IMG/VR virus record: IMGVR_UViG_3300005914_000007
Span: 1-62,504 of that record
Length of the DNA stretch: 62,504 nucleotides
Reading direction: 5' to 3' (one strand)
DNA from: a virus
This document shows, one piece after another, positions 1 through 62,504 of the stretch. The first letter of the stretch is position 1; each line of letters opens with the position of its first letter. The translations under genes and the position numbers were made by a program. Below the pieces are notes generated by a model. The model worked only from the letters and a program-made list of their open reading frames with translations. It did no database searches and was not told the DNA's origin.

Positions 1-2405
1 CCCGTGGCAATCATAGCATAGTTACCAATAGCAATCGAATTGCTTGAAAATGATGCACTAGGATCAATACCTGTATTCGAACCTAAAAATATACTATGAC
101 TAGCTCCATCACCACCAGCACCAAACCCAATGGATACATTAAAATTACCTTCCGATGAATTCCCACCTGATCCAAAGCCAATAAATACGTTATTACTTCC
201 AATAGTGTTATCAACACCCGATGAATATCCCATAAATGTATTATTATTCCCAGATGTATTTACAACTCCAGAATCTCTACCCATAAATGAATTTTGTATT
301 CCTAGGTTATTATTATAACCGGCTCTTGACCCAACGAATGTATTCAAACCACCAGTCACATTTGAGAATCCAGCAGAATATCCAATGAAAGTGTTACAAT
401 GACCTCCGATGTTTGCATTACCAGCCAAAGAACCCATGAATGTATTAAAATTACCAAAACCGTTACTATTACCAGAATCATTACCAACGAATGTATTATC
501 AACTCCGATGCAGTTATTAGCACCAGAATGATATCCGAAAAATGAATTCCTAGATACTGTGTTCTTCCTTCCCGCACAACGACCCACGATTGTATTCTGA
601 AGTCCATTAGTATTTGAACATCCTGCCCCGCTTCCCACAAATGTGTTATCACTACCACCTAGATTTCCAGAACCAGTTTCATAACCGATAAATACATTCC
701 CATCACCAGTTTCACTAAACTGTCCAGCAAACGCACCAATAAATGTATTTAGGAAACCCGTAGAATTTGTTAAACCAGCACCCTTACCGATAAATACATT
801 ACCAACACCGCTTGTATTTCTCAACCCAGCCTCTTCACCAATAAAAACGTTGTAATCTCCTTGGCTTACTTTACCAGCATTACTACCAATAATAACTGAA
901 CCAGTTGTACCAGTAGTATCTTTCCCGGCATTTCTACCAATAAGTACAGAATCGAATACAGCAGTCGAGGCCGATCCGGCACCAACACCTAAATAAACAT
1001 ATCCATTACCAACATTAGAATTCGTTTTCCCTGTTATATAAATAGATTCATTCGAAACATCTATATAATCGATAGCAGGACCAGTTGCTCCCGTTGATCC
1101 AGTTACACCACTTGAACCAGTTGCTCCAGTTGATCCAGTTACACCACTTGGACCAGTTGCTCCAGTTGATCCAGTTACACCACTTGGACCAGTTGCTCCA
1201 GTTACACCACTTGGACCAGTTGCTCCCGTTGATCCAGTTACACCACTTGAACCAGTTGAACCAGTTGCTCCCGTTGATCCAGTTACACCACTTGGACCAG
1301 TTGCTCCCGTTGCTCCAACAGGACCAATAGCATCATATACTTCTAGATTACCAGGATTAGATATCGTAGAACCGGTAGCTGAAATTAATGAACCATTAAC
1401 AACAACTACTCTAGCAAACGTTCCTATATCCAATGTACCGAATACATACATATCTCCATATACAAAATATGTTTGATAATCATCAACTCTTAATGTTTCA
1501 CCCACACCTATTGTGTGTTGTGGATATACTGGTGTCGTTGGTGTCGTATACATAATTATACTCGAACCAGTAGAATAAACACCAATCCCAGTTCCTCCGG
1601 AAATATCAATCTCAACAGTTCTTGTTCCAAGACTTTGTTGTGTTATGTTTATTCCAGTTCCTCCAATAACATCTGAAACAAGATTAAATTGTTGTACAGA
1701 GGCACTTCCTATATTATTAATTGTACCAGAACCACTTATAGTACCGTTTAATAATACTACTTTACCATAGTTATTTAACAATCCATCAATCTGTAAATCA
1801 CCATATGATAAATACATTGATTGAGTGGAGACGCTTACAGTAGTTCCTGATGGTATATTCCACTGTGGATAAAGTGGATCATCTACGAATTCTTGTTTTG
1901 ACCATGTTGTATCTAGATATGTGTAAATTGGACCCGGTACATCATCAACTCTCACAGACATTCCCTCGGTAGGTATTGTATAAGTCCAAGTACCACTAAA
2001 TTGAGCAATTTGATTATCTTTACCCAACCATCCATTTATACCACCGAATATGAGATATCTATCTCCGTTACTCGGAACTAATACTGATGGATCATCAGTT
2101 ATAGATATGACCGAATCTTGCCACTCGTTCATAGAACTATCACCAATAGCAAGTAACTGCCAATTTGAATTATCAAAAAGATCCGTTGTTACTAACTGTT
2201 TAAGTTGATAGAATTCATCACTAGCTTCTGTATAAACTAACATACCAAATTCTCTTCGGTCAGTTGGTATTTGATTACGTCCAGCTAAATCATCAACTGA
2301 ATGAAGACCACCTCTTATCTCATCAGCAAATGCCGTTGGAATTGTCATACCAGTTGATAAAGGTCTTATTGGTGAAGATACCAGTGTTCCAATGTTATTT
2401 GCCAT
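1..2405 (-). CDS. Tail fibre / adhesin with collagen-like and YadA-head-like repeats (partial, 3' end outside window)
   Basis: The frame opens at ATG 2403-2405 and stays open to the left edge, so at least 801 codons are present and the C-terminus is missing. The N-terminal ~130 residues look like a phage fibre attachment region. A Gly-x-x collagen-like stretch of GATGPSG / GVTGSTG units follows (DNA about 1082-1324). After it come at least 15 copies of a roughly 16-residue repeat of the type N-T-F-[IVM]-G-x-x-[AS]-G-x-x-N, resembling the left-handed beta-roll of YadA-type trimeric adhesin heads. Such proteins are normally trimeric, and host-surface binding at the tail tip is the likely role. 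A TAATATATA box lies 19 nt before the ATG. The family assignment is by repeat pattern only. Confidence 0.8.
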
Positions 2406-2447
2406 TTAATATAATTATTTTATCTATATATTAAACGTTGTAATCTA

Positions 2448-3026
2448 TTAACTGAAGTCGGTGGGTAAATCGAATGTTTCTATTTTATCACCAAAACGTA
2501 TTATAGTTTTATTGATTAATTTTTTCATATTATACAATACTAATACACGCTCACCCCATACAAAGGCATTTTCAACTATTTGATAATCAATTCCTTGTTC
2601 CAAAAAGAATTGAACTAGTTCTCCCGTTCTACTAGGTCTAAGTGCATCATTATTAATTAATGAGTTATTTAATATGTAAGCTTTAACAAAACCACCACGA
2701 TTATGTAGGTCAAGTGATTTATTAACATCTTTTCGTTTTCTACTCACCACATTATTAGAAACAAATCTTTTAACATCATCTATACTTATTTTAACATCAT
2801 TAAGATCGGTTCCCTCTTCGATGGTTACCTTATACATTTTACGACCTCCCTTAGCGTATTTCTGAGCAGTTTCATAATGTGTTGTTAAATATAATCCAGG
2901 ACCAGATTCATATCGACCCCTTTTCTGTGTTTTTTTATCATACGATTCTTCAAGAATTCCACCATGCCAAAATTCCATCGCCAATGAGATTTTTTCAAAA
3001 ACTTTATATCTTTTTAAAAAATTCAT
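2448..3026 (-). CDS. Putative ADP-ribosyltransferase-fold protein with capsid-targeting-like N-terminus
   Basis: The 192-residue protein has features of the H-Y-E ADP-ribosyltransferase fold: WHGG near residue 21, GPGLYLT with Tyr near 46 followed by a T-A-x-x-YA helix, and a late beta strand GERVLVLY with Glu near 159. These would supply the NAD-binding His/Tyr and catalytic Glu; this is motif-level recognition, not proof. The first residues (KRYKVFEKI) resemble the short head-targeting tags seen on other proteins here, which recalls T4 Alt, an ADP-ribosyltransferase packaged in the head and injected. The start is supported by a TAATATATA box exactly 4 nt upstream. Toxin-like or polyvalent-protein ART domains are an alternative reading. 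Confidence 0.45.
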   Translation of the reverse strand: MNFLKRYKVFEKISLAMEFWHGGILEESYDKKTQKRGRYESGPGLYLTTHYETAQKYAKGGRKMYKVTIEEGTDLNDVKISIDDVKRFVSNNVVSRKRKDVNKSLDLHNRGGFVKAYILNNSLINNDALRPSRTGELVQFFLEQGIDYQIVENAFVWGERVLVLYNMKKLINKTIIRFGDKIETFDLPTDFS

Positions 3027-3030
3027 AATC

Positions 3031-3039
3031 TATATATTA
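3031..3039 (-). promoter_or_regulatory. TAATATATA box, 4 nt before the ART-like start
   Basis: On the minus strand TAATATATA is followed by GATT and then the ATG at 3026. It fixes the start of the ART-like gene and belongs to the conserved box set described in the findings. Confidence 0.5.
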
Positions 3040-3066
3040 AACATATATTAATGAATTCACTTCTTT

Positions 3067-3118
3067 ATGAACTACACATCAGCTAAAGACTGATGTGTTT
3101 TACGTTCCGTTATATAAA
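3067..3118 (-). repeat. Repeat copy A: IS605/TnpB right-end-like hairpin element
   Basis: Read on the minus strand: TTTATATAACGGAACG, then AAA, then a perfect 9-bp hairpin (arms ACACATCAG and CTGATGTGT, loop TCTTTAG), then AGTTCAT. The stop codon of the neighbouring homing-nuclease gene (TTT ATA TAA) is formed by the left end of the repeat. It shares nearly all positions with copies C and D and its hairpin with copy E. Confidence 0.7.
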
Positions 3119-3967
3119 GTGACCAATATTATCCCATAGAAATTTATAAACATCATTCACATCATATCTAACAACAATTATATCTATAAATATTTCCTCA
3201 CATAATTCAGTCCGTTTATTATTTAGTTCACATAAATTTTTATAAGTTTCTTTACCACCATACAATTCGATTGGTTGATAATTCTGCCTTGTTCTAAAAT
3301 CAATCACCTTACCAATAGAAGGAATATAAAAATCAAATGTTATATCAGTGGAATTGAATACATGATTTCTAGAATATGTAAGATTGTATCTATCTAAGAA
3401 TTTCACAATATCAGATACACTATCAAATTCAGAACAATCTTTACAATGTGTGAAAGAATTCAAATGTGATGATGCCTTTATTTCAATCTTTCCATGTTTA
3501 CTACAAACCAATTGTATCTGTGAATTTAAATTCGTATAATCATCTAATATATAATTATATTGATACTGATATATCATATTAGATCGATTTATGAAATTTT
3601 CAGCATCAACTCTATTAACAATATGACCTTTTAGATGTGATTTAGCCATCTGGTTCACATATCTATCTAAATGTGTGTCAAATATAGACACTGTTTTATT
3701 CATTCCATCAAATACACATCTATCATATATAAATCTATCTTTCCAAATTAATTGTGATTGTTCGATGAATTGATTATTACTCATCTTAATAGGAGTCTTC
3801 TCAGGAGATTTACCAGACAAGTGTTTACCTGGTGTCTGATAATACATTTCATCACCGTATATGATACATACAGGTGTTCTGTAATTGATATAATTTACCT
3901 CCGAATAATCATATTTATATCCCCACGTTAATTTAGCCTTTCTTAAGAAATTTCTTTTTTTACTCAT
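3110..3967 (-). CDS. Homing-endonuclease-like protein (DUF723-like repeats, VSR/Hef-like nuclease domain, possibly decayed)
   Basis: The 285-residue protein carries three modules of the type K-x-x-W-x-Y-K-Y-D-Y-S (near residue 14) with shorter echoes at about 80 and 130, as in phage free-standing homing nucleases. Its C-terminal part resembles the FDFYIP...IE(Y/F)DGxQHY nuclease core, but the active-site segment reads DFYIPSIGKVIDFRTRQNYQ. The expected acidic E-x-D-G is therefore altered and activity is doubtful. The stop codon lies inside repeat copy A, so the extreme C-terminus may have been cut by that insertion. A TTATATATA box lies about 23 nt upstream of the ATG. Confidence 0.6.
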   Translation of the reverse strand: MSKKRNFLRKAKLTWGYKYDYSEVNYINYRTPVCIIYGDEMYYQTPGKHLSGKSPEKTPIKMSNNQFIEQSQLIWKDRFIYDRCVFDGMNKTVSIFDTHLDRYVNQMAKSHLKGHIVNRVDAENFINRSNMIYQYQYNYILDDYTNLNSQIQLVCSKHGKIEIKASSHLNSFTHCKDCSEFDSVSDIVKFLDRYNLTYSRNHVFNSTDITFDFYIPSIGKVIDFRTRQNYQPIELYGGKETYKNLCELNNKRTELCEEIFIDIIVVRYDVNDVYKFLWDNIGHFI

Positions 3968-4085
3968 TTGATTATCAGTCTTTATGTATATATAAGTTAA
4001 TTCACACCCCCTTGAAAATTCTTTCCCGACTCGATTTGAAACAGAGTGTGTTTTATTTGATATATATTAAAAAGAATGAATTTAA

Positions 4086-5303
4086 ATGGCTAAAAAACAA
4101 AGTAAAAAAGAAGGGTTCTCATTCTCGAAAGTGGGCGACCTATTAAATAGTATTACATCGAAAGTTGCAATTGTGATTGAAACAGAAGCAAAAGAAAAGA
4201 AGTTTATCTCAACAGGAGTATATCTCTTAGATGCCGCACTCTCAGCACGTATGTTGGGTGGTGGTATCGAATATGGTAAAATATTCACCGTAGCAGGAGA
4301 CTCAGGAACTGGAAAATCTTTCGTAGCATTATCGGCTGCTAAAAACGCACAAAGAGATGGTATGGGTGTTATTTACATCGATACCGAATATTCAATTCAA
4401 TTTGGTGACTTACCAAATTATGGTATTGATAATGATCCTGAAAAATTCAAATTGGTTAGGTCAAATAAAGTTGAAGATATAAATATTCTACTTTCCCAAT
4501 TATTGGATGAATTAAAACAAGAGAAGTTGAAGAATGGTTCTATACAACCGTTCCTTATTGTACTTGACTCACTTGGTCAAATGTCTTCTAATAAAGAAAA
4601 GACTGACTTACTTAAAGGTGATCTCAAAGTTGATATGACAAGAGCTAAAGCAATGGCTGCAATGTTTCGTTCAATTAACAGTGACCTTGGGTACTTGAAT
4701 ATACCAATGATTGTGTGTAACCACGTATATCTAGAACAAGGATCGATGTATCCTCAACAAATACTTAAAGGTGGTAAGGCTCTTGTTTATTCAAGTTCTG
4801 TTATCGGTATGATGAGTAAAGCTAAATTGAAGACTGGTCAAGAAGATGATATGGACCTCGGTGCATCAGGTATCGTAGTGACATTCAAAACTGCCAAAAA
4901 TAGATTGGCTAAACCAAAGAAAATAAAATTCGAAATATCTTTTGTATCAGGTTTGAATCCTTTCACTGGATTAGATGCTTTTTGCCAACCAGAGTTCTAT
5001 GAAGAAATTGGGATTGCTAAAGGTAAAGAAGAAGTTGATAAAAGTACGGGAGAAATTACTTTCAAACCAGGTGGTGTAAGATGGTATGTAAGACACCTTG
5101 GGAAGTCAGTATTCACCAAGGATTTATTCAAAGCTAACGTATTCACAGATGAAGTTATGAAGAAAATGGAGCCGATTGTAAATGATTATTTCAGATACCG
5201 ATCAATCGATGAAATCGAAGATGCTGTAAATGAATTTGATGATATTCAAGAAGATGATCCAACAGATTATGACGAGTTTAACGCTGATGAATTATTTCAA
5301 TAA
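4086..5303 (+). CDS. uvsX: UvsX-like recombinase (RecA family)
   Basis: This 405-residue ATPase forms filaments on single-stranded DNA and drives strand exchange in T4-like recombination-dependent replication. Walker A is GDSGTGKS (residues 71-78), and Walker B is the hydrophobic strand ending LIVLDS near 157-162. VCNH in the following strand and an IxTGxxxLDAAL segment before Walker A fit RecA/UvsX. The last ~25 residues are strongly acidic, as in UvsX and RecA tails. Length matches T4 UvsX (about 390). The start follows an A-rich leader with a TATATATTAA box. UvsW, primase and clamp homologues in the window complete the picture of T4-style replication. Confidence 0.93.
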   Translation: MAKKQSKKEGFSFSKVGDLLNSITSKVAIVIETEAKEKKFISTGVYLLDAALSARMLGGGIEYGKIFTVAGDSGTGKSFVALSAAKNAQRDGMGVIYIDTEYSIQFGDLPNYGIDNDPEKFKLVRSNKVEDINILLSQLLDELKQEKLKNGSIQPFLIVLDSLGQMSSNKEKTDLLKGDLKVDMTRAKAMAAMFRSINSDLGYLNIPMIVCNHVYLEQGSMYPQQILKGGKALVYSSSVIGMMSKAKLKTGQEDDMDLGASGIVVTFKTAKNRLAKPKKIKFEISFVSGLNPFTGLDAFCQPEFYEEIGIAKGKEEVDKSTGEITFKPGGVRWYVRHLGKSVFTKDLFKANVFTDEVMKKMEPIVNDYFRYRSIDEIEDAVNEFDDIQEDDPTDYDEFNADELFQ

Positions 5304-5315
5304 ATAATAGTAATT

Positions 5316-5435
5316 ATGAAAGTCGTATTATATAAAACAAACAAAAAAGGATTAGTCCAATATCGTTATAGAGGAAAATTTCTATTCAAGGCTGGTAGTA
5401 GTAATGTCACAAACACAAAATACAACTTTCAATGA
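5316..5435 (+). CDS. Small hypothetical protein (39 aa)
   Basis: A short basic ORF begins 13 nt after uvsX and ends just before repeat copy B. It starts MKVVLYKTNKKG and contains a plausible beta-hairpin (VQYRYRGKF). No homologue is recognised. It could be a real small gene or the stump of one interrupted by the insertion of copy B. Confidence 0.4.
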   Translation: MKVVLYKTNKKGLVQYRYRGKFLFKAGSSNVTNTKYNFQ

Positions 5436-5445
5436 TATTATTTGA

Positions 5446-5493
5446 TTTATATGACGGAACGTAAAACACACAAGTCTTTAGCTTGTGTGATGT
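5446..5493 (+). repeat. Repeat copy B: IS605/TnpB right-end-like hairpin element
   Basis: TTTATATGACGGAACG is followed by a perfect 8-bp hairpin (arms CACACAAG and CTTGTGTG around TCTTTAG). The right flank differs from the other copies (ATGTAAG instead of AGTTCAT). The element is itself enclosed by inverted flanks (TTTGATTTATA before 5451 and TATAAATCAAATCATT at 5501-5516), making a larger cruciform. Confidence 0.65.
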
Positions 5494-5516
5494 AAGTAAG
5501 TATAAATCAAATCATT

Positions 5517-5548
5517 AAAAGCCCTCAGAGATGAGGGCTTTTAATTTT
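5517..5548 (+). terminator. Rho-independent terminator
   Basis: A 10-bp perfect stem (AAAAGCCCTC and GAGGGCTTTT) around AGAGAT is followed by AATTTTTT. It would end transcription from uvsX and the small ORF. Confidence 0.85.
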
Positions 5549-5601
5549 TTATGTATATATTTACAATGTGTATACAAAAATGTCATAAAGAAAAACTGAA
5601 C

Positions 5602-5937
5602 ATGAGAACAACATACGGAAATCACGGAAATATCTTTGAAGACCAATACAAATATATGGAGTTTAGATTACTGGCTAAAAAGTCAGGAAAACTTAATACT
5701 TCCGATGAAGATATTAGTCAGTTAGAAGACCAAATGAAAGAAATTAGAAAACAATTCAAAGTTGACGAAAAAATAGAAAAAGTAGAACAGACAGAAGAAG
5801 TTGTACTTCTATCTAAGATTTCAAAACTAGAAAACACATTAAATAATAAAAAATTCTTAGATAATGTAAGTGATTCGGTTAAAGACGTTAAAGTTAAAGA
5901 ACTTGAAAAATTAAAAGAAGAACTTGAAAAGTTTTAA
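5602..5937 (+). CDS. Hypothetical coiled-coil protein
   Basis: The 111-residue protein is rich in Lys and Glu and predicted to be mostly coiled coil, with regular leucines from about residue 55 to the end (KLENTL, KELEKLKEELEKF). An upstream in-frame ATG at 5551 would add 17 residues but sits directly on the terminator's T-tract, so ATG 5602 is preferred. The function is unknown; a small structural or scaffolding role is only a guess. Confidence 0.6.
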   Translation: MRTTYGNHGNIFEDQYKYMEFRLLAKKSGKLNTSDEDISQLEDQMKEIRKQFKVDEKIEKVEQTEEVVLLSKISKLENTLNNKKFLDNVSDSVKDVKVKELEKLKEELEKF

Positions 5938-5946
5938 GAAATGTAA

Positions 5947-5966
5947 GTTGTAGTTCATACTACAAC
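5947..5966. terminator. Hairpin between convergent genes
   Basis: A perfect 7-bp stem (GTTGTAG and CTACAAC, loop TTCATA) sits between converging genes ending at 5937 and 5968. It lacks a clear U-tract, so it is a weak or bidirectional terminator candidate. Confidence 0.45.
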
Positions 5967-5967
5967 A

Positions 5968-6204
5968 TTATAAATATTTATTGTAAGTTCCACCGATATT
6001 ATTAGTAGTTACTAAGTAATTTTTAGGTCCAGTAATTCGATAGGGACTTATTTTTGAAATCTGATTAGGGTACTTTGTGAAATACTCTACTAGTTCTTTC
6101 TTAATATCATATTCGTCTTGCTCATTATCAATATCCATCATAAGTGATAGCTTATACCAATTGTTATCTACGTAGTTCTGTATTTCTGAAGGTGTATGTT
6201 CCAT
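5968..6204 (-). CDS. Hypothetical protein (78 aa)
   Basis: A small soluble protein beginning MEHTPSEIQNYVD, with an acidic helical first half and a beta-rich end. No family is recognised. It lies downstream of the 6231-6932 gene on the same strand with a 26-nt gap, so the two are probably co-transcribed. Confidence 0.6.
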   Translation of the reverse strand: MEHTPSEIQNYVDNNWYKLSLMMDIDNEQDEYDIKKELVEYFTKYPNQISKISPYRITGPKNYLVTTNNIGGTYNKYL

Positions 6205-6230
6205 AAAGTAAATAAAAAATTAGATAGTTA

Positions 6231-6932
6231 TCATGATGTTACATGTTTTTGACTCGGATTCATACCGATAAATCCCAACTCTGTTTTTTTAACTTCTTCA
6301 CATCCAAGAATTTCTTTCAAAACCTCGGTAACTTTTTCGTGTGTTAAGAACTCCTCACAATATTTTGCCAATTTATTCTCATCTAAGAATTTACCAATTT
6401 CTAATTCCACTGAAAATCCCTTTACTTTAACTTTCGATGTCTTAACAGATTCTTCAACCATACCTTTCATATTTTCCGTAATAGCCGTTATATCATCTTT
6501 CGTGAATACAACACAATCACTATCAGAAAGAATACCATCAACATTAAACATATGTTTTGCCGGATTGGTCACATTTATTCTACTCAAAGATGTATCAAAG
6601 GCATCGGCCAAAATTTTCTCGTGTTGTAAACCGGCATTTGGTAAGTTACTATAAACATCAACCTCATTATTCTCAATAGATTCTGATACGAAACTTTCAA
6701 ATGTTAAAACTTGATCTATTTCCATAGAAACTCTATCATTGATTATATCATCTATAACACGACCGATAAGGTTTATGTCTGATAGACCATTCTTTTCTAA
6801 GAATGAATCAACTCTCGATTTACTTAAATATTTTTTAAGCTTTGATGGCTTTATATTCCATTCTTCTAAATAAGCATCAATGTACTTATTAACAAGATCA
6901 TAGTACTTATTTAGATCTTCTCGTGTCTTCAT
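6231..6932 (-). CDS. Hypothetical protein (233 aa)
   Basis: No family is recognised. The protein is acidic and largely helical at the N-terminus. The chosen ATG at 6932 (MKTREDLNKYYDL) is 13 codons inside the longest frame. It is preferred because a TTATATATA box lies 5 nt upstream of it, while the longer version would read hydrophobic, non-conserved-looking sequence translated from that box. It is likely in one unit with the 78-residue gene downstream. Confidence 0.6.
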   Translation of the reverse strand: MKTREDLNKYYDLVNKYIDAYLEEWNIKPSKLKKYLSKSRVDSFLEKNGLSDINLIGRVIDDIINDRVSMEIDQVLTFESFVSESIENNEVDVYSNLPNAGLQHEKILADAFDTSLSRINVTNPAKHMFNVDGILSDSDCVVFTKDDITAITENMKGMVEESVKTSKVKVKGFSVELEIGKFLDENKLAKYCEEFLTHEKVTEVLKEILGCEEVKKTELGFIGMNPSQKHVTS

Positions 6933-6937
6933 ACAAC

Positions 6938-6946
6938 TATATATAA
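6938..6946 (-). promoter_or_regulatory. TTATATATA box, 5 nt before the start at 6932
   Basis: This box falls inside the longest reading frame of the downstream gene. It therefore argues for the internal ATG at 6932 rather than the one at 6971. Confidence 0.45.
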
Positions 6947-7018
6947 AATACACAAACCTTAAAACCTTCACAAAATTAAGTGTATAATAATAAATTAACT
7001 AAATTAATATTAAACTAA

Positions 7019-7213
7019 ATGAAGACTAAATTAAACCAAGTACAAATAGACTTTCTTACTGACCAACCAGAAACTGGAATGGGATATCAGAAAGTCAATA
7101 TCGTAATGAGTGATGATAATACCATTGATAATGTTACGGTTCTCAATTCAGAGTATTTAGAAACAGATGAGAACATTGACATCAATGAGATTACACACAT
7201 TACTCTAGTGTAA
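7019..7213 (+). CDS. Small hypothetical protein (64 aa)
   Basis: An acidic 64-residue protein with a likely beta-sheet core (VNIVMSDDNTIDNVTVLNS). Nothing is recognised. It is transcribed divergently from the 6231-6932 gene. Confidence 0.55.
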   Translation: MKTKLNQVQIDFLTDQPETGMGYQKVNIVMSDDNTIDNVTVLNSEYLETDENIDINEITHITLV

Positions 7214-7274
7214 TAAAAAAGATAAATTAAATATTAGGAGGTAAAGATTGGGATTTATACATAGGGTTTGAGAG

Positions 7275-7436
7275 ATGTGGATACACAAAAACATTTTTGT
7301 TCTTGTGTCGAAACACGAAGACAAGAGTAACGATTTTACCGATTACTCATCATCTTTATTTTCATTGCTTTCACCATACATGATATTTGGAAAACCACAC
7401 TATAAGTCGGGTTTTTTGTGCAATGTGGATTTTTAA
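7275..7436 (+). CDS. Possible small ORF (53 aa)
   Basis: The 250-nt gap before the WYL-like gene contains one ATG-started frame of 53 residues, rich in aromatic and serine residues and without any recognised motif. It ends inside the TAATATATA box of the next gene. Coding status is uncertain; the stretch also contains partly complementary ACACAAAAAC / GTTCTTGTGT tracts that could form a leader hairpin. Confidence 0.25.
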   Translation: MWIHKNIFVLVSKHEDKSNDFTDYSSSLFSLLSPYMIFGKPHYKSGFLCNVDF

Positions 7437-7464
7437 TATATAGAAACAAATCCAATCAAACTGA

Positions 7465-8370
7465 ATGTTTTTATCAGCCTCTAAATCTTATCATAACCGA
7501 AAACCGGTCGAGTTCATTATAAAGGAATCTTATAACAATCTCAGAGAAGACCGTGAGTTCATACCAAGATTTTCGTTTAAGGATATAACTGAGTTTAAGA
7601 ACATACCTATAAACGAACCAGTAAAGTATAACCAAGATATAATGGTCAAAGCTATCAAGTATGGTATGATTTTCTTACTAAACTATAAAGGTGAAGAAGA
7701 TAACCACTTCTCCGGACACGAAAGAGTAATATATCCCATGGTTATGGGTCGATCATCAAAGGGTAAGGTTTTGTTAAGAGGTTGGCACTTGAATGGATGG
7801 TCAGTATCTAAGAACCGACACATCAATAAAATATGGAGGTTATTCCGAGCCGATAGAATACTATCAATGACATTTACTGGATCATTCTACCGTTTGGCCC
7901 CACAAGGTTATAAAATGTATGATAAAGGAATGAGAGGTGGTATAATTGCCAGTGCTGATTTTAATGCAATCCGTAGAAATCAACAGGCTCTTGTTAAAAA
8001 GAATCACTTACAGAACAGAGATGAAGTATCACTTGGCACAGACGATAGAAAATTTGCAACTATACGTATAACACAAACAGATTCAAAGCTAGATTTAAAA
8101 GCAGCCGATGAGAATCCATACATAAACAACTTAAAGAGTGTTGATAATGTACGTATTAGTTTTCTGAAGTCAATATATGGATCACAGTATATAGCTGTAT
8201 TAGGAGCAATCGGAAGACCTGGTAACACAATTAAAGTATTAACCGATGCTGGTGATAACTTAGGAATTTATAAAGTATTAGACTCAACTACTGGTGCGGT
8301 ATTGAAGAATGTTAAAAATGTCAAGGGTAATAATATATACGACCTTTATGTTTTTGATAAGAAATTGTAA
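7465..8370 (+). CDS. WYL-domain-like protein
   Basis: The 301-residue protein contains, from about residue 85 to 160, a segment shaped like a WYL domain. It begins with ERVIYPMVMG, continues with a strand KVLLRGWHLNGW, and ends with a basic WRLFRADRILSMTF tail that matches the R-x-F-R-x-D-R-I signature. WYL domains bind ligands or single-stranded nucleic acid and usually regulate transcription. No N-terminal HTH is evident, so a stand-alone sensor or nucleic-acid-binding role is more likely. The C-terminal third is a separate beta-rich region of unknown type. A TAATATATA box lies 22 nt upstream of the ATG. Confidence 0.5.
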   Translation: MFLSASKSYHNRKPVEFIIKESYNNLREDREFIPRFSFKDITEFKNIPINEPVKYNQDIMVKAIKYGMIFLLNYKGEEDNHFSGHERVIYPMVMGRSSKGKVLLRGWHLNGWSVSKNRHINKIWRLFRADRILSMTFTGSFYRLAPQGYKMYDKGMRGGIIASADFNAIRRNQQALVKKNHLQNRDEVSLGTDDRKFATIRITQTDSKLDLKAADENPYINNLKSVDNVRISFLKSIYGSQYIAVLGAIGRPGNTIKVLTDAGDNLGIYKVLDSTTGAVLKNVKNVKGNNIYDLYVFDKKL

Positions 8371-8399
8371 ACATTACCGTATAACAATATATAACAAAC

Positions 8400-8891
8400 A
8401 TGCAGGCATATAGTCAACAAGAATTAGATCATATAAAGAAAGTAAAAGATAAGAATGACCGATTAGAAAACTTTTTTCTTCAAAAAAGAGAAGTATGGTC
8501 CAAAGATTTAAAACCTCTTTTCGAAGTAGTCAAACTCCAACTAACACGGGAAACATCTATACGTATCACAGAAACACAATCACTAGCTTTGGCTTACCGA
8601 CAGAGAGCAAATGAACACATTTCCGAATTTCTAGACAAACGATCTAGACAAGATGTCAAAATAAAGAAACTAAAACAAGACAAGTTCTTATTTTACGCAA
8701 CCGGATTTGGTGTAAAGACCAATTATGGTGAAAAACAAATTCTTATCGAAGCTCACTTGGGTGAAGAACAGAGAAATATGGAAATTATTGAAAATTATAT
8801 TGAATTTCTTAGATTGATGAATAAAAACCTTGAAGCATTACAATACACTATTAAGAACATCATCGAACTTTTCAACATACTATCTAGATAA
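8400..8891 (+). CDS. Hypothetical helical protein (163 aa)
   Basis: The protein is mostly charged alpha-helix with heptad-like spacing and a central aromatic and glycine-rich turn (FYATGFGVKTNYG). No family is recognised. It follows the WYL-like gene by 29 nt and is followed by three more unknown genes on the same strand, suggesting one operon up to the NAD genes. Confidence 0.6.
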   Translation: MQAYSQQELDHIKKVKDKNDRLENFFLQKREVWSKDLKPLFEVVKLQLTRETSIRITETQSLALAYRQRANEHISEFLDKRSRQDVKIKKLKQDKFLFYATGFGVKTNYGEKQILIEAHLGEEQRNMEIIENYIEFLRLMNKNLEALQYTIKNIIELFNILSR

Positions 8892-8926
8892 TTTGAACTT
8901 TTCAAAACACAACACATATATTATAC

Positions 8927-9235
8927 ATGATTTACATTGCTAAAAAAGATATTTATATACTCGATAAAGTAATATTCAGTGAGGGTGAAGAAATACTAGT
9001 TGAGAATAATATCGTTAAGAAAAATTCGGATGGTATAAAAATATCATTACCACTAGAAGATTTTAAATCAGATTTTTATATAAAACACAAAACTATTGAT
9101 GTTAAATTTAAAGAATTAGATCAGACCGATGAACAAGTTTGTACGTGGAGATTACAGTTGGATGTCAAAACTACACGCACAAAGGCAAAAGAAATTGAGA
9201 AGTTTCTGAGAGAAAGCTTGGAATCAATGATTTAA
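8927..9235 (+). CDS. Hypothetical protein (102 aa)
   Basis: A beta-rich first half (MIYIAKKDIYILDK), then a helical end. Nothing is recognised. It lies 35 nt after the preceding gene and 17 nt before the next one. Confidence 0.6.
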   Translation: MIYIAKKDIYILDKVIFSEGEEILVENNIVKKNSDGIKISLPLEDFKSDFYIKHKTIDVKFKELDQTDEQVCTWRLQLDVKTTRTKAKEIEKFLRESLESMI

Positions 9236-9252
9236 TTTATAATTTTGTAACG

Positions 9253-9855
9253 ATGAAGTTACACATAATTAGAAGTGGAGATTTAATAAAACCATTACCT
9301 ATACCTACCAAAGACGGGAAGTTTGTTATGAAGATGTCTGTCAGATATGTATATGCTGATACTTCTTTAATTTACGATAAAAACGATTTTCTAATGAGAC
9401 TTTATCAGAAAGAAAGAAAGACAAAGGGAACATTAAATATCCGAAGTACACCAATAACAACTAGACATTTTATATGTGTCACTATTAATAATGAAATAAA
9501 ATTCCTATCCCTTGGTAGATCACTCAATATAATGTTGAATGATTATATTTGTGATGTGAACAGTAAAGGACACATTTCAGTAGATATTAAACACAGTAAA
9601 CAAGGATATCTCATATTTGATGGATCTCGTGAAATTGCTATTAGAGGTCATGAACCACTAGTCGATTCAACAGAACTACAAGATTGGGCTGATTATGTTA
9701 GAGAGAATCAAGATTCGTATTTAGAAGATTATATAACCAAACGTAACCTAAGCAGTCAAGAATCCGAACTCGAAAAAATATATTGGCCAGGGTGTCTGAA
9801 CGAACTTATACAAGATGATAGAAACTCAAAACTTGGAAATATACTAAACATATGA
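9253..9855 (+). CDS. Hypothetical protein (200 aa)
   Basis: A 200-residue protein with a predominantly beta N-terminal two-thirds and an acidic helical C-terminus (DWADYVRENQDSYLEDYI). No motif was recognised. It is the last unknown gene before the NAD+ salvage pair. Confidence 0.6.
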   Translation: MKLHIIRSGDLIKPLPIPTKDGKFVMKMSVRYVYADTSLIYDKNDFLMRLYQKERKTKGTLNIRSTPITTRHFICVTINNEIKFLSLGRSLNIMLNDYICDVNSKGHISVDIKHSKQGYLIFDGSREIAIRGHEPLVDSTELQDWADYVRENQDSYLEDYITKRNLSSQESELEKIYWPGCLNELIQDDRNSKLGNILNI

Positions 9856-9919
9856 TTTACATTATAATCATACTTTAATAAACAATTAATTTACAAATTA
9901 ATATAAAAGACAAATCAAC

Positions 9920-10825
9920 ATGATAGATACCGAAGATTACACAATAGGAGTAGTAGTTGCAAGATTACAAGTTGATGATATACATGAGGGACATCATTAT
10001 ATAATCAAACAAGTTTCTGAAAACCACGGTAAGATTATCATTTTTCTTGGAGTACCGGAATTTGTAGGAAACTTAGAAAATCCACTTGATTTCAATACAA
10101 GAAAATTAATGGTACAAAAGGATTATCCTAATGCCGTCATAATGTCATTGCCTGACCAAGAAACAAATACAAGATGGGCATCTGAATTAGATAGACGAAT
10201 AAGAGAGGTTTTCCCAGAGTCACAAGGTGATGTATTAATGTATGGATCAAGAGATTCGTTCATCCCATCATATAAGATTGGTGGTGGTTCATTCGAATCA
10301 ACCGAATTAAAGCAACTTGGTACTTATACAGGTACCGATATCAGAAAGAAAATATCAGAAGTTAGTATAGCAACACGAGATTTTAGATATGGATGTATCT
10401 ATACGGCATACAATACTCCACCACGAATCATGCCAGCAGTTTATATCGTTCCACAAAAGAATGGTAAAGTATTATTGGCTAAAAAATTCTTCGATACGAA
10501 ATATCGATTCATTGGTGCAATTGTTAAAGAAAATAAAAATACATTAGAATCTATCGGTAAATCCATACTATCTGATAAAATTGGACTGATGGAAACCGAT
10601 GAATTTAAATATCTATTCTCCTCAAATATGAATGATTGGAGAGTAAGGTCAAGTCGTGATAGTATCATGGCAACAGTATTCGAGACTAAATTACTTTATG
10701 GACATCCACAACCATATAATGGTTATGAAGAAGTAAAAGAGTTTGAAATGAAGGATTTGAAAAAAGAAATAATGATTGATTCACATCAACCATTACTAGA
10801 AGAATATCTTAAAATAAAAAACTAA
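9920..10825 (+). CDS. Bifunctional NMN adenylyltransferase with degenerate Nudix-like domain
   Basis: The N-terminal domain (about 1-160) is a nucleotidyltransferase of the NadM type. It has the HxGH motif as H-E-G-H at residues 22-25 and a T-x-T-G-T-D-I-R segment near 137, which matches the ISSTxxR signature. It would join NMN and ATP to give NAD+. The C-terminal domain (about 168-301) has the layout of a Nudix hydrolase, as in bacterial NadM-Nudix fusions. However, its Nudix box lacks the R-E-x-x-E-E glutamates (ESIGKSILSDKIG), so hydrolase activity is probably lost. It sits 5 nt upstream of the NadV gene, completing a two-step nicotinamide-to-NAD+ route. Confidence 0.85.
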   Translation: MIDTEDYTIGVVVARLQVDDIHEGHHYIIKQVSENHGKIIIFLGVPEFVGNLENPLDFNTRKLMVQKDYPNAVIMSLPDQETNTRWASELDRRIREVFPESQGDVLMYGSRDSFIPSYKIGGGSFESTELKQLGTYTGTDIRKKISEVSIATRDFRYGCIYTAYNTPPRIMPAVYIVPQKNGKVLLAKKFFDTKYRFIGAIVKENKNTLESIGKSILSDKIGLMETDEFKYLFSSNMNDWRVRSSRDSIMATVFETKLLYGHPQPYNGYEEVKEFEMKDLKKEIMIDSHQPLLEEYLKIKN

Positions 10826-10830
10826 TTGTT

Positions 10831-12426
10831 ATGAAAAGATCATTAAAGAGAAGTATTAAACGAAGGTTCGAAGCAGCCATACAATCAAAAAATTTCGATG
10901 AGTTTGTTGAATTACAGCCATTGATAGAGAAATTGTTCGATAAACCGAACAATCTAATTTTACTCAGTGATGGGTATAAGTATTCACACCAAAAATTCTA
11001 TTCAGATAAACTTGAAAAAATGGGTTCGTATCTAGAATCGAGAGGTGGTGAATTCTCAGAAACAGTATTCTTTGGACTTCAGTATTTTCTAAAACATTAT
11101 CTTGAAGGTATAGCAATAACGGCAGATGATGTTGATGAAGCACACGACTACCTTGGTACAGAATTTGGGATATTTGGACGTGATGGTGTGTTCGATCGTT
11201 CAAAATTCGATTACATTGTTAAAGAACACGGTGGGAAACTACCAATCAGAATCAAAGCTGTTCCCGAAGGTACAGTTGTTACAACGAAGAACGTACTTCT
11301 ATACATTGAGAATACTGATCCAAATTGTGCTTGGCTTACCAACTTCCTCGAAACACTCATTCTGCAAGTGTGGTACCCAATCACGGTAGCAACACTTTCA
11401 AGAGAAGTTAAGAAACTTGTTAAATCAGCTTTTGATGAAATGACTGACTTACCAGTTGAAACGAAGAATTTCTTGATGGAATTTGTTCTAAACGACTTTG
11501 GTTTCAGAGCATCAACATCAGTTCAATCGGCTGGAATCGGTGGGGCGGCACACCTATTGAACTTCTTTGGTTCAGACACAACGGCAGCATCTAAACTTAT
11601 CAGAGAATACTACAATACGGATTTGATTTATGGAAAAACTGTTCCAGCAACAGAACACTCTATTATGTGTCTCGAAGGTAAGGAGGGTGAGGCTAATATG
11701 ATGAGAAGAGTCCTAGAAGAGTTTCCGGACCATATCGTAGCTTGTGTGTCTGATACGTATGACATTCAGAACGCTGTTGATAACATTTGGGGTAAAGAGT
11801 TGAAGTCAATGATACTCAACAGACCCGAATTACCGGGTAATCAACTTGTGATTCGTCCTGATAGTGGTCATGTTATTAACACATTGATTACAATATTCAA
11901 ATCACTCTTCTCATCATTTGGATATACAACGAATACAAAGGGTTATAAAGTATTACCTCCACAAGTTCGAGTTATTCAAGGGGATGGTGTAAACATCGGT
12001 TCAATTGATGAAATATATGACATGTTACGAAGAGAGAAGATTTCTCCTGAGAACCTTGTTTTTGGTATGGGCGGTAAACTACTACAGGCGGAGATTGATA
12101 GAGACAAACAGAATTTTGCAACTAAGGCTTGTTACGCTATCTATGACGGTGAAGAACGAAATGTTGTTAAGAGCCCGACTGAAATAGATGAGAACTTCAA
12201 AACTTCACAATCATTCAAGAAGTCAAAACAAGGTATTCCAAAACTTGTTAAAGTAACGGATGGATATATCACTGTTACATCTACTGATTCAACATTTGAT
12301 GATGTAATTGATGAAATGGAATGGGTATATGAGTACGGTGTTATTCTTAAAGAATTAAAATATGAGGATATACGAGAGAGAGCATCAATTAACGATATTG
12401 TAACAGAAGTTTCAGAATTGGTATGA
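10831..12426 (+). CDS. nadV: Nicotinamide phosphoribosyltransferase (NadV/NAMPT)
   Basis: The 531-residue enzyme converts nicotinamide and PRPP to NMN. Family hallmarks are visible in order: LLSDGYKYSHQ near residue 46, ESRGG near 70, FGFRASTS near 224, PATEHS near 270, VIRPDSGH near 345, RVIQGDGVNIGS near 380 and FGMGGKLLQ near 410. Length is close to human NAMPT (491) with extra N-terminal residues. It is paired with the upstream NMN adenylyltransferase, so the phage can rebuild NAD+ from the nicotinamide released when NAD+ is cleaved. Its stop overlaps the ATG of a disrupted small gene (ATGA). Confidence 0.93.
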   Translation: MKRSLKRSIKRRFEAAIQSKNFDEFVELQPLIEKLFDKPNNLILLSDGYKYSHQKFYSDKLEKMGSYLESRGGEFSETVFFGLQYFLKHYLEGIAITADDVDEAHDYLGTEFGIFGRDGVFDRSKFDYIVKEHGGKLPIRIKAVPEGTVVTTKNVLLYIENTDPNCAWLTNFLETLILQVWYPITVATLSREVKKLVKSAFDEMTDLPVETKNFLMEFVLNDFGFRASTSVQSAGIGGAAHLLNFFGSDTTAASKLIREYYNTDLIYGKTVPATEHSIMCLEGKEGEANMMRRVLEEFPDHIVACVSDTYDIQNAVDNIWGKELKSMILNRPELPGNQLVIRPDSGHVINTLITIFKSLFSSFGYTTNTKGYKVLPPQVRVIQGDGVNIGSIDEIYDMLRREKISPENLVFGMGGKLLQAEIDRDKQNFATKACYAIYDGEERNVVKSPTEIDENFKTSQSFKKSKQGIPKLVKVTDGYITVTSTDSTFDDVIDEMEWVYEYGVILKELKYEDIRERASINDIVTEVSELV

Positions 12427-12638
12427 GAACATTTGATTCAAGTGATATGACAAGATGGGATAAAAGGTTTATATGACGGAACGTAAAACACACAAGTCTT
12501 TAGCTGATGTGTAGTTTATGAAATTAAACGTATTTCGTCTAATCACGGGAAACCATTATATTTGATGATACATATGATGAACAACCGGAGTTTTTAACCA
12601 AATCTAGAATTTCTAAATTAGAAGATTTGTTAAATTAA
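12423..12638 (+). pseudogene. Small gene interrupted by repeat copy C and a frameshift
   Basis: The frame starts at an ATGA overlap with nadV and reads MRTFDSSDMTRWDKRF before the repeat supplies FI-stop at 12476. If the repeat is removed between TTTAT (12472) and 12520, the frame continues for another 15 codons (MKLNVFRLITGNHYI). After one further base slip near 12560 it runs on as FDDTYDEQPEFL to a stop at 12636-12638. The restored protein would be about 56 residues. The reconstruction is inference; the 3' end overlaps the convergent gene by 4 nt. Confidence 0.55.
12468..12519 (+). repeat. Repeat copy C: IS605/TnpB right-end-like hairpin element inside a gene
   Basis: TTTATATGACGGAACGTAAA, an imperfect hairpin around TCTTTAG, then TGTGTAGTTTAT. 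It is the copy that most clearly looks inserted, because coding sequence is found on both sides. The sequence right after the element would be the guide position in a TnpB-type omega RNA. Confidence 0.7.
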
Positions 12639-13408
12639 CTATCAAAATCGATAGAGTTACCAAACTCATCTTCATCACCGGTATTCTGTGAATCTCTTTC
12701 CGTAGGATTAACTAAATCCGAGTCTTCATCATCCAAGTTATCCATATTATTAACATATTTTTCTAGATGATTGAAAGCTGTATCGAAGGCTTCCATAACT
12801 TGTTTTGGTTCTGTTCCATACAAACCCATAATATCATCACCAAGTTTTATTATCTCACTGGAAAGTCTTTCATCAGGTATATCGAATAATAATTTATCTA
12901 CAATAAACTCAGTAACCTTTTTATCATAAGGTCTTAGAACATTTTCTAATTCGGCAACAAGTCTGTTCATATGGTCTTTTGAGTAATCCGAGTCTCGTGA
13001 GTAAGCATCAAAATGATTTTGAATACTTTCAATTTTACTTTTAATGTCTTGAATAGAGTGTCTAGTAATCGAACTGTCATAATGGCCGTTTTCCGACACA
13101 CCTAGAATTCCTTGAACACTCTTTTCTATTATTTCAAGACCTTCTTCTACACTTTTAATCTTTCTTTTATTTTCATTCTCTTTCACATATCCTTTTTCGA
13201 CATCCATTTCACACACATAAGAACTATCAAGTTTTAACTTATCATGACTCAAATATACATGTAATAACCCATTTTCTTGGATATCCCAGTGAAATATATA
13301 TTTTTCGAAATTAGAAACAAGATCTTTTATTTCCGACATTTTAGCATCGATTAAATCACTAAATTCATTAGTTTTATATTCGTTGAATGTTATTAAATAT
13401 TTATACAT
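12635..13408 (-). CDS. Hypothetical protein with acidic tail (257 aa)
   Basis: It begins MYKYLITFNEYK, one of the capsid-targeting-like N-termini in this window. The body is helical and the last ~35 residues are very acidic. The segment SVEEGLEIIEKSVQGI (near residue 85) matches LRDCLDVIEKAVRGAI at the end of the neighbouring 110-residue protein, so the two genes look like paralogues in part. They are 10 nt apart on the same strand. The function is unknown. Confidence 0.6.
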   Translation of the reverse strand: MYKYLITFNEYKTNEFSDLIDAKMSEIKDLVSNFEKYIFHWDIQENGLLHVYLSHDKLKLDSSYVCEMDVEKGYVKENENKRKIKSVEEGLEIIEKSVQGILGVSENGHYDSSITRHSIQDIKSKIESIQNHFDAYSRDSDYSKDHMNRLVAELENVLRPYDKKVTEFIVDKLLFDIPDERLSSEIIKLGDDIMGLYGTEPKQVMEAFDTAFNHLEKYVNNMDNLDDEDSDLVNPTERDSQNTGDEDEFGNSIDFDS

Positions 13409-13418
13409 AACTATTAAT

Positions 13419-13751
13419 TTATTTTATAGCTCCACGAACAGCCTTTTCAATAACATCAAGACAATCTCTTAAATTATTAACATCTACACGCTCACCATTT
13501 TCGAATAAGATAGATGATTGACCATTGATGGTCCATTCCTTGCTTCCAAAACTTGGATTACTAATATCGGTTAAGGAACACACCATCTCAAAAGAACTCC
13601 CAGTTGGATCCTTTTTCGTACATGTGAATAGAATATTTCCCTCAGCATTAGATGATAAAGATTCTAATTCTTGAAATCTTGATTTCATAAGTTTTGTTGC
13701 GTCTACAACACTATCCCCATATTCCTCAAAAAATTTTATCAATCTACTCAT
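13419..13751 (-). CDS. Hypothetical protein, partial paralogue of downstream gene
   Basis: The 110-residue product starts MSRLIKFFEEYGDS, again a head-targeting-like beginning. A TTG two codons upstream could also start it, but the ATG at 13751 sits 20 nt after a TAATATATA box and is preferred. Its end is similar to the N-terminal third of the following 257-residue protein, suggesting duplication of one small domain. Confidence 0.6.
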   Translation of the reverse strand: MSRLIKFFEEYGDSVVDATKLMKSRFQELESLSSNAEGNILFTCTKKDPTGSSFEMVCSLTDISNPSFGSKEWTINGQSSILFENGERVDVNNLRDCLDVIEKAVRGAIK

Positions 13752-13800
13752 AAACAAATCCTATTTTAAAGTATATATTAAGTATAAATAACCACAATAA

Positions 13801-14580
13801 ATGACAACTAAGAATATCACATTCGAATTCGTTCCAGAGAACTTTGATGAGTTTAGAAGAAAATTAAAAGATTTGACACGTTTGAGCGATAACATTAAGT
13901 TATCAATAACTGACGATAAAATATTTATATACTCAATATTAGGCTCATCTCAGATAGTATTGGCTATGAAATCTTACCAATTGGATAGAATTGATTTCAT
14001 AGAATCAAATAACAGTATCGAACACACAATCGATTGTATTATACTCGGTGCTAAGAAATTTGTTAAGAACATAGATTTTGTTAAAACGAATGAGAAGATT
14101 AAATGTAAGGTGACCTATAAGATATTTGATGATGATAGAACTGAGGTTAGACAATTTCAATTAACTAGTGGTAAGTTAAAATTGAAAGTAGAAACCGGAG
14201 ATAGAAATGAGATTAAGAATATAACAAAGGAACAGATGAATGAAACTTTGGATCCAAGTAAAAAAGAATGGAGCTTTGATGTTAATGAATCTGACTTCAC
14301 CGATATTTCAAAACTTTCCAAGATAAATACAGATGAGTCCAAAAGAATATTGAATATTAATGCCGAAAACAATACCGTTAAATTGTCCGAAGACGGGTTG
14401 TGGGAAATGGAGGTCGCTGATACAGATCAACCAGACTCTCATATAATGATTAATAAGAATCATCTACCTATGATTGATACATCAGGTACAGATATTACTT
14501 TCAACGTATTTAGGAACTTTATATTCGTTGAGGGAGAGAATTCTAAGCTAATGATAAGCTTCGAACAGACATTTAATTAA
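13801..14580 (+). CDS. Sliding-clamp-like protein (gp45 type)
   Basis: The 259-residue protein has the beta-alpha-beta pattern of a PCNA/gp45 half-clamp repeated twice. The first half has a strand pair (IKLSITDDKIFIYSIL) followed by IVLAMKSYQLD. The second half has a helix FTDISKLSKIN, a strand ILNINAENNTVKLSEDGLWEME, and a closing HIMINKNHLPMI followed by FIFVEGENSKLMISF. T4 gp45 has 228 residues. Such clamps tether the polymerase and also activate late transcription in T4. Sequence identity to gp45 is low by eye, so the assignment rests on pattern. Confidence 0.6.
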   Translation: MTTKNITFEFVPENFDEFRRKLKDLTRLSDNIKLSITDDKIFIYSILGSSQIVLAMKSYQLDRIDFIESNNSIEHTIDCIILGAKKFVKNIDFVKTNEKIKCKVTYKIFDDDRTEVRQFQLTSGKLKLKVETGDRNEIKNITKEQMNETLDPSKKEWSFDVNESDFTDISKLSKINTDESKRILNINAENNTVKLSEDGLWEMEVADTDQPDSHIMINKNHLPMIDTSGTDITFNVFRNFIFVEGENSKLMISFEQTFN

Positions 14581-14729
14581 AATAAACAAAAAAGGACGTA
14601 ATAAGATAAATAGTTATCTAGAAACTATCAAATATTAAAGTTTATCATCAGTTAAAAATACAACATATTAAAACAAAAATAACAATATAGACATAATTAA
14701 GTATATCATTACATAGAGAGGCTCTTAAG

Positions 14730-14738
14730 TAATATATA
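14730..14738 (+). promoter_or_regulatory. TAATATATA box that supports a GTG start
   Basis: TAATATATA is followed by ATTT and then GTG at 14743, the same spacing as before ATG codons elsewhere. It is the best evidence that the next gene starts with GTG. The rest of the 14581-14742 gap holds only A/T-rich sequence. Confidence 0.5.
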
Positions 14739-14742
14739 ATTT

Positions 14743-14970
14743 GTGATTGAACATAAGTTATATAATACTTTCGTCTATTATCTCGAAGATAAAAAAAGAC
14801 ATTTAAAACTAACACATACTTGGCTTATTCTAGCCAAAGTATCTGAATTTAACTTTTATACTTTCTTATACGAATTCAAAACAGATTTAAATCTAAGAAC
14901 TCGAATAATCGAAACACATCGATTAGAAAAACTAAACCAATTATTATATGAAGTTAATAGATCAGAGTAA
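14743..14970 (+). CDS. Hypothetical protein (75 aa), GTG start
   Basis: A basic, helical, aromatic-rich protein (FVYYLEDKKRHLK). No family is recognised. The GTG start is chosen from the TAATATATA box exactly 4 nt upstream. It overlaps the next gene by 23 nt. Confidence 0.5.
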   Translation: MIEHKLYNTFVYYLEDKKRHLKLTHTWLILAKVSEFNFYTFLYEFKTDLNLRTRIIETHRLEKLNQLLYEVNRSE

Positions 14971-15286
14971 TCATATCAAATACTATGAGGGATTAGATGT
15001 AAATAGAATGAAAAACCATCCAAACGATGGATCAAAAGGACTGATGATAATATTTTTTGACTCAATGGAGAAGGAACAAAAGAAGTATGAACGATCTCGG
15101 AAAATATCAAACATATTATGGAGTGAGAATTATACTAATTTCAATAATCTAATTGATAGTTTAAAAAATAGTTACTTAGTTATATACGAAACAAAAGGAT
15201 ATACCGATGTCACATACCGAGGTGTTAAAAGTAAAATGGAGACACAGGGATCAACCTGGTCGGCTATATCTGGTATCGCATATTAA
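14948..15286 (+). CDS. Hypothetical protein (112 aa)
   Basis: No motif is recognised. It contains the segment IKYYEGLDVNRMKN near the N-terminus and ends with a glycine/serine-rich tail (STWSAISGIAY). The overlap with the preceding gene implies translational coupling. Confidence 0.55.
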   Translation: MKLIDQSNHIKYYEGLDVNRMKNHPNDGSKGLMIIFFDSMEKEQKKYERSRKISNILWSENYTNFNNLIDSLKNSYLVIYETKGYTDVTYRGVKSKMETQGSTWSAISGIAY

Positions 15287-15297
15287 ATATATAACAT

Positions 15298-15768
15298 ATG
15301 AGACATCTAATGAGATATGAAGGATTTTCACACTCTGACCGGGCCGATGAGGTGTTAGATAAGATACATAAATATGGTATAGAATCCATAACACCTGAAG
15401 AAAGACAGTTCATGGACTCATATAAAACTGGTGAGGAGGAAGAAATACATCACAAATTAACAAAGATGGAAAACGAAGTAGTCTTTGAACATGATACCTT
15501 ACCAATAAAGTTTCAACTTAGTGAGGTAAAATATTTAGGTGAAATTAAACAACTAATCGGAATTATTTACGTATCAGATATAACGCTTGATAACGGCAAA
15601 GAGATATCTGGGAGATTAGAGGGTATGATTATTACCAATGATCAGACTGGTGAGATATCTGCCGACTTTTCAAAAGATGAATATGATATATTTGACTTCT
15701 GTGAAGGACTTGAACACGAACTAGATTCTTTTTTAGAGTATGTCGTAAGTGAAGTTGAGTCAATGTGA
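15298..15768 (+). CDS. Hypothetical protein (156 aa)
   Basis: Starts MRHLMRYEGFSHSD, similar to the other tag-like N-termini. The first ~50 residues are helical (ADEVLDKIHKYGIESITPEE, as in short linker domains of phage internal proteins), the rest is an acidic mixed alpha/beta domain. The start is supported by an AAATATATA box 4 nt upstream. The function is unknown. Confidence 0.6.
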   Translation: MRHLMRYEGFSHSDRADEVLDKIHKYGIESITPEERQFMDSYKTGEEEEIHHKLTKMENEVVFEHDTLPIKFQLSEVKYLGEIKQLIGIIYVSDITLDNGKEISGRLEGMIITNDQTGEISADFSKDEYDIFDFCEGLEHELDSFLEYVVSEVESM

Positions 15769-15787
15769 GAAAAATTAATATTAATTA

Positions 15788-16600
15788 ATGGGTAGAATTA
15801 TAGAGAGCACTACACAAGGAGAGAGTATCGATAAAGATGATTTGTTTCACAAGATACGACCACTAGGAAGGTGGATAAGTAAAGAATTAGGTATGAGAGA
15901 TGTTATTGATGAAATGACATTACCACACAGAACACCACCCCCACAAAAACAATTAGATAAATTCTATAAAGGAATAGAGATTCTGGAACGAACATCCATG
16001 CCACTTAACTTTATCAGAACACAGAAGAACCGCTCAAAAGATATGATGTTGGTTTACAACGAAAAAGGCAAATGGGACTATGTTAACAAGTTAAATACAA
16101 ACTATTCCGATACAGCTTTACTATTAGCCGAATTAATAGTTAGGATTTTCAATGATAATCCGGTCAAAGGACTCGAAGCCTATAAAGAAATTTTACAAAA
16201 TCCAAAATTAGGATTACTTAAATTAAAGCCAATAATGAGTGAGTTATTTAAGAAACATTTCACATTTACTGACCTACAAGCTTCTGTTAACGAGATTAAG
16301 AAATTCTCTAAGAGAGGTGAGGAAGCTGAGGAAACAGTAATTGAGTGGTTGGAATATTTAGGATATGAAATTGCATACACTGGTGGTAATGGAGATATGA
16401 TTGATATGTTATTCGGGACAGATATTATTGTTAGAACACCCGATCATAAATATTTCACAATACAAGTTAAGAAATCAAAAATGGATTTAAATGAATTAGA
16501 TTATCTACACGTAGATTGGATAGTATTTGTTGAGCCAGTTATAAGTGTTTATAACAAGGTTTCCGGAGTTGAGATACCGGAACATGAGTTGATGGTATAA
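15788..16600 (+). CDS. PD-(D/E)xK-like nuclease domain protein
   Basis: The C-terminal domain (about residues 175-245) has the layout of a restriction-endonuclease-like fold. A helix with GEEAEETVIEWLEYLGY is followed by GDMIDMLFGTDIIV with the candidate metal-binding Asp, and then a strand FTIQVKKS giving a Q-x-K motif. The Q-for-D/E change occurs in several such families. The N-terminal ~170 residues are helical and unrecognised. It could be a DNA nuclease or an inactive relative. Confidence 0.55.
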   Translation: MGRIIESTTQGESIDKDDLFHKIRPLGRWISKELGMRDVIDEMTLPHRTPPPQKQLDKFYKGIEILERTSMPLNFIRTQKNRSKDMMLVYNEKGKWDYVNKLNTNYSDTALLLAELIVRIFNDNPVKGLEAYKEILQNPKLGLLKLKPIMSELFKKHFTFTDLQASVNEIKKFSKRGEEAEETVIEWLEYLGYEIAYTGGNGDMIDMLFGTDIIVRTPDHKYFTIQVKKSKMDLNELDYLHVDWIVFVEPVISVYNKVSGVEIPEHELMV

Positions 16601-16610
16601 CCATCAACTC
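16586..16610. terminator. Perfect 11-bp hairpin over the stop codon
   Basis: GAGTTGATGGT, loop ATA, ACCATCAACTC, followed by ATTATTTAAAT. The TAA stop of the nuclease-like gene lies in the loop and arm. It is a likely terminator despite a poor U-tract, and very similar in build to the hairpin at 25471. Confidence 0.6.
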
Positions 16611-16638
16611 ATTATTTAAATAAATAAAATTAATAATT

Positions 16639-17106
16639 TTGAATATTATAAAATTAGTATATTGGATATACAAAGAAAAAAGTCAACATTTCATATCAGT
16701 TCAATCACATATATGGGATAAATGGAAAATATTAATTTCGATAGCTATTTGGATGAATCCAAATTACAAGAAATCTATAATACATCGTAAAAGGTATAAA
16801 AGATTACGAAATTTCGTTGTTATCGGACTCAAATGGAGTGGTAAAAACGTAAAGAGAAGAACTTCTGGGTACGCCAAGGAGTATATCAAAAAACACCGAA
16901 ACACACACTGTGTATACTGTGAATGTAGTATTACCGAAGAAAACGCCACAACTGATCACATTATACCCATATCAAAAGGTGGTAATAACTCAAAAGTTAA
17001 TCTAATGATATGTTGTTTTGATTGTAACAATGACCGCGGAGATTTAGACTATTCAAAATACTTATCAAAGAAAAATCCAAATAGAAAGGCAGATGATTTC
17101 ATTTAA
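16639..17106 (+). CDS. HNH endonuclease
   Basis: The C-terminal half holds a clear zinc-binding HNH module: CVYC, then DHIIPISKGG, then N-L-x-x-C-C-x-D-C-N. The N-terminal ~85 residues are basic and aromatic, probably DNA-contacting. The long frame starts at TTG 16639. An internal ATG at 16753 would remove 38 residues but keep the HNH part. It is probably a free-standing homing endonuclease, in keeping with the many others here. Confidence 0.8.
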   Translation: MNIIKLVYWIYKEKSQHFISVQSHIWDKWKILISIAIWMNPNYKKSIIHRKRYKRLRNFVVIGLKWSGKNVKRRTSGYAKEYIKKHRNTHCVYCECSITEENATTDHIIPISKGGNNSKVNLMICCFDCNNDRGDLDYSKYLSKKNPNRKADDFI

Positions 17107-17146
17107 CCAGAATACCTATTTTTAATAATCTAATATAAAATTCATA

Positions 17147-17440
17147 ATGTATGATAGGAGATATATGGATTTATTCCTTAGTGATAAACCATTAGTGTGG
17201 CGTGAAGATTTTGAACAACATTCCGAGTATTTTATAAAAATAGATTTATCAATTGTTGAGATGATTTACAAACCAAAATTCTCAGAAAAGATAATCGGAA
17301 TTACGCAACACAATCGAGTGATTAATATATTTTTCGTGACGACATCGGGGATCCAACGAATGTGTACTAAATATATCCGAACCGACAGATTCAAATCACT
17401 ATATAGAAATATAGTGATAGATAAACTACTCAACAGCTAA
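17147..17440 (+). CDS. Hypothetical protein ending in repeat copy F
   Basis: The 97-residue protein begins MYDRRYMDLFLSD and is mixed alpha/beta. Nothing is recognised. Its stop codon is supplied by repeat copy F (CAG CTA A), so the natural C-terminus may be missing. Confidence 0.5.
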   Translation: MYDRRYMDLFLSDKPLVWREDFEQHSEYFIKIDLSIVEMIYKPKFSEKIIGITQHNRVINIFFVTTSGIQRMCTKYIRTDRFKSLYRNIVIDKLLNS

Positions 17441-17454
17441 AGACTGATATGTTT
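17422..17454 (-). repeat. Repeat copy F: degenerate hairpin element
   Basis: On the minus strand ACATATCAG, TCTTTAG, CTGTTGAGT, then AGTTTAT. The core and 3' end match copies A, C, D and E. The hairpin arms have mismatches and the ACGGAACG left part is absent, so this is the most decayed copy. It lies about 50 bp downstream of a large homing nuclease. Confidence 0.5.
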
Positions 17455-17501
17455 CTATACCACAAGGAAAGAGTATAGGAAATTAGCATTATATGAGATT
17501 C

Positions 17502-19160
17502 TTAATTTTTCAAATCGATATCTTCATTAATAAATACCCATTTAGAACTACCACAATCCCACAACCTAAAATACCCCCTTTCATGCATTATTTCAATCTC
17601 TGTTTTGTGTATATCATACCCCTGAGAAACCAATTTATCCTTTCTGAAGTTAAATCTGTGACACCTTCGTTTATCAACTACCCAATAATAATTTGGTACT
17701 GTATTTGAGATGCGTTTAAACCCAATCATTTTATACAATGATCCATCATATCTAGATGTGTCAGCGTAGCTTATTATACACAGTGGTTTGTAATTTTTCA
17801 AAAAATATTTGAATAACCTGGAAGCACCACCAACAACAACAGTATTAATCTTATTACAAAATCTTAACATCTCATAATGACCTTCAACAGAAGAGTGACC
17901 AAGTGATTTACGCAAATTTCCAAAATTCATAAAACAAACCAATTCATCATTATGGAATAGTCCTAATTTTACTTTTGATCCTATAAACCCCTGTAAGTGA
18001 TTGGTATCTAAAAACTCACGTATAATATTATTATCTTTAATCAATCTAACTTCACAAGTTCTACCATATATTCTTTTGGGTGTTTTACCAATCTTATTTA
18101 GGATTATGGATTTAACTATATCCGTTTTATAAACCCAATCATCTTCCCATATATGTAAAAGTTTAATACCATTATCCTCACAAGATAATGTTTTGTCTAA
18201 ATGATATGTATTTTTTTTATATATCTCAGAATGCCAATATAACCCGTTGAACTCAATACCAACCTTTAAATCCGATATATATATATCCAATTCCATACCA
18301 GATAAGACAGTTCTATTATTCAAATCACAACTGATGTGTTCGGATATGAAATTAAACACTTCATTTTGTTTTACATTTTGTTTTAAAGGATTACAACCCG
18401 TACAAACCACATCACACTTAAATATCCTTTTATTTCTCAAAGATGTTAATATTTTAAAGTCATTTTTACACTCAATACAATTTATCACATACTCACCATT
18501 TTTGGATGATTTTAAAACACCAATATCCGATAGTTTTTCATACATTTTTTCATACCACTTTTCACGAACTCCTTTCTTAAAATCTTCCGTCTTTGAAAAA
18601 TTACACACACCATACCTATACATGCACGTATTAACCATCTTATTCAATATGTCTGGATTCATAGATGGGTACTCATATCCAAATTTTTTAATATTCGTAT
18701 TTTTCACCTTATCCTTAACCTTCTTAGATGATGATGGATACCTTACCCCATATTTAACAAGTGATGTTTTTCCGGCCAGTTCCCTATTGTTATAATTACC
18801 ATCACCATATTTATTATATTTAGTCTCCTTTATAATACTTTTAACGGATTCGATTTGGAATGTATTCTCAACTCCATATTTTCGTAAATTAGTTTCCTTG
18901 GTTTTTATCAACACACACACCCGTGAACAGGCAAATTTAAATTCACCAACATTTGTCTGTTTATTATAATCTTTAATAGATATTTCTTTTTTACAAGAAC
19001 AGTAATCACATTTAGCGTTAATTTTAATACTGGATCCCTTTGTTATATACAAACTGGATACCGTAACAAAATCACCAATCGATCCATAACCCAGTATATT
19101 ACTATAATAGGACACATTCTTATTGGATAATTTAATTCTAATATCTTCTGGTATTATCAT
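17502..19160 (-). CDS. Large homing endonuclease, paralogue 1 (VSR-like nuclease, GNAT-like C-terminus)
   Basis: 552 residues in four parts. A cysteine-containing N-terminus (CDYCSCKK near 50) is followed by several K-Y-G-x-x-x-P/F repeats that are typical of phage homing nucleases and probably bind DNA. A VSR-like nuclease core follows (ELDIYISDLKVGIEFNG-LYWHSE, then HIWEDDW). The C-terminal domain (LQGFIGSKVKLGLFHNDELV to the end) looks acetyltransferase-like. Its organisation is shared with the genes at 43209 and 57076. A TAATATATA box sits 4 nt before the ATG. It separates the primase gene from the HNH region and needs no operon partner. Confidence 0.8.
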   Translation of the reverse strand: MIIPEDIRIKLSNKNVSYYSNILGYGSIGDFVTVSSLYITKGSSIKINAKCDYCSCKKEISIKDYNKQTNVGEFKFACSRVCVLIKTKETNLRKYGVENTFQIESVKSIIKETKYNKYGDGNYNNRELAGKTSLVKYGVRYPSSSKKVKDKVKNTNIKKFGYEYPSMNPDILNKMVNTCMYRYGVCNFSKTEDFKKGVREKWYEKMYEKLSDIGVLKSSKNGEYVINCIECKNDFKILTSLRNKRIFKCDVVCTGCNPLKQNVKQNEVFNFISEHISCDLNNRTVLSGMELDIYISDLKVGIEFNGLYWHSEIYKKNTYHLDKTLSCEDNGIKLLHIWEDDWVYKTDIVKSIILNKIGKTPKRIYGRTCEVRLIKDNNIIREFLDTNHLQGFIGSKVKLGLFHNDELVCFMNFGNLRKSLGHSSVEGHYEMLRFCNKINTVVVGGASRLFKYFLKNYKPLCIISYADTSRYDGSLYKMIGFKRISNTVPNYYWVVDKRRCHRFNFRKDKLVSQGYDIHKTEIEIMHERGYFRLWDCGSSKWVFINEDIDLKN

Positions 19161-19237
19161 ATACTATATATTAAAAAATACATACTCATATACCCGTATA
19201 TACACCAATTACACATATACATATCTCACAACACCAA

Positions 19238-20416
19238 TTAAAAATCATTCTCACGGAATTTTCTTTCATAATCAATCTCTTCACGATTGGGTTTCCACTT
19301 ATTTTTGGGTATCCACTTAGCATCGAAAACATCATCAGAGAAATAATTTTCTAATTTCAATTTACTATATGGTAGTGGGACCAATTCAGCTAACTTATTC
19401 AAATCTTTAACCTGAGAGATTCGGTGGTATAATTTATATGGGTCAGAACCTTTCTTACGTTCTACAATATCTTCGAATAGTTTCAACCATAAGAATATAT
19501 GACCACCCATAGATATCTTCTCTAATGACTTCTTAAACCCTGCTGAATCATTATCATAGAAGTACTGCAAGTCGATATCATTACTTTCGAGGAATTTGAG
19601 GTCGGTATTAACACCCACAACTCCGATAGAATTTGGATAAAATAACGCATCTAAATATCCCTCGAACAGAGTTACCGTAGAGGATAGATTAACATTGAGT
19701 ATATTGAAGAAATAACTCAACTTGTTATAAACAATCATTTGATGAGCATCCATTTCATTATCAGGATTTACCCATTCAGATAATGTCTCATAATTATAAA
19801 TTACAAAGAATCTCCTTCTACCCTTTCTTAGATTCCTAACTTGAATACCCAATACCCGATCCTCTCTACGATTCAATAGAACAATAACATGTTCAAATCC
19901 TTCATCACCCTTCGAATACTTTGCTTGATAGATGTTGGTGTGTTTATCCTCAGTGATACCACGACCAGTTAGGTATTTATATATTCCACCATTTTTAACG
20001 ATAGGTTCAAAATCATATATTGGACTCACCTTCTTAACATTGAAGGCGTGTGTCAGTTCTTCGAGTGATATTAAATCATCAAACTTAGTATCGATGAAAT
20101 CGTCCTGATAATCATTATAGGTTATGTTATTATTGAGATGTTCAATAATCTCCATTTTCTTATCAGGGTCCAAGACTTCATTAAAATCTTTAGCAAACTT
20201 ATCGAATCCCGTTTTTTTATCACAACGAAAACACACAAACAATAATTTATTATAATAAACATTACCTCTTTTTTTCGTTTTAGTTCTACCTTCATGGCAA
20301 TATGGACACCTAAACTGCACACGGTCATGGTGATGTGTTATCACAACCCGCTCCATTCTATCCGAAAATTCCTTATTTATTATGTTCGTTACTATACTCT
20401 GTATGTACTTTTCCAT
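19238..20416 (-). CDS. DNA primase (gp61-like, zinc ribbon plus Toprim)
   Basis: 392 residues. The N-terminal zinc ribbon has CPYC and CFRC pairs (about residues 36 and 61). The central Toprim domain shows FEGYLDAL (catalytic Glu) and YFYDNDSAG (Asp-x-Asp), which together are diagnostic of DnaG/gp61-type primases. It makes RNA primers for lagging-strand synthesis and acts with a replicative helicase that is not in this window. Length is close to T4 gp61 (342). Confidence 0.85.
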   Translation of the reverse strand: MEKYIQSIVTNIINKEFSDRMERVVITHHHDRVQFRCPYCHEGRTKTKKRGNVYYNKLLFVCFRCDKKTGFDKFAKDFNEVLDPDKKMEIIEHLNNNITYNDYQDDFIDTKFDDLISLEELTHAFNVKKVSPIYDFEPIVKNGGIYKYLTGRGITEDKHTNIYQAKYSKGDEGFEHVIVLLNRREDRVLGIQVRNLRKGRRRFFVIYNYETLSEWVNPDNEMDAHQMIVYNKLSYFFNILNVNLSSTVTLFEGYLDALFYPNSIGVVGVNTDLKFLESNDIDLQYFYDNDSAGFKKSLEKISMGGHIFLWLKLFEDIVERKKGSDPYKLYHRISQVKDLNKLAELVPLPYSKLKLENYFSDDVFDAKWIPKNKWKPNREEIDYERKFRENDF

Positions 20417-20425
20417 ATCAATTAT

Positions 20426-20644
20426 ATGATTTGTGTAAATCTAAGTTTCAAATATAATATATGTATTGAATATGATGGCGAGCATCATTTTAAAAGTGTT
20501 TCTAAGTATGGTGGTGAAAGTTTTCTAGAAAAAGTTAAAAAGTACGATAAGATAAAAAATGAATGGTGTTCGAAAAACAAAATCAGATTAATAAGAATAC
20601 CATATACTGAGAAATCTAGAATATTTGAAGTATTGAATGAGTAG
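20426..20644 (+). pseudogene. C-terminal fragment of a homing endonuclease
   Basis: Only the nuclease end survives: ICIEYDGEHHF, YGGESF and LIRIPY reproduce the core of the DUF723/VSR-like homing nucleases, but the N-terminal DNA-binding part and the preceding FDFYLP strand are missing. It lies wedged between the primase start and the end of the gene at 20649 on the opposite strand. It could be expressed as 72 residues from ATG 20426, but is best read as a remnant. Confidence 0.6.
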
Positions 20645-20648
20645 TTGC

Positions 20649-22496
20649 TTAATATTCATAGTTGAATGTAAACAATGCTTCAGGATTTTGTATTATCTTA
20701 TGTCTTTGTATTAAGGCGAAATTATACATAGTCCAAGCTAACTTATGTGACTTCGTAGTACCCTCACTCATTATCAAATCATATAAATCACTCGACAACA
20801 TATCACTATACGGATTCATTTCATCGGTAATCACCAAGTTATTAAATCCTCTATATGAATATTCTGCTTGATTACACATAACTTTCTCTATATCATTTAC
20901 ACCAATAACACAATGTAGTATTAAAAAAAATCTAAGACAAGTGTGGAAATCTTCCTTCTTACGATCCTTGAAATATATTGGTATTGTTTTAAAATCAAAT
21001 GTACCAGACCTATTTCCGGTCATTAACATTTTATCAAAATCGGTATAATCTATCTCATCTGTTTTTATATGTTTAGCTAATTCCTCGATTGATAGTATTT
21101 TCACACGCTTAGCAATCCAATCAGATATAGACACACCATCAACCTCATCAGTTATTAAATGGTATTTCTTACCAATTGGATCAAATATAACATCTTTCAC
21201 TAAGGATTTAACATCCTCACCACCTTGAATAGTATCCACTAAAACCGATTTCATTCCTATGGGTATAAAATCAGTCATTTGTGTATCATTATTCCAGTAT
21301 TTAACCGTTTTATCTCTGGGTAACCAATCCTCTAATAAGTCAGAATATTCCGATTCATCTGCATGGTAATAACCACCGAAATATTTAGAACTTACTACCT
21401 CTTCTGCCGATTCTGGATACCAGACACCATCAAAATCTAATTTAATTGAATTATCCCTATTCAACCATCCATAAATTATCGATTCAACAGCTTCATCTTC
21501 TTCTAACCATTCTCTCTCATGCTCAGACCAAATTCCTCCCGACCTTGCAGTACCATCAGCACTTTTCAATTTTAAAATGTTATCATCCGGAAATTCATGC
21601 ATGTTATAAAGTTTCCCACTCTCAGTGTTTATAAATTTGAAAGTATCTAAATATGGCCATTTATCAAATTTGAAAGATGTTAATTGTACTGTTATGGTTT
21701 GATTTTTTAAATTATGTAATGGCACTAACTTATTTTCGTGTTCATAAGCCTTGAATAACCTTTGAACTGGTTCATCAGAAAAATATATTCTATCCATAAC
21801 AATACCTTTATCTGTTTTCCATATCAAAGCTCGTCCAGAAATTTTCCCTTTCCTTTGCGATTTCAAAATAAGTAGACTACACACATCTGTATTTTCACAA
21901 TAGAGATCAATCCATTCCTGACACTTCGATTTTCTCATACACGAATTACCAAGATCACCTTGGTCAGACACATAATTATCTTCTAGATACCATTTTCGTA
22001 TATTTTCACCAGTAACAACTTCGAAATTCTCAAACTTACTATCCGATACATTATGTATTATGTCATAATTTATTTTATATAAAAGCACAAATTCCTCAGT
22101 TTCTGTACCAGTGGTACCCAATCCGATTATCTTATCAATCTTATTTAAAAATTTTCCGACCTTAACCGGATTTCTCATTCGACTCCAAACTACAGATTTA
22201 GGATTATCATATTCTTCTGATATCCAATCCTTAAAAGCCAATTTCGAACCAGACTGGTTATATAGTTGTCCTATTTTACCAACATGTATGAAAGTAACCA
22301 TATCATTTCTATTGGATATATTGATGTAGGTCATGTCGGATTTTACATCACGCCCGTGACTCATTAATATTGAAGATGCGTTGACATTACCATCATTCTT
22401 CATCTGTTCTAAAATCATCCTCAAATCGATGGATAAATAAAAGGGTATATCATTACTTATTGTCTCAACAATAAATTCATTAAAATTTTTATACAT
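20649..22496 (-). CDS. Hypothetical large protein with capsid-targeting-like N-terminus (615 aa)
   Basis: It begins MYKNFNEFIVETISND, very close to the T4 internal-protein leader MKTYQEFIAEA. The body contains a Cys-containing segment LGNSCMRKSKCQEW near residue 180, followed by LLILKSQRKGKISGRALIW. The type is seen by this annotator as a recurring large-phage protein without assigned function. The rest is mixed alpha/beta and acidic. An AAATATATA box lies 5 nt upstream of the ATG. A virion-internal role is inferred from the N-terminus only. Confidence 0.6.
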   Translation of the reverse strand: MYKNFNEFIVETISNDIPFYLSIDLRMILEQMKNDGNVNASSILMSHGRDVKSDMTYINISNRNDMVTFIHVGKIGQLYNQSGSKLAFKDWISEEYDNPKSVVWSRMRNPVKVGKFLNKIDKIIGLGTTGTETEEFVLLYKINYDIIHNVSDSKFENFEVVTGENIRKWYLEDNYVSDQGDLGNSCMRKSKCQEWIDLYCENTDVCSLLILKSQRKGKISGRALIWKTDKGIVMDRIYFSDEPVQRLFKAYEHENKLVPLHNLKNQTITVQLTSFKFDKWPYLDTFKFINTESGKLYNMHEFPDDNILKLKSADGTARSGGIWSEHEREWLEEDEAVESIIYGWLNRDNSIKLDFDGVWYPESAEEVVSSKYFGGYYHADESEYSDLLEDWLPRDKTVKYWNNDTQMTDFIPIGMKSVLVDTIQGGEDVKSLVKDVIFDPIGKKYHLITDEVDGVSISDWIAKRVKILSIEELAKHIKTDEIDYTDFDKMLMTGNRSGTFDFKTIPIYFKDRKKEDFHTCLRFFLILHCVIGVNDIEKVMCNQAEYSYRGFNNLVITDEMNPYSDMLSSDLYDLIMSEGTTKSHKLAWTMYNFALIQRHKIIQNPEALFTFNYEY

Positions 22497-22536
22497 AATC
22501 CTATATATTTAATAATATAATCCATATATTTGTACT

Positions 22537-23259
22537 ATGAAATTAAAATTTGATAATGTAATAGCCCTTGGTGATATTCATGGTCATTTTGATGTTATAA
22601 TCAACCATATTGAAAAAATTGGTATGGAAAAATCACTCTATATACAAGTAGGTGATTTTGGTATTGGGTTTTATGAGAATGATAAGCAGAACATGACAGT
22701 TCTGAATAACAAACTCGTGGAGGGTAATAACTTTTTATTTGCTATTCGTGGGAATCACGATGATCCAGATTGGTTCAAAGATGATATGTATGTTGAGTTC
22801 AAGAAAACATTGACTAACATAAAATTCATACCTGATTACACAGTCATGGATATAAACGATGAAACATATCTCTTCATCGGTGGGGCTGTCTCTATCGATA
22901 GAGTTGATCGTATTGAGAGAGGTATGGGATGGTTCGAGGATGAAGTAATCAATTTTGATTACAACTTCTGTGAGACTGTAACTGGTATCGATCGAATGGT
23001 GTGTCACACATCACCAAACTTCAGTCCTCCATTTGCTATACACACTCCCATGATAATGGAACGTACCAAAAAGGATCCGACACTTTTACAAGATCTTGTG
23101 AATGAGCGGACACAGATTACTAAGATTATCGAAGATATAATGAAGAACAATAAATTGAAGTCTTTTCACTATGGACATTTTCACAAGTCAAGTACTTACC
23201 CAGTAGATGGTTGTGATTTTATCTTACTCGATATAAATGAATTTTTACTTATAGACTAA
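22537..23259 (+). CDS. Calcineurin-like metallophosphoesterase
   Basis: 240 residues with all family motifs: GDIHGH (residues 12-17), GDFGIG (39-44), GNHDDP (72-77), the later CHTSP, and GHFHKS near 217. These ligate two metals and cleave phosphomonoesters, diesters or cyclic nucleotides; the substrate cannot be told from the sequence. A small membrane protein gene follows 5 nt later. Confidence 0.85.
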   Translation: MKLKFDNVIALGDIHGHFDVIINHIEKIGMEKSLYIQVGDFGIGFYENDKQNMTVLNNKLVEGNNFLFAIRGNHDDPDWFKDDMYVEFKKTLTNIKFIPDYTVMDINDETYLFIGGAVSIDRVDRIERGMGWFEDEVINFDYNFCETVTGIDRMVCHTSPNFSPPFAIHTPMIMERTKKDPTLLQDLVNERTQITKIIEDIMKNNKLKSFHYGHFHKSSTYPVDGCDFILLDINEFLLID

Positions 23260-23264
23260 ATGAT

Positions 23265-23450
23265 ATGAAATTAAACGGATTAACACTAATGATAATTGGA
23301 GTACTTTTTATGGTACTTGAAGGATATCTATTCGTAAATCACTTCAATATGGTTGATACCACACTTGGTGTTGTCATAGCCATTGCTATACCATCACTTG
23401 GAGCATTGTATATTATGTATGGTGCTCAGAAATATATGAGAGGAGAGTAA
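23265..23450 (+). CDS. Small membrane protein (61 aa)
   Basis: Two predicted transmembrane helices (about 5-24 and 32-54) separated by a short polar loop, with the basic end MYGAQKYMRGE. Only 5 nt after the phosphoesterase gene, so co-expressed. No family is recognised; a holin is possible but nothing specific supports it. Confidence 0.6.
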   Translation: MKLNGLTLMIIGVLFMVLEGYLFVNHFNMVDTTLGVVIAIAIPSLGALYIMYGAQKYMRGE

Positions 23451-24707
23451 TTAATTCGAGTGAGCTTCTGGCTCCTTCGAATCTTCTTTTGCTTGTAAAA
23501 TGTCTTCTTTGGTTATCGGATTCATCAAAGCCAATTTATCAGCTTTTATAATATTATCTATATACTGTTTCTCGTTAAATTTAGAGAAATTATTTAAATG
23601 TTCCATAACTTTCTTTTCTTTTCTCTTACCAACTTTCACATTATCAGTAGACTCTTTCTCTTTTTCATCATCTACTATTTCCTTGGCCATCTTAGCCAAT
23701 TCCCTAGATGATCTCCTAAGTAGTGTATTACCACCATCATCGTCTTTACTACTATTGGTGTGAGTTTTATCACTCAGTTTACCAAAGTCTTTAAATCCGA
23801 CTAATGAAGACCGTAAACCAGCAGTACCACCAACACTAATGTTGGCATTTGATTCAACTGTTCGAACCATCTTAGTTACATTATCCGGATCATTCGTATT
23901 TTTAATGACATATTCATCAATGTGTGAAAAAGTTTCATGGTCTAGATTGTTTACTAAGTCTTCGATACGTTTAACGTTACTTGGATCATCATCAGAGAAT
24001 CCTATTTTTGCTGGTATTCCAATATCCATAGCGTATTTATTAACTTTCTTTTTGAAGGATAACAACGCGTCTTCCTTTCCTTGTTCTGGGTTTGATGCAT
24101 CACCACCTCTTGATGGAGAAGATACACCCACGAAATCACAATAAGATAAATATCTTTTAAAAACCTCATTATCACTCGGAACACCTTTTAACACTCGTGG
24201 TAAATGATTAACATCCTTACCGTAATCATATTCAAATCTCAATAGATTAGAATACATATCAATTCTCTGTTCCTCTGATAAAAAATTATCAATTATCCAT
24301 TCAATTCCTAATAAAATACCCTCTGGCTCGTGACCTCTAGCTGTTATAATTGCAAAAATTGATCCATTGATAAGACATTCTATGAAGTCTTCCCAAGCCG
24401 GTCCAAATTGATTATTCTCAATTGCTGTTTTAGTATCCTCTAAGAAAGCATTTAACCCCCTCGGACCGTTGTCACGGAATTCCGAGAAGGCTTTATCAGG
24501 ATCATTTTCTACAATCCTGTAATTTTGCTTACTTCTTACCTTCACAAACTCAGTGGTCGAAACATCAACTGGTACCCAAGTACCACCTTTATTTTCTTCC
24601 ATATGTATTTTAGTATCCATATATAATAAATTATCATCAACATCAAATGCGTAGTAAAGAATATATTCAGGAACTTCAAATTCCTTATATTTTAGGTGCT
24701 TAGACAT
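23451..24707 (-). CDS. HAD-like phosphohydrolase domain protein
   Basis: The N-terminal ~270 residues show HAD superfamily motifs: FDVDDNLL with the D-x-D nucleophile pair (residues 22 and 24), IITARG with the motif II Thr near 120, and GFSDDDPSNV supplying the motif IV acidic residues. The cap region is large. The C-terminal 150 residues are charged and low complexity, ending with SKEPEAHSN. The beginning MSKHLKYKEFEVPEY resembles the tag-like N-termini. The substrate is unknown; a nucleotide or polynucleotide phosphatase would be typical. Confidence 0.7.
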   Translation of the reverse strand: MSKHLKYKEFEVPEYILYYAFDVDDNLLYMDTKIHMEENKGGTWVPVDVSTTEFVKVRSKQNYRIVENDPDKAFSEFRDNGPRGLNAFLEDTKTAIENNQFGPAWEDFIECLINGSIFAIITARGHEPEGILLGIEWIIDNFLSEEQRIDMYSNLLRFEYDYGKDVNHLPRVLKGVPSDNEVFKRYLSYCDFVGVSSPSRGGDASNPEQGKEDALLSFKKKVNKYAMDIGIPAKIGFSDDDPSNVKRIEDLVNNLDHETFSHIDEYVIKNTNDPDNVTKMVRTVESNANISVGGTAGLRSSLVGFKDFGKLSDKTHTNSSKDDDGGNTLLRRSSRELAKMAKEIVDDEKEKESTDNVKVGKRKEKKVMEHLNNFSKFNEKQYIDNIIKADKLALMNPITKEDILQAKEDSKEPEAHSN

Positions 24708-24763
24708 AACTATATATATATATAATAATATAATCTACCTTGGATTTGGACGAGTCAGTTGTT

Positions 24764-24772
24764 TTATATATA
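24764..24772 (+). promoter_or_regulatory. TTATATATA box before the frameshifted homing nuclease
   Basis: It lies 6 nt before ATG 24779. This supports ATG 24779, not the upstream TTG 24740, as the start. Confidence 0.4.
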
Positions 24773-24778
24773 CTTTTA

Positions 24779-25472
24779 ATGTATTCAGATAAAAAGGTTG
24801 ATATTAAAATTTCTAAAAGAAATTTTGAGTATTATAAAGGTAAGGGTTATGTATCTACATTACAGGAAATAATTACTATTAAATGTTGTGATATATCACA
24901 AACAGTATCAACTAAAATATATGTAATTTGTGAGTTCTGTAAACAAGAGAGATATATCAAATCTCTGAATTATCACAACCAAATAAAAAAAAAAAAATTT
25001 ATATGCTTGCTCATCATGTAGTAAATATGGCGTAAATGTTTCGAAATTAAACTATATTAAAAAAAAGAAAGAGGAAACCACAATGAGACATTATGGTGTT
25101 GTGAATCCATCACATTCTCCGGAATTATTCGAAAAAGCACAAAAGTCTGGTAAAAAAATAAAAATGCACGAAACAGGTATTATGTATAGAGGTACATATG
25201 AGCAAAATTTCCTTGACTTCTGCCTATCCAATAATATTAATGTGTTGAAAGGTAATAGTGTGAAATATAAGTTTGAAGGTAAAAATAGAATCTACCACTC
25301 AGACTTCCTAATTAAGGAATATAATCTAATATGTGAAATAAAATCCAAATATTATTACGATAAGTATTATGATAAAAATATAGCAAAAGAAAAAGCATCT
25401 ATATCCGAGGGATATGATTTCATTTTCATAATCGATAAGAATTATCAAAAATTTATAGAAAAATTTATATGA
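24779..25472 (+). pseudogene. Homing endonuclease with a frameshift at a 13-A run
   Basis: The first frame (MYSDKKVDIKISKRNFEYYKGKGY...) matches the N-terminus of the gene at 43209 and includes CEFCKQE. It runs off frame at the 13-A tract 24985-24997. Dropping one A joins it to YACSSCSKYGVNVS and on to MRHYGVVNPSHS and a C-terminal nuclease-like part (HSDFLIKEYNLICEIKSKY) ending at 25472. This C-terminal domain differs from the VSR-like core of the paralogues. It may be a true pseudogene, a phase-variable gene or a sequencing indel. Confidence 0.65.
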
Positions 25473-25505
25473 GTTGGTATATTTTCATTATACCAACTCA
25501 TTATT
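25471..25505. terminator. Bidirectional terminator
   Basis: An 11-bp perfect stem (GAGTTGGTATA and TATACCAACTC, loop TTTTCAT) is followed by ATTATTTTT. It lies between convergent genes ending at 25472 and 25512. Confidence 0.75.
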
Positions 25506-25511
25506 TTTAAC

Positions 25512-25799
25512 TTATGCTTTTCTTTTTGAAACAAAAGATGTAAATGATTCTAGCTGAGCTTCATCTTCATCATCATCTTCATCTTCATCTTCGGCTCCAC
25601 CTGGAACTTCTTCGAAATCTTCACCTTGTCCTTCTTCGGCATCAAAAGCTTTAAGATCCTCTCCACCTTCTTCACCTTCTTCGATTTCAATTGTGAATTC
25701 TTCCACAACTTCTTCGTCTAGCGTAGCTGTTACAGAAATTCTGTCTTCGTCACCAGTTACAACAATTAAATATCCTTCTATTTCTACTGTAGTCTTCAT
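25512..25799 (-). CDS. Very acidic small protein (95 aa)
   Basis: A beta-like first 45 residues (MKTTVEIEGYLIVVTGDED) lead into an almost pure Asp/Glu stretch and then QLESFTSFVSKRKA. T4 gp67, a prohead-core protein, is similarly short and acidic, and the neighbouring gene is a protease, but there is no sequence match that would prove it. A DNA-mimic inhibitor is another possibility. Confidence 0.55.
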   Translation of the reverse strand: MKTTVEIEGYLIVVTGDEDRISVTATLDEEVVEEFTIEIEEGEEGGEDLKAFDAEEGQGEDFEEVPGGAEDEDEDDDEDEAQLESFTSFVSKRKA

Positions 25800-25971
25800 A
25801 ATTTTTATTTATTTTTATGTTGTATATATTATATCTAAAACCCCTAAAAATACACTTTTTATGAGGTAAATTGATTTTTACGTTAATTAGTATAATTTAC
25901 ACATACCAAACATTAGTATATAATAAACAGTAATATGTTTTTAATAAAACAATAAAAATGGAAATTTTTTA

Positions 25972-26574
25972 ATGAATAAACCATCACTATCAAAATTAAT
26001 GTATGGGAAATCTAACTTCTTAGAAGATAATACACACCCAACAGATATATTCCACCATCTATTAAATCAACGTATAATAGTATTGAGTGGAGAAATAGAC
26101 ACTTTCTTATGTGAGTTCGTTAAAGGTTCTCTACTTTTCTTAGAATCCGAAAGTGATGAAGACATTACTCTATATGTAAATTCACCTGGTGGGTCAGTAT
26201 ATGACGGTCTTGGACTATTGGATGTAATGGAGTATATAAAACCAGATATCATAACAGTTAATACGGGACTATGTGCTTCAATGGGAGCTGTTATTCTATG
26301 TTCTGGTACAAAGGGTAAACGAAAAGCTCTTAAAAGAAGTAGAACGATGATACATCAACCAATCGGTGGTGGATGGATGCAACAAGCATCAGATATGGAG
26401 ATTGAAGCTAAGGAAATAAACTCTCTGAAGAAAGAACTATATAACATTATATCAAAAAACACTGGTCAAAATTACGAAAAAGTATTTCAAGACTCTGATC
26501 GTAATTACTGGATGAGCTCAACAGACGCTCTAAAATACGGAATGATTGATGAGGTTTTAGATGTTAGAAAATGA
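25972..26574 (+). CDS. clpP: ClpP-like serine protease
   Basis: A 200-residue, apparently complete ClpP. The oxyanion-loop SPGGSVYDGL (71-80) is followed by the nucleophile in GLCASMGA (Ser103), the His in MIHQPIGG (His128) and the Asp in FQDSDRNYW (Asp174). The spacing matches bacterial ClpP. It would form a barrel with an unfoldase partner; no ClpX/A is visible here, so it may use the host partner or mature phage proteins. It is close to the cellular enzyme, unlike typical prohead proteases. The gap 25800-25971 before it is A/T-rich, with no other ORF. Confidence 0.88.
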   Translation: MNKPSLSKLMYGKSNFLEDNTHPTDIFHHLLNQRIIVLSGEIDTFLCEFVKGSLLFLESESDEDITLYVNSPGGSVYDGLGLLDVMEYIKPDIITVNTGLCASMGAVILCSGTKGKRKALKRSRTMIHQPIGGGWMQQASDMEIEAKEINSLKKELYNIISKNTGQNYEKVFQDSDRNYWMSSTDALKYGMIDEVLDVRK

Positions 26575-26684
26575 ATGAATTAGAGATAATATACGAGGTT
26601 AAGTATCAGAATTCTGACTATTGGGTAATAGTAAGCCAATATAGGGGTTATAACACTTTTTATTACCAATTCCTACATTTATGA
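26571..26684 (+). CDS. Possible small protein overlapping clpP end (37 aa)
   Basis: The ATG overlaps the clpP stop (ATGA). The product MNELEIIYEVKYQNSDYW and onward is tyrosine-rich and beta-like. The overlap suggests coupled translation, but the ORF is short and unrecognised. Confidence 0.35.
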   Translation: MNELEIIYEVKYQNSDYWVIVSQYRGYNTFYYQFLHL

Positions 26685-26706
26685 TAAATTGTGAAGGATA
26701 AAAACA

Positions 26707-26937
26707 ATGGCAACAGATTATAAAATATTAGAACGAAACGGGAAATTCCTTGTTGGGGTCGTCCAGGTAAAGAATAGAGTATTCTCTATGAATCATTTCT
26801 GGGAACCGTATGAGAAATTTCACTGTATTTATATGGGGTTGCATAGACCAGCACATTTTAAGACATTGAAGAAGGCAAGGAAATATGTTAAGAAAATAAC
26901 TAAGCCAGACACCTATCACACACTAAAAAAATCTTAA
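26707..26937 (+). CDS. Small basic hypothetical protein (76 aa)
   Basis: Basic, with aromatic residues early (MATDYKILERNGKFLVGVV) and a C-terminal KTLKKARKYVKKI helix that could bind nucleic acid. Nothing is recognised. Separated by 22 nt from the preceding small ORF. Confidence 0.5.
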   Translation: MATDYKILERNGKFLVGVVQVKNRVFSMNHFWEPYEKFHCIYMGLHRPAHFKTLKKARKYVKKITKPDTYHTLKKS

Positions 26938-26984
26938 TGTAGAAGTATCGAATTAAAAGAGAGAAGTATTTTCCATCAACCTAG

Positions 26985-27749
26985 TCAAAGTATCGAATTT
27001 AGTTTTGAATTTCTATTAAACTTCTCCTTGTCAAGATGGCTAAGCTCTTTAACTAATTTCCTTTTAAGTAAGTCTAGATTTACATGTGGTGATGTCGGTG
27101 AGTAAAGTGTACTCATAATATCATTTACCATTTTATTAGTTTCTATATTAACTATTATTTCCTTATGTGCTTTTTTTATTAAAGATTTAGAAACAATTTC
27201 ATGAGTATGAAATTGATACGAATCGGTCATTCCCATAATTTCCTTACTCAATTCCAAACCATTGAAAACAGAATAATTTATGATTTCAACGGATAAATCC
27301 CAATTAACCGCCAATTCAAGCCTATATAGATATGGGAAGAGAGCCTCCCATCGTTTCATATCATTAAAGCACTTATCAAATTCCTTCTTTGTTAGGTTTT
27401 CAAAACGTTCAGCAGCATCCCATAGACAATTTAATTCATAACTACTGTCATATAATGTATCTTTTTTACAACGATGTGTGGCTTGATCTAAACATTTATA
27501 AACACTATCCACCATCATAGTCTTCAATGTTTTGAAGTCGATAGTTGTTTTACCCAACATTAAATCCAATTTACGAACATTACATTCATGGAATTCAACG
27601 TATAAATTACACATTTTGTGTAATTTCATATCCACCATATCTCCCCATTCAAACTTATGGTCAAAATATTGTTGAATCTGTGGAAATAATTCCATCACCT
27701 CTATTGACCTTTTATAATTCTTATTAATAATAGTGAAATTCATCTTCAT
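26985..27749 (-). CDS. Hypothetical helical protein (254 aa)
   Basis: Mostly alpha-helical and Cys/His-containing (MCNLYVEFHECNVRK; ATHRCKKD), without a known motif. An alternative ATG two codons later is possible. It is the last gene of a minus-strand pair whose upstream member is the lysine-rich protein at 27913, though a terminator at 27809 lies between them. Confidence 0.55.
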   Translation of the reverse strand: MKMNFTIINKNYKRSIEVMELFPQIQQYFDHKFEWGDMVDMKLHKMCNLYVEFHECNVRKLDLMLGKTTIDFKTLKTMMVDSVYKCLDQATHRCKKDTLYDSSYELNCLWDAAERFENLTKKEFDKCFNDMKRWEALFPYLYRLELAVNWDLSVEIINYSVFNGLELSKEIMGMTDSYQFHTHEIVSKSLIKKAHKEIIVNIETNKMVNDIMSTLYSPTSPHVNLDLLKRKLVKELSHLDKEKFNRNSKLNSIL

Positions 27750-27804
27750 GTTTGTAAATGTACGGATAACTTACCGACGGGCCAAATTTAGGTATTATTA
27801 ACAG

Positions 27805-27836
27805 AAAAAACCATTAAGGAGCGAATCTCAATGGTT
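27805..27836 (-). terminator. Rho-independent terminator
   Basis: On the minus strand AACCATT...AATGGTT forms a 7-bp stem, with an inner GAG/CTC pairing, followed by a T-tract (TTTTTT). It ends transcription of the lysine-rich gene at 27913. The rest of 27750-27912 holds a small palindrome (AACGG...CCGTT) and nothing else. Confidence 0.7.
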
Positions 27837-27912
27837 TCTCTGACCTACCCGATGAACGAGCCGATGTCATAACGGTCCTAAGTCCGTTTGAAGTATATAT
27901 TAACTACGAAAG

Positions 27913-28185
27913 TTAATCTTTCTTCTTACGAGGTTTGTCTTTTTTTGAAGGCTTTTTCAAACCATCCTTTACCGACTTCACTTCAGAAGATTTCTTAGTA
28001 CTTTTCTTACGAGGTTTGTACTTTTTCTTAGGCTTAGACACTACAGGCTCGTCAACTTTCGTTACATACTCAACTTTTATTGGTTCCGAAACTTTATCCA
28101 CAACCACTTCTTTAACTTCTTCTTCAATCTTGTCAGATCTAAAAAGACCTCTGAAAAAAGAAACAATCCATCTCAATAATCTCAT
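27913..28185 (-). CDS. Lysine-rich protein with amphipathic N-terminus (90 aa)
   Basis: The first 16 residues (MRLLRWIVSFFRGLFR) form a basic amphipathic or membrane-associating helix. The rest is a repetitive Lys/Pro tail (KPKKKYKPRKKSTKK) like those of histone H1 or DNA-condensing proteins. The function is unknown; DNA or membrane association is inferred. Confidence 0.55.
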   Translation of the reverse strand: MRLLRWIVSFFRGLFRSDKIEEEVKEVVVDKVSEPIKVEYVTKVDEPVVSKPKKKYKPRKKSTKKSSEVKSVKDGLKKPSKKDKPRKKKD

Positions 28186-28295
28186 TCTACGTGTAATTAA
28201 TTTTTAATATATATAAAAAACCGTTCCCTCCCACGGAATATTTTAGTAATCAATTATTTACAACAAAAATTCGGGCAAATAATATAATATTAGAT

Positions 28296-29828
28296 ATGAA
28301 GTTTAAATATGATAAAGTTAAGGAAGAACTTGTTGTTACAGAAGCATCAAGAATAGAATATCACCAATTGGAAATATGGTTATCTAGAAATGTGAAGGGG
28401 TACCGATTTATGCCTGCTTATAAAATGGGTATATGGAATGGTCAAAATTCATATTTTAGAGATGGTCATGTAAATCTAGGACTCTGGAAAGAATGTTTAA
28501 AAGCCGCCAAGGAAATTGGTGCAAATTTTCAGGTTGAGAATAAAGAAGATTTTCCATTAAATAGAGAAGTTACGATGAATAGTGTTAGGGAATTCTGTGA
28601 TGAATTTTTTAATAAACATAAAGTTAAAAATAAAGATGGTGGGTGGTCAGACTTTATGCCTTACGACCATCAGATTGATACTGCTTTTAAGATATTAAAA
28701 AATAGATATTGTATGGCTGAGGTTGCCACTTCTGGTGGTAAATCACTCATAATATCAATTGTTATATTTTACACTCTTAAAAACCTAAACCCGGATGCTA
28801 AGTTTTTGATGATTGTACCATCAATTACACTGGTCACACAGTTCTACGATAACTTACTCGAATATAATTATGGTGAGCAAACCCTGGCCGAAGTTAAAGA
28901 TGATAAATTAGAAGAACTACTTGTTGGTGGTGAGGGAAAACCTTCAATGCCATGTACTCTTAGAATAGAAGAAGTTATGTCTGATAAACCAAGAAAACAT
29001 TCTGGTGTTAAAGATGCTAATATCTACATCGGTACTTACCAATCACTAGAGAAGTGGCCAAAAGAATTCTTCAAACAATTTCATACAGTTGCTTGTGATG
29101 AAGCTCACGGGGCTAAGGCCCAGACAACACTAACCATATTGAAAAAAACAATTGGACACGCCTATTCAAGATTTGGTGTTTCTGGTACATTTCCACCTGA
29201 TGATTCTTGTGAAATACTCACAATACAATCTGTATTAGGTCCAAAAATTACAGAAGTATCAGCAACTCATTTGAAAGAAAAAGGTATCATAACACCGATG
29301 AAAGTAAAGGCGGTTATAATGAACCATGCTGATCCATCTTTCGAAAGACAAATGGAAGAAATACGTAGAGGAGGATTGGGTAAAGAAGTTTTAAACTTCG
29401 AGAAGAAATACATACAAGAATCTGTCAAACGAAAAGATATCATAAGTAAGATAGTAAAACGATGTGATAAGAACACACTTATACTTTTTCACTCAATCGA
29501 ACATGGTGAGTCATTATTGAAATACCTTACTAATGAATGTCCTGATAAAGAGTTCTATTATATTGATGGTTCTGTTAAGAACAAGCAGAGAGAAATCATA
29601 AAGGCTAAGATGGAAGAAACACAAACAAAAGTGGAATATACCATTTTAAATTTTGGTAGATATGAAATTGATGTGAAATCTGATAAAATGATATTATTAA
29701 GTGATGGTAAGTATAAAAAAGCCAGTGATATAAATAAAAATGATGATATAGATGATAAATTCATCGAAACCCTTCGGAATGATATCAAGGGGGTAATAAA
29801 TGCTGATGAGGATAAACGGAAATATTAA
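28296..29828 (+). CDS. uvsW: UvsW helicase, N-terminal part, interrupted
   Basis: Residues 1-446 are a recognisable UvsW-type SF2 helicase. They comprise an N-terminal DNA-binding lobe, Walker A as ATSGGKS (about 145-151), ACDEAHG (DEAH at 268-271), GVSGTFP (motif III), and FHSIEHG followed by YYIDGSVKNKQREI (motif IV region). UvsW unwinds branched DNA and R-loops in T4 recombination. From about residue 447 the frame reads foreign sequence (see 29634-30027) and stops at 29826-29828. Motifs V and VI lie separately at 30028-30309. As read, the enzyme is truncated. Confidence 0.85.
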   Translation: MKFKYDKVKEELVVTEASRIEYHQLEIWLSRNVKGYRFMPAYKMGIWNGQNSYFRDGHVNLGLWKECLKAAKEIGANFQVENKEDFPLNREVTMNSVREFCDEFFNKHKVKNKDGGWSDFMPYDHQIDTAFKILKNRYCMAEVATSGGKSLIISIVIFYTLKNLNPDAKFLMIVPSITLVTQFYDNLLEYNYGEQTLAEVKDDKLEELLVGGEGKPSMPCTLRIEEVMSDKPRKHSGVKDANIYIGTYQSLEKWPKEFFKQFHTVACDEAHGAKAQTTLTILKKTIGHAYSRFGVSGTFPPDDSCEILTIQSVLGPKITEVSATHLKEKGIITPMKVKAVIMNHADPSFERQMEEIRRGGLGKEVLNFEKKYIQESVKRKDIISKIVKRCDKNTLILFHSIEHGESLLKYLTNECPDKEFYYIDGSVKNKQREIIKAKMEETQTKVEYTILNFGRYEIDVKSDKMILLSDGKYKKASDINKNDDIDDKFIETLRNDIKGVINADEDKRKY

Positions 29829-30027
29829 ATAGTATGAATGAGGTGGTAAGAGAATATAATTTCAGTACAGAAAGTATATAGATAAAGATATTACTATACA
29901 GGAAAAAGATTTAAATGATGTAAGTATATCACTACTAAATTGTAAAATAAAAACAATAAATATATAATGGCAAGAATAATCGATAAAAGAAAAGAAATTA
30001 GAGAAGAAGGGGCGACTAAGGTATTAG
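29634..30027 (+). other. Intein-like remnant inserted in uvsW
   Basis: The 64 codons at the end of the first ORF (YTILNFGRYEIDVKSDKM, then LLSDGKYKKASDI) resemble the middle part of an intein Hint domain, including an ILLSDG/KKASDI turn. There is no recognisable block A or catalytic start, and no C-terminal HN. After the stop come A/T-rich, frame-broken sequence, a short ATG frame at 29967, and a second copy-like segment KRKEIREEGATKVLVASY. That segment partly duplicates the helicase residues QREIIKAKMEETQTKV before the insertion. A 7-nt offset then follows. The whole looks like a decayed intein or homing insert with duplicated flank. Confidence 0.5.
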
Positions 30028-30309
30028 TTGCCTCTTATTGAGTACGGGACATTAAGTACGGGAGTCTCAATTAAAGCTATTTTTAACGTCATATTTGCTG
30101 ACTCTTTCAAGTCTGAACAGATTATCATACAATCTATCGGTAGAGCTCTTAGACTACATAAGGATAAGGCAACTGCCATGATATTCGACCTTGTTGATAT
30201 ATTTACAGATGTGAATCCGAATAACATATTATACAGGCACTTCATGGAACGTAAGAAGTTTTATAAAAATAGAGAATATCCCTATTCAGTTAAAAAGATA
30301 ATCTTATAA
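30028..30309 (+). CDS. uvsW: UvsW helicase, C-terminal part
   Basis: This frame starts at TTG and reads YGTLSTGVSIK (motif V) and QSIGRALRLHKDK (motif VI), the usual C-terminal helicase motifs of UvsW, then FDLVDIFTD and the family end. It is 93 residues long and cannot act alone. It must be joined with the N-terminal part by recombination, ribosomal frameshifting or splicing, or is a pseudogene fragment. The preceding VLVASY is in another frame. Confidence 0.75.
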   Translation: MPLIEYGTLSTGVSIKAIFNVIFADSFKSEQIIIQSIGRALRLHKDKATAMIFDLVDIFTDVNPNNILYRHFMERKKFYKNREYPYSVKKIIL

Positions 30310-30348
30310 TAATTTTCTATGATTACTAAAATATGAAATGAAATGAAT

Positions 30349-31809
30349 TTAAGTTATTTGATTACTAGGTAATAAATCAACTCTATTCTCATCATATTTT
30401 ATTCTAATAACACTTCTTATCAATTTCGTTGATCGTGTCTTCTTATAAACACCATCACCCTCACTACTACCTTTCTTATTGGTATTGCCTTCCATGGTTG
30501 ATATTTTGTTATTCTTTATATCACTCAATGAAATACCGATGTGGCTAAAATTAAATACGATTATATCACCAGGTAATATTTTTTCAAATGGTGGTTTTAG
30601 TACATCGACAAAATTTTGATTCTGCCGAGCCCAGTTCTCGAAATCATATGCTCCGGCAGTTTTGGGTAATGTGAATGAATATTTAATATTATCCATATTA
30701 GAAACTGCCTTAAAACAGAAACACACAAAGGCGGCACACCATGGCCAACCAGGTCCAGGAATTTTACTAGGTTTTAACCATGTAGAAGCTTGGTAGATAT
30801 AAATATCCTTACCAGTATTGGAATTCTCTGGGTCTTCACGAACACCTTCTTGCGTAAGACTCACCTCAACTATATTTTTAGCAAAGTCACTTATAACACC
30901 ACCAGATGGTCCAACCTTTTCATCAACATAAACAGGAGCACTCTTTACAACTTCAATAGTTGGATCTTCCGTAACATTTGCATCGTTATTAGGATCTAAT
31001 AATGGAACGTAACCAGGTACATCATCATCAAATGCCATCGAAACTTGTGAAACTTTTTTAGTCGATTTCCAATCATCTCCAATAACTTGATCACTTTTTC
31101 TATTTGAAGCATTATCACTAACAGTCTTTATCTTAGAATTACTATTAGTATAGACATTATTTGATAAGAACTTTGGATCACGTAATTCAAAATACTCATT
31201 CAATACGTCTATAAATCCTGGCATTGGTTGAACTGGAGCACCCTGATTACCCATATATGGACCACTACCCAGTCCGGCCAATTGTTTTATGAATTTATCC
31301 ATCCATTTCATGTAATTAGTACCCAAGATAACTTGTTGGTCAGCATTGGCATCACCAAGTGATAATTTTGAGTAATTATCCTTTAAATTTATATCGATTG
31401 TTGAATTTTTAATATTTATATTGTTGAATTTATAATCCATCATCAATCCCTCATCATCGTTCGAATATATCTGTGTCTTGTGGTCAAACAACATTGTCTT
31501 CATGGACTTATATCCTTGTTCTGACAAATCCTTTAATTTGTTTTCTAGATTCATATTATAATGATCAGCAAAGATATATTCTGGTTTATAAATATTACCG
31601 GAATCAAAAACACAAGTGAGAACCTTACCAACTTCTGGTACATTAAACTCATTACCATTTATATCTTTCCATGGTGATGCCCATGGAATATCATCAGTCG
31701 GAATATCATCAAAAACATCTAATATTCTTATACGACATCTACCGAGTCGTTTTGGGTCAATATTTACCTCGACCACACCTATATAGGTTTTAGATTTATT
31801 GATTTGCAT
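30349..31809 (-). CDS. Baseplate central spike (gp5/gpV-like) with C-terminal CHAP hydrolase
   Basis: 486 residues. The first ~95 residues form an OB-fold of the gp5/gpV type (YIGVVEVNIDPKRLGRCRIRI; WKDINGNEFNVPEVG). A region with SLGDANADQQVILG follows, as in spike proteins. The C-terminal ~160 residues are a CHAP/NlpC-P60-type peptidase with WCAAFVCFC (Cys), FSHIGIS (His) and EGNTN (Asn). This replaces the T4 gp5 lysozyme. It would sit at the tip and open the peptidoglycan during infection. CAATATATA lies 4 nt before the ATG. Confidence 0.8.
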   Translation of the reverse strand: MQINKSKTYIGVVEVNIDPKRLGRCRIRILDVFDDIPTDDIPWASPWKDINGNEFNVPEVGKVLTCVFDSGNIYKPEYIFADHYNMNLENKLKDLSEQGYKSMKTMLFDHKTQIYSNDDEGLMMDYKFNNINIKNSTIDINLKDNYSKLSLGDANADQQVILGTNYMKWMDKFIKQLAGLGSGPYMGNQGAPVQPMPGFIDVLNEYFELRDPKFLSNNVYTNSNSKIKTVSDNASNRKSDQVIGDDWKSTKKVSQVSMAFDDDVPGYVPLLDPNNDANVTEDPTIEVVKSAPVYVDEKVGPSGGVISDFAKNIVEVSLTQEGVREDPENSNTGKDIYIYQASTWLKPSKIPGPGWPWCAAFVCFCFKAVSNMDNIKYSFTLPKTAGAYDFENWARQNQNFVDVLKPPFEKILPGDIIVFNFSHIGISLSDIKNNKISTMEGNTNKKGSSEGDGVYKKTRSTKLIRSVIRIKYDENRVDLLPSNQIT

Positions 31810-31829
31810 GATTTATATATTGATTAATA

Positions 31830-33581
31830 TCACCCACCAGTGATCGTATTAGTTAATACATCTCCTCCAAAATCTCTAAGAGAGTTTCTAATATCAAAAA
31901 AGAATTGGTTTGACACACCATCGACAATCTGTGATTGATAAACATTTGTTGGAGCTGGCATCCTACCTATACCCATCGAATTTCTAAGTTGGTCCAGTGA
32001 GTTGTTTATTAGTGAGAACTGTGTATTCAATTGCCTTTGAGCCTCTTGTAAGGCAGCATTTTTTAGTCCGTTTAATAATCTGGATGTTGCCGAAGTCTTT
32101 TGGTCTTTTGAGTAAGATTCTAACGCTACTGGTGTTCTAGTATCACCTTCATTCACCTTCATAACAGAACCATTTGGTGAAGAGTCTTTCAGTTTCCAAT
32201 TTCCGACATTTAAAATAAATCCATTTCTTCTCGGAATAACAACCGATGGATTAATTGGTTGTGGAAATATTGAGTAATCATATAATTCCTTATAAGTATC
32301 CTTTGCAGGATTATACCTGACAAAAGACACGTTTGAATATTTATAAGAAATCTGAGTTGACCACTTATCCATAGATACTGGCTTAGTAGATAAATCAATC
32401 GAATTCGGATGTACTGGTTTATCAAAAAAGAACTGACACTCATACACATAATAGACATATTTGGATAGGTTTGCTTTTATCATTTCTAATTTGGATAAAT
32501 TATCTTCAACAGAAGCTCCCTTCTTAATCTGGACAAAATTCCTCATCTCAGAAACATTTATCTTCATATCAAAACGAAGTAGGTTTTCTGGACATAATGA
32601 TTTACCATTAATCTTTGACCAATATAACTTTTTATATAATGAGTATAATGTACCCATATTTAAAGTAGTATCTTCGTAAAATTCAAAAGTTAAATTCTCA
32701 CTTAAATAATCTACAAATGCCTTTTGTTTTCCCGGTGTGTTACCTTCTGATAAATTATCAAGACCTGATACACCACGAACGTAGTAGAATTTATTTCTAT
32801 TCTCACCTTCAATTCCATAATCTGTCTTAAAAATAGATTCGGGCTCTGATCCAATAAAGTCTATACTTCTTGTGAATCTGAAATACTTACTCAATTCTCT
32901 AACAAACTCATAATATATAACAAGTCTTTCAGACATCTCATCATCTAATCCGTTTGACCATTCACCCAATAAAAATTCTTCTAGGTTACCATTTAAAAGA
33001 GGTGAATTATCCACATCAATAACCACATCGAATCCAAAAAATACGGGATCCTCATTATCATGATTTGAAATAAAATCACCTTCATCATAATTCCATATAC
33101 GTGACTTACTTTGTTCGAATGAATTTATATTAGTTGCTGTATCAAATGACTGTAAAACAGTTCCAGCCTCATCTGCACGTAATTTATACTTAAAATCACT
33201 TGTCGATATATCACCATAATTATCATAATCACCATCCGTCCCAGCCAAACTTTTATATGCATCCAATGTATTCCTCATTTCAGATGTGTCTGGTGGTAAT
33301 ATTTTAAACTCTGGACTATCACCAGACCACTCAGAACTCACCGTCTTATAGTATTCAATAGGTGTGAAACCCGGTGATTGACTTTTCGTTTTATCAGTTA
33401 ATGTTTCCACTAACGAAACCATACCCTTACCATCAGGATTTCCCGTTCTATTATTAACGTGCTTATTAGATGGATGATTCTTATCGTTCAAACCAGGTCT
33501 TTGCCCAGCTCTTGGATTACCAATAGCGTCATTTAGTTTATTACCTGCTGTTTGAAAAAAATTGTTTAGACCGTCTGCCAT
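31830..33581 (-). CDS. Probable tail or baseplate structural protein (583 aa)
   Basis: No family was recognised with certainty. The protein is large, serine/asparagine-rich, with a beta-heavy centre and a glutamine-rich helical stretch (ALQEAQRQLNTQFSLINNSL) near residue 510. It is 20 nt upstream of the gp5-like spike on the same strand and has the same box architecture (TAATATATA, 4 nt). Context makes it a tail component. Confidence 0.55.
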   Translation of the reverse strand: MADGLNNFFQTAGNKLNDAIGNPRAGQRPGLNDKNHPSNKHVNNRTGNPDGKGMVSLVETLTDKTKSQSPGFTPIEYYKTVSSEWSGDSPEFKILPPDTSEMRNTLDAYKSLAGTDGDYDNYGDISTSDFKYKLRADEAGTVLQSFDTATNINSFEQSKSRIWNYDEGDFISNHDNEDPVFFGFDVVIDVDNSPLLNGNLEEFLLGEWSNGLDDEMSERLVIYYEFVRELSKYFRFTRSIDFIGSEPESIFKTDYGIEGENRNKFYYVRGVSGLDNLSEGNTPGKQKAFVDYLSENLTFEFYEDTTLNMGTLYSLYKKLYWSKINGKSLCPENLLRFDMKINVSEMRNFVQIKKGASVEDNLSKLEMIKANLSKYVYYVYECQFFFDKPVHPNSIDLSTKPVSMDKWSTQISYKYSNVSFVRYNPAKDTYKELYDYSIFPQPINPSVVIPRRNGFILNVGNWKLKDSSPNGSVMKVNEGDTRTPVALESYSKDQKTSATSRLLNGLKNAALQEAQRQLNTQFSLINNSLDQLRNSMGIGRMPAPTNVYQSQIVDGVSNQFFFDIRNSLRDFGGDVLTNTITGG

Positions 33582-33647
33582 GTTATATATATTAAGAATG
33601 AAACTTCTTCAAGAAACCAGTTTCAGAATAAAATATATAATGAAGTT

Positions 33648-35027
33648 ATGTTGAAAAAATATTTTGAATTTATTGTTGAATCGAACAGGAAAGATTATTC
33701 CAATAATAGCCTTATTGACGAGATTTGTATATCAATGGTATTATTGAATAATGAATTTTTAGACGATATTTTGGACCAAGGTCAGAAAGCTAGATATTCC
33801 GAAAACTCAGATGTCTTTGTAAACGACCTCAAAAACCTTGTTATGAGTAAGAATCGGTTGAAACTGGGTAAATTCTTTAATGATAAGTGTGAAGAAGATA
33901 CCGACCTTTCCAAACTTAAGTTTGTCTTTGATGATATTGATTTCAATATAGAAAGAGATTGGTCTAAATTAACCAACAACAGATTAATTGCTAGAAACAT
34001 AATAGATAAACTGCTGGGTGATGATAAATTATTACCTAGTCAAATAAAAAGTATTTATTGGTTGGGTCCGAATAAAGATGATGATCACCAAGAAGATATT
34101 GTAATTGAGGATATAACTGGTAAACAATTTTCACTTTTCTTAAATAAAAACATGCAAACACAAAGAACATCAGCTTTTAACACATTTGCTGATGAATTTA
34201 TCGGTACTGATACACAAAAACTATATGATGATGAGAATATTAAAAAGTGGAATAAATTAACACAAGAATTTGTAAGAATAACTTACGAAAACGCAACTAA
34301 GGCCGTACAAGCACACATAGAGAAATTCATTGATACAAAGAGAATTGACTCAATTGGATATTTTGAATTTTTTAATATAAGACACCGTGATCCTAGATAT
34401 AAACATCTTGGTGAATTGATGCCCGAATTTGATAAAAATATACTTATGTTCTCAGACTTACTTAAAATGGTTTGGAAATCTCCTGAACTATTGTTACAGA
34501 ACTATGAAAAGGCTAAAGATGAATGGAGTGAGGTTAAAATAGTTATATTGAATTCTAGAATACTAGAACACATATTCACATCATCTTTGATTGAAAATAA
34601 AAGTGAGGAAGTTGAAAAGTTAGATGATGGTTACAAACGATCATCTGGCTCTTTGAAAATGAAATTAATGAAAGTTTTTGTTGAAAAACTTAGATGTTTG
34701 GAAAGGCCAGTATATTATCTTTCTAAGAAAGGAGATGAGCTACACAGAATCCCATCAAGAACATTTTTCCGAGTTAATTATGATAATATAGATATAGACT
34801 TTGACTACCATGTAAAATTTGAGAAAAGTACATCAGAAGATGAACTCAATGACTTCAATATGAAAGTCCGTATGTCATTAAATGATGATGAGCTACTAAC
34901 ATTTAAGATTTTGGTTAAATTCACAGGTGCTGAGTTCTCAAATAGGTTAAGTGCCAAGTATAAATTTGACATTCCAAAAAACTTTAATTACATACTAAAT
35001 AAAATTGAGCAAGAAGAAGAAGTTTAA
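33648..35027 (+). CDS. Hypothetical protein with the clearest capsid-targeting-like N-terminus (459 aa)
   Basis: It starts MLKKYFEFIVESNRKD. Compared with the T4 internal-protein leader MKTYQEFIAEA, the pattern Y-x-E-F-I-x-E-[SA] is the same. This suggests head-core packaging and prohead-protease cleavage after the Glu. The remaining 445 residues are mixed alpha/beta and lack known motifs. An injected internal protein is the favoured but unproven idea. Confidence 0.6.
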   Translation: MLKKYFEFIVESNRKDYSNNSLIDEICISMVLLNNEFLDDILDQGQKARYSENSDVFVNDLKNLVMSKNRLKLGKFFNDKCEEDTDLSKLKFVFDDIDFNIERDWSKLTNNRLIARNIIDKLLGDDKLLPSQIKSIYWLGPNKDDDHQEDIVIEDITGKQFSLFLNKNMQTQRTSAFNTFADEFIGTDTQKLYDDENIKKWNKLTQEFVRITYENATKAVQAHIEKFIDTKRIDSIGYFEFFNIRHRDPRYKHLGELMPEFDKNILMFSDLLKMVWKSPELLLQNYEKAKDEWSEVKIVILNSRILEHIFTSSLIENKSEEVEKLDDGYKRSSGSLKMKLMKVFVEKLRCLERPVYYLSKKGDELHRIPSRTFFRVNYDNIDIDFDYHVKFEKSTSEDELNDFNMKVRMSLNDDELLTFKILVKFTGAEFSNRLSAKYKFDIPKNFNYILNKIEQEEEV

Positions 35028-35053
35028 TAGATAGTTCAAAATAAAACCTATTT

Positions 35054-36376
35054 ATGCCTTCCAATCCAAGTACTGTCGGTCTAGAAGATAATATTGATAA
35101 ACTCAAAGGAATGATATTTGATGGTGACTCATCAGCAAGTATTGTGAATGTAATTGTGGCTTCATTCCTTTCTTATGAAGAAATAGCTAAGAAAATAATC
35201 GCATCTAAAAATCCAGCAATGTCAAAAGAGCATATTGATTTGATGATAGATGGTCCTGATGAAGAAGATGAAACACCAGAAGGTAAGGCATCACAGTTCC
35301 TAAAAGGCCAAGATAAAGAAAAAGCATTATCTGGTTCGGTTAATACCAATCTTAAAAAACTTGTATTCCCATTAGAAGGTAGAATATTAAGCGAGCCAGA
35401 TGATTTTGATGATGAAGATGATGAAGATGAAATAGTACCAGAGAACGAATCAGAAGTTAAGAGACAGGAACGACTAAAACGTAGAGAAGAGAAAAATATT
35501 GAAAGAGAGAAGAAACGTGTGGAAAGAAAAGCCGAACGACAAAAACAAAAAGAGAAAGCAAAGGCAAACGCTAAGGAGAAAAGAGACCAATTCATTGAAG
35601 AAGCTAAGAAGATAGTGGCCGATGTTAAGAAAGCTCTATTCAAGATAATATCAGAACAGAAGGCTCTTATGCAAGACCTTATTAAATCAGTTATTTCATT
35701 TGGAGTTAGTATTCCGGCAATGGCTGTTATGGTTGCGGCTCCACCGTGGAATGTACCTGCCGCAATAGCCTTAGTACTCAACATAATAGAGGTTTTGAGT
35801 AAATTGGCTAAAAGGTTGACTAATGTGGTTGATTATCTTGATCCACTTAAACAATTAACATTATTGTTACCGACTGCGGTTTTCACCGTAATAACGATGC
35901 CATTGAATATTGCTATACTAATAATGATTGGTATCTACACACCAATTGCTAAACTCAAGAAAGGCATTGATTCGATACTAGCATTTCTTATGAAATTAAT
36001 AAGTCCATCAAATCTTGGTAATGTAATTGATAAGATAAAGGCACAAATACGTAAGAAAGAGAGGGAGAAAGACCGAAGTGATGATGAGGACGATAGAAAT
36101 ACATTAGATGGTGAAATTTTAGATTTGAAAAATCAACTTGGTGATATAGAGAATGGATATGATTTCACATTCACGGAAGCTGACCTTAGTAAATTCACAC
36201 AAACAGAAGATATATATGAAGAGATAAAGACTGTTCAGAAACTAGCAAATGACATTGTTTATGTATATGATGTTAAGTTACCAGACGGAACAACACTTAC
36301 AAACCTAAGTCTGGAAGATTTAGAAGGAATTAAAGAAAGGTATGATGTAGTATTCAATAATCAACAAAGTGAGTAA
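35054..36376 (+). CDS. Hypothetical structural protein with coiled coil and hydrophobic segments (440 aa)
   Basis: Three regions are visible. There is an acidic N-terminus, then a highly charged coiled coil near 140-200 (KRREEKNIEREKKRVERK), and then two hydrophobic stretches of about 30 residues (VSIPAMAVMVAAPPW and LLLPTAVFTVITMPLNIAIL) that could span membranes. A second charged coiled coil and an acidic end follow. It is followed by the small basic protein at 36407. A tail-associated or injected membrane-active role is plausible. It is the one candidate here that combines coiled coil and membrane segments. Confidence 0.5.
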   Translation: MPSNPSTVGLEDNIDKLKGMIFDGDSSASIVNVIVASFLSYEEIAKKIIASKNPAMSKEHIDLMIDGPDEEDETPEGKASQFLKGQDKEKALSGSVNTNLKKLVFPLEGRILSEPDDFDDEDDEDEIVPENESEVKRQERLKRREEKNIEREKKRVERKAERQKQKEKAKANAKEKRDQFIEEAKKIVADVKKALFKIISEQKALMQDLIKSVISFGVSIPAMAVMVAAPPWNVPAAIALVLNIIEVLSKLAKRLTNVVDYLDPLKQLTLLLPTAVFTVITMPLNIAILIMIGIYTPIAKLKKGIDSILAFLMKLISPSNLGNVIDKIKAQIRKKEREKDRSDDEDDRNTLDGEILDLKNQLGDIENGYDFTFTEADLSKFTQTEDIYEEIKTVQKLANDIVYVYDVKLPDGTTLTNLSLEDLEGIKERYDVVFNNQQSE

Positions 36377-36406
36377 ATCTAAGTATAAATAAAAATAACA
36401 AGAATT

Positions 36407-36631
36407 ATGGCAAAATCTAAACATCGAAAGAATCACAAGAAAAAACTTAATGAGAGAAAAGAAAACATTGAAAATACTAAGAAAAGAATGGAGAAAATGA
36501 AGAGAGAATTCATTAAAAACTTAATTGAACAAGAGAAAAATAAAGGTATGTTTGATAATATGCCAGAAGGACCAACAGTTGATGGACCCTTAAATAATGA
36601 CGGTTCGATAGTAGATGGACCATCTATATAG
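36407..36631 (+). CDS. Small basic hypothetical protein (74 aa)
   Basis: Very Lys-rich first 48 residues (KSKHRKNHKKKLNERK), then MFDNMPEGPTVDGP and a repeated VDGP motif at the end. No family is recognised. Confidence 0.5.
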   Translation: MAKSKHRKNHKKKLNERKENIENTKKRMEKMKREFIKNLIEQEKNKGMFDNMPEGPTVDGPLNNDGSIVDGPSI

Positions 36632-36654
36632 AGTTTAATAAAAGAAACCAGGAA

Positions 36655-37701
36655 ATGACTAATATTAAACTAAACATAAATAGTAACGACACACACACTC
36701 CAGACTTTTTATATGTTTGGGGTGAAATAGGTAAAAGGCCATCGAAATCATTCTTGCATCACAACATTGATGATGTATTGTTAGGTGATATTTTATCCAA
36801 AAAATTTCCAGATAGGAAATTAGAAAGCATATCATCCGATATCGTAACACTCAAAGATGATTACATCGAAAATATTAAATATTTTGTGAAATTAAATGAT
36901 GGTATATGGATAACATATATCTCAATTGATGGATATGAGAAAAAGTTCGATAGTGATATACAGATAATATATGATGTTAATCATATCGTTGTAGTTTCGG
37001 AACTAGTTAAAGAGATATCTAGTGAATCATCTGTTGATGGTGAAGTAGACATTGATCGTGAAAATCTTCTTTGTCTAAAAGAAGGATCACTAGAAACAGA
37101 ACCTATGGTTACACATTCTGATTTTGAAAACACTCATTTATTCTACACAAAGAAAGTGTATACAAAAATGAAGAAATTAGTTAAATCACTGAGCGTAGAA
37201 GATAGTGGTATTAGTATTCTTTGTGGTGTGCGTGGAACTGGTAAGACTAATTGTCTTAAATACATCTCAAATAAAACTGATGAATTATCTATTTTCATAC
37301 CGAATAACCTACTAGATCATTCTATAAATAATCCAGAATTTAGAAATCTTATATCTAGGTACCCAAAGGTTGTACTATTCATCGATGATTGTGAGTTTAT
37401 AACAAATTCACAATTCTCAAAAATGAATTATTTCACTTCTAATGTAATTCAAATGACGGATAGTATGGTAGATACTAATATACATATAGTATTAACCTTC
37501 AACGAACAGATTGATAAGATTGACCAAAATATACTCGATTCTAATCATGTCAGAAATGTTATAGAATTCGGAAAGTTATCTATTTTAGAATGTTCGGATT
37601 TGAGAGCACATTTGGAAATTAAGAAAAAAGTTGAAAGTGAAATGATATTGAGAGATGTTATTAATATTAATAAACACAAAAAATCACACATTGGTTTATG
37701 A
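36655..37701 (+). CDS. AAA+ type ATPase
   Basis: 348 residues. The last 170 residues carry Walker A GVRGTGKT (around residue 189-196), Walker B VVLFIDDCEF (about 239-248), and a sensor-like strand HIVLTFNE. The N-terminal ~150 residues are unique, starting MTNIKLNINSNDTHTP. T4-like genomes use such ATPases in clamp loading, replication or packaging; no specific match is seen. Its stop overlaps the following coiled-coil protein's ATG by 4 nt, so the two may form a complex. Confidence 0.75.
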   Translation: MTNIKLNINSNDTHTPDFLYVWGEIGKRPSKSFLHHNIDDVLLGDILSKKFPDRKLESISSDIVTLKDDYIENIKYFVKLNDGIWITYISIDGYEKKFDSDIQIIYDVNHIVVVSELVKEISSESSVDGEVDIDRENLLCLKEGSLETEPMVTHSDFENTHLFYTKKVYTKMKKLVKSLSVEDSGISILCGVRGTGKTNCLKYISNKTDELSIFIPNNLLDHSINNPEFRNLISRYPKVVLFIDDCEFITNSQFSKMNYFTSNVIQMTDSMVDTNIHIVLTFNEQIDKIDQNILDSNHVRNVIEFGKLSILECSDLRAHLEIKKKVESEMILRDVININKHKKSHIGL

Positions 37702-38024
37702 GTAATATTTTAGAAAATGAAGAAATATTAGATGAATTAATGACATCAGATTTTAATGACAATCTTAAACCTGACCAGTGGAAATCATATTTATTTAATT
37801 TTCGAAAATATTATAAAACACTATACTCTAGATATAAAAGGGTTTCCGATAACTTGGAAATAAAAGAACGAGAATCATTAGAGACTATAAATAGAATGGT
37901 CAAAACCACTGACCAATTGAAATCAAAAATACTCGATTTAGAATATGATAATCTAGTAAATGCACAAAAAAGACGTTTAACTTTCAAAGAAAGATTTACG
38001 GGATGGATTAATAATGATATATAA
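37698..38024 (+). CDS. Hypothetical coiled-coil protein (108 aa)
   Basis: A helical protein with repeated Leu/Ile heptads (SLETINRMVKTTDQLKSKIL). The ATGA overlap with the AAA+ gene suggests it is a partner or adaptor. No family is recognised. Confidence 0.55.
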   Translation: MSNILENEEILDELMTSDFNDNLKPDQWKSYLFNFRKYYKTLYSRYKRVSDNLEIKERESLETINRMVKTTDQLKSKILDLEYDNLVNAQKRRLTFKERFTGWINNDI

Positions 38025-38047
38025 TCTATAAAAAATAATTCAATACA

Positions 38048-38263
38048 ATGGAATACGTTGATAAATATGATGAGATACTAAAACTCTTAACAGAGGAAAT
38101 AGAGATTAAAGGAAAAAAGTACCTAGCCAAAGATGAATTTGAAAAATTCTTTGTTAAAGGCAATAAAACATCTGGTACGAGAGTACGAAAAATCATGCAG
38201 GATGTTAAGTCACTAGCACAAGATGTGAGAGTAGATGTACAATCTTACAAAGACACTCTATAA
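38048..38263 (+). CDS. Histone H1-like small DNA-binding protein
   Basis: 71 residues. The C-terminal half (KTSGTRVRKIMQDVKSLAQD) matches the K-x-x-G-T-R-x-R-K pattern of Hc1-type histone-like proteins common in Bacteroidota. The N-terminal half is an acidic helix. Such proteins bind DNA without sequence specificity and may act in condensation. It ends just before a strong terminator. Confidence 0.65.
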   Translation: MEYVDKYDEILKLLTEEIEIKGKKYLAKDEFEKFFVKGNKTSGTRVRKIMQDVKSLAQDVRVDVQSYKDTL

Positions 38264-38284
38264 ATAAAAGAGTCTAATGAATTG

Positions 38285-38320
38285 AACCCGATGCATGAAA
38301 GTGTATCGGGTTTTTTTTTT
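38285..38320 (+). terminator. Strong Rho-independent terminator
   Basis: An 8-bp stem AACCCGAT / ATCGGGTT with a 12-nt loop, followed by ten T. It ends the AAA+/histone-like unit. Confidence 0.9.
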
Positions 38321-38412
38321 AGAGTTCAATAAATTAAACAATTAAGTTTGTACACTTTGTATTTTATGACTATGTTTGTACAAACAAATATTAACACATA
38401 AAACAAACAATA

Positions 38413-38748
38413 ATGATAACAGAATTAATAATAATGGCTTCCGTAGTTGGATCAATAAGTTTCACCATAACGATGAGTTCAATGTTCCTAGGTTTTCGAG
38501 AGGCGGTATCTAAAAGGAATAAATTTTTAGAAAAGATGTTACACTGTCCTTGGTGTCTTGGACATTGGGTAGCTTTCATTGCAATACTTGTACTAGGGAA
38601 TTTTTCATTGATTATAGTATCACCGTACTGGCTATTAAATTTCTTATATACATCATTTGCTGTAATCGGATTTTCCGGACTATTTCACTACGTTCTACTT
38701 ATCGCCTACGACCCAGCTAAGAAAGCTGAGAAGTTACGTGAAATTTAA
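38413..38748 (+). CDS. Membrane protein with CPWCLGHW motif
   Basis: 111 residues with three hydrophobic stretches (residues 3-27, 52-66 and 70-95). Between the first and second is LHCPWCLGHW, a Cys-pair motif resembling DUF1360-type phage or spore proteins. The function is unknown. It is preceded by about 150 nt without ORF apart from the terminator and A/T-rich sequence. Confidence 0.65.
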   Translation: MITELIIMASVVGSISFTITMSSMFLGFREAVSKRNKFLEKMLHCPWCLGHWVAFIAILVLGNFSLIIVSPYWLLNFLYTSFAVIGFSGLFHYVLLIAYDPAKKAEKLREI

Positions 38749-38796
38749 AAGAGAAAAGCTGAAAAGTCTAAGACTTAGAAACTGGTTAAATAGATT

Positions 38797-38805
38797 TAAT
38801 ATATA
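38797..38805 (+). promoter_or_regulatory. TAATATATA box before the 313-aa gene
   Basis: TAATATATA, ATCT, ATG (38810): a clean example of the 4-nt spacing. Confidence 0.5.
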
Positions 38806-38809
38806 ATCT

Positions 38810-39751
38810 ATGAAAAAATTCTCTACAATATCTAAAGTAAAAGTTGATCAAGAACCTAAACAGGAAAATATAGAAATATCTGAACTGAATCAACTTAAAT
38901 CAAAACTACACATGATAATGGATAATTATCTATCCGTTGGTGCCTCTGGTGCTATACATAAGACACTTGCAAACGGTACGCTTAGTGTAAAGGGTAAAGA
39001 ACATGTCGTAGAAGCCATTTTAGACATGTTTGAAGAGACTGGAAATAAAAAGACTATAAAGTTATTGGAATCAATGAAAAACGAGTCCAGGGATCACCGG
39101 TTACTAGATTCAAAGATTGAAAATCTTATGAGTGAGAATAGTAAGATTGAAGATTCGAAGTTGGTGAATACCAAAGTAAGAATTCAAAACCTATCTGAGA
39201 GATACACAAGTGACGTTGATTTTGAAGAAGTTCTATCTGTTAAAGTTAAGAACATGAATAAATCATTACTCGATTTACTTGAAAACATAGACATCCCACA
39301 CAACAGACGAACTTTGATACGTTCATACATTATTAATGAAGAAGCTGTTAAGTATGATATCGAGGCAGCTATTGTGACAATTAGAAGTTTTAATAGAAAC
39401 GATAGTGATGATTTTCAACATTTGGCCAGGGAAATATCCAAAGATCTTGGATATTCTACAATAACACAAGATAATATACAAAGAGCTTCCGAACATATAA
39501 TGGCTTCATCAGGAGGTGATAGAGTACCAGAAGATAGAACACTTGTTCGAGAATTATATCCGATATTTAATAACCGTCTAGTAAATGAAAATGATGCTGA
39601 TGAGAGTCTGTCTGTTATACAATGGGTTGAAGACAATGCACCTTTCACTAGCAACGAAGATATGATTAAGAAAATGATTGAGGGTCTTGGGATAACATCC
39701 GAAAAGGCTAAATATTGGTCAGGTGTCGTAAATGACCACGACAAGAATTAA
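38810..39751 (+). CDS. Hypothetical protein (313 aa)
   Basis: Helical, acidic protein with repeated S-x-I/K-I-E-x-S-K segments (LDSKIENLMSENSKIEDSK) in the middle. The first residues MKKFSTISKVKVD partly resemble the tag. Its stop overlaps the convergent 138-residue gene by 4 nt. The function is unknown. Confidence 0.6.
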   Translation: MKKFSTISKVKVDQEPKQENIEISELNQLKSKLHMIMDNYLSVGASGAIHKTLANGTLSVKGKEHVVEAILDMFEETGNKKTIKLLESMKNESRDHRLLDSKIENLMSENSKIEDSKLVNTKVRIQNLSERYTSDVDFEEVLSVKVKNMNKSLLDLLENIDIPHNRRTLIRSYIINEEAVKYDIEAAIVTIRSFNRNDSDDFQHLAREISKDLGYSTITQDNIQRASEHIMASSGGDRVPEDRTLVRELYPIFNNRLVNENDADESLSVIQWVEDNAPFTSNEDMIKKMIEGLGITSEKAKYWSGVVNDHDKN

Positions 39752-40164
39752 TACCCAACCATTCGGATATCACAGTTGATATCACGGTCCAATACACCTA
39801 AACGTATCAAACTAATTTCAATATTATTAAAAGACTTAGTAGATATACTTTCACCAATACTATCAGAAATAATTGTAGTCAATTCTGATAGATAATACTC
39901 AGTTGTTGCGTGTGGGTTATCAGTATCTATATTAACTTTAAATCTGAATGTAGACATCTCTTCAGAATCACCATATGTCATTTCAACAGAGTCTTGTAAT
40001 CTATTCAATAACATAGCAAAGAACACTGGTGTTGATGTAATTAAATCAACATTCTCCACACCAAGTTCAGAACTAAACGAATTCTCCATTGATTTGGTAA
40101 ATATCTTAACGGATTCCTCATTTAATTGGTAGTGACTATTAACCAGTTCTAGTAATTCTTTCAC
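39748..40164 (-). CDS. Hypothetical protein (138 aa)
   Basis: Starts MKELLELVNSHYQLNEE (weakly tag-like) and has a helical first half and beta second half. No family is recognised. It is followed upstream (higher coordinates) by the phosphoesterase gene. Confidence 0.55.
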   Translation of the reverse strand: MKELLELVNSHYQLNEESVKIFTKSMENSFSSELGVENVDLITSTPVFFAMLLNRLQDSVEMTYGDSEEMSTFRFKVNIDTDNPHATTEYYLSELTTIISDSIGESISTKSFNNIEISLIRLGVLDRDINCDIRMVGY

Positions 40165-40183
40165 AAATCTTATATAACTTAAT

Positions 40184-40201
40184 ACGAATAAGTTTATTCG
40201 T
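40184..40201. terminator. Small hairpin across a stop codon
   Basis: ACGAATA, AGTT, TATTCGT: a perfect 7-bp inverted repeat containing the TAA of the phosphoesterase gene. It is a weak terminator candidate and the third hairpin of this window built over a stop codon. Confidence 0.35.
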
Positions 40202-40805
40202 GGTGATCCACTGGTTTGATAATCTTAGTAGCCATCTCTTCTTTAATACGTTGATATGATACTGGTGAATACTCCCATCCATTACAACCCATATCAAGAA
40301 CTTTTCTATCATATAACCAATTCACATTCGGATTTTTAGCTATTGACTGATGTGAGTGTCCGTGTAGATGCCATGCACCATAATGTCCTTTGTTCCACGA
40401 GAATATCATATAATGACACATAACTATCGTTTGCCAACCTCTATTAGCATCTCCATCCTTTACATGTATCGTGGCTCCTCCTAGAGCCGTATCATCACCA
40501 TAGATTCGTTCGAACCTATCTAACTTCTGCATGTACTTATATCTATCGTGGTTACCCATGATAGCATGCATTCGACCATTCATCTGATCAACGATTTCTT
40601 TAGCCACTGTCCAGTGACATTTGTAATACAAATCACCGAGGAAGAATGTTAAATCATCTTTCCCGACAACGGCATTCCAGTTTTCAATGATTGCATGATG
40701 CATATCATCGACATTCTCAAACGGCCTATCATCATGCTTAATCACGTTAGCGTGACCAAGATGAAAATCCGATGCGAAGAATATATTTTGTTTATCTATT
40801 TTCAT
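40194..40805 (-). CDS. Metallophosphoesterase (YfcE/MJ0936-like)
   Basis: 203 residues with SDFHLGH (residues 12-18), LGDLYY (near 56), GNHDR (near 83), and HGHSHQ (near 148). These are the calcineurin-type metal ligands. It is unlike the phosphoesterase at 22537 in the first motif (DFHLGH versus DIHGH) and belongs to a different subfamily. It overlaps the 101-residue gene upstream by 4 nt. Confidence 0.85.
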   Translation of the reverse strand: MKIDKQNIFFASDFHLGHANVIKHDDRPFENVDDMHHAIIENWNAVVGKDDLTFFLGDLYYKCHWTVAKEIVDQMNGRMHAIMGNHDRYKYMQKLDRFERIYGDDTALGGATIHVKDGDANRGWQTIVMCHYMIFSWNKGHYGAWHLHGHSHQSIAKNPNVNWLYDRKVLDMGCNGWEYSPVSYQRIKEEMATKIIKPVDHHE

Positions 40806-41107
40806 TTATTATTTATTTTTCCTTCTTTCGAAATTATTTCTGATGGATACTCGGTCTCATAATTCCATCTTCCGACAATAGTTACATCACTATCATCTTC
40901 AGTATACCGGAATGTCATATTACCATCAACCATATCACCGACATTTTCAATGTGTGATTCACAGAACATCACTAAGACATCCATCGTCATTATCTTATCC
41001 GATAAATATTTCTCACAAATGACCTTATCATTTTCAGGAAAGTAATTTGTTTGATGTTTACACATATACTCAATGTCGAAATATTTACGTATGTTGATAT
41101 CTCCCAT
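40802..41107 (-). CDS. Hypothetical protein (101 aa)
   Basis: Acidic, mixed alpha/beta, with several Cys and His (CKHQTNYF, MFCESHIENVG). Start and stop are tightly packed between the nucleotidyltransferase and phosphoesterase genes, so the three form one operon. Nothing is recognised. Confidence 0.55.
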   Translation of the reverse strand: MGDINIRKYFDIEYMCKHQTNYFPENDKVICEKYLSDKIMTMDVLVMFCESHIENVGDMVDGNMTFRYTEDDSDVTIVGRWNYETEYPSEIISKEGKINNK

Positions 41108-41109
41108 CT

Positions 41110-41721
41110 CTATTTTTGTGTTGATTCTCTAAATTGTGTCATTATACGATTTTTTTGTTCTCGAAACTCTTCATAAAGTTCCTCCCAAGTCCAATCATAT
41201 CGACTGTACAATTTATCAAATATATGATTTGCAACTGTCCAATCAGTTATAGTACCAGTCTCAGCTATTTGTTTTCCAAACATTGTAATTCTCATCGAGT
41301 GGTATAATGATTTCATACCAATGTCCCTATCACCTTGTATAATCTTCTTCTTACACTTAACCCAAGAATTGGATGATGCGTGTGAGAATGAATGTCTTAG
41401 AGTTGGTATATCGAGTGTGAATGGGAAATCACCATCTTTAATTTTAAATTCATCAGGAGCAAGAACACATTCGACCGAACCCGGTTTGTGTTGTTTCAAC
41501 TGTTTCTCAAAATCTTGTGGTGTTATTATATGTATGTTGAACAAACCTCTTCTCAATTCTAGATTTGATACTGTTCCATTTGCAATCAATTTGATATCCC
41601 AATCTGATACACCAACACGGTTCGTTTTGTAAACATTAGAACCAAATACGTAACAACCCTTTACTCTCGATGGATGCACATTAGCTTTCTCTAATATTTC
41701 TTCTAATTTAGGAATATACAT
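41110..41721 (-). CDS. Nucleotidyltransferase-fold protein
   Basis: 203 residues. GCYVFGSNVYKTNRVGVSDW carries the G-S (residues 27-28) and D-x-D (40 and 42) of the DNA polymerase beta-like nucleotidyltransferase family. The N-terminal LEEIL helix precedes it. Such enzymes transfer nucleotides to proteins, RNA or small molecules. No antitoxin or partner was recognised next to it. Confidence 0.7.
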   Translation of the reverse strand: MYIPKLEEILEKANVHPSRVKGCYVFGSNVYKTNRVGVSDWDIKLIANGTVSNLELRRGLFNIHIITPQDFEKQLKQHKPGSVECVLAPDEFKIKDGDFPFTLDIPTLRHSFSHASSNSWVKCKKKIIQGDRDIGMKSLYHSMRITMFGKQIAETGTITDWTVANHIFDKLYSRYDWTWEELYEEFREQKNRIMTQFRESTQK

Positions 41722-41752
41722 TACACAAATGTAACGATATATTTATGGAGTA

Positions 41753-43135
41753 TCAAGTTTTTTTAAATTTCATCATACTTTCTTTATCAGACTTACCATC
41801 ACTATCGAATTTAGTATCGAAGAAGTTACCATAACCATTATCCGTAACGACTCTGGTTTCTGATGATATTGAGGCAAACGGTCCTAACTCACCTGATCGG
41901 AATATACCACCGACCATATCACCATTCAAAAACCCATTCATAAAATAACAGTCTTCTAGATTTGATTGCTCTACGTGACAAGCAAGTATCTTAGATTCTT
42001 TAATATCTGAATTGTGTATAGTTGATTTTGATAATTGTGAATTCGATACCTCACAACCATGGAAATTACATGTATCATAGATACCGTCTATTATCATACA
42101 ATTTATGAACTCAATCTTATTAACTGTCATTATTGATTTTATCTGTGCATCAACGACCTCTAATATTTTCCTATCAGTATCAAAATTTATGATACAATCT
42201 TTAAGATCATCAACACTCTCAATTAAATTGAATAATTGGTTAAACATACGTCCGAAGTTTGAATCAACAACCTCAAATGTACCATCTTGGTCCACTTGTA
42301 ACTCGATAGATGGAAATTCAACAATAAATTTATCAAATTTATAGAATGTTTTAAATTTATCGATATTCTCTTCCATATACTCTTCCAATTTCTTCGAATC
42401 TGATGTATCAAACGGCAGGTCAATAGAAGCATATGTATCTAGAACGAATCTATCCATGAAATATAAAATAGTGCCTATATTCTTCTCATAATCAGTACCA
42501 CCAATATACCTATACTCAATTCTCTGATCTTTTTTACTATTTGGCGTATTTATGAAGTTTATACCAAAATACTTATCATTCGGTAGCTTCATTGAATTAC
42601 TAACAGAATCTATATTCACATTAAAGAAATCATACTGTTTAAATGGTATTAGGTTTTTAACTGACTTTGAATATATGTTGTTTTTCCTACCAGGAAAGAA
42701 TCTGTATATTTCATCTTCATCAGTGTTTAATATTAATTTTAGGATATTCAAATCATTTAAATTTATATCACCCTGAAATGAAATGTTAAAGTGTAATGAA
42801 CATTTATCAGTTGTTTTACCATATCTACGTATGAAATTCAAAATCTTGGCTAGAAAGTATTTGGCCTCAACATACTGTAGTGGGCCTGTTATAAGTTCTA
42901 CCATGTTACTTCCACCGGATAAATCAGGTTCTATCTTAAAATTCTCGGCATCTGGTGTGAAACTGGAGTGATATTGTCTAAACCCATGAACCTTGACAGG
43001 CGATAGTTCCTTATTCAATATCTCCATTGTTTTATAATATGAAATATCTACCATATAAAACTCGAACTCCATACCTATTACCGCATTTGATAGTTTCTTA
43101 TGTTCGTGAATAAATTTCTCGGAATATTTTCTCAT
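41753..43135 (-). CDS. Amidoligase-like protein with pentapeptide-type repeats
   Basis: 460 residues. The first ~300 resemble phage and cellular amidoligases of the COOH-NH2 ligase (glutamine synthetase-like) fold: IGMEFEFY near 20, IEPDLSGGSNMVELITGPL near 68, and CSLHFNI near 113. Such enzymes can link amino acids to proteins or peptides. A C-terminal beta-solenoid-like region (about 345-425) has repeats of the form x-[CSI]-x-[LIF]-x (INCMIIDGIYDTCNFHGCEV) close to pentapeptide repeats. A TAATATATA box lies 4 nt upstream. The function is unknown in detail. Confidence 0.6.
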   Translation of the reverse strand: MRKYSEKFIHEHKKLSNAVIGMEFEFYMVDISYYKTMEILNKELSPVKVHGFRQYHSSFTPDAENFKIEPDLSGGSNMVELITGPLQYVEAKYFLAKILNFIRRYGKTTDKCSLHFNISFQGDINLNDLNILKLILNTDEDEIYRFFPGRKNNIYSKSVKNLIPFKQYDFFNVNIDSVSNSMKLPNDKYFGINFINTPNSKKDQRIEYRYIGGTDYEKNIGTILYFMDRFVLDTYASIDLPFDTSDSKKLEEYMEENIDKFKTFYKFDKFIVEFPSIELQVDQDGTFEVVDSNFGRMFNQLFNLIESVDDLKDCIINFDTDRKILEVVDAQIKSIMTVNKIEFINCMIIDGIYDTCNFHGCEVSNSQLSKSTIHNSDIKESKILACHVEQSNLEDCYFMNGFLNGDMVGGIFRSGELGPFASISSETRVVTDNGYGNFFDTKFDSDGKSDKESMMKFKKT

Positions 43136-43208
43136 ATATTATATATTAATATTTTAAACCACAGTATCAACTATTAGTATATACCCCCATAGAAGATTAG
43201 GCACTATT

Positions 43209-44810
43209 ATGATTTTAGATAACATAGTTGATATTAAGATAAGTAAAAAAACAGTAACATATTATAAATCCAGGGGATATGATTGTAATATTGGTAAAAT
43301 TACATCTATTAAAGTATCAGATTTACAGTGTGGTAGCCATGTTAAAATAAATGTCAAGTGTGATATCTGTGAATGTGAGAAATTTATAATGTATCAAAAA
43401 TATCTCAAAAATATACAAAACCAGAACACTTATTCTTGTAGTAGTAAATGTGCTCAATTCAAGGTGAGGAAAACAACTATGGAAAAGTATGGAAGTGAAT
43501 ATTATACACAAACATCCGAATATAATACTCGTGTTAAGGAAACAAATATGTCTAAATATGGTGTTGAATTTTTCCTATCCAGTGAGTATGTAAAGGAATC
43601 AATATCCAAAACAAATTTAAGAAAATATGGATATGAAAATGTATTCTCATCCCCACATATAATAGATAAAATCCAACAAACAAATAAAAAGAAATATGGT
43701 AATATAAATCCAAGTAAAAATAGTGAAATTAAAAAAAAAATAAGCAAAAAATTAACAAAATCTTGGAAAAACAAATGTGTGGATTTCTACACCGATATAA
43801 ATATAATCAACTATGAAAATGGTGTTTATAATATATTATGTGATAAAGGACATAAATACGATATAACGAATACATTATTATGTAATAGAAGAGTTATGAA
43901 CCTAAATACTTGTACTGAGTGTTTCCCGGTATCTGATAATAAATCACAACAGGAAAAAGAACTTCTCAATTATATAAAATCGATATATGATGGTGAAATA
44001 TTGGAGAATACTAAATCAGTTATACACCCATTGGAATTAGACATATATTTACCCGATTTAAAAATGGCTTTTGAGTATAATGGGTTGTTTTGGCATAGTG
44101 AGTTGAATAAATCAAAAAACTATCATTTACGAAAAAATATATTATGTAAAGAAGTTGGTGTTGAACTGATACAAGTATGGTCTGATGATTGGGAATATAA
44201 ACAGGATATTATCAAATCAATTATACGTAATAAATTTAATTTAAACCTAAATAAAATATTTGCTAGAAAATGTACCATATCAGAAATAACACACAAAGAA
44301 TCTAAGGAATTTTTACAAAAAAACCATCTTCAGGGTAGTGTGAATTCAAAATATAGAATCGGTCTGATATATAATGATGAATTAGTATCTGTTATGAGTT
44401 TTGGTAAAACAAGGAAACCATTGGGTGAGAATGGCGATAAATATGAACTGACCAGGTTTGCTAGTGTATTAAATACCAATGTAATTGGCGGAGCTTCTAG
44501 AATACTCAAATATTTCACGAAAACATATTTAAACACATCAGAAGAAATAGTCAGTTATTATGATAAAACGTTTGGGTATAGTAATTTTTATGAAAAAATA
44601 GGATTTACCTATATCAAGGATACGAAACCTGGGTATAGTTATATAATTGATGGTATTAGACACAATAGGTATAATTATAATAAAGGTCGATTGGTTAAAC
44701 AGGGATATGATAGTGATAAGAGTGAACACGAAATAATGAAACAACGGAAAATATATAGAATATATGATGTTGGTAACATTAAGTATGTTTATGAAGTGAT
44801 GGGAACATGA
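43209..44810 (+). CDS. Large homing endonuclease, paralogue 2
   Basis: 533 residues: CDICECEK Cys motif near 57, K-Y-G repeats (100-200), VSR-like core (LELDIYLPDLKMAFEYNGLF, WHSE, VWSDDW), and a C-terminal acetyltransferase-like region (SKYRIGLIYNDELVSVMSF). It shares its N-terminal sequence with the frameshifted copy at 24779 and its order of domains with 17502 and 57076. It stands alone between the amidoligase gene and the tail cluster, as expected for a free-standing homing gene. Confidence 0.8.
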   Translation: MILDNIVDIKISKKTVTYYKSRGYDCNIGKITSIKVSDLQCGSHVKINVKCDICECEKFIMYQKYLKNIQNQNTYSCSSKCAQFKVRKTTMEKYGSEYYTQTSEYNTRVKETNMSKYGVEFFLSSEYVKESISKTNLRKYGYENVFSSPHIIDKIQQTNKKKYGNINPSKNSEIKKKISKKLTKSWKNKCVDFYTDINIINYENGVYNILCDKGHKYDITNTLLCNRRVMNLNTCTECFPVSDNKSQQEKELLNYIKSIYDGEILENTKSVIHPLELDIYLPDLKMAFEYNGLFWHSELNKSKNYHLRKNILCKEVGVELIQVWSDDWEYKQDIIKSIIRNKFNLNLNKIFARKCTISEITHKESKEFLQKNHLQGSVNSKYRIGLIYNDELVSVMSFGKTRKPLGENGDKYELTRFASVLNTNVIGGASRILKYFTKTYLNTSEEIVSYYDKTFGYSNFYEKIGFTYIKDTKPGYSYIIDGIRHNRYNYNKGRLVKQGYDSDKSEHEIMKQRKIYRIYDVGNIKYVYEVMGT

Positions 44811-44850
44811 GGTTGTAATATATATATTCAAAAGAGTTTTATAATAATTG

Positions 44851-45240
44851 ATGAATTTTTTCTGTGTATATTCAAAAAACCGTAAAAAGGTTGATAAGTA
44901 TTTTAAGAACAACCGTATAAGAAACAAGTATATTATCGACATAAAGAAAATTGTTGATGAAGAAGAACTTGATTTCAATGAGGATAAAACCTATCTTAAA
45001 ATATTAATATTCAATCGAATCGAACAAGCTATCCAAAGAAATAAAGATATTTATTATATTCCAAATTTCAACGAGGAGTTCTCCATAAACAAACTTCTCA
45101 ATCTCAAAAAAATGTTAGGAAAAAACGATTTCAACGTACTTGTTTTCTACAATGAGTTCAGAAAAGACCCATCAACATTATCATCAATACTCGAAAACCT
45201 TTCGAAATTTAGTAGCTCTCAAATAATAAGAGACTACTAA
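44851..45240 (+). CDS. Hypothetical protein (129 aa)
   Basis: The start is taken at ATG 44851 rather than the TTG three bases earlier. The protein is basic at the N-terminus (YSKNRKKVDKYFKNN) and contains alternating strands (IYYIPNF, FNVLVFY). No family is recognised. It precedes the tail genes. Confidence 0.55.
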   Translation: MNFFCVYSKNRKKVDKYFKNNRIRNKYIIDIKKIVDEEELDFNEDKTYLKILIFNRIEQAIQRNKDIYYIPNFNEEFSINKLLNLKKMLGKNDFNVLVFYNEFRKDPSTLSSILENLSKFSSSQIIRDY

Positions 45241-45282
45241 GGGATTTAATTCCGATAATATATACTGAAAATATAGTTCAAT

Positions 45283-47160
45283 ATGGCATTATCTAGAAGT
45301 TCAACAGGATCACCATTAAATCTTACGGTAACTCAAATAAAATCAACAAGCGGAAAAGCTACATCATCAACACTTGGTGAGTACGCAACTGGTGATGAAT
45401 TTGAATCTATTTTTTCATCAAAAAACAAATACTACAGATTCGAAACAGAGGGTAAACAGAGAAGTGTATTATCAAAAGATGAAAACATACACACAAATGA
45501 CATTTATGAGATATCAACTAACAAGATATTACGAGAATTTGATAATATACCACACTTAAAATTAAGACCAGCAGATTTTGCATACAATAGAGATGTTGGT
45601 GTATATCCAAATAATAGACTGATAATACTCAGAAGATTTGCAAATCCAATAAACGATGATATCTATTCTATAACGAATGATAAATCTCCGGGAAAACCTA
45701 TATCAACAATAGTTGGATATGTTAAAAATACCGAAGATTTTATAAATTTCAATGTTAATGAGGAGTGGGATGTTGCAGACGCTAGTTTCAAGAAATTACT
45801 TAATAAGGTCGGTGATGATTTTGGATTCAGTAAATTCCAAATAGGTGATTTATTATCAAGTGGTAATAATATTATACCAATGCCAGGAGCAACAGAATTA
45901 TTACAAAGAAGGTTAATGGTTAAATTCGGTCTAATTGGTGAAAATGAATCGGCTGTTATACCCTCTGGTGATCCTAACTTAATAAAAGATGCTAAAATAA
46001 GAAAACTAGTAACTGATGGAACGAATGGTTCTGGATTGACTGGTAAAATATCTATTATTTTCGAAGTTACATACGAACAGAAATTCATTGCCGGAGTTGA
46101 TCCCACATTTGTCTACATGGATATATTGGGTATTCTTTTAGCAATGGGTACATCAGAGTCTAAATTTTATCTTGGTGGTGGTGGAGATACTGCACTCAAC
46201 AAGAAGATAAAAGAATTTATACACAATCCCAATGAAACAATTAAACAATTCATAAAAGCTACGATTGCAGCCTTTGGATCAGCTATTGATAAATTGAAGA
46301 ATCTTTTTAATGACAGTATAGATGAAATAGCAGATGATGGAAAACCACTAAGTGAAAAAATATCAGACGGGGCCACTGCCGCTGTTATGTTTTTGGGCCG
46401 AACAATTATTGGAGATGCGGAGGCGGCTGAGGCTGCGACAGCTGGTGTGTCACAAATACAAAGTGTGTTAAATAACGTAACAAAATATATAGCTGACTTT
46501 ATATCAGCTAAATACAGAGTCGAGGCTTTGGGTATATTCGCTGCTCTATCTGGAGCACCATCAACACCATGGCATGTTACAATCGGTAATCCATTACGAC
46601 CAACATTTTGCTCCGGTGATATGTTATGTACTAAAGTTGATATAAAACAAGGACCACAACTAAGTTTTAATGATTTACCAACATATATTACAGCAAAAAT
46701 TGAATTAAAATCTGCTAGGGACCAGGGTATGCAAGAACTATTTACGAAATTCAATTCCGGTGGAATGAGAACAGTAAGTAAAACTTCTGATGGTGTTAAT
46801 AAGAAGGGTTATCTTATACAACCCGGTACAACTTTCTGGTCAAAGGCATATGGGTTGAATGTAGGCGAAGATGGTGAGATAAGCACACTGAATGCTGATG
46901 GTTCGGTTGGTAATGTAATAGTTCCGGTAATACCAAAAACAAAGGTTAGTGATCCAGAAGTTTTGGTAGATAAAATACAACCAGAAGCAAGTTTACCTGA
47001 GCAATTTACGGAATCTGTTGCAGATGCAACTGAATATATTAAGAATGGAGTTGAATCAGTACTTGATAAAGGAAAAGAGGTTACTGGTGATGCAATAGAC
47101 TACGGTACTGAGAAATTCGAAGAGGCCAAGAGCTGGGTGGGTAATTGGTGGAATAGTTAA
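45283..47160 (+). CDS. Baseplate / tail-tube-junction structural protein (gp48/gp54 type, tentative)
   Basis: 625 residues. The C-terminal half has a segment PWHVTIGNPLRPTFCSGD near 426-443 with the look of tube-fold baseplate proteins, preceded by two stretches of small or hydrophobic residues (about 380-415). The N-terminus (ALSRSSTGSPLNLTV) is a Ser/Thr-rich arm. It is followed by the gp53-like and hub genes in one unit. No clear single-family match is seen, so the gp48/gp54 label is inference from place and general similarity. Confidence 0.5.
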   Translation: MALSRSSTGSPLNLTVTQIKSTSGKATSSTLGEYATGDEFESIFSSKNKYYRFETEGKQRSVLSKDENIHTNDIYEISTNKILREFDNIPHLKLRPADFAYNRDVGVYPNNRLIILRRFANPINDDIYSITNDKSPGKPISTIVGYVKNTEDFINFNVNEEWDVADASFKKLLNKVGDDFGFSKFQIGDLLSSGNNIIPMPGATELLQRRLMVKFGLIGENESAVIPSGDPNLIKDAKIRKLVTDGTNGSGLTGKISIIFEVTYEQKFIAGVDPTFVYMDILGILLAMGTSESKFYLGGGGDTALNKKIKEFIHNPNETIKQFIKATIAAFGSAIDKLKNLFNDSIDEIADDGKPLSEKISDGATAAVMFLGRTIIGDAEAAEAATAGVSQIQSVLNNVTKYIADFISAKYRVEALGIFAALSGAPSTPWHVTIGNPLRPTFCSGDMLCTKVDIKQGPQLSFNDLPTYITAKIELKSARDQGMQELFTKFNSGGMRTVSKTSDGVNKKGYLIQPGTTFWSKAYGLNVGEDGEISTLNADGSVGNVIVPVIPKTKVSDPEVLVDKIQPEASLPEQFTESVADATEYIKNGVESVLDKGKEVTGDAIDYGTEKFEEAKSWVGNWWNS

Positions 47161-47185
47161 TGATTAAATAAAAAATATATAAATT

Positions 47186-47656
47186 ATGAAGATATACGAT
47201 ATAGACGAACTCAAATCTACGAATGGATTTCACGACTTAACACAAACGACATTTAATTACAATATTGATGTTTTTAATGAATCTACAAGACAATATTTTG
47301 TTCGGAGAGGTGAAGAAATGAGGATTGACCTTATTTCCGACACATTATATCAGAATGTGGATAATGTTGATATATTATGTAGTTATAATAATATAGATAA
47401 TCCATTGAATTTTAAAGAGGGAGAGTTGATAATATATCCAGACTACTCGGATATAATAAACCTTAGATATGTTGATCCAGATTTACTTGAAAACGAATTA
47501 ACAACACAGTCTACATCAAAAACAACTCGTAAGGATCCAAGTAGACAAGAATATGTTGATAACAAACGGGCCCTAACACCAACACAGCTAAATCGTAGAA
47601 TATCTCCATTAAATACAGGATCCGACCAATTATCGATAGGTGATGGCCTTTTTTAA
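47186..47656 (+). CDS. Baseplate protein, LysM/gp53-like
   Basis: 156 residues. The core YFVRRGEEMRIDLISDTLYQ, followed by VDNVDILCSYNNIDNPLNFKE and GELIIYP, matches the short LysM-like module of baseplate wedge proteins that join to the hub. An AAATATATA box lies 4 nt before the ATG. It sits between the tube-junction and hub genes. Confidence 0.6.
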   Translation: MKIYDIDELKSTNGFHDLTQTTFNYNIDVFNESTRQYFVRRGEEMRIDLISDTLYQNVDNVDILCSYNNIDNPLNFKEGELIIYPDYSDIINLRYVDPDLLENELTTQSTSKTTRKDPSRQEYVDNKRALTPTQLNRRISPLNTGSDQLSIGDGLF

Positions 47657-47666
47657 TAAATAATAT

Positions 47667-50312
47667 ATGATAAATCCAACAGACTATTCATTTGATGTAG
47701 GAATTTATACTGGTCTTACTCTACAGGGTGTTACTGATTTAGTATATGAGAAATTGAATATACTCGACCCAACTGGGTATGATCCATTATGGACAGAGTA
47801 CAACGACATAACAAGAGAGCATTTTTTCGCTCAAGCAGGTGTAGTAGGTCAGGTATATGATTCGGAAGCACTTTGGAGACAAAGCGCATCTATAAGGAAA
47901 CGACAAATACAGAAAGCACTTGAAATTATTGAATTAGTGGATGGTCCAAAATCGGCAAATCCAATACAGAAAGAAATAATTACTGAAGTAGAACCATCCT
48001 CGATAGATTCTATCGAAACAATACCTCTTGATGATGGTTTATTAGAAATATCAGAAATACAAGTAGTAAATTATGAACTAGAAAAAGATACTAATATTGG
48101 ATCACCTATATTAGAAACAAATGTAGAACCAGAGGATGTGATAGAACAACCGGGTGATGATTCATCCGAGGATGTTAAATCACAAAGTGAATCTGATTTC
48201 ATACCAGTACAACTCACAGAAGTGTCAAAACCATCTATACGGCCAATCCCAATAACTTTCAACACTGGGAATATGAGTCCCAAGGATCAGAAACAATTTG
48301 AAGTTGGTTTGGGTCAAGTACCACTCGTTTATTATAATGGTATTCACATCGAATATAATAGAATAAAAACTTTTATGTTATATCACGAGGGTATATTACC
48401 AGCATTGAAGGTTTCATTTGCAGACCAGGCTTCATTTCGTGATATTGGATTCCCAACGGATGATATTTCGATAACGGTTTATATAAATTCTCGATCCAAA
48501 TTAGTGAGGTCTATATACATGGATTTCAAAGTAACTAATATGAGAGATTCCGAGGGTATTATTTCAATAACAGGTATTACCGACATACCACAAATTTACA
48601 TAGCTAAATTTGAATCATATAATTCCAGAACATCATTAGACGTTATGAAAGAAATAGCCAAGACATGCAAACTTGGATTCCAATCAAATATAAGTTCAAC
48701 ATCTGATAAGCAGACTTGGATAAACCCAGGATTTAAAAGAAAGGCTTGGATTGAGAGTATATGTGAGAACGCTTATATATCAGATAAATCATTTGTTACT
48801 TGTTACATCGATTTCTATTACAATCTATGCTATATGGACTTAGAAAAAGAAATTGGACGAGATATATCAAAAGACCAGATGAGACTTTCAACTGGTAAGT
48901 CTGAAATTACTGACGATCCAAGAGACGAAGACACAATAATACCAGTGTTATTAACTACTGATAAATCAGCACTAGACACAAACTGTCATGTCAATAAAGT
49001 TGATATTTTGAATAGATCGACAAGAATAAGTCTAAACAGAGCATATTCAACCAAGACAAAGTTTTATGATGATATCAATAAAGAAATTTTGATATTCGAT
49101 ATTGATACTATTGCCGAAGATAAAACTAAATTAATATTAAAGGCTAAATTAAATGATTCACAATTCTATAAAGAGAATCAAAATAATGTATGGGTTGGTA
49201 AGATTGATAAATATGGAAATGGTGATGGCAATTCACACGATAATTATAATTACTCACAGATACACAACAAAGTTAATCGGACTGAATTAAACAAAATTGA
49301 TATCGATATCGAATTAGATATACCTAATTACAATTTCTATTTATTTCAGAAAATAAGATTTGAGTTAATATATGATGTGCCTGGAGCCCTATCAACATCT
49401 ATGAAACATGAAAGAATATCTGGTGAGGCTATAATAAATTCACTAGAATTCGTATTTGATGGTAATAGATTCTATCAGAAAATAGGATTGTTAAGAAGAG
49501 ATTTAGAAAAGACTGAGGAAGAAATCGAGAATACAAGTGATGATAAGAATTATAAAGAGGAGTATCAAGAAAATGATAATCCACTTGGTCCGGATGATAA
49601 TTTATCACAAGTGGAAGACCTGGAAGTTCCGGAATTAGAAGTTATTTCTCCTAAAATTGTAGAATTAGATGTTCCGAATACTATTCAAGATACTACTACA
49701 TTTATCGTAAACGAAAGGGTAATAAAAGCCATGGACCTTTTGATAAATGAACACGGATCATCTAGATATGGTGCATCAGCAATAGTAGGTAATATGCTAG
49801 CTGAAAGTAATTTAATAGTTGATACACTAGAAATAAGTTTATTAAATCAAAAAAAATCATGGAACGGTGGAGTAAGTCTTGTACAATGGACCGGAGTCAG
49901 AAGAACATCATTTGAAAAATATTTTGGGATAGCAAATAGTAGAACAGAAAGAAAAAAATTAATCGGTATTTCTAACGAAAATGTCGAAGATTATCAGAAA
50001 AAAGTAAGAGAGAAGGTTTCCTTCGAAGCGGCTATAAAGTATTATTGGGAAGAACTATCTTCTTCTGTGCGTTCCAAATTAGAAACTGCTGATGATTCCG
50101 AAAAAGCAGCCGATGCAATACTGGCTGATTTAAGACCTGGGGATTACCTTTGTTGGTCACTTTGGGATGGTAAAGGAGCTACAAGTGAATTTTGTACAAG
50201 AGGTCAGAAAACTAAGGCAGATGCTTTGATATGGAAAAACAAACAGAGAAATCACAGGGTTGAAAATTCACAGATAGCTTATAATACTTATAGTCAAAAT
50301 AGACTAGCTTAA
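47667..50312 (+). CDS. Baseplate hub protein with C-terminal tail lysozyme domain
   Basis: 881 residues. Residues about 200-620 fit a hub (gp27/gpD-like) architecture: beta domains with GIHIEYNRIKTFMLYHEG and repeated I-D-I-E-L-D strands. An acidic linker (LEVPELEVISPKIVELDV) follows. The last ~190 residues look like a phage tail lysozyme domain: GNMLAESNL near 707-715 with the catalytic Glu, then GGVSLVQWTGVRRTSF. Together with the CHAP spike it would give this phage two cell-wall hydrolases in the tail. A TAATAAATA box is 4 nt before the ATG. Confidence 0.75.
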   Translation: MINPTDYSFDVGIYTGLTLQGVTDLVYEKLNILDPTGYDPLWTEYNDITREHFFAQAGVVGQVYDSEALWRQSASIRKRQIQKALEIIELVDGPKSANPIQKEIITEVEPSSIDSIETIPLDDGLLEISEIQVVNYELEKDTNIGSPILETNVEPEDVIEQPGDDSSEDVKSQSESDFIPVQLTEVSKPSIRPIPITFNTGNMSPKDQKQFEVGLGQVPLVYYNGIHIEYNRIKTFMLYHEGILPALKVSFADQASFRDIGFPTDDISITVYINSRSKLVRSIYMDFKVTNMRDSEGIISITGITDIPQIYIAKFESYNSRTSLDVMKEIAKTCKLGFQSNISSTSDKQTWINPGFKRKAWIESICENAYISDKSFVTCYIDFYYNLCYMDLEKEIGRDISKDQMRLSTGKSEITDDPRDEDTIIPVLLTTDKSALDTNCHVNKVDILNRSTRISLNRAYSTKTKFYDDINKEILIFDIDTIAEDKTKLILKAKLNDSQFYKENQNNVWVGKIDKYGNGDGNSHDNYNYSQIHNKVNRTELNKIDIDIELDIPNYNFYLFQKIRFELIYDVPGALSTSMKHERISGEAIINSLEFVFDGNRFYQKIGLLRRDLEKTEEEIENTSDDKNYKEEYQENDNPLGPDDNLSQVEDLEVPELEVISPKIVELDVPNTIQDTTTFIVNERVIKAMDLLINEHGSSRYGASAIVGNMLAESNLIVDTLEISLLNQKKSWNGGVSLVQWTGVRRTSFEKYFGIANSRTERKKLIGISNENVEDYQKKVREKVSFEAAIKYYWEELSSSVRSKLETADDSEKAADAILADLRPGDYLCWSLWDGKGATSEFCTRGQKTKADALIWKNKQRNHRVENSQIAYNTYSQNRLA

Positions 50313-50339
50313 TTGATAGTAAATCTTAATATATAGTAT

Positions 50340-50969
50340 ATGAGATTTATACACAATTATAAACAATACCAAGAATCTTTACAAATAGATACTAGATTCA
50401 ATCTTATAGATAATTTAAAAGAATCATTATCTATGTGGCATGATGTATTACTAGCTTCGATTGGAGCCGAGGAAGTTGATATGGTTGGTGAATTTCACCT
50501 AGATAAGGAAACAATGGATATGGAACTTAGTAGCCTAAATAATAGTACCGAATTTCTAAACTCATTATCTTCGATAGGTTTGAAACAATCAACGGTTGTG
50601 GAAACAGATAATTATGAAACATTCATAAACAGACCCTGTAAATTTATGTTGGTATATGATGTAAAAGCCAATGAATTAGAGACGCCAGAATATATTCTAT
50701 TTCAATCATGGGACAATGGTGAGAAGAAATGGGAAGAAACTAAACTATACAAGATAAATGGCAACATAAATGACTTCTATAATAAACTCACATCCAGAAC
50801 AATTGAAATAATTGATGGTGAGAATAATTACATCTACAGTACATCAAATGGTAATGACTGGATATTACAAAATATACAAAATCAGAATGATGATTATACC
50901 AAAACATTTAGAAAAGAAGAGTTTGAAGAATTATTGGACCGGGAAGGTCTAAAATTGAATATCATTTAA
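50340..50969 (+). CDS. Hypothetical protein with capsid-targeting-like N-terminus (209 aa)
   Basis: Starts MRFIHNYKQYQESLQ, with the Y-x-x-Y-x-E-S pattern. The rest is helical then acidic beta, with no known motif. The start follows TAATATATA by 4 nt. It overlaps the convergent J-domain gene at its stop. Confidence 0.6.
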   Translation: MRFIHNYKQYQESLQIDTRFNLIDNLKESLSMWHDVLLASIGAEEVDMVGEFHLDKETMDMELSSLNNSTEFLNSLSSIGLKQSTVVETDNYETFINRPCKFMLVYDVKANELETPEYILFQSWDNGEKKWEETKLYKINGNINDFYNKLTSRTIEIIDGENNYIYSTSNGNDWILQNIQNQNDDYTKTFRKEEFEELLDREGLKLNII

Positions 50970-51510
50970 CACTCCTCTTGATATATTCTAACATAACATA
51001 ATCTTTACTATTCACATCAGCTTCCATCCACTTCCAAGTAAATGTCTTTTTTAGAAAATTTGTTCTACTTTCATATAGACTTATCCGATCATTTATTTCC
51101 TTTAACGGAATATCACTCTGTGGCATAATATCTAATGAAACTGATAGCCTAAGGAGTTCTAGATAATCACCTTTTCTATATGCCTCTGTTGCCTCCATGT
51201 ATAGAGAGTTTAATAGTTCATTAGTTATTTTATCAGGATGTGTTTCTTTAACTATCTTACGAAATAGGTCTTTGGTATCAGTGTCTTTCTGTATGGGTTC
51301 CTCTTCTATTTGTACAACTTCAGAAATTTCTTCAACTGGATTCATATATATCTCTTTTAAATCTGGATAATTATTTAACAACATATTAACTGATGTCATA
51401 AAATGTATATCAGCTTCTGATATAAGCTCGGATTGATAAATGTAATCAGCCTCCACCCATTCTAACTTTTTGAAAAGTCGTTTCACTTCTAAAAATTTCA
51501 ATTTATCCAC
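50962..51510 (-). CDS. J-domain-like protein
   Basis: 182 residues with KDLFRKIVKETHPDK, which contains the HPD signature (residues 91-93) preceded by a basic helix and followed by Y-x-x-A-x-x-A-Y-x-x-G-D-Y, the pattern of helices II and III of DnaJ. The flanking N- and C-terminal regions are unique. J proteins activate Hsp70 ATPases; here it may recruit host DnaK for phage assembly. It could also be a degenerate J-like domain. Confidence 0.65.
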   Translation of the reverse strand: MDKLKFLEVKRLFKKLEWVEADYIYQSELISEADIHFMTSVNMLLNNYPDLKEIYMNPVEEISEVVQIEEEPIQKDTDTKDLFRKIVKETHPDKITNELLNSLYMEATEAYRKGDYLELLRLSVSLDIMPQSDIPLKEINDRISLYESRTNFLKKTFTWKWMEADVNSKDYVMLEYIKRSVK

Positions 51511-51563
51511 ATGTATTGTATTTTTTATTATAGACTATGTTGTTATAAAACCACGTAATTTTT

Positions 51564-51572
51564 TAATATATA
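51564..51572 (+). promoter_or_regulatory. TAATATATA box before the LRR gene
   Basis: TAATATATA, TCAT, ATG (51577), a textbook case of the conserved spacing, after a 66-nt intergenic gap. Confidence 0.5.
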
Positions 51573-51576
51573 TCAT

Positions 51577-52437
51577 ATGTTGGATAGTTATAAGAAATTT
51601 ATGGAAAATATATATGCTCGTGAGGATATATCATCTTTGTGTAAAAAGTACGGAATCACTGATTATACAATAAATGAAGATGAGACCGTTGATGTACATC
51701 TAAGTGTTTTCATATCGAGATATAGTAATCTTAAAAGATTACCACTTAACTTCAACTCTGTAAATGGTGATTTTTTTATAGCGGATAATGCATTAGAAAC
51801 TCTACATGGATGCCCACCACACATAATAAATGTATTGTCAGCATCTGGTAATAATATAACATCATTTGAGGGTGGTCCGAAAACTGTGGGGAATTTATGT
51901 GATGTTACACAAAATAAAATCACAACATTAAAAGATTGTCCGACTATATATGGTTCCTTTTTCTGTGGTCACAATTACTTAAAATCACTCGTTGGTTGTC
52001 CTAAAATACTCAAGACTTTTGAATGTAATAATAACAATTTAAAATCGCTTGTTGGATGTGCCGATACTATAAATGGAACATTTAATTGTGAATATAATGC
52101 ATTAGTTGATTTGGTTGGTGGTCCTAAACATGTCAAAAAAAATATAGTACTAGATCATAATAAACTAACAAGTTTAATTGGATTTCCAGAACTATATTCG
52201 GAAACGGCAACACTTACATTATATAATAACCCAGTATATGATGTATATTCATTATTTAATACCATATCCGCTGCTGAATACATGAACGAGTGGGAAGTTA
52301 TTGATGTCGATAATATGCAAGTATCATATCTTAGGATTTGTGAAGTGTATAAATCTCTAGATATACCAGTATTAAAATATGAATTAGTAAAAAATCATTT
52401 CGATAACACAGAGGGTAATTACACTTTGGTGAATTAA
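51577..52437 (+). CDS. Leucine-rich repeat protein
   Basis: 286 residues. From about 50 to 210 there are at least seven repeats of ~22 residues with the form N-x-L-x-S-L-x-G-C-P-x-x-I-x-G-x-F-x-C, for example KSLVGCPKILKTFECNNNNL. This is a bacterial/phage LRR type. The start MLDSYKKFMENIYARED resembles the tag. LRRs mediate protein binding; the partner is unknown. A 4-nt-spaced TAATATATA box precedes the ATG. Confidence 0.75.
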   Translation: MLDSYKKFMENIYAREDISSLCKKYGITDYTINEDETVDVHLSVFISRYSNLKRLPLNFNSVNGDFFIADNALETLHGCPPHIINVLSASGNNITSFEGGPKTVGNLCDVTQNKITTLKDCPTIYGSFFCGHNYLKSLVGCPKILKTFECNNNNLKSLVGCADTINGTFNCEYNALVDLVGGPKHVKKNIVLDHNKLTSLIGFPELYSETATLTLYNNPVYDVYSLFNTISAAEYMNEWEVIDVDNMQVSYLRICEVYKSLDIPVLKYELVKNHFDNTEGNYTLVN

Positions 52438-52447
52438 TATATAAACT

Positions 52448-52942
52448 ATGAATATTAAAGAACTTTACAATCTTAGAGAAATTCTTGTAGAAGAAGGTTT
52501 GATAGAAGATGTTAAAGATATAGACCAGTTGATAGAAGAGAGTACATCAGCAACCGGAGGTGCAGGAGGAGGTTCTGTGATGAGTGGAGGTACTTCTTTA
52601 GCTAATTCAAGACCTGGTGGACATGGTACTATACAATCTTCACAACCAGGATCACCCAAAGGCCGTGATTGGATTAATGGCGGCTTATCAGATGGTGAAG
52701 ATGGTGATGTGAATGTTGCATTTAATCCATCAGGAGATGATCGTATCTTTCAAAAGATGCCTATGGGTAAAGGACATGGTGCTCAAACTGGTAAGAAATC
52801 CAGAGAAAAGAAACTTGATATCAAACACGTAAGAGATATACTGAAAAATCGTGGGAGTGATGGTGAGAAGCCAGGTAAAGTAATGGATTTCAATGATTTC
52901 ACCAAATCACAAATGGGTGATGTCAAAAAGTTAGATAAGTAA
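52448..52942 (+). CDS. Glycine/serine-rich hypothetical protein (164 aa)
   Basis: A helical N-terminal 35 residues (ELYNLREILVEEGLIED), a long low-complexity Gly/Ser/Asp linker (TGGAGGGSVMSGG), and a basic end. The TAATATATA box is 4 nt before the ATG. Nothing is recognised; a flexible virion or scaffold protein is possible. Confidence 0.5.
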   Translation: MNIKELYNLREILVEEGLIEDVKDIDQLIEESTSATGGAGGGSVMSGGTSLANSRPGGHGTIQSSQPGSPKGRDWINGGLSDGEDGDVNVAFNPSGDDRIFQKMPMGKGHGAQTGKKSREKKLDIKHVRDILKNRGSDGEKPGKVMDFNDFTKSQMGDVKKLDK

Positions 52943-52943
52943 G

Positions 52944-53362
52944 ATGCCGATTATTAACAAATTCAATAGTTTTAATGAATCCACGGATAGTAATCTATAT
53001 AAGAATATACAGGATGCTTTCTCGGAGTTAATTGATGAGGGATATATGGTAAAATAGAATTAGATATAACTCAGATATCAAAACTTTCAGGAACTGATAA
53101 ACCAAAGTTCGTAAAATTAGAACACAGTAGTAAAAATCTACAATTCTTCTATGGTGATGAATGGGGTATTATTGATAATAGAAAGGAATTATGTCTATGG
53201 ATGCTTTCGGCTAGAATAAACCAAGATGAGTTGTTAGTGAAAAATCCGAAGTGGGGTAAATCTGGGAATATGTTTAAAACAACAGAACATAATAATTCAA
53301 CAAAAACATTATATTCACTTGACTTCTCACTTAATAATGAGATAACTTTTCAAGAGATTTGA
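52944..53362 (+). pseudogene. Frameshifted hypothetical gene
   Basis: ATG 52944 reads MPIINKFNSFNESTDSNLY (another capsid-targeting-like start), then DAFSELIDEGYMVK and a stop at 53055-53057. One missing A in the A-run near 53050 would join GYMVK to IELDITQISKLSG and the open frame to a stop at 53360-53362, giving about 139 residues. This could be decay or a sequencing indel; no motif was recognised. Confidence 0.55.
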
Positions 53363-53913
53363 ACAATGACGGGAAAAATCCATATAAAACTATGGAAGAA
53401 TTCAACGAAAAATTAATAATATGTGGTAAGTCAGGATCAGGGAAAGACTATCTACTAATAAAGCTCAGAGCGATGGGATTCAAAACCTCTATCAAAACAA
53501 CTACCAGGCCACAAAGAACAAGTGAAACAAACGGTATAGATTATCATTTTGTAACAAATAAGGCATTTAAAGACTCAGAGATGGTTGTAGAACAAACCTT
53601 TAATAATCATCAAAATGATGAATGGTTTTATGGTTTTGAACGAAAGGAATTCAACGAAAAGAATGTATTTATAATGACACCAGGTGAAGTCAGTCAACTA
53701 GATGAAAATATTCGAAAGGAATGTTTTGTGGTATATCTGAACATTGATTTAGAGACACGAAAAAACCGCCTTTCAGATAGAGAAGATATTAACGACTCTA
53801 TCCAAAGGCGGTTAGATGCTGATGAGAAAGATTTCTCATCATTTGAGGACTTTGATTTATCTATATCTGATCCACAATTCGAAGTTGAAGATATTATTTC
53901 TTTGATGTTTTGA
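53359..53913 (+). CDS. Guanylate-kinase-like nucleotide kinase
   Basis: 184 residues from TTG 53359, or 173 from ATG 53392. Walker A CGKSGSGKD is followed by TTTRPQRTSETNGIDYHFV, which matches the GMP-binding region of guanylate kinases. Residues after that keep the lid-type R-x-x-x-R pattern (ETRKNRLSDRED). It may phosphorylate GMP/dGMP for DNA synthesis. A 10-bp inverted repeat (AACCGCCTTT / AAAGGCGGTT, around 53764-53813) lies inside the gene. Confidence 0.7.
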   Translation: MNNDGKNPYKTMEEFNEKLIICGKSGSGKDYLLIKLRAMGFKTSIKTTTRPQRTSETNGIDYHFVTNKAFKDSEMVVEQTFNNHQNDEWFYGFERKEFNEKNVFIMTPGEVSQLDENIRKECFVVYLNIDLETRKNRLSDREDINDSIQRRLDADEKDFSSFEDFDLSISDPQFEVEDIISLMF

Positions 53914-54181
53914 TAGCCTTAGCAAGAACGACTTCAACAAATTCACACATCTTTAAATCGTTCTCAACACAATACTTCTTCACTTCTAAGTGAATATCGG
54001 ATGAAATAGTCAAAGTTTTTACTTTTTTCTCACCTTGTTTCTTGATTATTACATCTTCTAAATTCTTCAAGTGTGATTTAACATTATTTATCTGTTCTAG
54101 TGAAAATTCAACTGCTTCTCCTGAAATCTCTTCCAGAGCCACTTCTAGATTTTCTGTAAATTCTTTTAATTTATTTCTCAT
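53894..54181 (-). CDS. Ribbon-helix-helix-like protein
   Basis: 95 residues. The C-terminal 50 (KVKTLTISSDIHLEVKKYC to the end) have the strand-helix-helix layout of CopG/Arc DNA-binding proteins. The N-terminal part is an acidic helix (NLEVALEEISGEA). It could repress neighbouring operons. Its 3' end overlaps the kinase gene. Confidence 0.55.
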   Translation of the reverse strand: MRNKLKEFTENLEVALEEISGEAVEFSLEQINNVKSHLKNLEDVIIKKQGEKKVKTLTISSDIHLEVKKYCVENDLKMCEFVEVVLAKAIKTSKK

Positions 54182-54247
54182 GATTTTAAATATTTATTTT
54201 TAATTATATACTTAAATAATTAAATAGTTTATATCAAGTATGGATTT

Positions 54248-54299
54248 TTTATATAACGGAACGTAAAACACATAAGTCTTTAGCTGATGTGTAGTTCAT
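54248..54299 (+). repeat. Repeat copy D: IS605/TnpB right-end-like hairpin element
   Basis: TTTATATAACGGAACG, then a hairpin with arms ACACATAAG / CTGATGTGT (one mismatch) around TCTTTAG, then TAGTTCAT. It is intergenic between two minus-strand operons and has the full left part, like A and C. The surrounding 54182-54358 holds nothing else recognisable. Confidence 0.7.
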
Positions 54300-54358
54300 A
54301 CTATTAATCTAAATGTGTTTAAAATTAAATTACTATACCTATCAAATGACTCAATTAA

Positions 54359-54517
54359 TCATCTAAGATTTTTCTTACTTCCGTATGGTTTTTTAACATT
54401 TTCCTCTTTAACAACTAACTTATCCAATTTAAATACATTACATGCTTTATAAAGGTCATTACACACTTTATCCAATTCATCCCTAACGCTTAAATTTACT
54501 ATTTTTTCAGTTGCCAT
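54359..54517 (-). CDS. Small hypothetical protein (52 aa)
   Basis: Starts MATEKIVNLSVRDELDKVCN and ends in a basic tail (KPYGSKKNLR). It begins 7 nt after the stop of the membrane-protein gene on the same strand, so the two form an operon. Nothing is recognised. Confidence 0.55.
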   Translation of the reverse strand: MATEKIVNLSVRDELDKVCNDLYKACNVFKLDKLVVKEENVKKPYGSKKNLR

Positions 54518-54523
54518 GTCATA

Positions 54524-54865
54524 TTATTTATTCATAAAGGATCTAATTAAATCAGTTGCACTAACGACAGCAGGTATTACTTTCTCAATGATATCCTTGT
54601 GTAAAGCATCTTTATCATTATTCAAATCTTCATTCGTCTTTAGTAATTGTGCAATCGTTTTATTCTTATCTTCTAATCTATCGGCATGTATTTTATTAAT
54701 GACACCAAATGCTGTTAATAAAAATCCAGCCAACACAACAATAACCCACCTCATCCATTCAAATCCATCACTAGTAATGGGTGGTTCGGTGATAATAATC
54801 TGAGGCATTACCAAAACTGGGAAAATAATCTGTGCAATCATAAATAAAAAAACTTTTTTCTTCAT
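54524..54865 (-). CDS. Membrane-anchored coiled-coil protein (113 aa)
   Basis: The N-terminus looks like a signal or first transmembrane helix (MKKKVFLFMIAQIIFPVLVM). A second hydrophobic stretch (VIVVLAGFLLTAFGV) follows, then a charged coiled coil (NKIHADRLEDKNKTIAQLL). This shape is seen in holins and inner spanins, but there is no specific match. Confidence 0.5.
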   Translation of the reverse strand: MKKKVFLFMIAQIIFPVLVMPQIIITEPPITSDGFEWMRWVIVVLAGFLLTAFGVINKIHADRLEDKNKTIAQLLKTNEDLNNDKDALHKDIIEKVIPAVVSATDLIRSFMNK

Positions 54866-54922
54866 ATCTTTTCTTTTTATTAAACTAATGTATATATAAA
54901 AATGATATAATAGGTTTTTTTA

Positions 54923-54969
54923 ATAACTCATATGTATTATAATCTATTGATATAACTCATATGAGTTAT
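54923..54969. promoter_or_regulatory. Operator-like palindrome and half-site
   Basis: A perfect 18-bp palindrome (ATAACTCATATGAGTTAT, 54952-54969) and an identical 12-bp half copy (ATAACTCATATG, 54923-54934) exactly 29 bp upstream. They lie in the divergent promoter region between the minus-strand operon starting at 54865 and the gene at 55027. A dimeric regulator, possibly the ribbon-helix-helix protein at 53894, could bind here. Confidence 0.5.
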
Positions 54970-55026
54970 TTAACAGAGCATTTGTGAAATTTATATATAT
55001 ACAGTAAAATAAAAATAAAAATAAAA

Positions 55027-55353
55027 ATGTCACACAAAGAAAATATAAACAAGATACACTTTGACCTTACTACCCAATTCGAAAACGTTACAATCGAAGA
55101 AAACGCTGATAGAACATTTGGAAACTATGTTAAGATAGGTGTAACAGAAGGTCTTGAGCTAACAGCCATGATTGAGAAAGTTTCAATTGAAAATGATTCA
55201 TTCAGATGGTTCTATCTATCCGACCCAGCAAATGAAAAATCAATTGTAGAACGAAAGTCAAACATACACACATTCGCCAAAGACGTAAAAGGTATTTTTG
55301 ATAATAAAAGATTTGACGAAGATTATATCAAGAGGATTGAAGAAGAAAAATAA
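55027..55353 (+). CDS. Hypothetical protein (108 aa)
   Basis: Mixed alpha/beta, acidic, beginning MSHKENINKIHFDLTTQ. It sits 8 nt before the gp6-like gene, in the same unit, and has a leader of repeated AAAATAA tracts. No family is recognised. Confidence 0.55.
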   Translation: MSHKENINKIHFDLTTQFENVTIEENADRTFGNYVKIGVTEGLELTAMIEKVSIENDSFRWFYLSDPANEKSIVERKSNIHTFAKDVKGIFDNKRFDEDYIKRIEEEK

Positions 55354-55360
55354 GTAAATT

Positions 55361-57076
55361 ATGAACTTTATACAGATATCATTCAATAATATAAAGGCCG
55401 AGACCGAAAGATTTCTTAGACAGGAACACAGTAAGGCTTCTCTACTTTATTCACCAGCATCACCATTTGGGCATATATTATCAGCAATACAGAATTATCA
55501 ACAGTTATCTTTCCTGTACCTTAAAAATGCTCTAAGAGGTTTTGATTTGAGTTTACCAAATTCAAATAATCCTAAGATAATAAGAAATGCTGCCATATTC
55601 GCAGGTCATAGTCCAGGAAGAGCTATCTCATCAACCGGAACCCTTAAATTGGCTGTTAAATCTGGGATAGACCTCGAAACAGAATTGAGAGGTGGTCGTG
55701 TAACACTTAAAAATAGATTATTACTGAAGAATAACACAAACGGACTTTTCTACTCACTCAATCTTGGTCAAGATAAAATAACATATCAGGTAAGTACAAC
55801 AACTCAGATATTCTTACCAATAATACAGGGTAGAAGTAAAGAAACCAAATTCACTGGTAAAGGAGAAATAAATTCTTCATACCAAGTAGCACTTAAAGGA
55901 AATCAAAACATAGAAAACTTCAATGTTGAGGTACTTGTGAATGGTCAATATTGGATAGTAAAGAAGCATCTTTATGAATTATTGCCTAGTGAAAAATCAT
56001 GCGTTGTTAAAACAGGATTTAACGATGGTATTGATGTTATATTTGGAAATGGAGGATTTGGTAAGATACCTGACATTGGATCAACAATAATAATAAAATA
56101 CTTAGTGACTGACGGTAGTGTGGGTAATATATTTAGAAGAACTCCGAACGACTGGACATTTGTTGAAGATGCACTCGATGGGTTTGGTGGTACATTAGAT
56201 GTAACATCCATTTTTGACATACTCATTTTTAATGACATAAACTTTGGTAGTGATAAAGAGAGTGTTAAATTTACTAAGAATCTATTACCAATAGCTTCGA
56301 ATAACTTTGTACTTGGATTACCACAACAATACGCATACGAGATTAAAAAATTGGGAGTTTTCTCTCATGTAAATGCTTATGAGAACGATAGTATTATATT
56401 CATCGTAGCCACACCAAACATAAGATTGTTTAAGAATAGAAATGCTGATTACTTCTCAGTTAATATCACAGCCTTTGAATTAGATGATTATGAGAAATCG
56501 AAACTTGATAAATACATCCGTGGAAATGGTAATATACAATTGACTCGTAAGTATAGAATCGATTCACCCAAGTTATCATATTACATAATAAATGTTTTCA
56601 TCGTTAGATATTCGGATGTAAATGACGATTCCGTAAATGCACAAATAACCGACATCGTATCAGAATACTTTTTGGACTTAAATAGAATAAGTAGGATACC
56701 GAAATCTGACCTTATATCAAGTTTAGCTGGTTTAAATGATATACACTCAGTTGATGTACAATTCATATCTAAGAAGAATGAAGACTATCACAGAAACAAT
56801 AAGATAAAGTCCGATAATAAATTGGCGGCATCTGAATCACGAATAGCTCCTATTGGAACCGAAATTGATCCGGATTACCAACCAGATTTGGCAGTAGGTC
56901 TTGACCCAGTACTTGGTGATATTCTCTTCGAATCAGAAGAATATCCAATTGTGAGAGGTGGTTGGTATGACCGCAATGGTGTTTATTTCTCACCAGATAT
57001 AAAAGACACTAATCTTAAATCAATAAACATAATAAAGACTGGTGTTGTTGATTCAAAACAAAGGAGTAATAAATAA
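55361..57076 (+). CDS. Baseplate wedge protein (gp6/baseplate J-like)
   Basis: 571 residues. Residues about 218-255 read DVIFGNGGFGKIPDIGSTII, then TDGSVGNI. This matches the baseplate J / gp6 signature [VI]-x-F-G-[DN]-G-x-x-G-x-x-P-x-x-G. The N-terminal helix and C-terminal extension (FESEEYPIVRGGW) are also consistent with a wedge. T4 gp6 has 660 residues. It connects baseplate wedges and sheath. The gene is followed directly by a homing nuclease starting on its last base. Confidence 0.8.
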   Translation: MNFIQISFNNIKAETERFLRQEHSKASLLYSPASPFGHILSAIQNYQQLSFLYLKNALRGFDLSLPNSNNPKIIRNAAIFAGHSPGRAISSTGTLKLAVKSGIDLETELRGGRVTLKNRLLLKNNTNGLFYSLNLGQDKITYQVSTTTQIFLPIIQGRSKETKFTGKGEINSSYQVALKGNQNIENFNVEVLVNGQYWIVKKHLYELLPSEKSCVVKTGFNDGIDVIFGNGGFGKIPDIGSTIIIKYLVTDGSVGNIFRRTPNDWTFVEDALDGFGGTLDVTSIFDILIFNDINFGSDKESVKFTKNLLPIASNNFVLGLPQQYAYEIKKLGVFSHVNAYENDSIIFIVATPNIRLFKNRNADYFSVNITAFELDDYEKSKLDKYIRGNGNIQLTRKYRIDSPKLSYYIINVFIVRYSDVNDDSVNAQITDIVSEYFLDLNRISRIPKSDLISSLAGLNDIHSVDVQFISKKNEDYHRNNKIKSDNKLAASESRIAPIGTEIDPDYQPDLAVGLDPVLGDILFESEEYPIVRGGWYDRNGVYFSPDIKDTNLKSINIIKTGVVDSKQRSNK

Positions 57077-58755
57077 TGTTAATATCTAAAACATCAATCG
57101 TTAAATCAAGAGGTAATAATAAATTATCATATTATAGTGAAGTTGGATATGATACCTCCAATCCAACTTTTGAAGTAATAATTAATGACCTATTACCAAA
57201 CTCATCTTATATAGTTGAGGTTTCATGTGATTACTGTAATGATATTATAAAAACTCCATATAAAAGGTATATTAAGAATACAACCACTTCACTTGTGAGG
57301 AAATATGCATGTAAAGGATGTGTTACTGATAAAAGAAAAGAATCTAATCAAATTAAGTATGGATGTGATAACCCAATGCAAAATAGGGAAGTGTTAGAAA
57401 AAACCAAAAATACAAACCTAGAAAGATATGGTGTTGAATATGTTTTACAATCCAAGGTTATTAAAGAGAAAATAAAGAAAACCAATTTGAAAAATAGTGG
57501 TTTCGAAAATCCATTCCAGTCCGAAATTATTAAAGAGAAAATAAAGAAAACCAATTTAGAAAAATATGGACATGAGAATCCATTCCAGTCCAAGGTTATT
57601 AAAGAGAAAATAAAGAAAACCAATTTAGAAAAATATGGTGTTGAATATTATACACAATCTGGTGAATTTCTATATGATAAAGAATTGAATAAGGAAAAAA
57701 TAAAGAAAACCAATTTAGAAAAATACGGTGGCCATCCAATGTCAAATGATATTATAAGAAGTGATTTTAATATATCAAATGATGTGAATTATTTATACTA
57801 TAATAGTGATAGTATATCAACATTTAAATGTCACAAGGGACACACATTCAGTATAAGTAGTGATAATTATTCATCACGTAAATGGTTTGATGTAAACATA
57901 TGTACGATATGTCAACCTATAAATTCATCAATATCGACACAGGAGAAAGAAGTATTTCATTTCATAACATCTGTATATGATGGTAAGGTTATTGAAAACT
58001 ACAGAGATGGTTTGGAGATAGATATTTATTTACCAGACATCCAAATTGGATTTGAATATAATGGATTATACTGGCACTCCGAGGAACACAAAAGTAAATA
58101 TTACCACATAAATAAATCTGAACATTTTATTGAAAGGGGAATACGTATAATTCACATATGGGAAGATGAATGGAAATATAAGTCCGGTATAATTAAAAGT
58201 CAGATAAAAAATTGGATAGGTTTAACAGATTTCAAAATACCCGGAAGGAAATGTAGTGTGATAGAATTAAAAAACCCATCAGACTTCCTAAAACATAACC
58301 ATATACAGGGTAAGTGTCCATCAAGTTTTAATTTAGGTCTTAAATATAATGACGAATTGGTATCCGTTATGTCATTTGATAGATTTGAAGGTCGTAAAAA
58401 AATGTTAGAGGGTGAGTGGAATCTATCTAGGTTTTGTAATCGTGAAAACACCATTGTTGTCGGTGGATTTTCAAAACTACTATCTTACTTCATTAAAAAT
58501 ATACACACCACCAGGATAATAACTTATGCAGATAAATCATGGAGTAATGGGTTATTATATGAAAGAACTAACTTCAAAATAACTAAAATATTGAAACCAG
58601 ATTATAAATATATACAAAACGGAATAAGATTGAATAAAACTAAGTATCGTAAAGGTCGATCTACGAATAATATGTCGGAAAAGCAATATACACAAAGTCA
58701 TAATATTAAAAAAATATATGATTGTGGTAAGATAAAATTTGAATTGATTATATGA
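57076..58755 (+). CDS. Large homing endonuclease, paralogue 3
   Basis: 559 residues. Cys motif CDYCND near 56, then four 23-residue repeats KIKKTNLEKYGxxNPFQSKV, a VSR-like core (GLEIDIYLPDIQIGFEYNGL, WHSEEHKSKYYH, HIWEDEW), and a C-terminal acetyltransferase-like part (LGLKYNDELVSVMSF). It begins on the last base of the gp6-like gene and ends 4 nt into the following gene, so it is inserted very tightly, as homing genes often are. The ATG overlaps the preceding TAA. Confidence 0.82.
   Translation: MLISKTSIVKSRGNNKLSYYSEVGYDTSNPTFEVIINDLLPNSSYIVEVSCDYCNDIIKTPYKRYIKNTTTSLVRKYACKGCVTDKRKESNQIKYGCDNPMQNREVLEKTKNTNLERYGVEYVLQSKVIKEKIKKTNLKNSGFENPFQSEIIKEKIKKTNLEKYGHENPFQSKVIKEKIKKTNLEKYGVEYYTQSGEFLYDKELNKEKIKKTNLEKYGGHPMSNDIIRSDFNISNDVNYLYYNSDSISTFKCHKGHTFSISSDNYSSRKWFDVNICTICQPINSSISTQEKEVFHFITSVYDGKVIENYRDGLEIDIYLPDIQIGFEYNGLYWHSEEHKSKYYHINKSEHFIERGIRIIHIWEDEWKYKSGIIKSQIKNWIGLTDFKIPGRKCSVIELKNPSDFLKHNHIQGKCPSSFNLGLKYNDELVSVMSFDRFEGRKKMLEGEWNLSRFCNRENTIVVGGFSKLLSYFIKNIHTTRIITYADKSWSNGLLYERTNFKITKILKPDYKYIQNGIRLNKTKYRKGRSTNNMSEKQYTQSHNIKKIYDCGKIKFELII
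57460..57666 (+). repeat. Tandem 69-bp repeat inside a homing nuclease
   Basis: Three nearly identical 69-bp units (starts at 57460, 57529, 57598), each coding for 23 residues of the K-Y-G repeat, plus a partial fourth at about 57690. The DNA-level identity implies recent duplication. Confidence 0.8.
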
Positions 58756-58967
58756 AGAAATTTACGGAATCAACAGTTTCACACAACCAATCACACCTTG
58801 TGGAAATGTGTGATCCGGAGAGACAAGAAGCTTGGGTCGAAAGATTTCACTCATTTACATACTGGGAACTAAATTATGAATGGATTAAAACAATATCACC
58901 AACTAAGTTACAGTTGATTGGCCCAATAGATGATGGACTAGACGAATACAGACCAAATAATATATAA
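58752..58967 (+). CDS. Small hypothetical protein (71 aa)
   Basis: Starts MKKFTESTVSHNQSH (tag-like) and is rich in aromatic residues. It overlaps the homing gene by 4 nt (ATGA). No family is recognised. Confidence 0.5.
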   Translation: MKKFTESTVSHNQSHLVEMCDPERQEAWVERFHSFTYWELNYEWIKTISPTKLQLIGPIDDGLDEYRPNNI

Positions 58968-58970
58968 GAC

Positions 58971-59225
58971 ATGTTATACGAAAGAAAAGATCTACCAGAA
59001 CTACACACATTGAAACATAGACACGATGATTTTGATGATTATGTTGATTACGAAAAGACAATATTAACGTCTTCTTTATCACCATACATATTTAATAATG
59101 AAATAATGAATGGATTTTTACTGAAGTTACAACCTCTAACAGCACTACTATTTGACCAGATGAATGTCGTTAAAAACTTTAAAAATTACACAGTGGATAA
59201 GTATTATTATAAACATAATGGGTAA
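58971..59225 (+). CDS. Small hypothetical protein (84 aa)
   Basis: His/Asp-rich first half (LKHRHDDFDDYVDY), helical end. The start is supported by TAATATATA 4 nt before the ATG, although the box lies inside the end of the previous gene. Confidence 0.5.
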   Translation: MLYERKDLPELHTLKHRHDDFDDYVDYEKTILTSSLSPYIFNNEIMNGFLLKLQPLTALLFDQMNVVKNFKNYTVDKYYYKHNG

Positions 59226-59278
59226 ATTTAAAACCAACCACCAAAGTTAATATATAAGTATAAGAAATAATACTTAAA

Positions 59279-59923
59279 ATGTCAGAAAAGAAAAACATAC
59301 AGGGTTTCAAGAAGTTCTCTGAAATGAAGAAAGAGAAACCAGGAATTGAAGAAATCCAACCGGAAATCCAACCGGAGACAGATTCAAGTAGACCTATGAA
59401 TCCAAATCTACCAGATGAGAATAGGAAAATTGAGAAGCCAGCTTCTAGAAAGGGTATAATACCACAGGATCAAGATATTGAACTTGGTAGAACTGCAACC
59501 GAACAAGAAGATGAGGAAGAAACTAAGTTCGATGAAACGAAGGGTGTTAAATTCTACGGTAAGGTTGCTAAATTTCCAAAAGCAACAAAGGCATCGAAAG
59601 CACTTAATTTTTTAGAAAACGTTAAAATACCTAAGAATTCAATTTGGTATATTCTTGTTGAAAAACAATCAAACGAACTTCAGATGTTGAAATACAACAA
59701 TAAAAAAGGTGTTGATATGGAAAGATTTGTTACAGAACTCAAAGGTTTCTATCTAAAACAGTATGTTGAAAATCCTAAAATGACAAAATTAATCGAAAAT
59801 ATGACTGTCAAGGGAGCAAAAGACTTTTCATCTATACAAAATATTCCGAATGTTGAAATAGAGAAGGGAAAGAAGATGATTACTAAAATCACAGAAGACC
59901 TACTTAAACTACTTTCTAAATAA
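59279..59923 (+). CDS. Hypothetical protein with proline-rich linker (214 aa)
   Basis: The N-terminus (GFKKFSEMKKEK) resembles the head-targeting tag. A proline/glutamate-rich linker (EEIQPEIQPE) and acidic stretch follow, then a compact alpha/beta C-terminal domain (KIPKNSIWYILVEKQ). TAATATATA lies 22 nt before the ATG. The function is unknown. Confidence 0.55.
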   Translation: MSEKKNIQGFKKFSEMKKEKPGIEEIQPEIQPETDSSRPMNPNLPDENRKIEKPASRKGIIPQDQDIELGRTATEQEDEEETKFDETKGVKFYGKVAKFPKATKASKALNFLENVKIPKNSIWYILVEKQSNELQMLKYNNKKGVDMERFVTELKGFYLKQYVENPKMTKLIENMTVKGAKDFSSIQNIPNVEIEKGKKMITKITEDLLKLLSK

Positions 59924-59924
59924 T

Positions 59925-61043
59925 TTAGGTTTTATTATAATATTCTAATAAATATTCCTTATTTTTACGCTTAATCCACCTATAGCAAGTTTTACCATAT
60001 TTAATTTTAAATTCTTTAATATCCGAGCATGTGATTATAGATTCCATAGCTAAATCATCACACCAATTTACCCTATTCTTAGACAACTCACCAGTTAATT
60101 TATCAAATATTTTCATACGGTGTAGTTTATAAAATAATTTACTATTCATCTTACGTAAATCATAAATATTGTCATATTTTGATATCTCTTCTTTCATTTT
60201 CTCAACATGATAGATATTTTTATATATCACATCATAATCAACATATACATCACACACATCAATACCCAATATACATGTTAGTTGTTTTTTTATATCATAT
60301 TCATAATTATTTGAAATTTCTTTTATAAAGAAAACCATTATACCAAGTTCTTCACACATACCTTTTTTAATATTACTATTATCACCATTTCTATGCCAAT
60401 ATTTACCATCAAATTCAAATGCTATTTTAATTGAAGTGAAATACACATCCAATTCATATGGTTTAATTATTTTCCTATCATTGTACTCACATAACTCACC
60501 AAACACACTTTCTAATATGTACCGGAGTATTAATTGTGGGGTACTATATTTCCCAACATACATATGTGAACATATATCATCCAACACACCCATCCTAAGC
60601 GATGTTGTGTAGGCAACTGCATCATTTTCACAAAACTGTCCCCTCGTATAGTACTTAGATGATATTTCTTTTAATTTATCTATTGTGTATTTATAACCAC
60701 TCCTCGCCCTATTACGATCTGCTGAGATTTTTGAAATATACACATCATCTTTATATAAATTCATTTTTTTCACCATCCACCTAACTTCATCATATCCTTT
60801 ACACAACATTATAGCTATTTCTGAAGTTTCTTTTTTATTAAAATTTTCTTTCAGTAAAAAAATATCTTTATCCGACCACACATTACCAACACGTTTATAA
60901 TTTGAATCTTTTCTTAACCCCATTTTAACAGATTTGTTTAAAATCCGTCTTTTACTTTTACCCAATATATCACACAATTCATATAATTGTTTATTTGGAT
61001 AATTTAGCATTAATAATTCCACTTCATTTTCGGACCATCTCAT
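59925..61043 (-). CDS. Homing endonuclease with HTH repeats and VSR-like nuclease core
   Basis: 372 residues. Two helix-turn-helix or SANT-like modules (MRWSENEVELLMLNYPN and VWSDKDIFLLKENFNKKE) precede a nuclease core (KPYELDVYFTSIKIAFEFDG, KYWHRNG, VFFIKE). The C-terminal part repeats short helical motifs for DNA contact. It is unrelated in its N-terminus to the three large paralogues, which shows a different DNA-binding module with the same nuclease. A TTATATATA box is 4 nt before the ATG. Neighbour: a DNA methyltransferase. Confidence 0.75.
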   Translation of the reverse strand: MRWSENEVELLMLNYPNKQLYELCDILGKSKRRILNKSVKMGLRKDSNYKRVGNVWSDKDIFLLKENFNKKETSEIAIMLCKGYDEVRWMVKKMNLYKDDVYISKISADRNRARSGYKYTIDKLKEISSKYYTRGQFCENDAVAYTTSLRMGVLDDICSHMYVGKYSTPQLILRYILESVFGELCEYNDRKIIKPYELDVYFTSIKIAFEFDGKYWHRNGDNSNIKKGMCEELGIMVFFIKEISNNYEYDIKKQLTCILGIDVCDVYVDYDVIYKNIYHVEKMKEEISKYDNIYDLRKMNSKLFYKLHRMKIFDKLTGELSKNRVNWCDDLAMESIITCSDIKEFKIKYGKTCYRWIKRKNKEYLLEYYNKT

Positions 61044-61047
61044 AAAC

Positions 61048-61056
61048 TATATATAA
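61048..61056 (-). promoter_or_regulatory. TTATATATA box before the HTH homing endonuclease
   Basis: TTATATATA, GTTT, ATG (61043). It shows that even mobile genes here have adopted the conserved start context. Confidence 0.45.
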
Positions 61057-61121
61057 AAACAATGATCCTCCGATACTCAAAATGTTTTTAAAACATTCTT
61101 CACATATATTCATATAAATGT

Positions 61122-61847
61122 ATGGATGTTAATAAAATTTATTTAGGGGATTGTATAGATATAATGGATGATAGAATCGATGATAATTCAATTGATTTAA
61201 TTGTAACTGATCCACCATATGGTATAAATTACCAATCATTTCGAACTAATTCAAACATTATTAAAAATGATGATAATCTTCACTGGCTAGAAAACTTTTT
61301 CAAAATACTGAATACAAAAGCTAAAGACAACACACACCTTTACTGTTTTTGTGATTTTGAGATGTCTGCCGATTTCCTTATTGAGATAAGGAAATATTGG
61401 AAGGTTCGTAATATGTTGTGTATTCCACGTAAAATTAAAGGAAATGGTGGTGACCGTATATTTCAACAGCAGTTTGAAACTGTAATTTTCGCAACAAAGA
61501 AACAGGGTAGGAAATTCAACCAAACACAAATACTTAAACCCTCAGAGGGTTATTTGAAAGATAAGAGGTATAAGGCGAAAGAATGGCTTTATAGACTACC
61601 AGACCACTGGCATTGGACCACATCAAGTGAATTCAACCATACTAGACTACATCCAAACCAAAAGAATGTTGAATGTCTTAAAGATATGATATCATTATCA
61701 TCCAATCCGGGTGAAATAGTATTTGACCCATTTGTTGGTAGTGGTTCGACTTGTGTGGCTGCCAAAGAACTCAATAGAAAATATATCGGTTGTGAATTGG
61801 ATGAAAATTATTTCGAAATATCAACAAATAGACTTAACTCAATATGA
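61122..61847 (+). CDS. DNA methyltransferase (adenine-N6/cytosine-N4, beta-type order)
   Basis: 241 residues. The catalytic motif IV DPPYGINY (residues 30-37) comes before the SAM-binding motif I FDPFVGSGST (about 202-211), which defines the beta class. FIGCELDENYF-like residues (KYIGCELDENYFEI) follow. It is likely an orphan methylase, protecting phage DNA or accompanying a nuclease. Its stop codon lies inside repeat copy E. Confidence 0.88.
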   Translation: MDVNKIYLGDCIDIMDDRIDDNSIDLIVTDPPYGINYQSFRTNSNIIKNDDNLHWLENFFKILNTKAKDNTHLYCFCDFEMSADFLIEIRKYWKVRNMLCIPRKIKGNGGDRIFQQQFETVIFATKKQGRKFNQTQILKPSEGYLKDKRYKAKEWLYRLPDHWHWTTSSEFNHTRLHPNQKNVECLKDMISLSSNPGEIVFDPFVGSGSTCVAAKELNRKYIGCELDENYFEISTNRLNSI

Positions 61848-61886
61848 ACTACACATTAGCTAAAGACTAATGTGTTTCGGGTTTCA
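61844..61886 (-). repeat. Repeat copy E: hairpin element attached to a tnpB end
   Basis: On the minus strand: perfect 9-bp hairpin (arms ACACATTAG / CTAATGTGT) around TCTTTAG, then AGTTCAT. The left arm contains the stop codon (TAG) of the tnpB-derived reading frame. The following bases, where a guide would lie, are antisense to the methyltransferase 3' end. Confidence 0.75.
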
Positions 61887-62391
61887 TAGAGTGTGCTTTA
61901 TTACTAAAGTCTGATTTTCTCTCCACCTTTGTATTGGACAGTCCCTGCCCAAATATTTTTAAACCTTCTTTTAGAATATTTTTACTCGCATTAATATCTC
62001 TGTCATGTGTTTCACCAAACATTGGATTTTTTTCACCCGATACATCAGCATGATTCAAACTTATATTTTTCCTATGTTCATCTGAGAATTTCATACCATT
62101 CCATCCCTCACCACCATTTGTTATATTGGTTAGTCGATGCCCTTCTTCTCTAAACTTATTAATATAGTAAATTTCTCTTTCACATAATAAATCTCTACAA
62201 TTTATAAAATCTTCGATTAAAATTATCTCTATATTTTCTTTACCAACTTTTTTAATCCAATTAGTTTTATGGTCTATTTTCTTATCATTGAGATGTCGCC
62301 TAAATCTTTCTTTTAAAGATCTGGTTGTTAATCCTATATATCTTACTTCACAAGAATTTATTTCACTAAGAGCATATATTTTATAATAGGG
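61867..62391 (-). pseudogene. GIY-YIG/NUMOD3 nuclease fused to the C-terminus of TnpB
   Basis: The open frame of 174 codons has no ATG before residue ~100, and an in-frame TAA lies at 62392-62394. The first part reads KIYALSEINSCEVRYIG and LTTRSLKERFRRHL, a clear GIY-YIG domain. Next is MKFSDEHRKNISLNH with SGEKNPMFGE, a NUMOD3 DNA-binding motif. Then THDRDINASKNILKEGLKIF and the end SMKPETH follow the end of TnpB, including the third RuvC Asp in DRD. It is probably a chimeric remnant, lacking an evident start. Confidence 0.7.
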
Positions 62392-62504
62392 TTACCCCTT
62401 TAGGTCGCACTGCATCTTATTGATTCATAGGTAATTGATTTTGTTTTCACCATTCTGTGCAGTAATTTTTCAAACATTAACTCTCTGAAGTTCAGTCTGT
62501 TGAA
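62392..62504. other. Right edge, no gene assigned
   Basis: A stretch that, on the minus strand, ends a frame reading QQTELQRVNV before a stop at 62470-62472, too short to name. ACTGCA...TGCAGT arms near 62410-62460 could pair. It may be the end of a neighbouring mobile gene or non-coding RNA. Confidence 0.3.

Follow-up and report, generated by a model that had tools for sequence, protein, structure and literature searches.

In IS200/IS605 elements of the ISDra2 type, the reRNA of TnpB is approximately 150 nt long and comprises the tnpB 3′ end together with the element's right end and about 16 nt of flanking DNA (PMC8612924), and TnpB trims its own mRNA (PMC10278001). Elements reduced to their termini are also described: in Haloquadratum, PATEs and terminal-only elements are transposase-free, palindrome-ended derivatives of IS605 elements, and the terminal-only forms of 52 bp arose through deletion of the core between the two palindromes (PMC3119063). 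IStrons join a group I intron to an IS605 element (PMC4227781).

The window analysed here is a complete IMG/VR record, a linear fragment of 62,504 bases. Like an ISDra2-type element, a locus near its end has a tnpB 3′ end, a covarying guide-RNA scaffold, a right-end hairpin and the end TAGTTCAT, and related copies are inserted after TTTAT. Unlike in such an element, its tnpB body, tnpA and left end are missing from the contig, and a GIY-YIG/NUMOD3 frame occupies the place of the tnpB body. That frame has the catalytic positions and NUMOD3 linker of the phage GIY-YIG/NUMOD3 homing endonucleases (phrog_314; Talia1610 gp111, Entf1). As in IStrons, two kinds of mobile element, an IS605 end included, are fused. 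We judge the combination to be new, its mobile parts being already known. The reading that we favour, and consider reasonably probable, is that the locus is a recombination chimera of a GIY-YIG/NUMOD3 gene and an IS200/IS605 3′ end, in which the guide-RNA scaffold was kept and from which a fusion protein is probably not made.

The fusion frame

The features of the locus, all on the minus strand, are as follows.

62416..62504, minus: flank to the contig end; frame FNRLNFRELMFEKLLHRMVKTKSITYESIRCSAT*, open to the end with its stop at 62400, overlaps the ATG/TAA part (from sequence)
62392..62415, minus: MQCDLKG*, in-frame ATG and in-frame TAA directly ahead of the GIY-YIG frame (from translation)
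62146..62385, minus: GIY-YIG catalytic domain (Pfam PF01541, alignment of phage homologues, coding score)
62002..62094, minus: NUMOD3-like linker SGEKNPMFGETH, leading into the joint (Pfam PF07460, below cut-off)
62003..62017, minus: joint TGGTGAAACACATGA, in text common to NUMOD3 (FGxTH) and TnpB (CGETHD), placed by the start of tnpB homology in L002 and L051-L054
61867..62016, minus: last 49 codons of tnpB, with the third RuvC Asp, and stop codon (amino acid identity to TnpB C-termini)
61844..61972, minus: complete omega-RNA scaffold and IS200/IS605 right end, with the end TAGTTCAT (R1 model, consensus pairs)
61852..61874, minus: right-end hairpin CACATTAG-TCTTTAG-CTAATGTG (from sequence; helices 5 and 6 of the consensus)
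61828..61843, minus: 16-nt predicted guide beyond the right end; it is antisense to the 3′ end of a DNA methylase gene (by analogy with the ISDra2 reRNA, PMC8612924)

It is apparent that one open frame of 174 codons (62391-61867, minus strand) runs from GIY-YIG through NUMOD3 into the TnpB tail, after which comes the IS200/IS605 right end. The initial annotation had described a single frame of this kind, and both the domain matches and the DNA identity to intact tnpB confirm it. The match to GIY-YIG (PF01541) scores 32.9 bits over residues 3-82. The NUMOD3 match (PF07460, residues 100-130) scores 17.6 bits, just below the cut-off of 20.4, and residues 125-139 match the Cas12f1-like TNB domain over its final 15 positions with 14.6 bits, also below the cut-off. 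PHROGs classes for the two ends of the frame are homing endonuclease and transposase, respectively. Both halves have a coding score of +0.22 bits per codon. Since this is in the range of the two homing endonucleases of the phage and the methylase that were scored (+0.20 to +0.24 bits per codon) and is far above the null of about –0.7, the frame is not a product of chance. Structure prediction without an alignment gave a pLDDT of 42, too low for use.

The conserved Tyr, Tyr, Arg, Glu and Asn catalytic positions of the GIY-YIG domain are all present in the alignment with phage homologues, and counterparts of the NUMOD3 linker are found in two homologous loci (SGERHPFYGKTHS in L041 and SGESNPFYGKKHS in L040). 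The earlier statement that the frame has no ATG start was correct only in part. An in-frame ATG, the sole one upstream, lies at 62415-62413, but an in-frame TAA at 62394-62392 (codon 8) separates it, after seven codons, from the GIY-YIG domain. Homologue L044 begins MKTYKIYKL, and the window has TAA-PYYKIYAL. Because the ATG at 62415 is blocked by this TAA, leaving no usable start codon, the GIY-YIG/TnpB-tail fusion protein is probably not produced. The locus is thus unlike the phrog_314 homing endonucleases in that it lacks a start codon and carries a TnpB tail in place of the C-terminal DNA-binding part; it does not contain a complete GIY-YIG homing endonuclease gene. The GIY-YIG frame nonetheless looks recently functional, and we take it to be a gene that was probably inactivated recently.

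For the 89 bases up to the contig end (62416..62504), no Pfam, PHROG or phage tblastn match was obtained, the coding score was ambiguous, and a DNA 20-mer from this upstream flank gave 0 matches. The upstream 34-aa frame was considered as the lost half of TnpB and rejected, as it has no similarity to TnpB and no family match.

The closest GIY-YIG homologues are 30-48% identical, and the nearest of them lie within split genes or intron-like leaders, namely those of terminase (Entf1) and RNR (Talia1610) and that in Flavobacterium phage FPSV-D18. Together with a hairpin, AGGGGUAACCCU, situated just ahead of the GIY-YIG frame, this would suit a remnant of a group I intron or of an IStron-like element, in which an intron-encoded GIY-YIG gene had met a TnpB end. 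Such an origin is nevertheless highly improbable. An Rfam search returned no group I intron match even at an E value of 10, and no P3-P8 ribozyme core was found; unlike an IStron, the locus has a GIY-YIG frame instead of a ribozyme. The interval between NUMOD3 and the omega-RNA is, moreover, too short to hold an intron's 3′ half, and the right end matches IS605 elements that are without introns.

The omega-RNA scaffold and right end

An omega-RNA-like hairpin had been noted at the end of the frame. The hairpin is present, but it is merely the last part of a complete omega-RNA scaffold of approximately 129 nt, which spans most of the TnpB stretch and overlaps the tnpB 3′ end. A consensus was built from 28 aligned copies, the window copy included. 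Its fold has 34 pairs, 15 of them with changes on both sides, and 98.0% of the cells in the alignment are paired, as against 84.9% in shuffles and 34-41% with partners slid. The window copy pairs at 34/34 consensus positions and scores 145 bits with the R1 omega-RNA model, of which it is one of the 28 building sequences. The covarying scaffold at the tnpB 3′ end runs into the right-end hairpin, which together with the end TAGTTCAT occupies 61874-61844, as expected of an IS200/IS605 right end with its omega-RNA.

In view of the covariation and the 34/34 pairs, the most fitting description of the 'TnpB C-terminus' is a complete omega-RNA scaffold that has been translated as if it were protein, a point missed in the initial annotation. 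The overlap of the guide-RNA scaffold with the end of tnpB, and not the working of a TnpB domain, would then be why the TnpB residues were retained.

The right end adjoins an N6/N4 DNA methylase gene (61122-61847) at the 3′ end of the latter. By analogy with the ISDra2 reRNA, the methylase 3′ end is the predicted guide of the window omega-RNA, and its predicted target is TTTAT followed by ATTGAGTTAAGTCTAT. If transcribed, the scaffold could be a substrate for trimming and loading by a TnpB acting in trans, with the methylase 3′ end serving as guide.

The joint

From the joint to the end of the element, the intact tnpB of L051-L054 is identical to the window at 161/177 DNA positions (91%), and that of L002 at 154/174 (89%), up to the end TAGTTCAT. 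In both cases homology begins at the same base, TGGTGAAAC. The TnpB tail has 71-82% amino acid identity to the TnpB C-termini aligned, and 90% to L051-L054. ISDra2 TnpB, for which a structure has been solved, has GETHDRDENAALN at the matching position; the third RuvC Asp, claimed for this part at the outset, is therefore present.

Homologous NUMOD3 linkers have GKTHS or GKKHS where TnpB has GETHD (CGETHDRDENAALN in ISDra2 TnpB). The NUMOD3 and TnpB alignments thus bear out that the joint falls in text similar between the two families. This likeness, together with the point at which tnpB homology starts, suggests a crossover within a short stretch alike in both parents, and the reading frame would have been kept because both parents read alike there. 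Since the best homologues of the GIY-YIG parent are just 30-48% identical, we infer the exact crossover and the recombination route rather than observe them. The initial two thirds of a GIY-YIG/NUMOD3 homing-nuclease gene were probably joined, through illegitimate recombination in this short text, to the 3′-terminal portion of an IS200/IS605 element, the partner being either a TnpB element or one already without tnpB. What was joined, the omega-RNA scaffold and right end, is seen in the sequence and its relatives beside the phage DNA methylase gene.

The joint is known from one contig only and lies about 490 bases from the contig end, each part is a member of a repeated mobile family, and the text at the joint is common to both. 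These are the circumstances in which a GIY-YIG gene and a TnpB element could be joined in assembly. The exact shared text is, however, only about 9-15 bases long, below the usual assembly k-mers, which are longer than this; the reading frame is preserved, and the right end adjoins the methylase gene at the expected end of the element. An assembly join is, on balance, unlikely.

Missing parts of the TnpB element

As a protein, the TnpB part of the recombination chimera is a stub of the last 49 residues, without RuvC-I, RuvC-II or the RNA-binding half, and an intact TnpB (RuvC-I, -II and -III with the RNA-binding half) does not exist at the locus. The N-terminal half, which the initial annotation had suggested seeking nearby, was searched for throughout the contig and is absent, as is any TnpB elsewhere in it. 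A left end, which would read TTTAT followed by ATAACGGAACGTAAAACAC, was not found for this element within the contig, whose end lies 660 bases away from the right end, and specifically not in the approximately 490 bases between the joint and the contig end.

These results bear on the two origins proposed earlier. Recombination between a homing gene and a TnpB element remains the best reading, but a swap of modules between two nucleases is unsupported as a protein event, since the TnpB remnant lacks the parts named above and what was preserved instead is the guide-RNA scaffold and right end. Invasion of a TnpB element by a homing gene accounts for the locus less well than does recombination with such an element, or with one that is tnpB-less, given that omega-RNA copies lacking tnpB are frequent among viral contigs.

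Searches for the same fusion

No second instance of the fusion was found: the pattern FGETHDRD had 0 matches in IMG/VR, and none of 80 TnpB C-terminus loci has a GIY-YIG frame upstream. Phages and plasmids gave GIY-YIG-only or TnpB-only matches, never both joined. A scan of host genomes gave two loci, neither with TnpB-type context, and one of these (L033) had no match to the omega-RNA model. A literature search found no GIY-YIG::TnpB fusion.

This lack of recurrence weighs against the idea of a working composite element, in which a GIY-YIG nuclease replaced tnpB inside an IS200/IS605 element and the omega-RNA was kept, borrowing TnpB from another element or the host. The intact catalytic residues and coding signal, the intact omega-RNA and a tnpB-like layout, with the nuclease frame overlapping its own 3′ guide RNA (a known layout; PMC8612924), all accord with it, and if true it would mean that a site-specific nuclease is paired with an omega-RNA that recruits TnpB from elsewhere. 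Yet there is no usable start codon, with the TAA standing in frame between ATG and domain, and no left end up to the contig end; we regard a composite element as quite improbable.

Two further in-frame joins involving TnpB were observed. In L099 (1-341), foreign sequence FQEYVMEYLNKQTDMFLDLKSKTG continues in frame into a TnpB zinc-finger/C-terminus that has an omega-RNA, and around position 1795 of L127 a 643-aa TnpB frame runs on in frame into seemingly glycosyltransferase-like sequence.

TnpB-less copies in viral contigs

Omega-RNA scaffolds without TnpB are frequent in viral contigs (L017/L019, L018, L023, L027, L070/L071, L076, L100, L106, L108/L109 and L121), and internal deletions occur too (e.g. 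L055). No GIY-YIG frame lies upstream of any of the TnpB-less copies. The 5′ boundary of the tnpB part kept in the window is close to that of other tnpB-less copies, such as L055, L076 and L108. In four copies (L076, L100, L106 and L108), which are miniature elements, a TTTAT-like site precedes a left-end hairpin. A 39.7-kb viral contig, G015 (IMGVR_UViG_3300045902_000325; L076, L121), has five omega-RNA matches and TnpB fragments only. The TnpB-less copies could be miniature elements or orphan guides. Several of them keep all 34 pairs.

The chimera shows that a guide-RNA scaffold can outlast a lost tnpB and become joined to other genes. An apparent 'TnpB C-terminal domain' of a fusion protein can therefore be the conceptual translation of an RNA gene. 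The chimera and the many TnpB-less copies raise the question of whether phage-borne orphan omega-RNAs work with TnpB in trans.

Genomic setting and activity of the element family

In the syntenic relative G001, the methylase is 78% identical and phage genes come directly after it; GIY-YIG, TnpB and the omega-RNA scaffold were all absent from this 151-kb record. Four more homing-endonuclease-like genes are present in the window (17502-19160, 43209-44810, 57076-58755 and 59925-61043). The last of these is absent from G001, and the other three fall in alignment gaps.

The window also contains remnants of the same element family as the omega-RNA element:

3067..3113, minus: 47-bp terminal-only element
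5451..5495, plus: solo left end, after TTTAT
12473..12519, plus: 47-bp terminal-only element
54253..54299, plus: 47-bp terminal-only element, after TTTAT (compared with G001, which lacks the insert)

The 47-bp copies are dispersed IS605-type hairpins, each consisting of a left-end arm and a right-end arm, and GTCTTTAGC occurs 7 times in the window, against 0.15 expected. They resemble the 52-bp forms of Haloquadratum; the chimera differs from the Haloquadratum elements in retaining the whole omega-RNA and in bearing a nuclease frame of foreign origin. At the site corresponding to 54252/54253, the sequence of G001 is GGATTTTTTAT, free of any insert; TTTAT is thereby supported as both target and TAM. 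The presence of these terminal-only remnants shows that the element family has been active in the phage.
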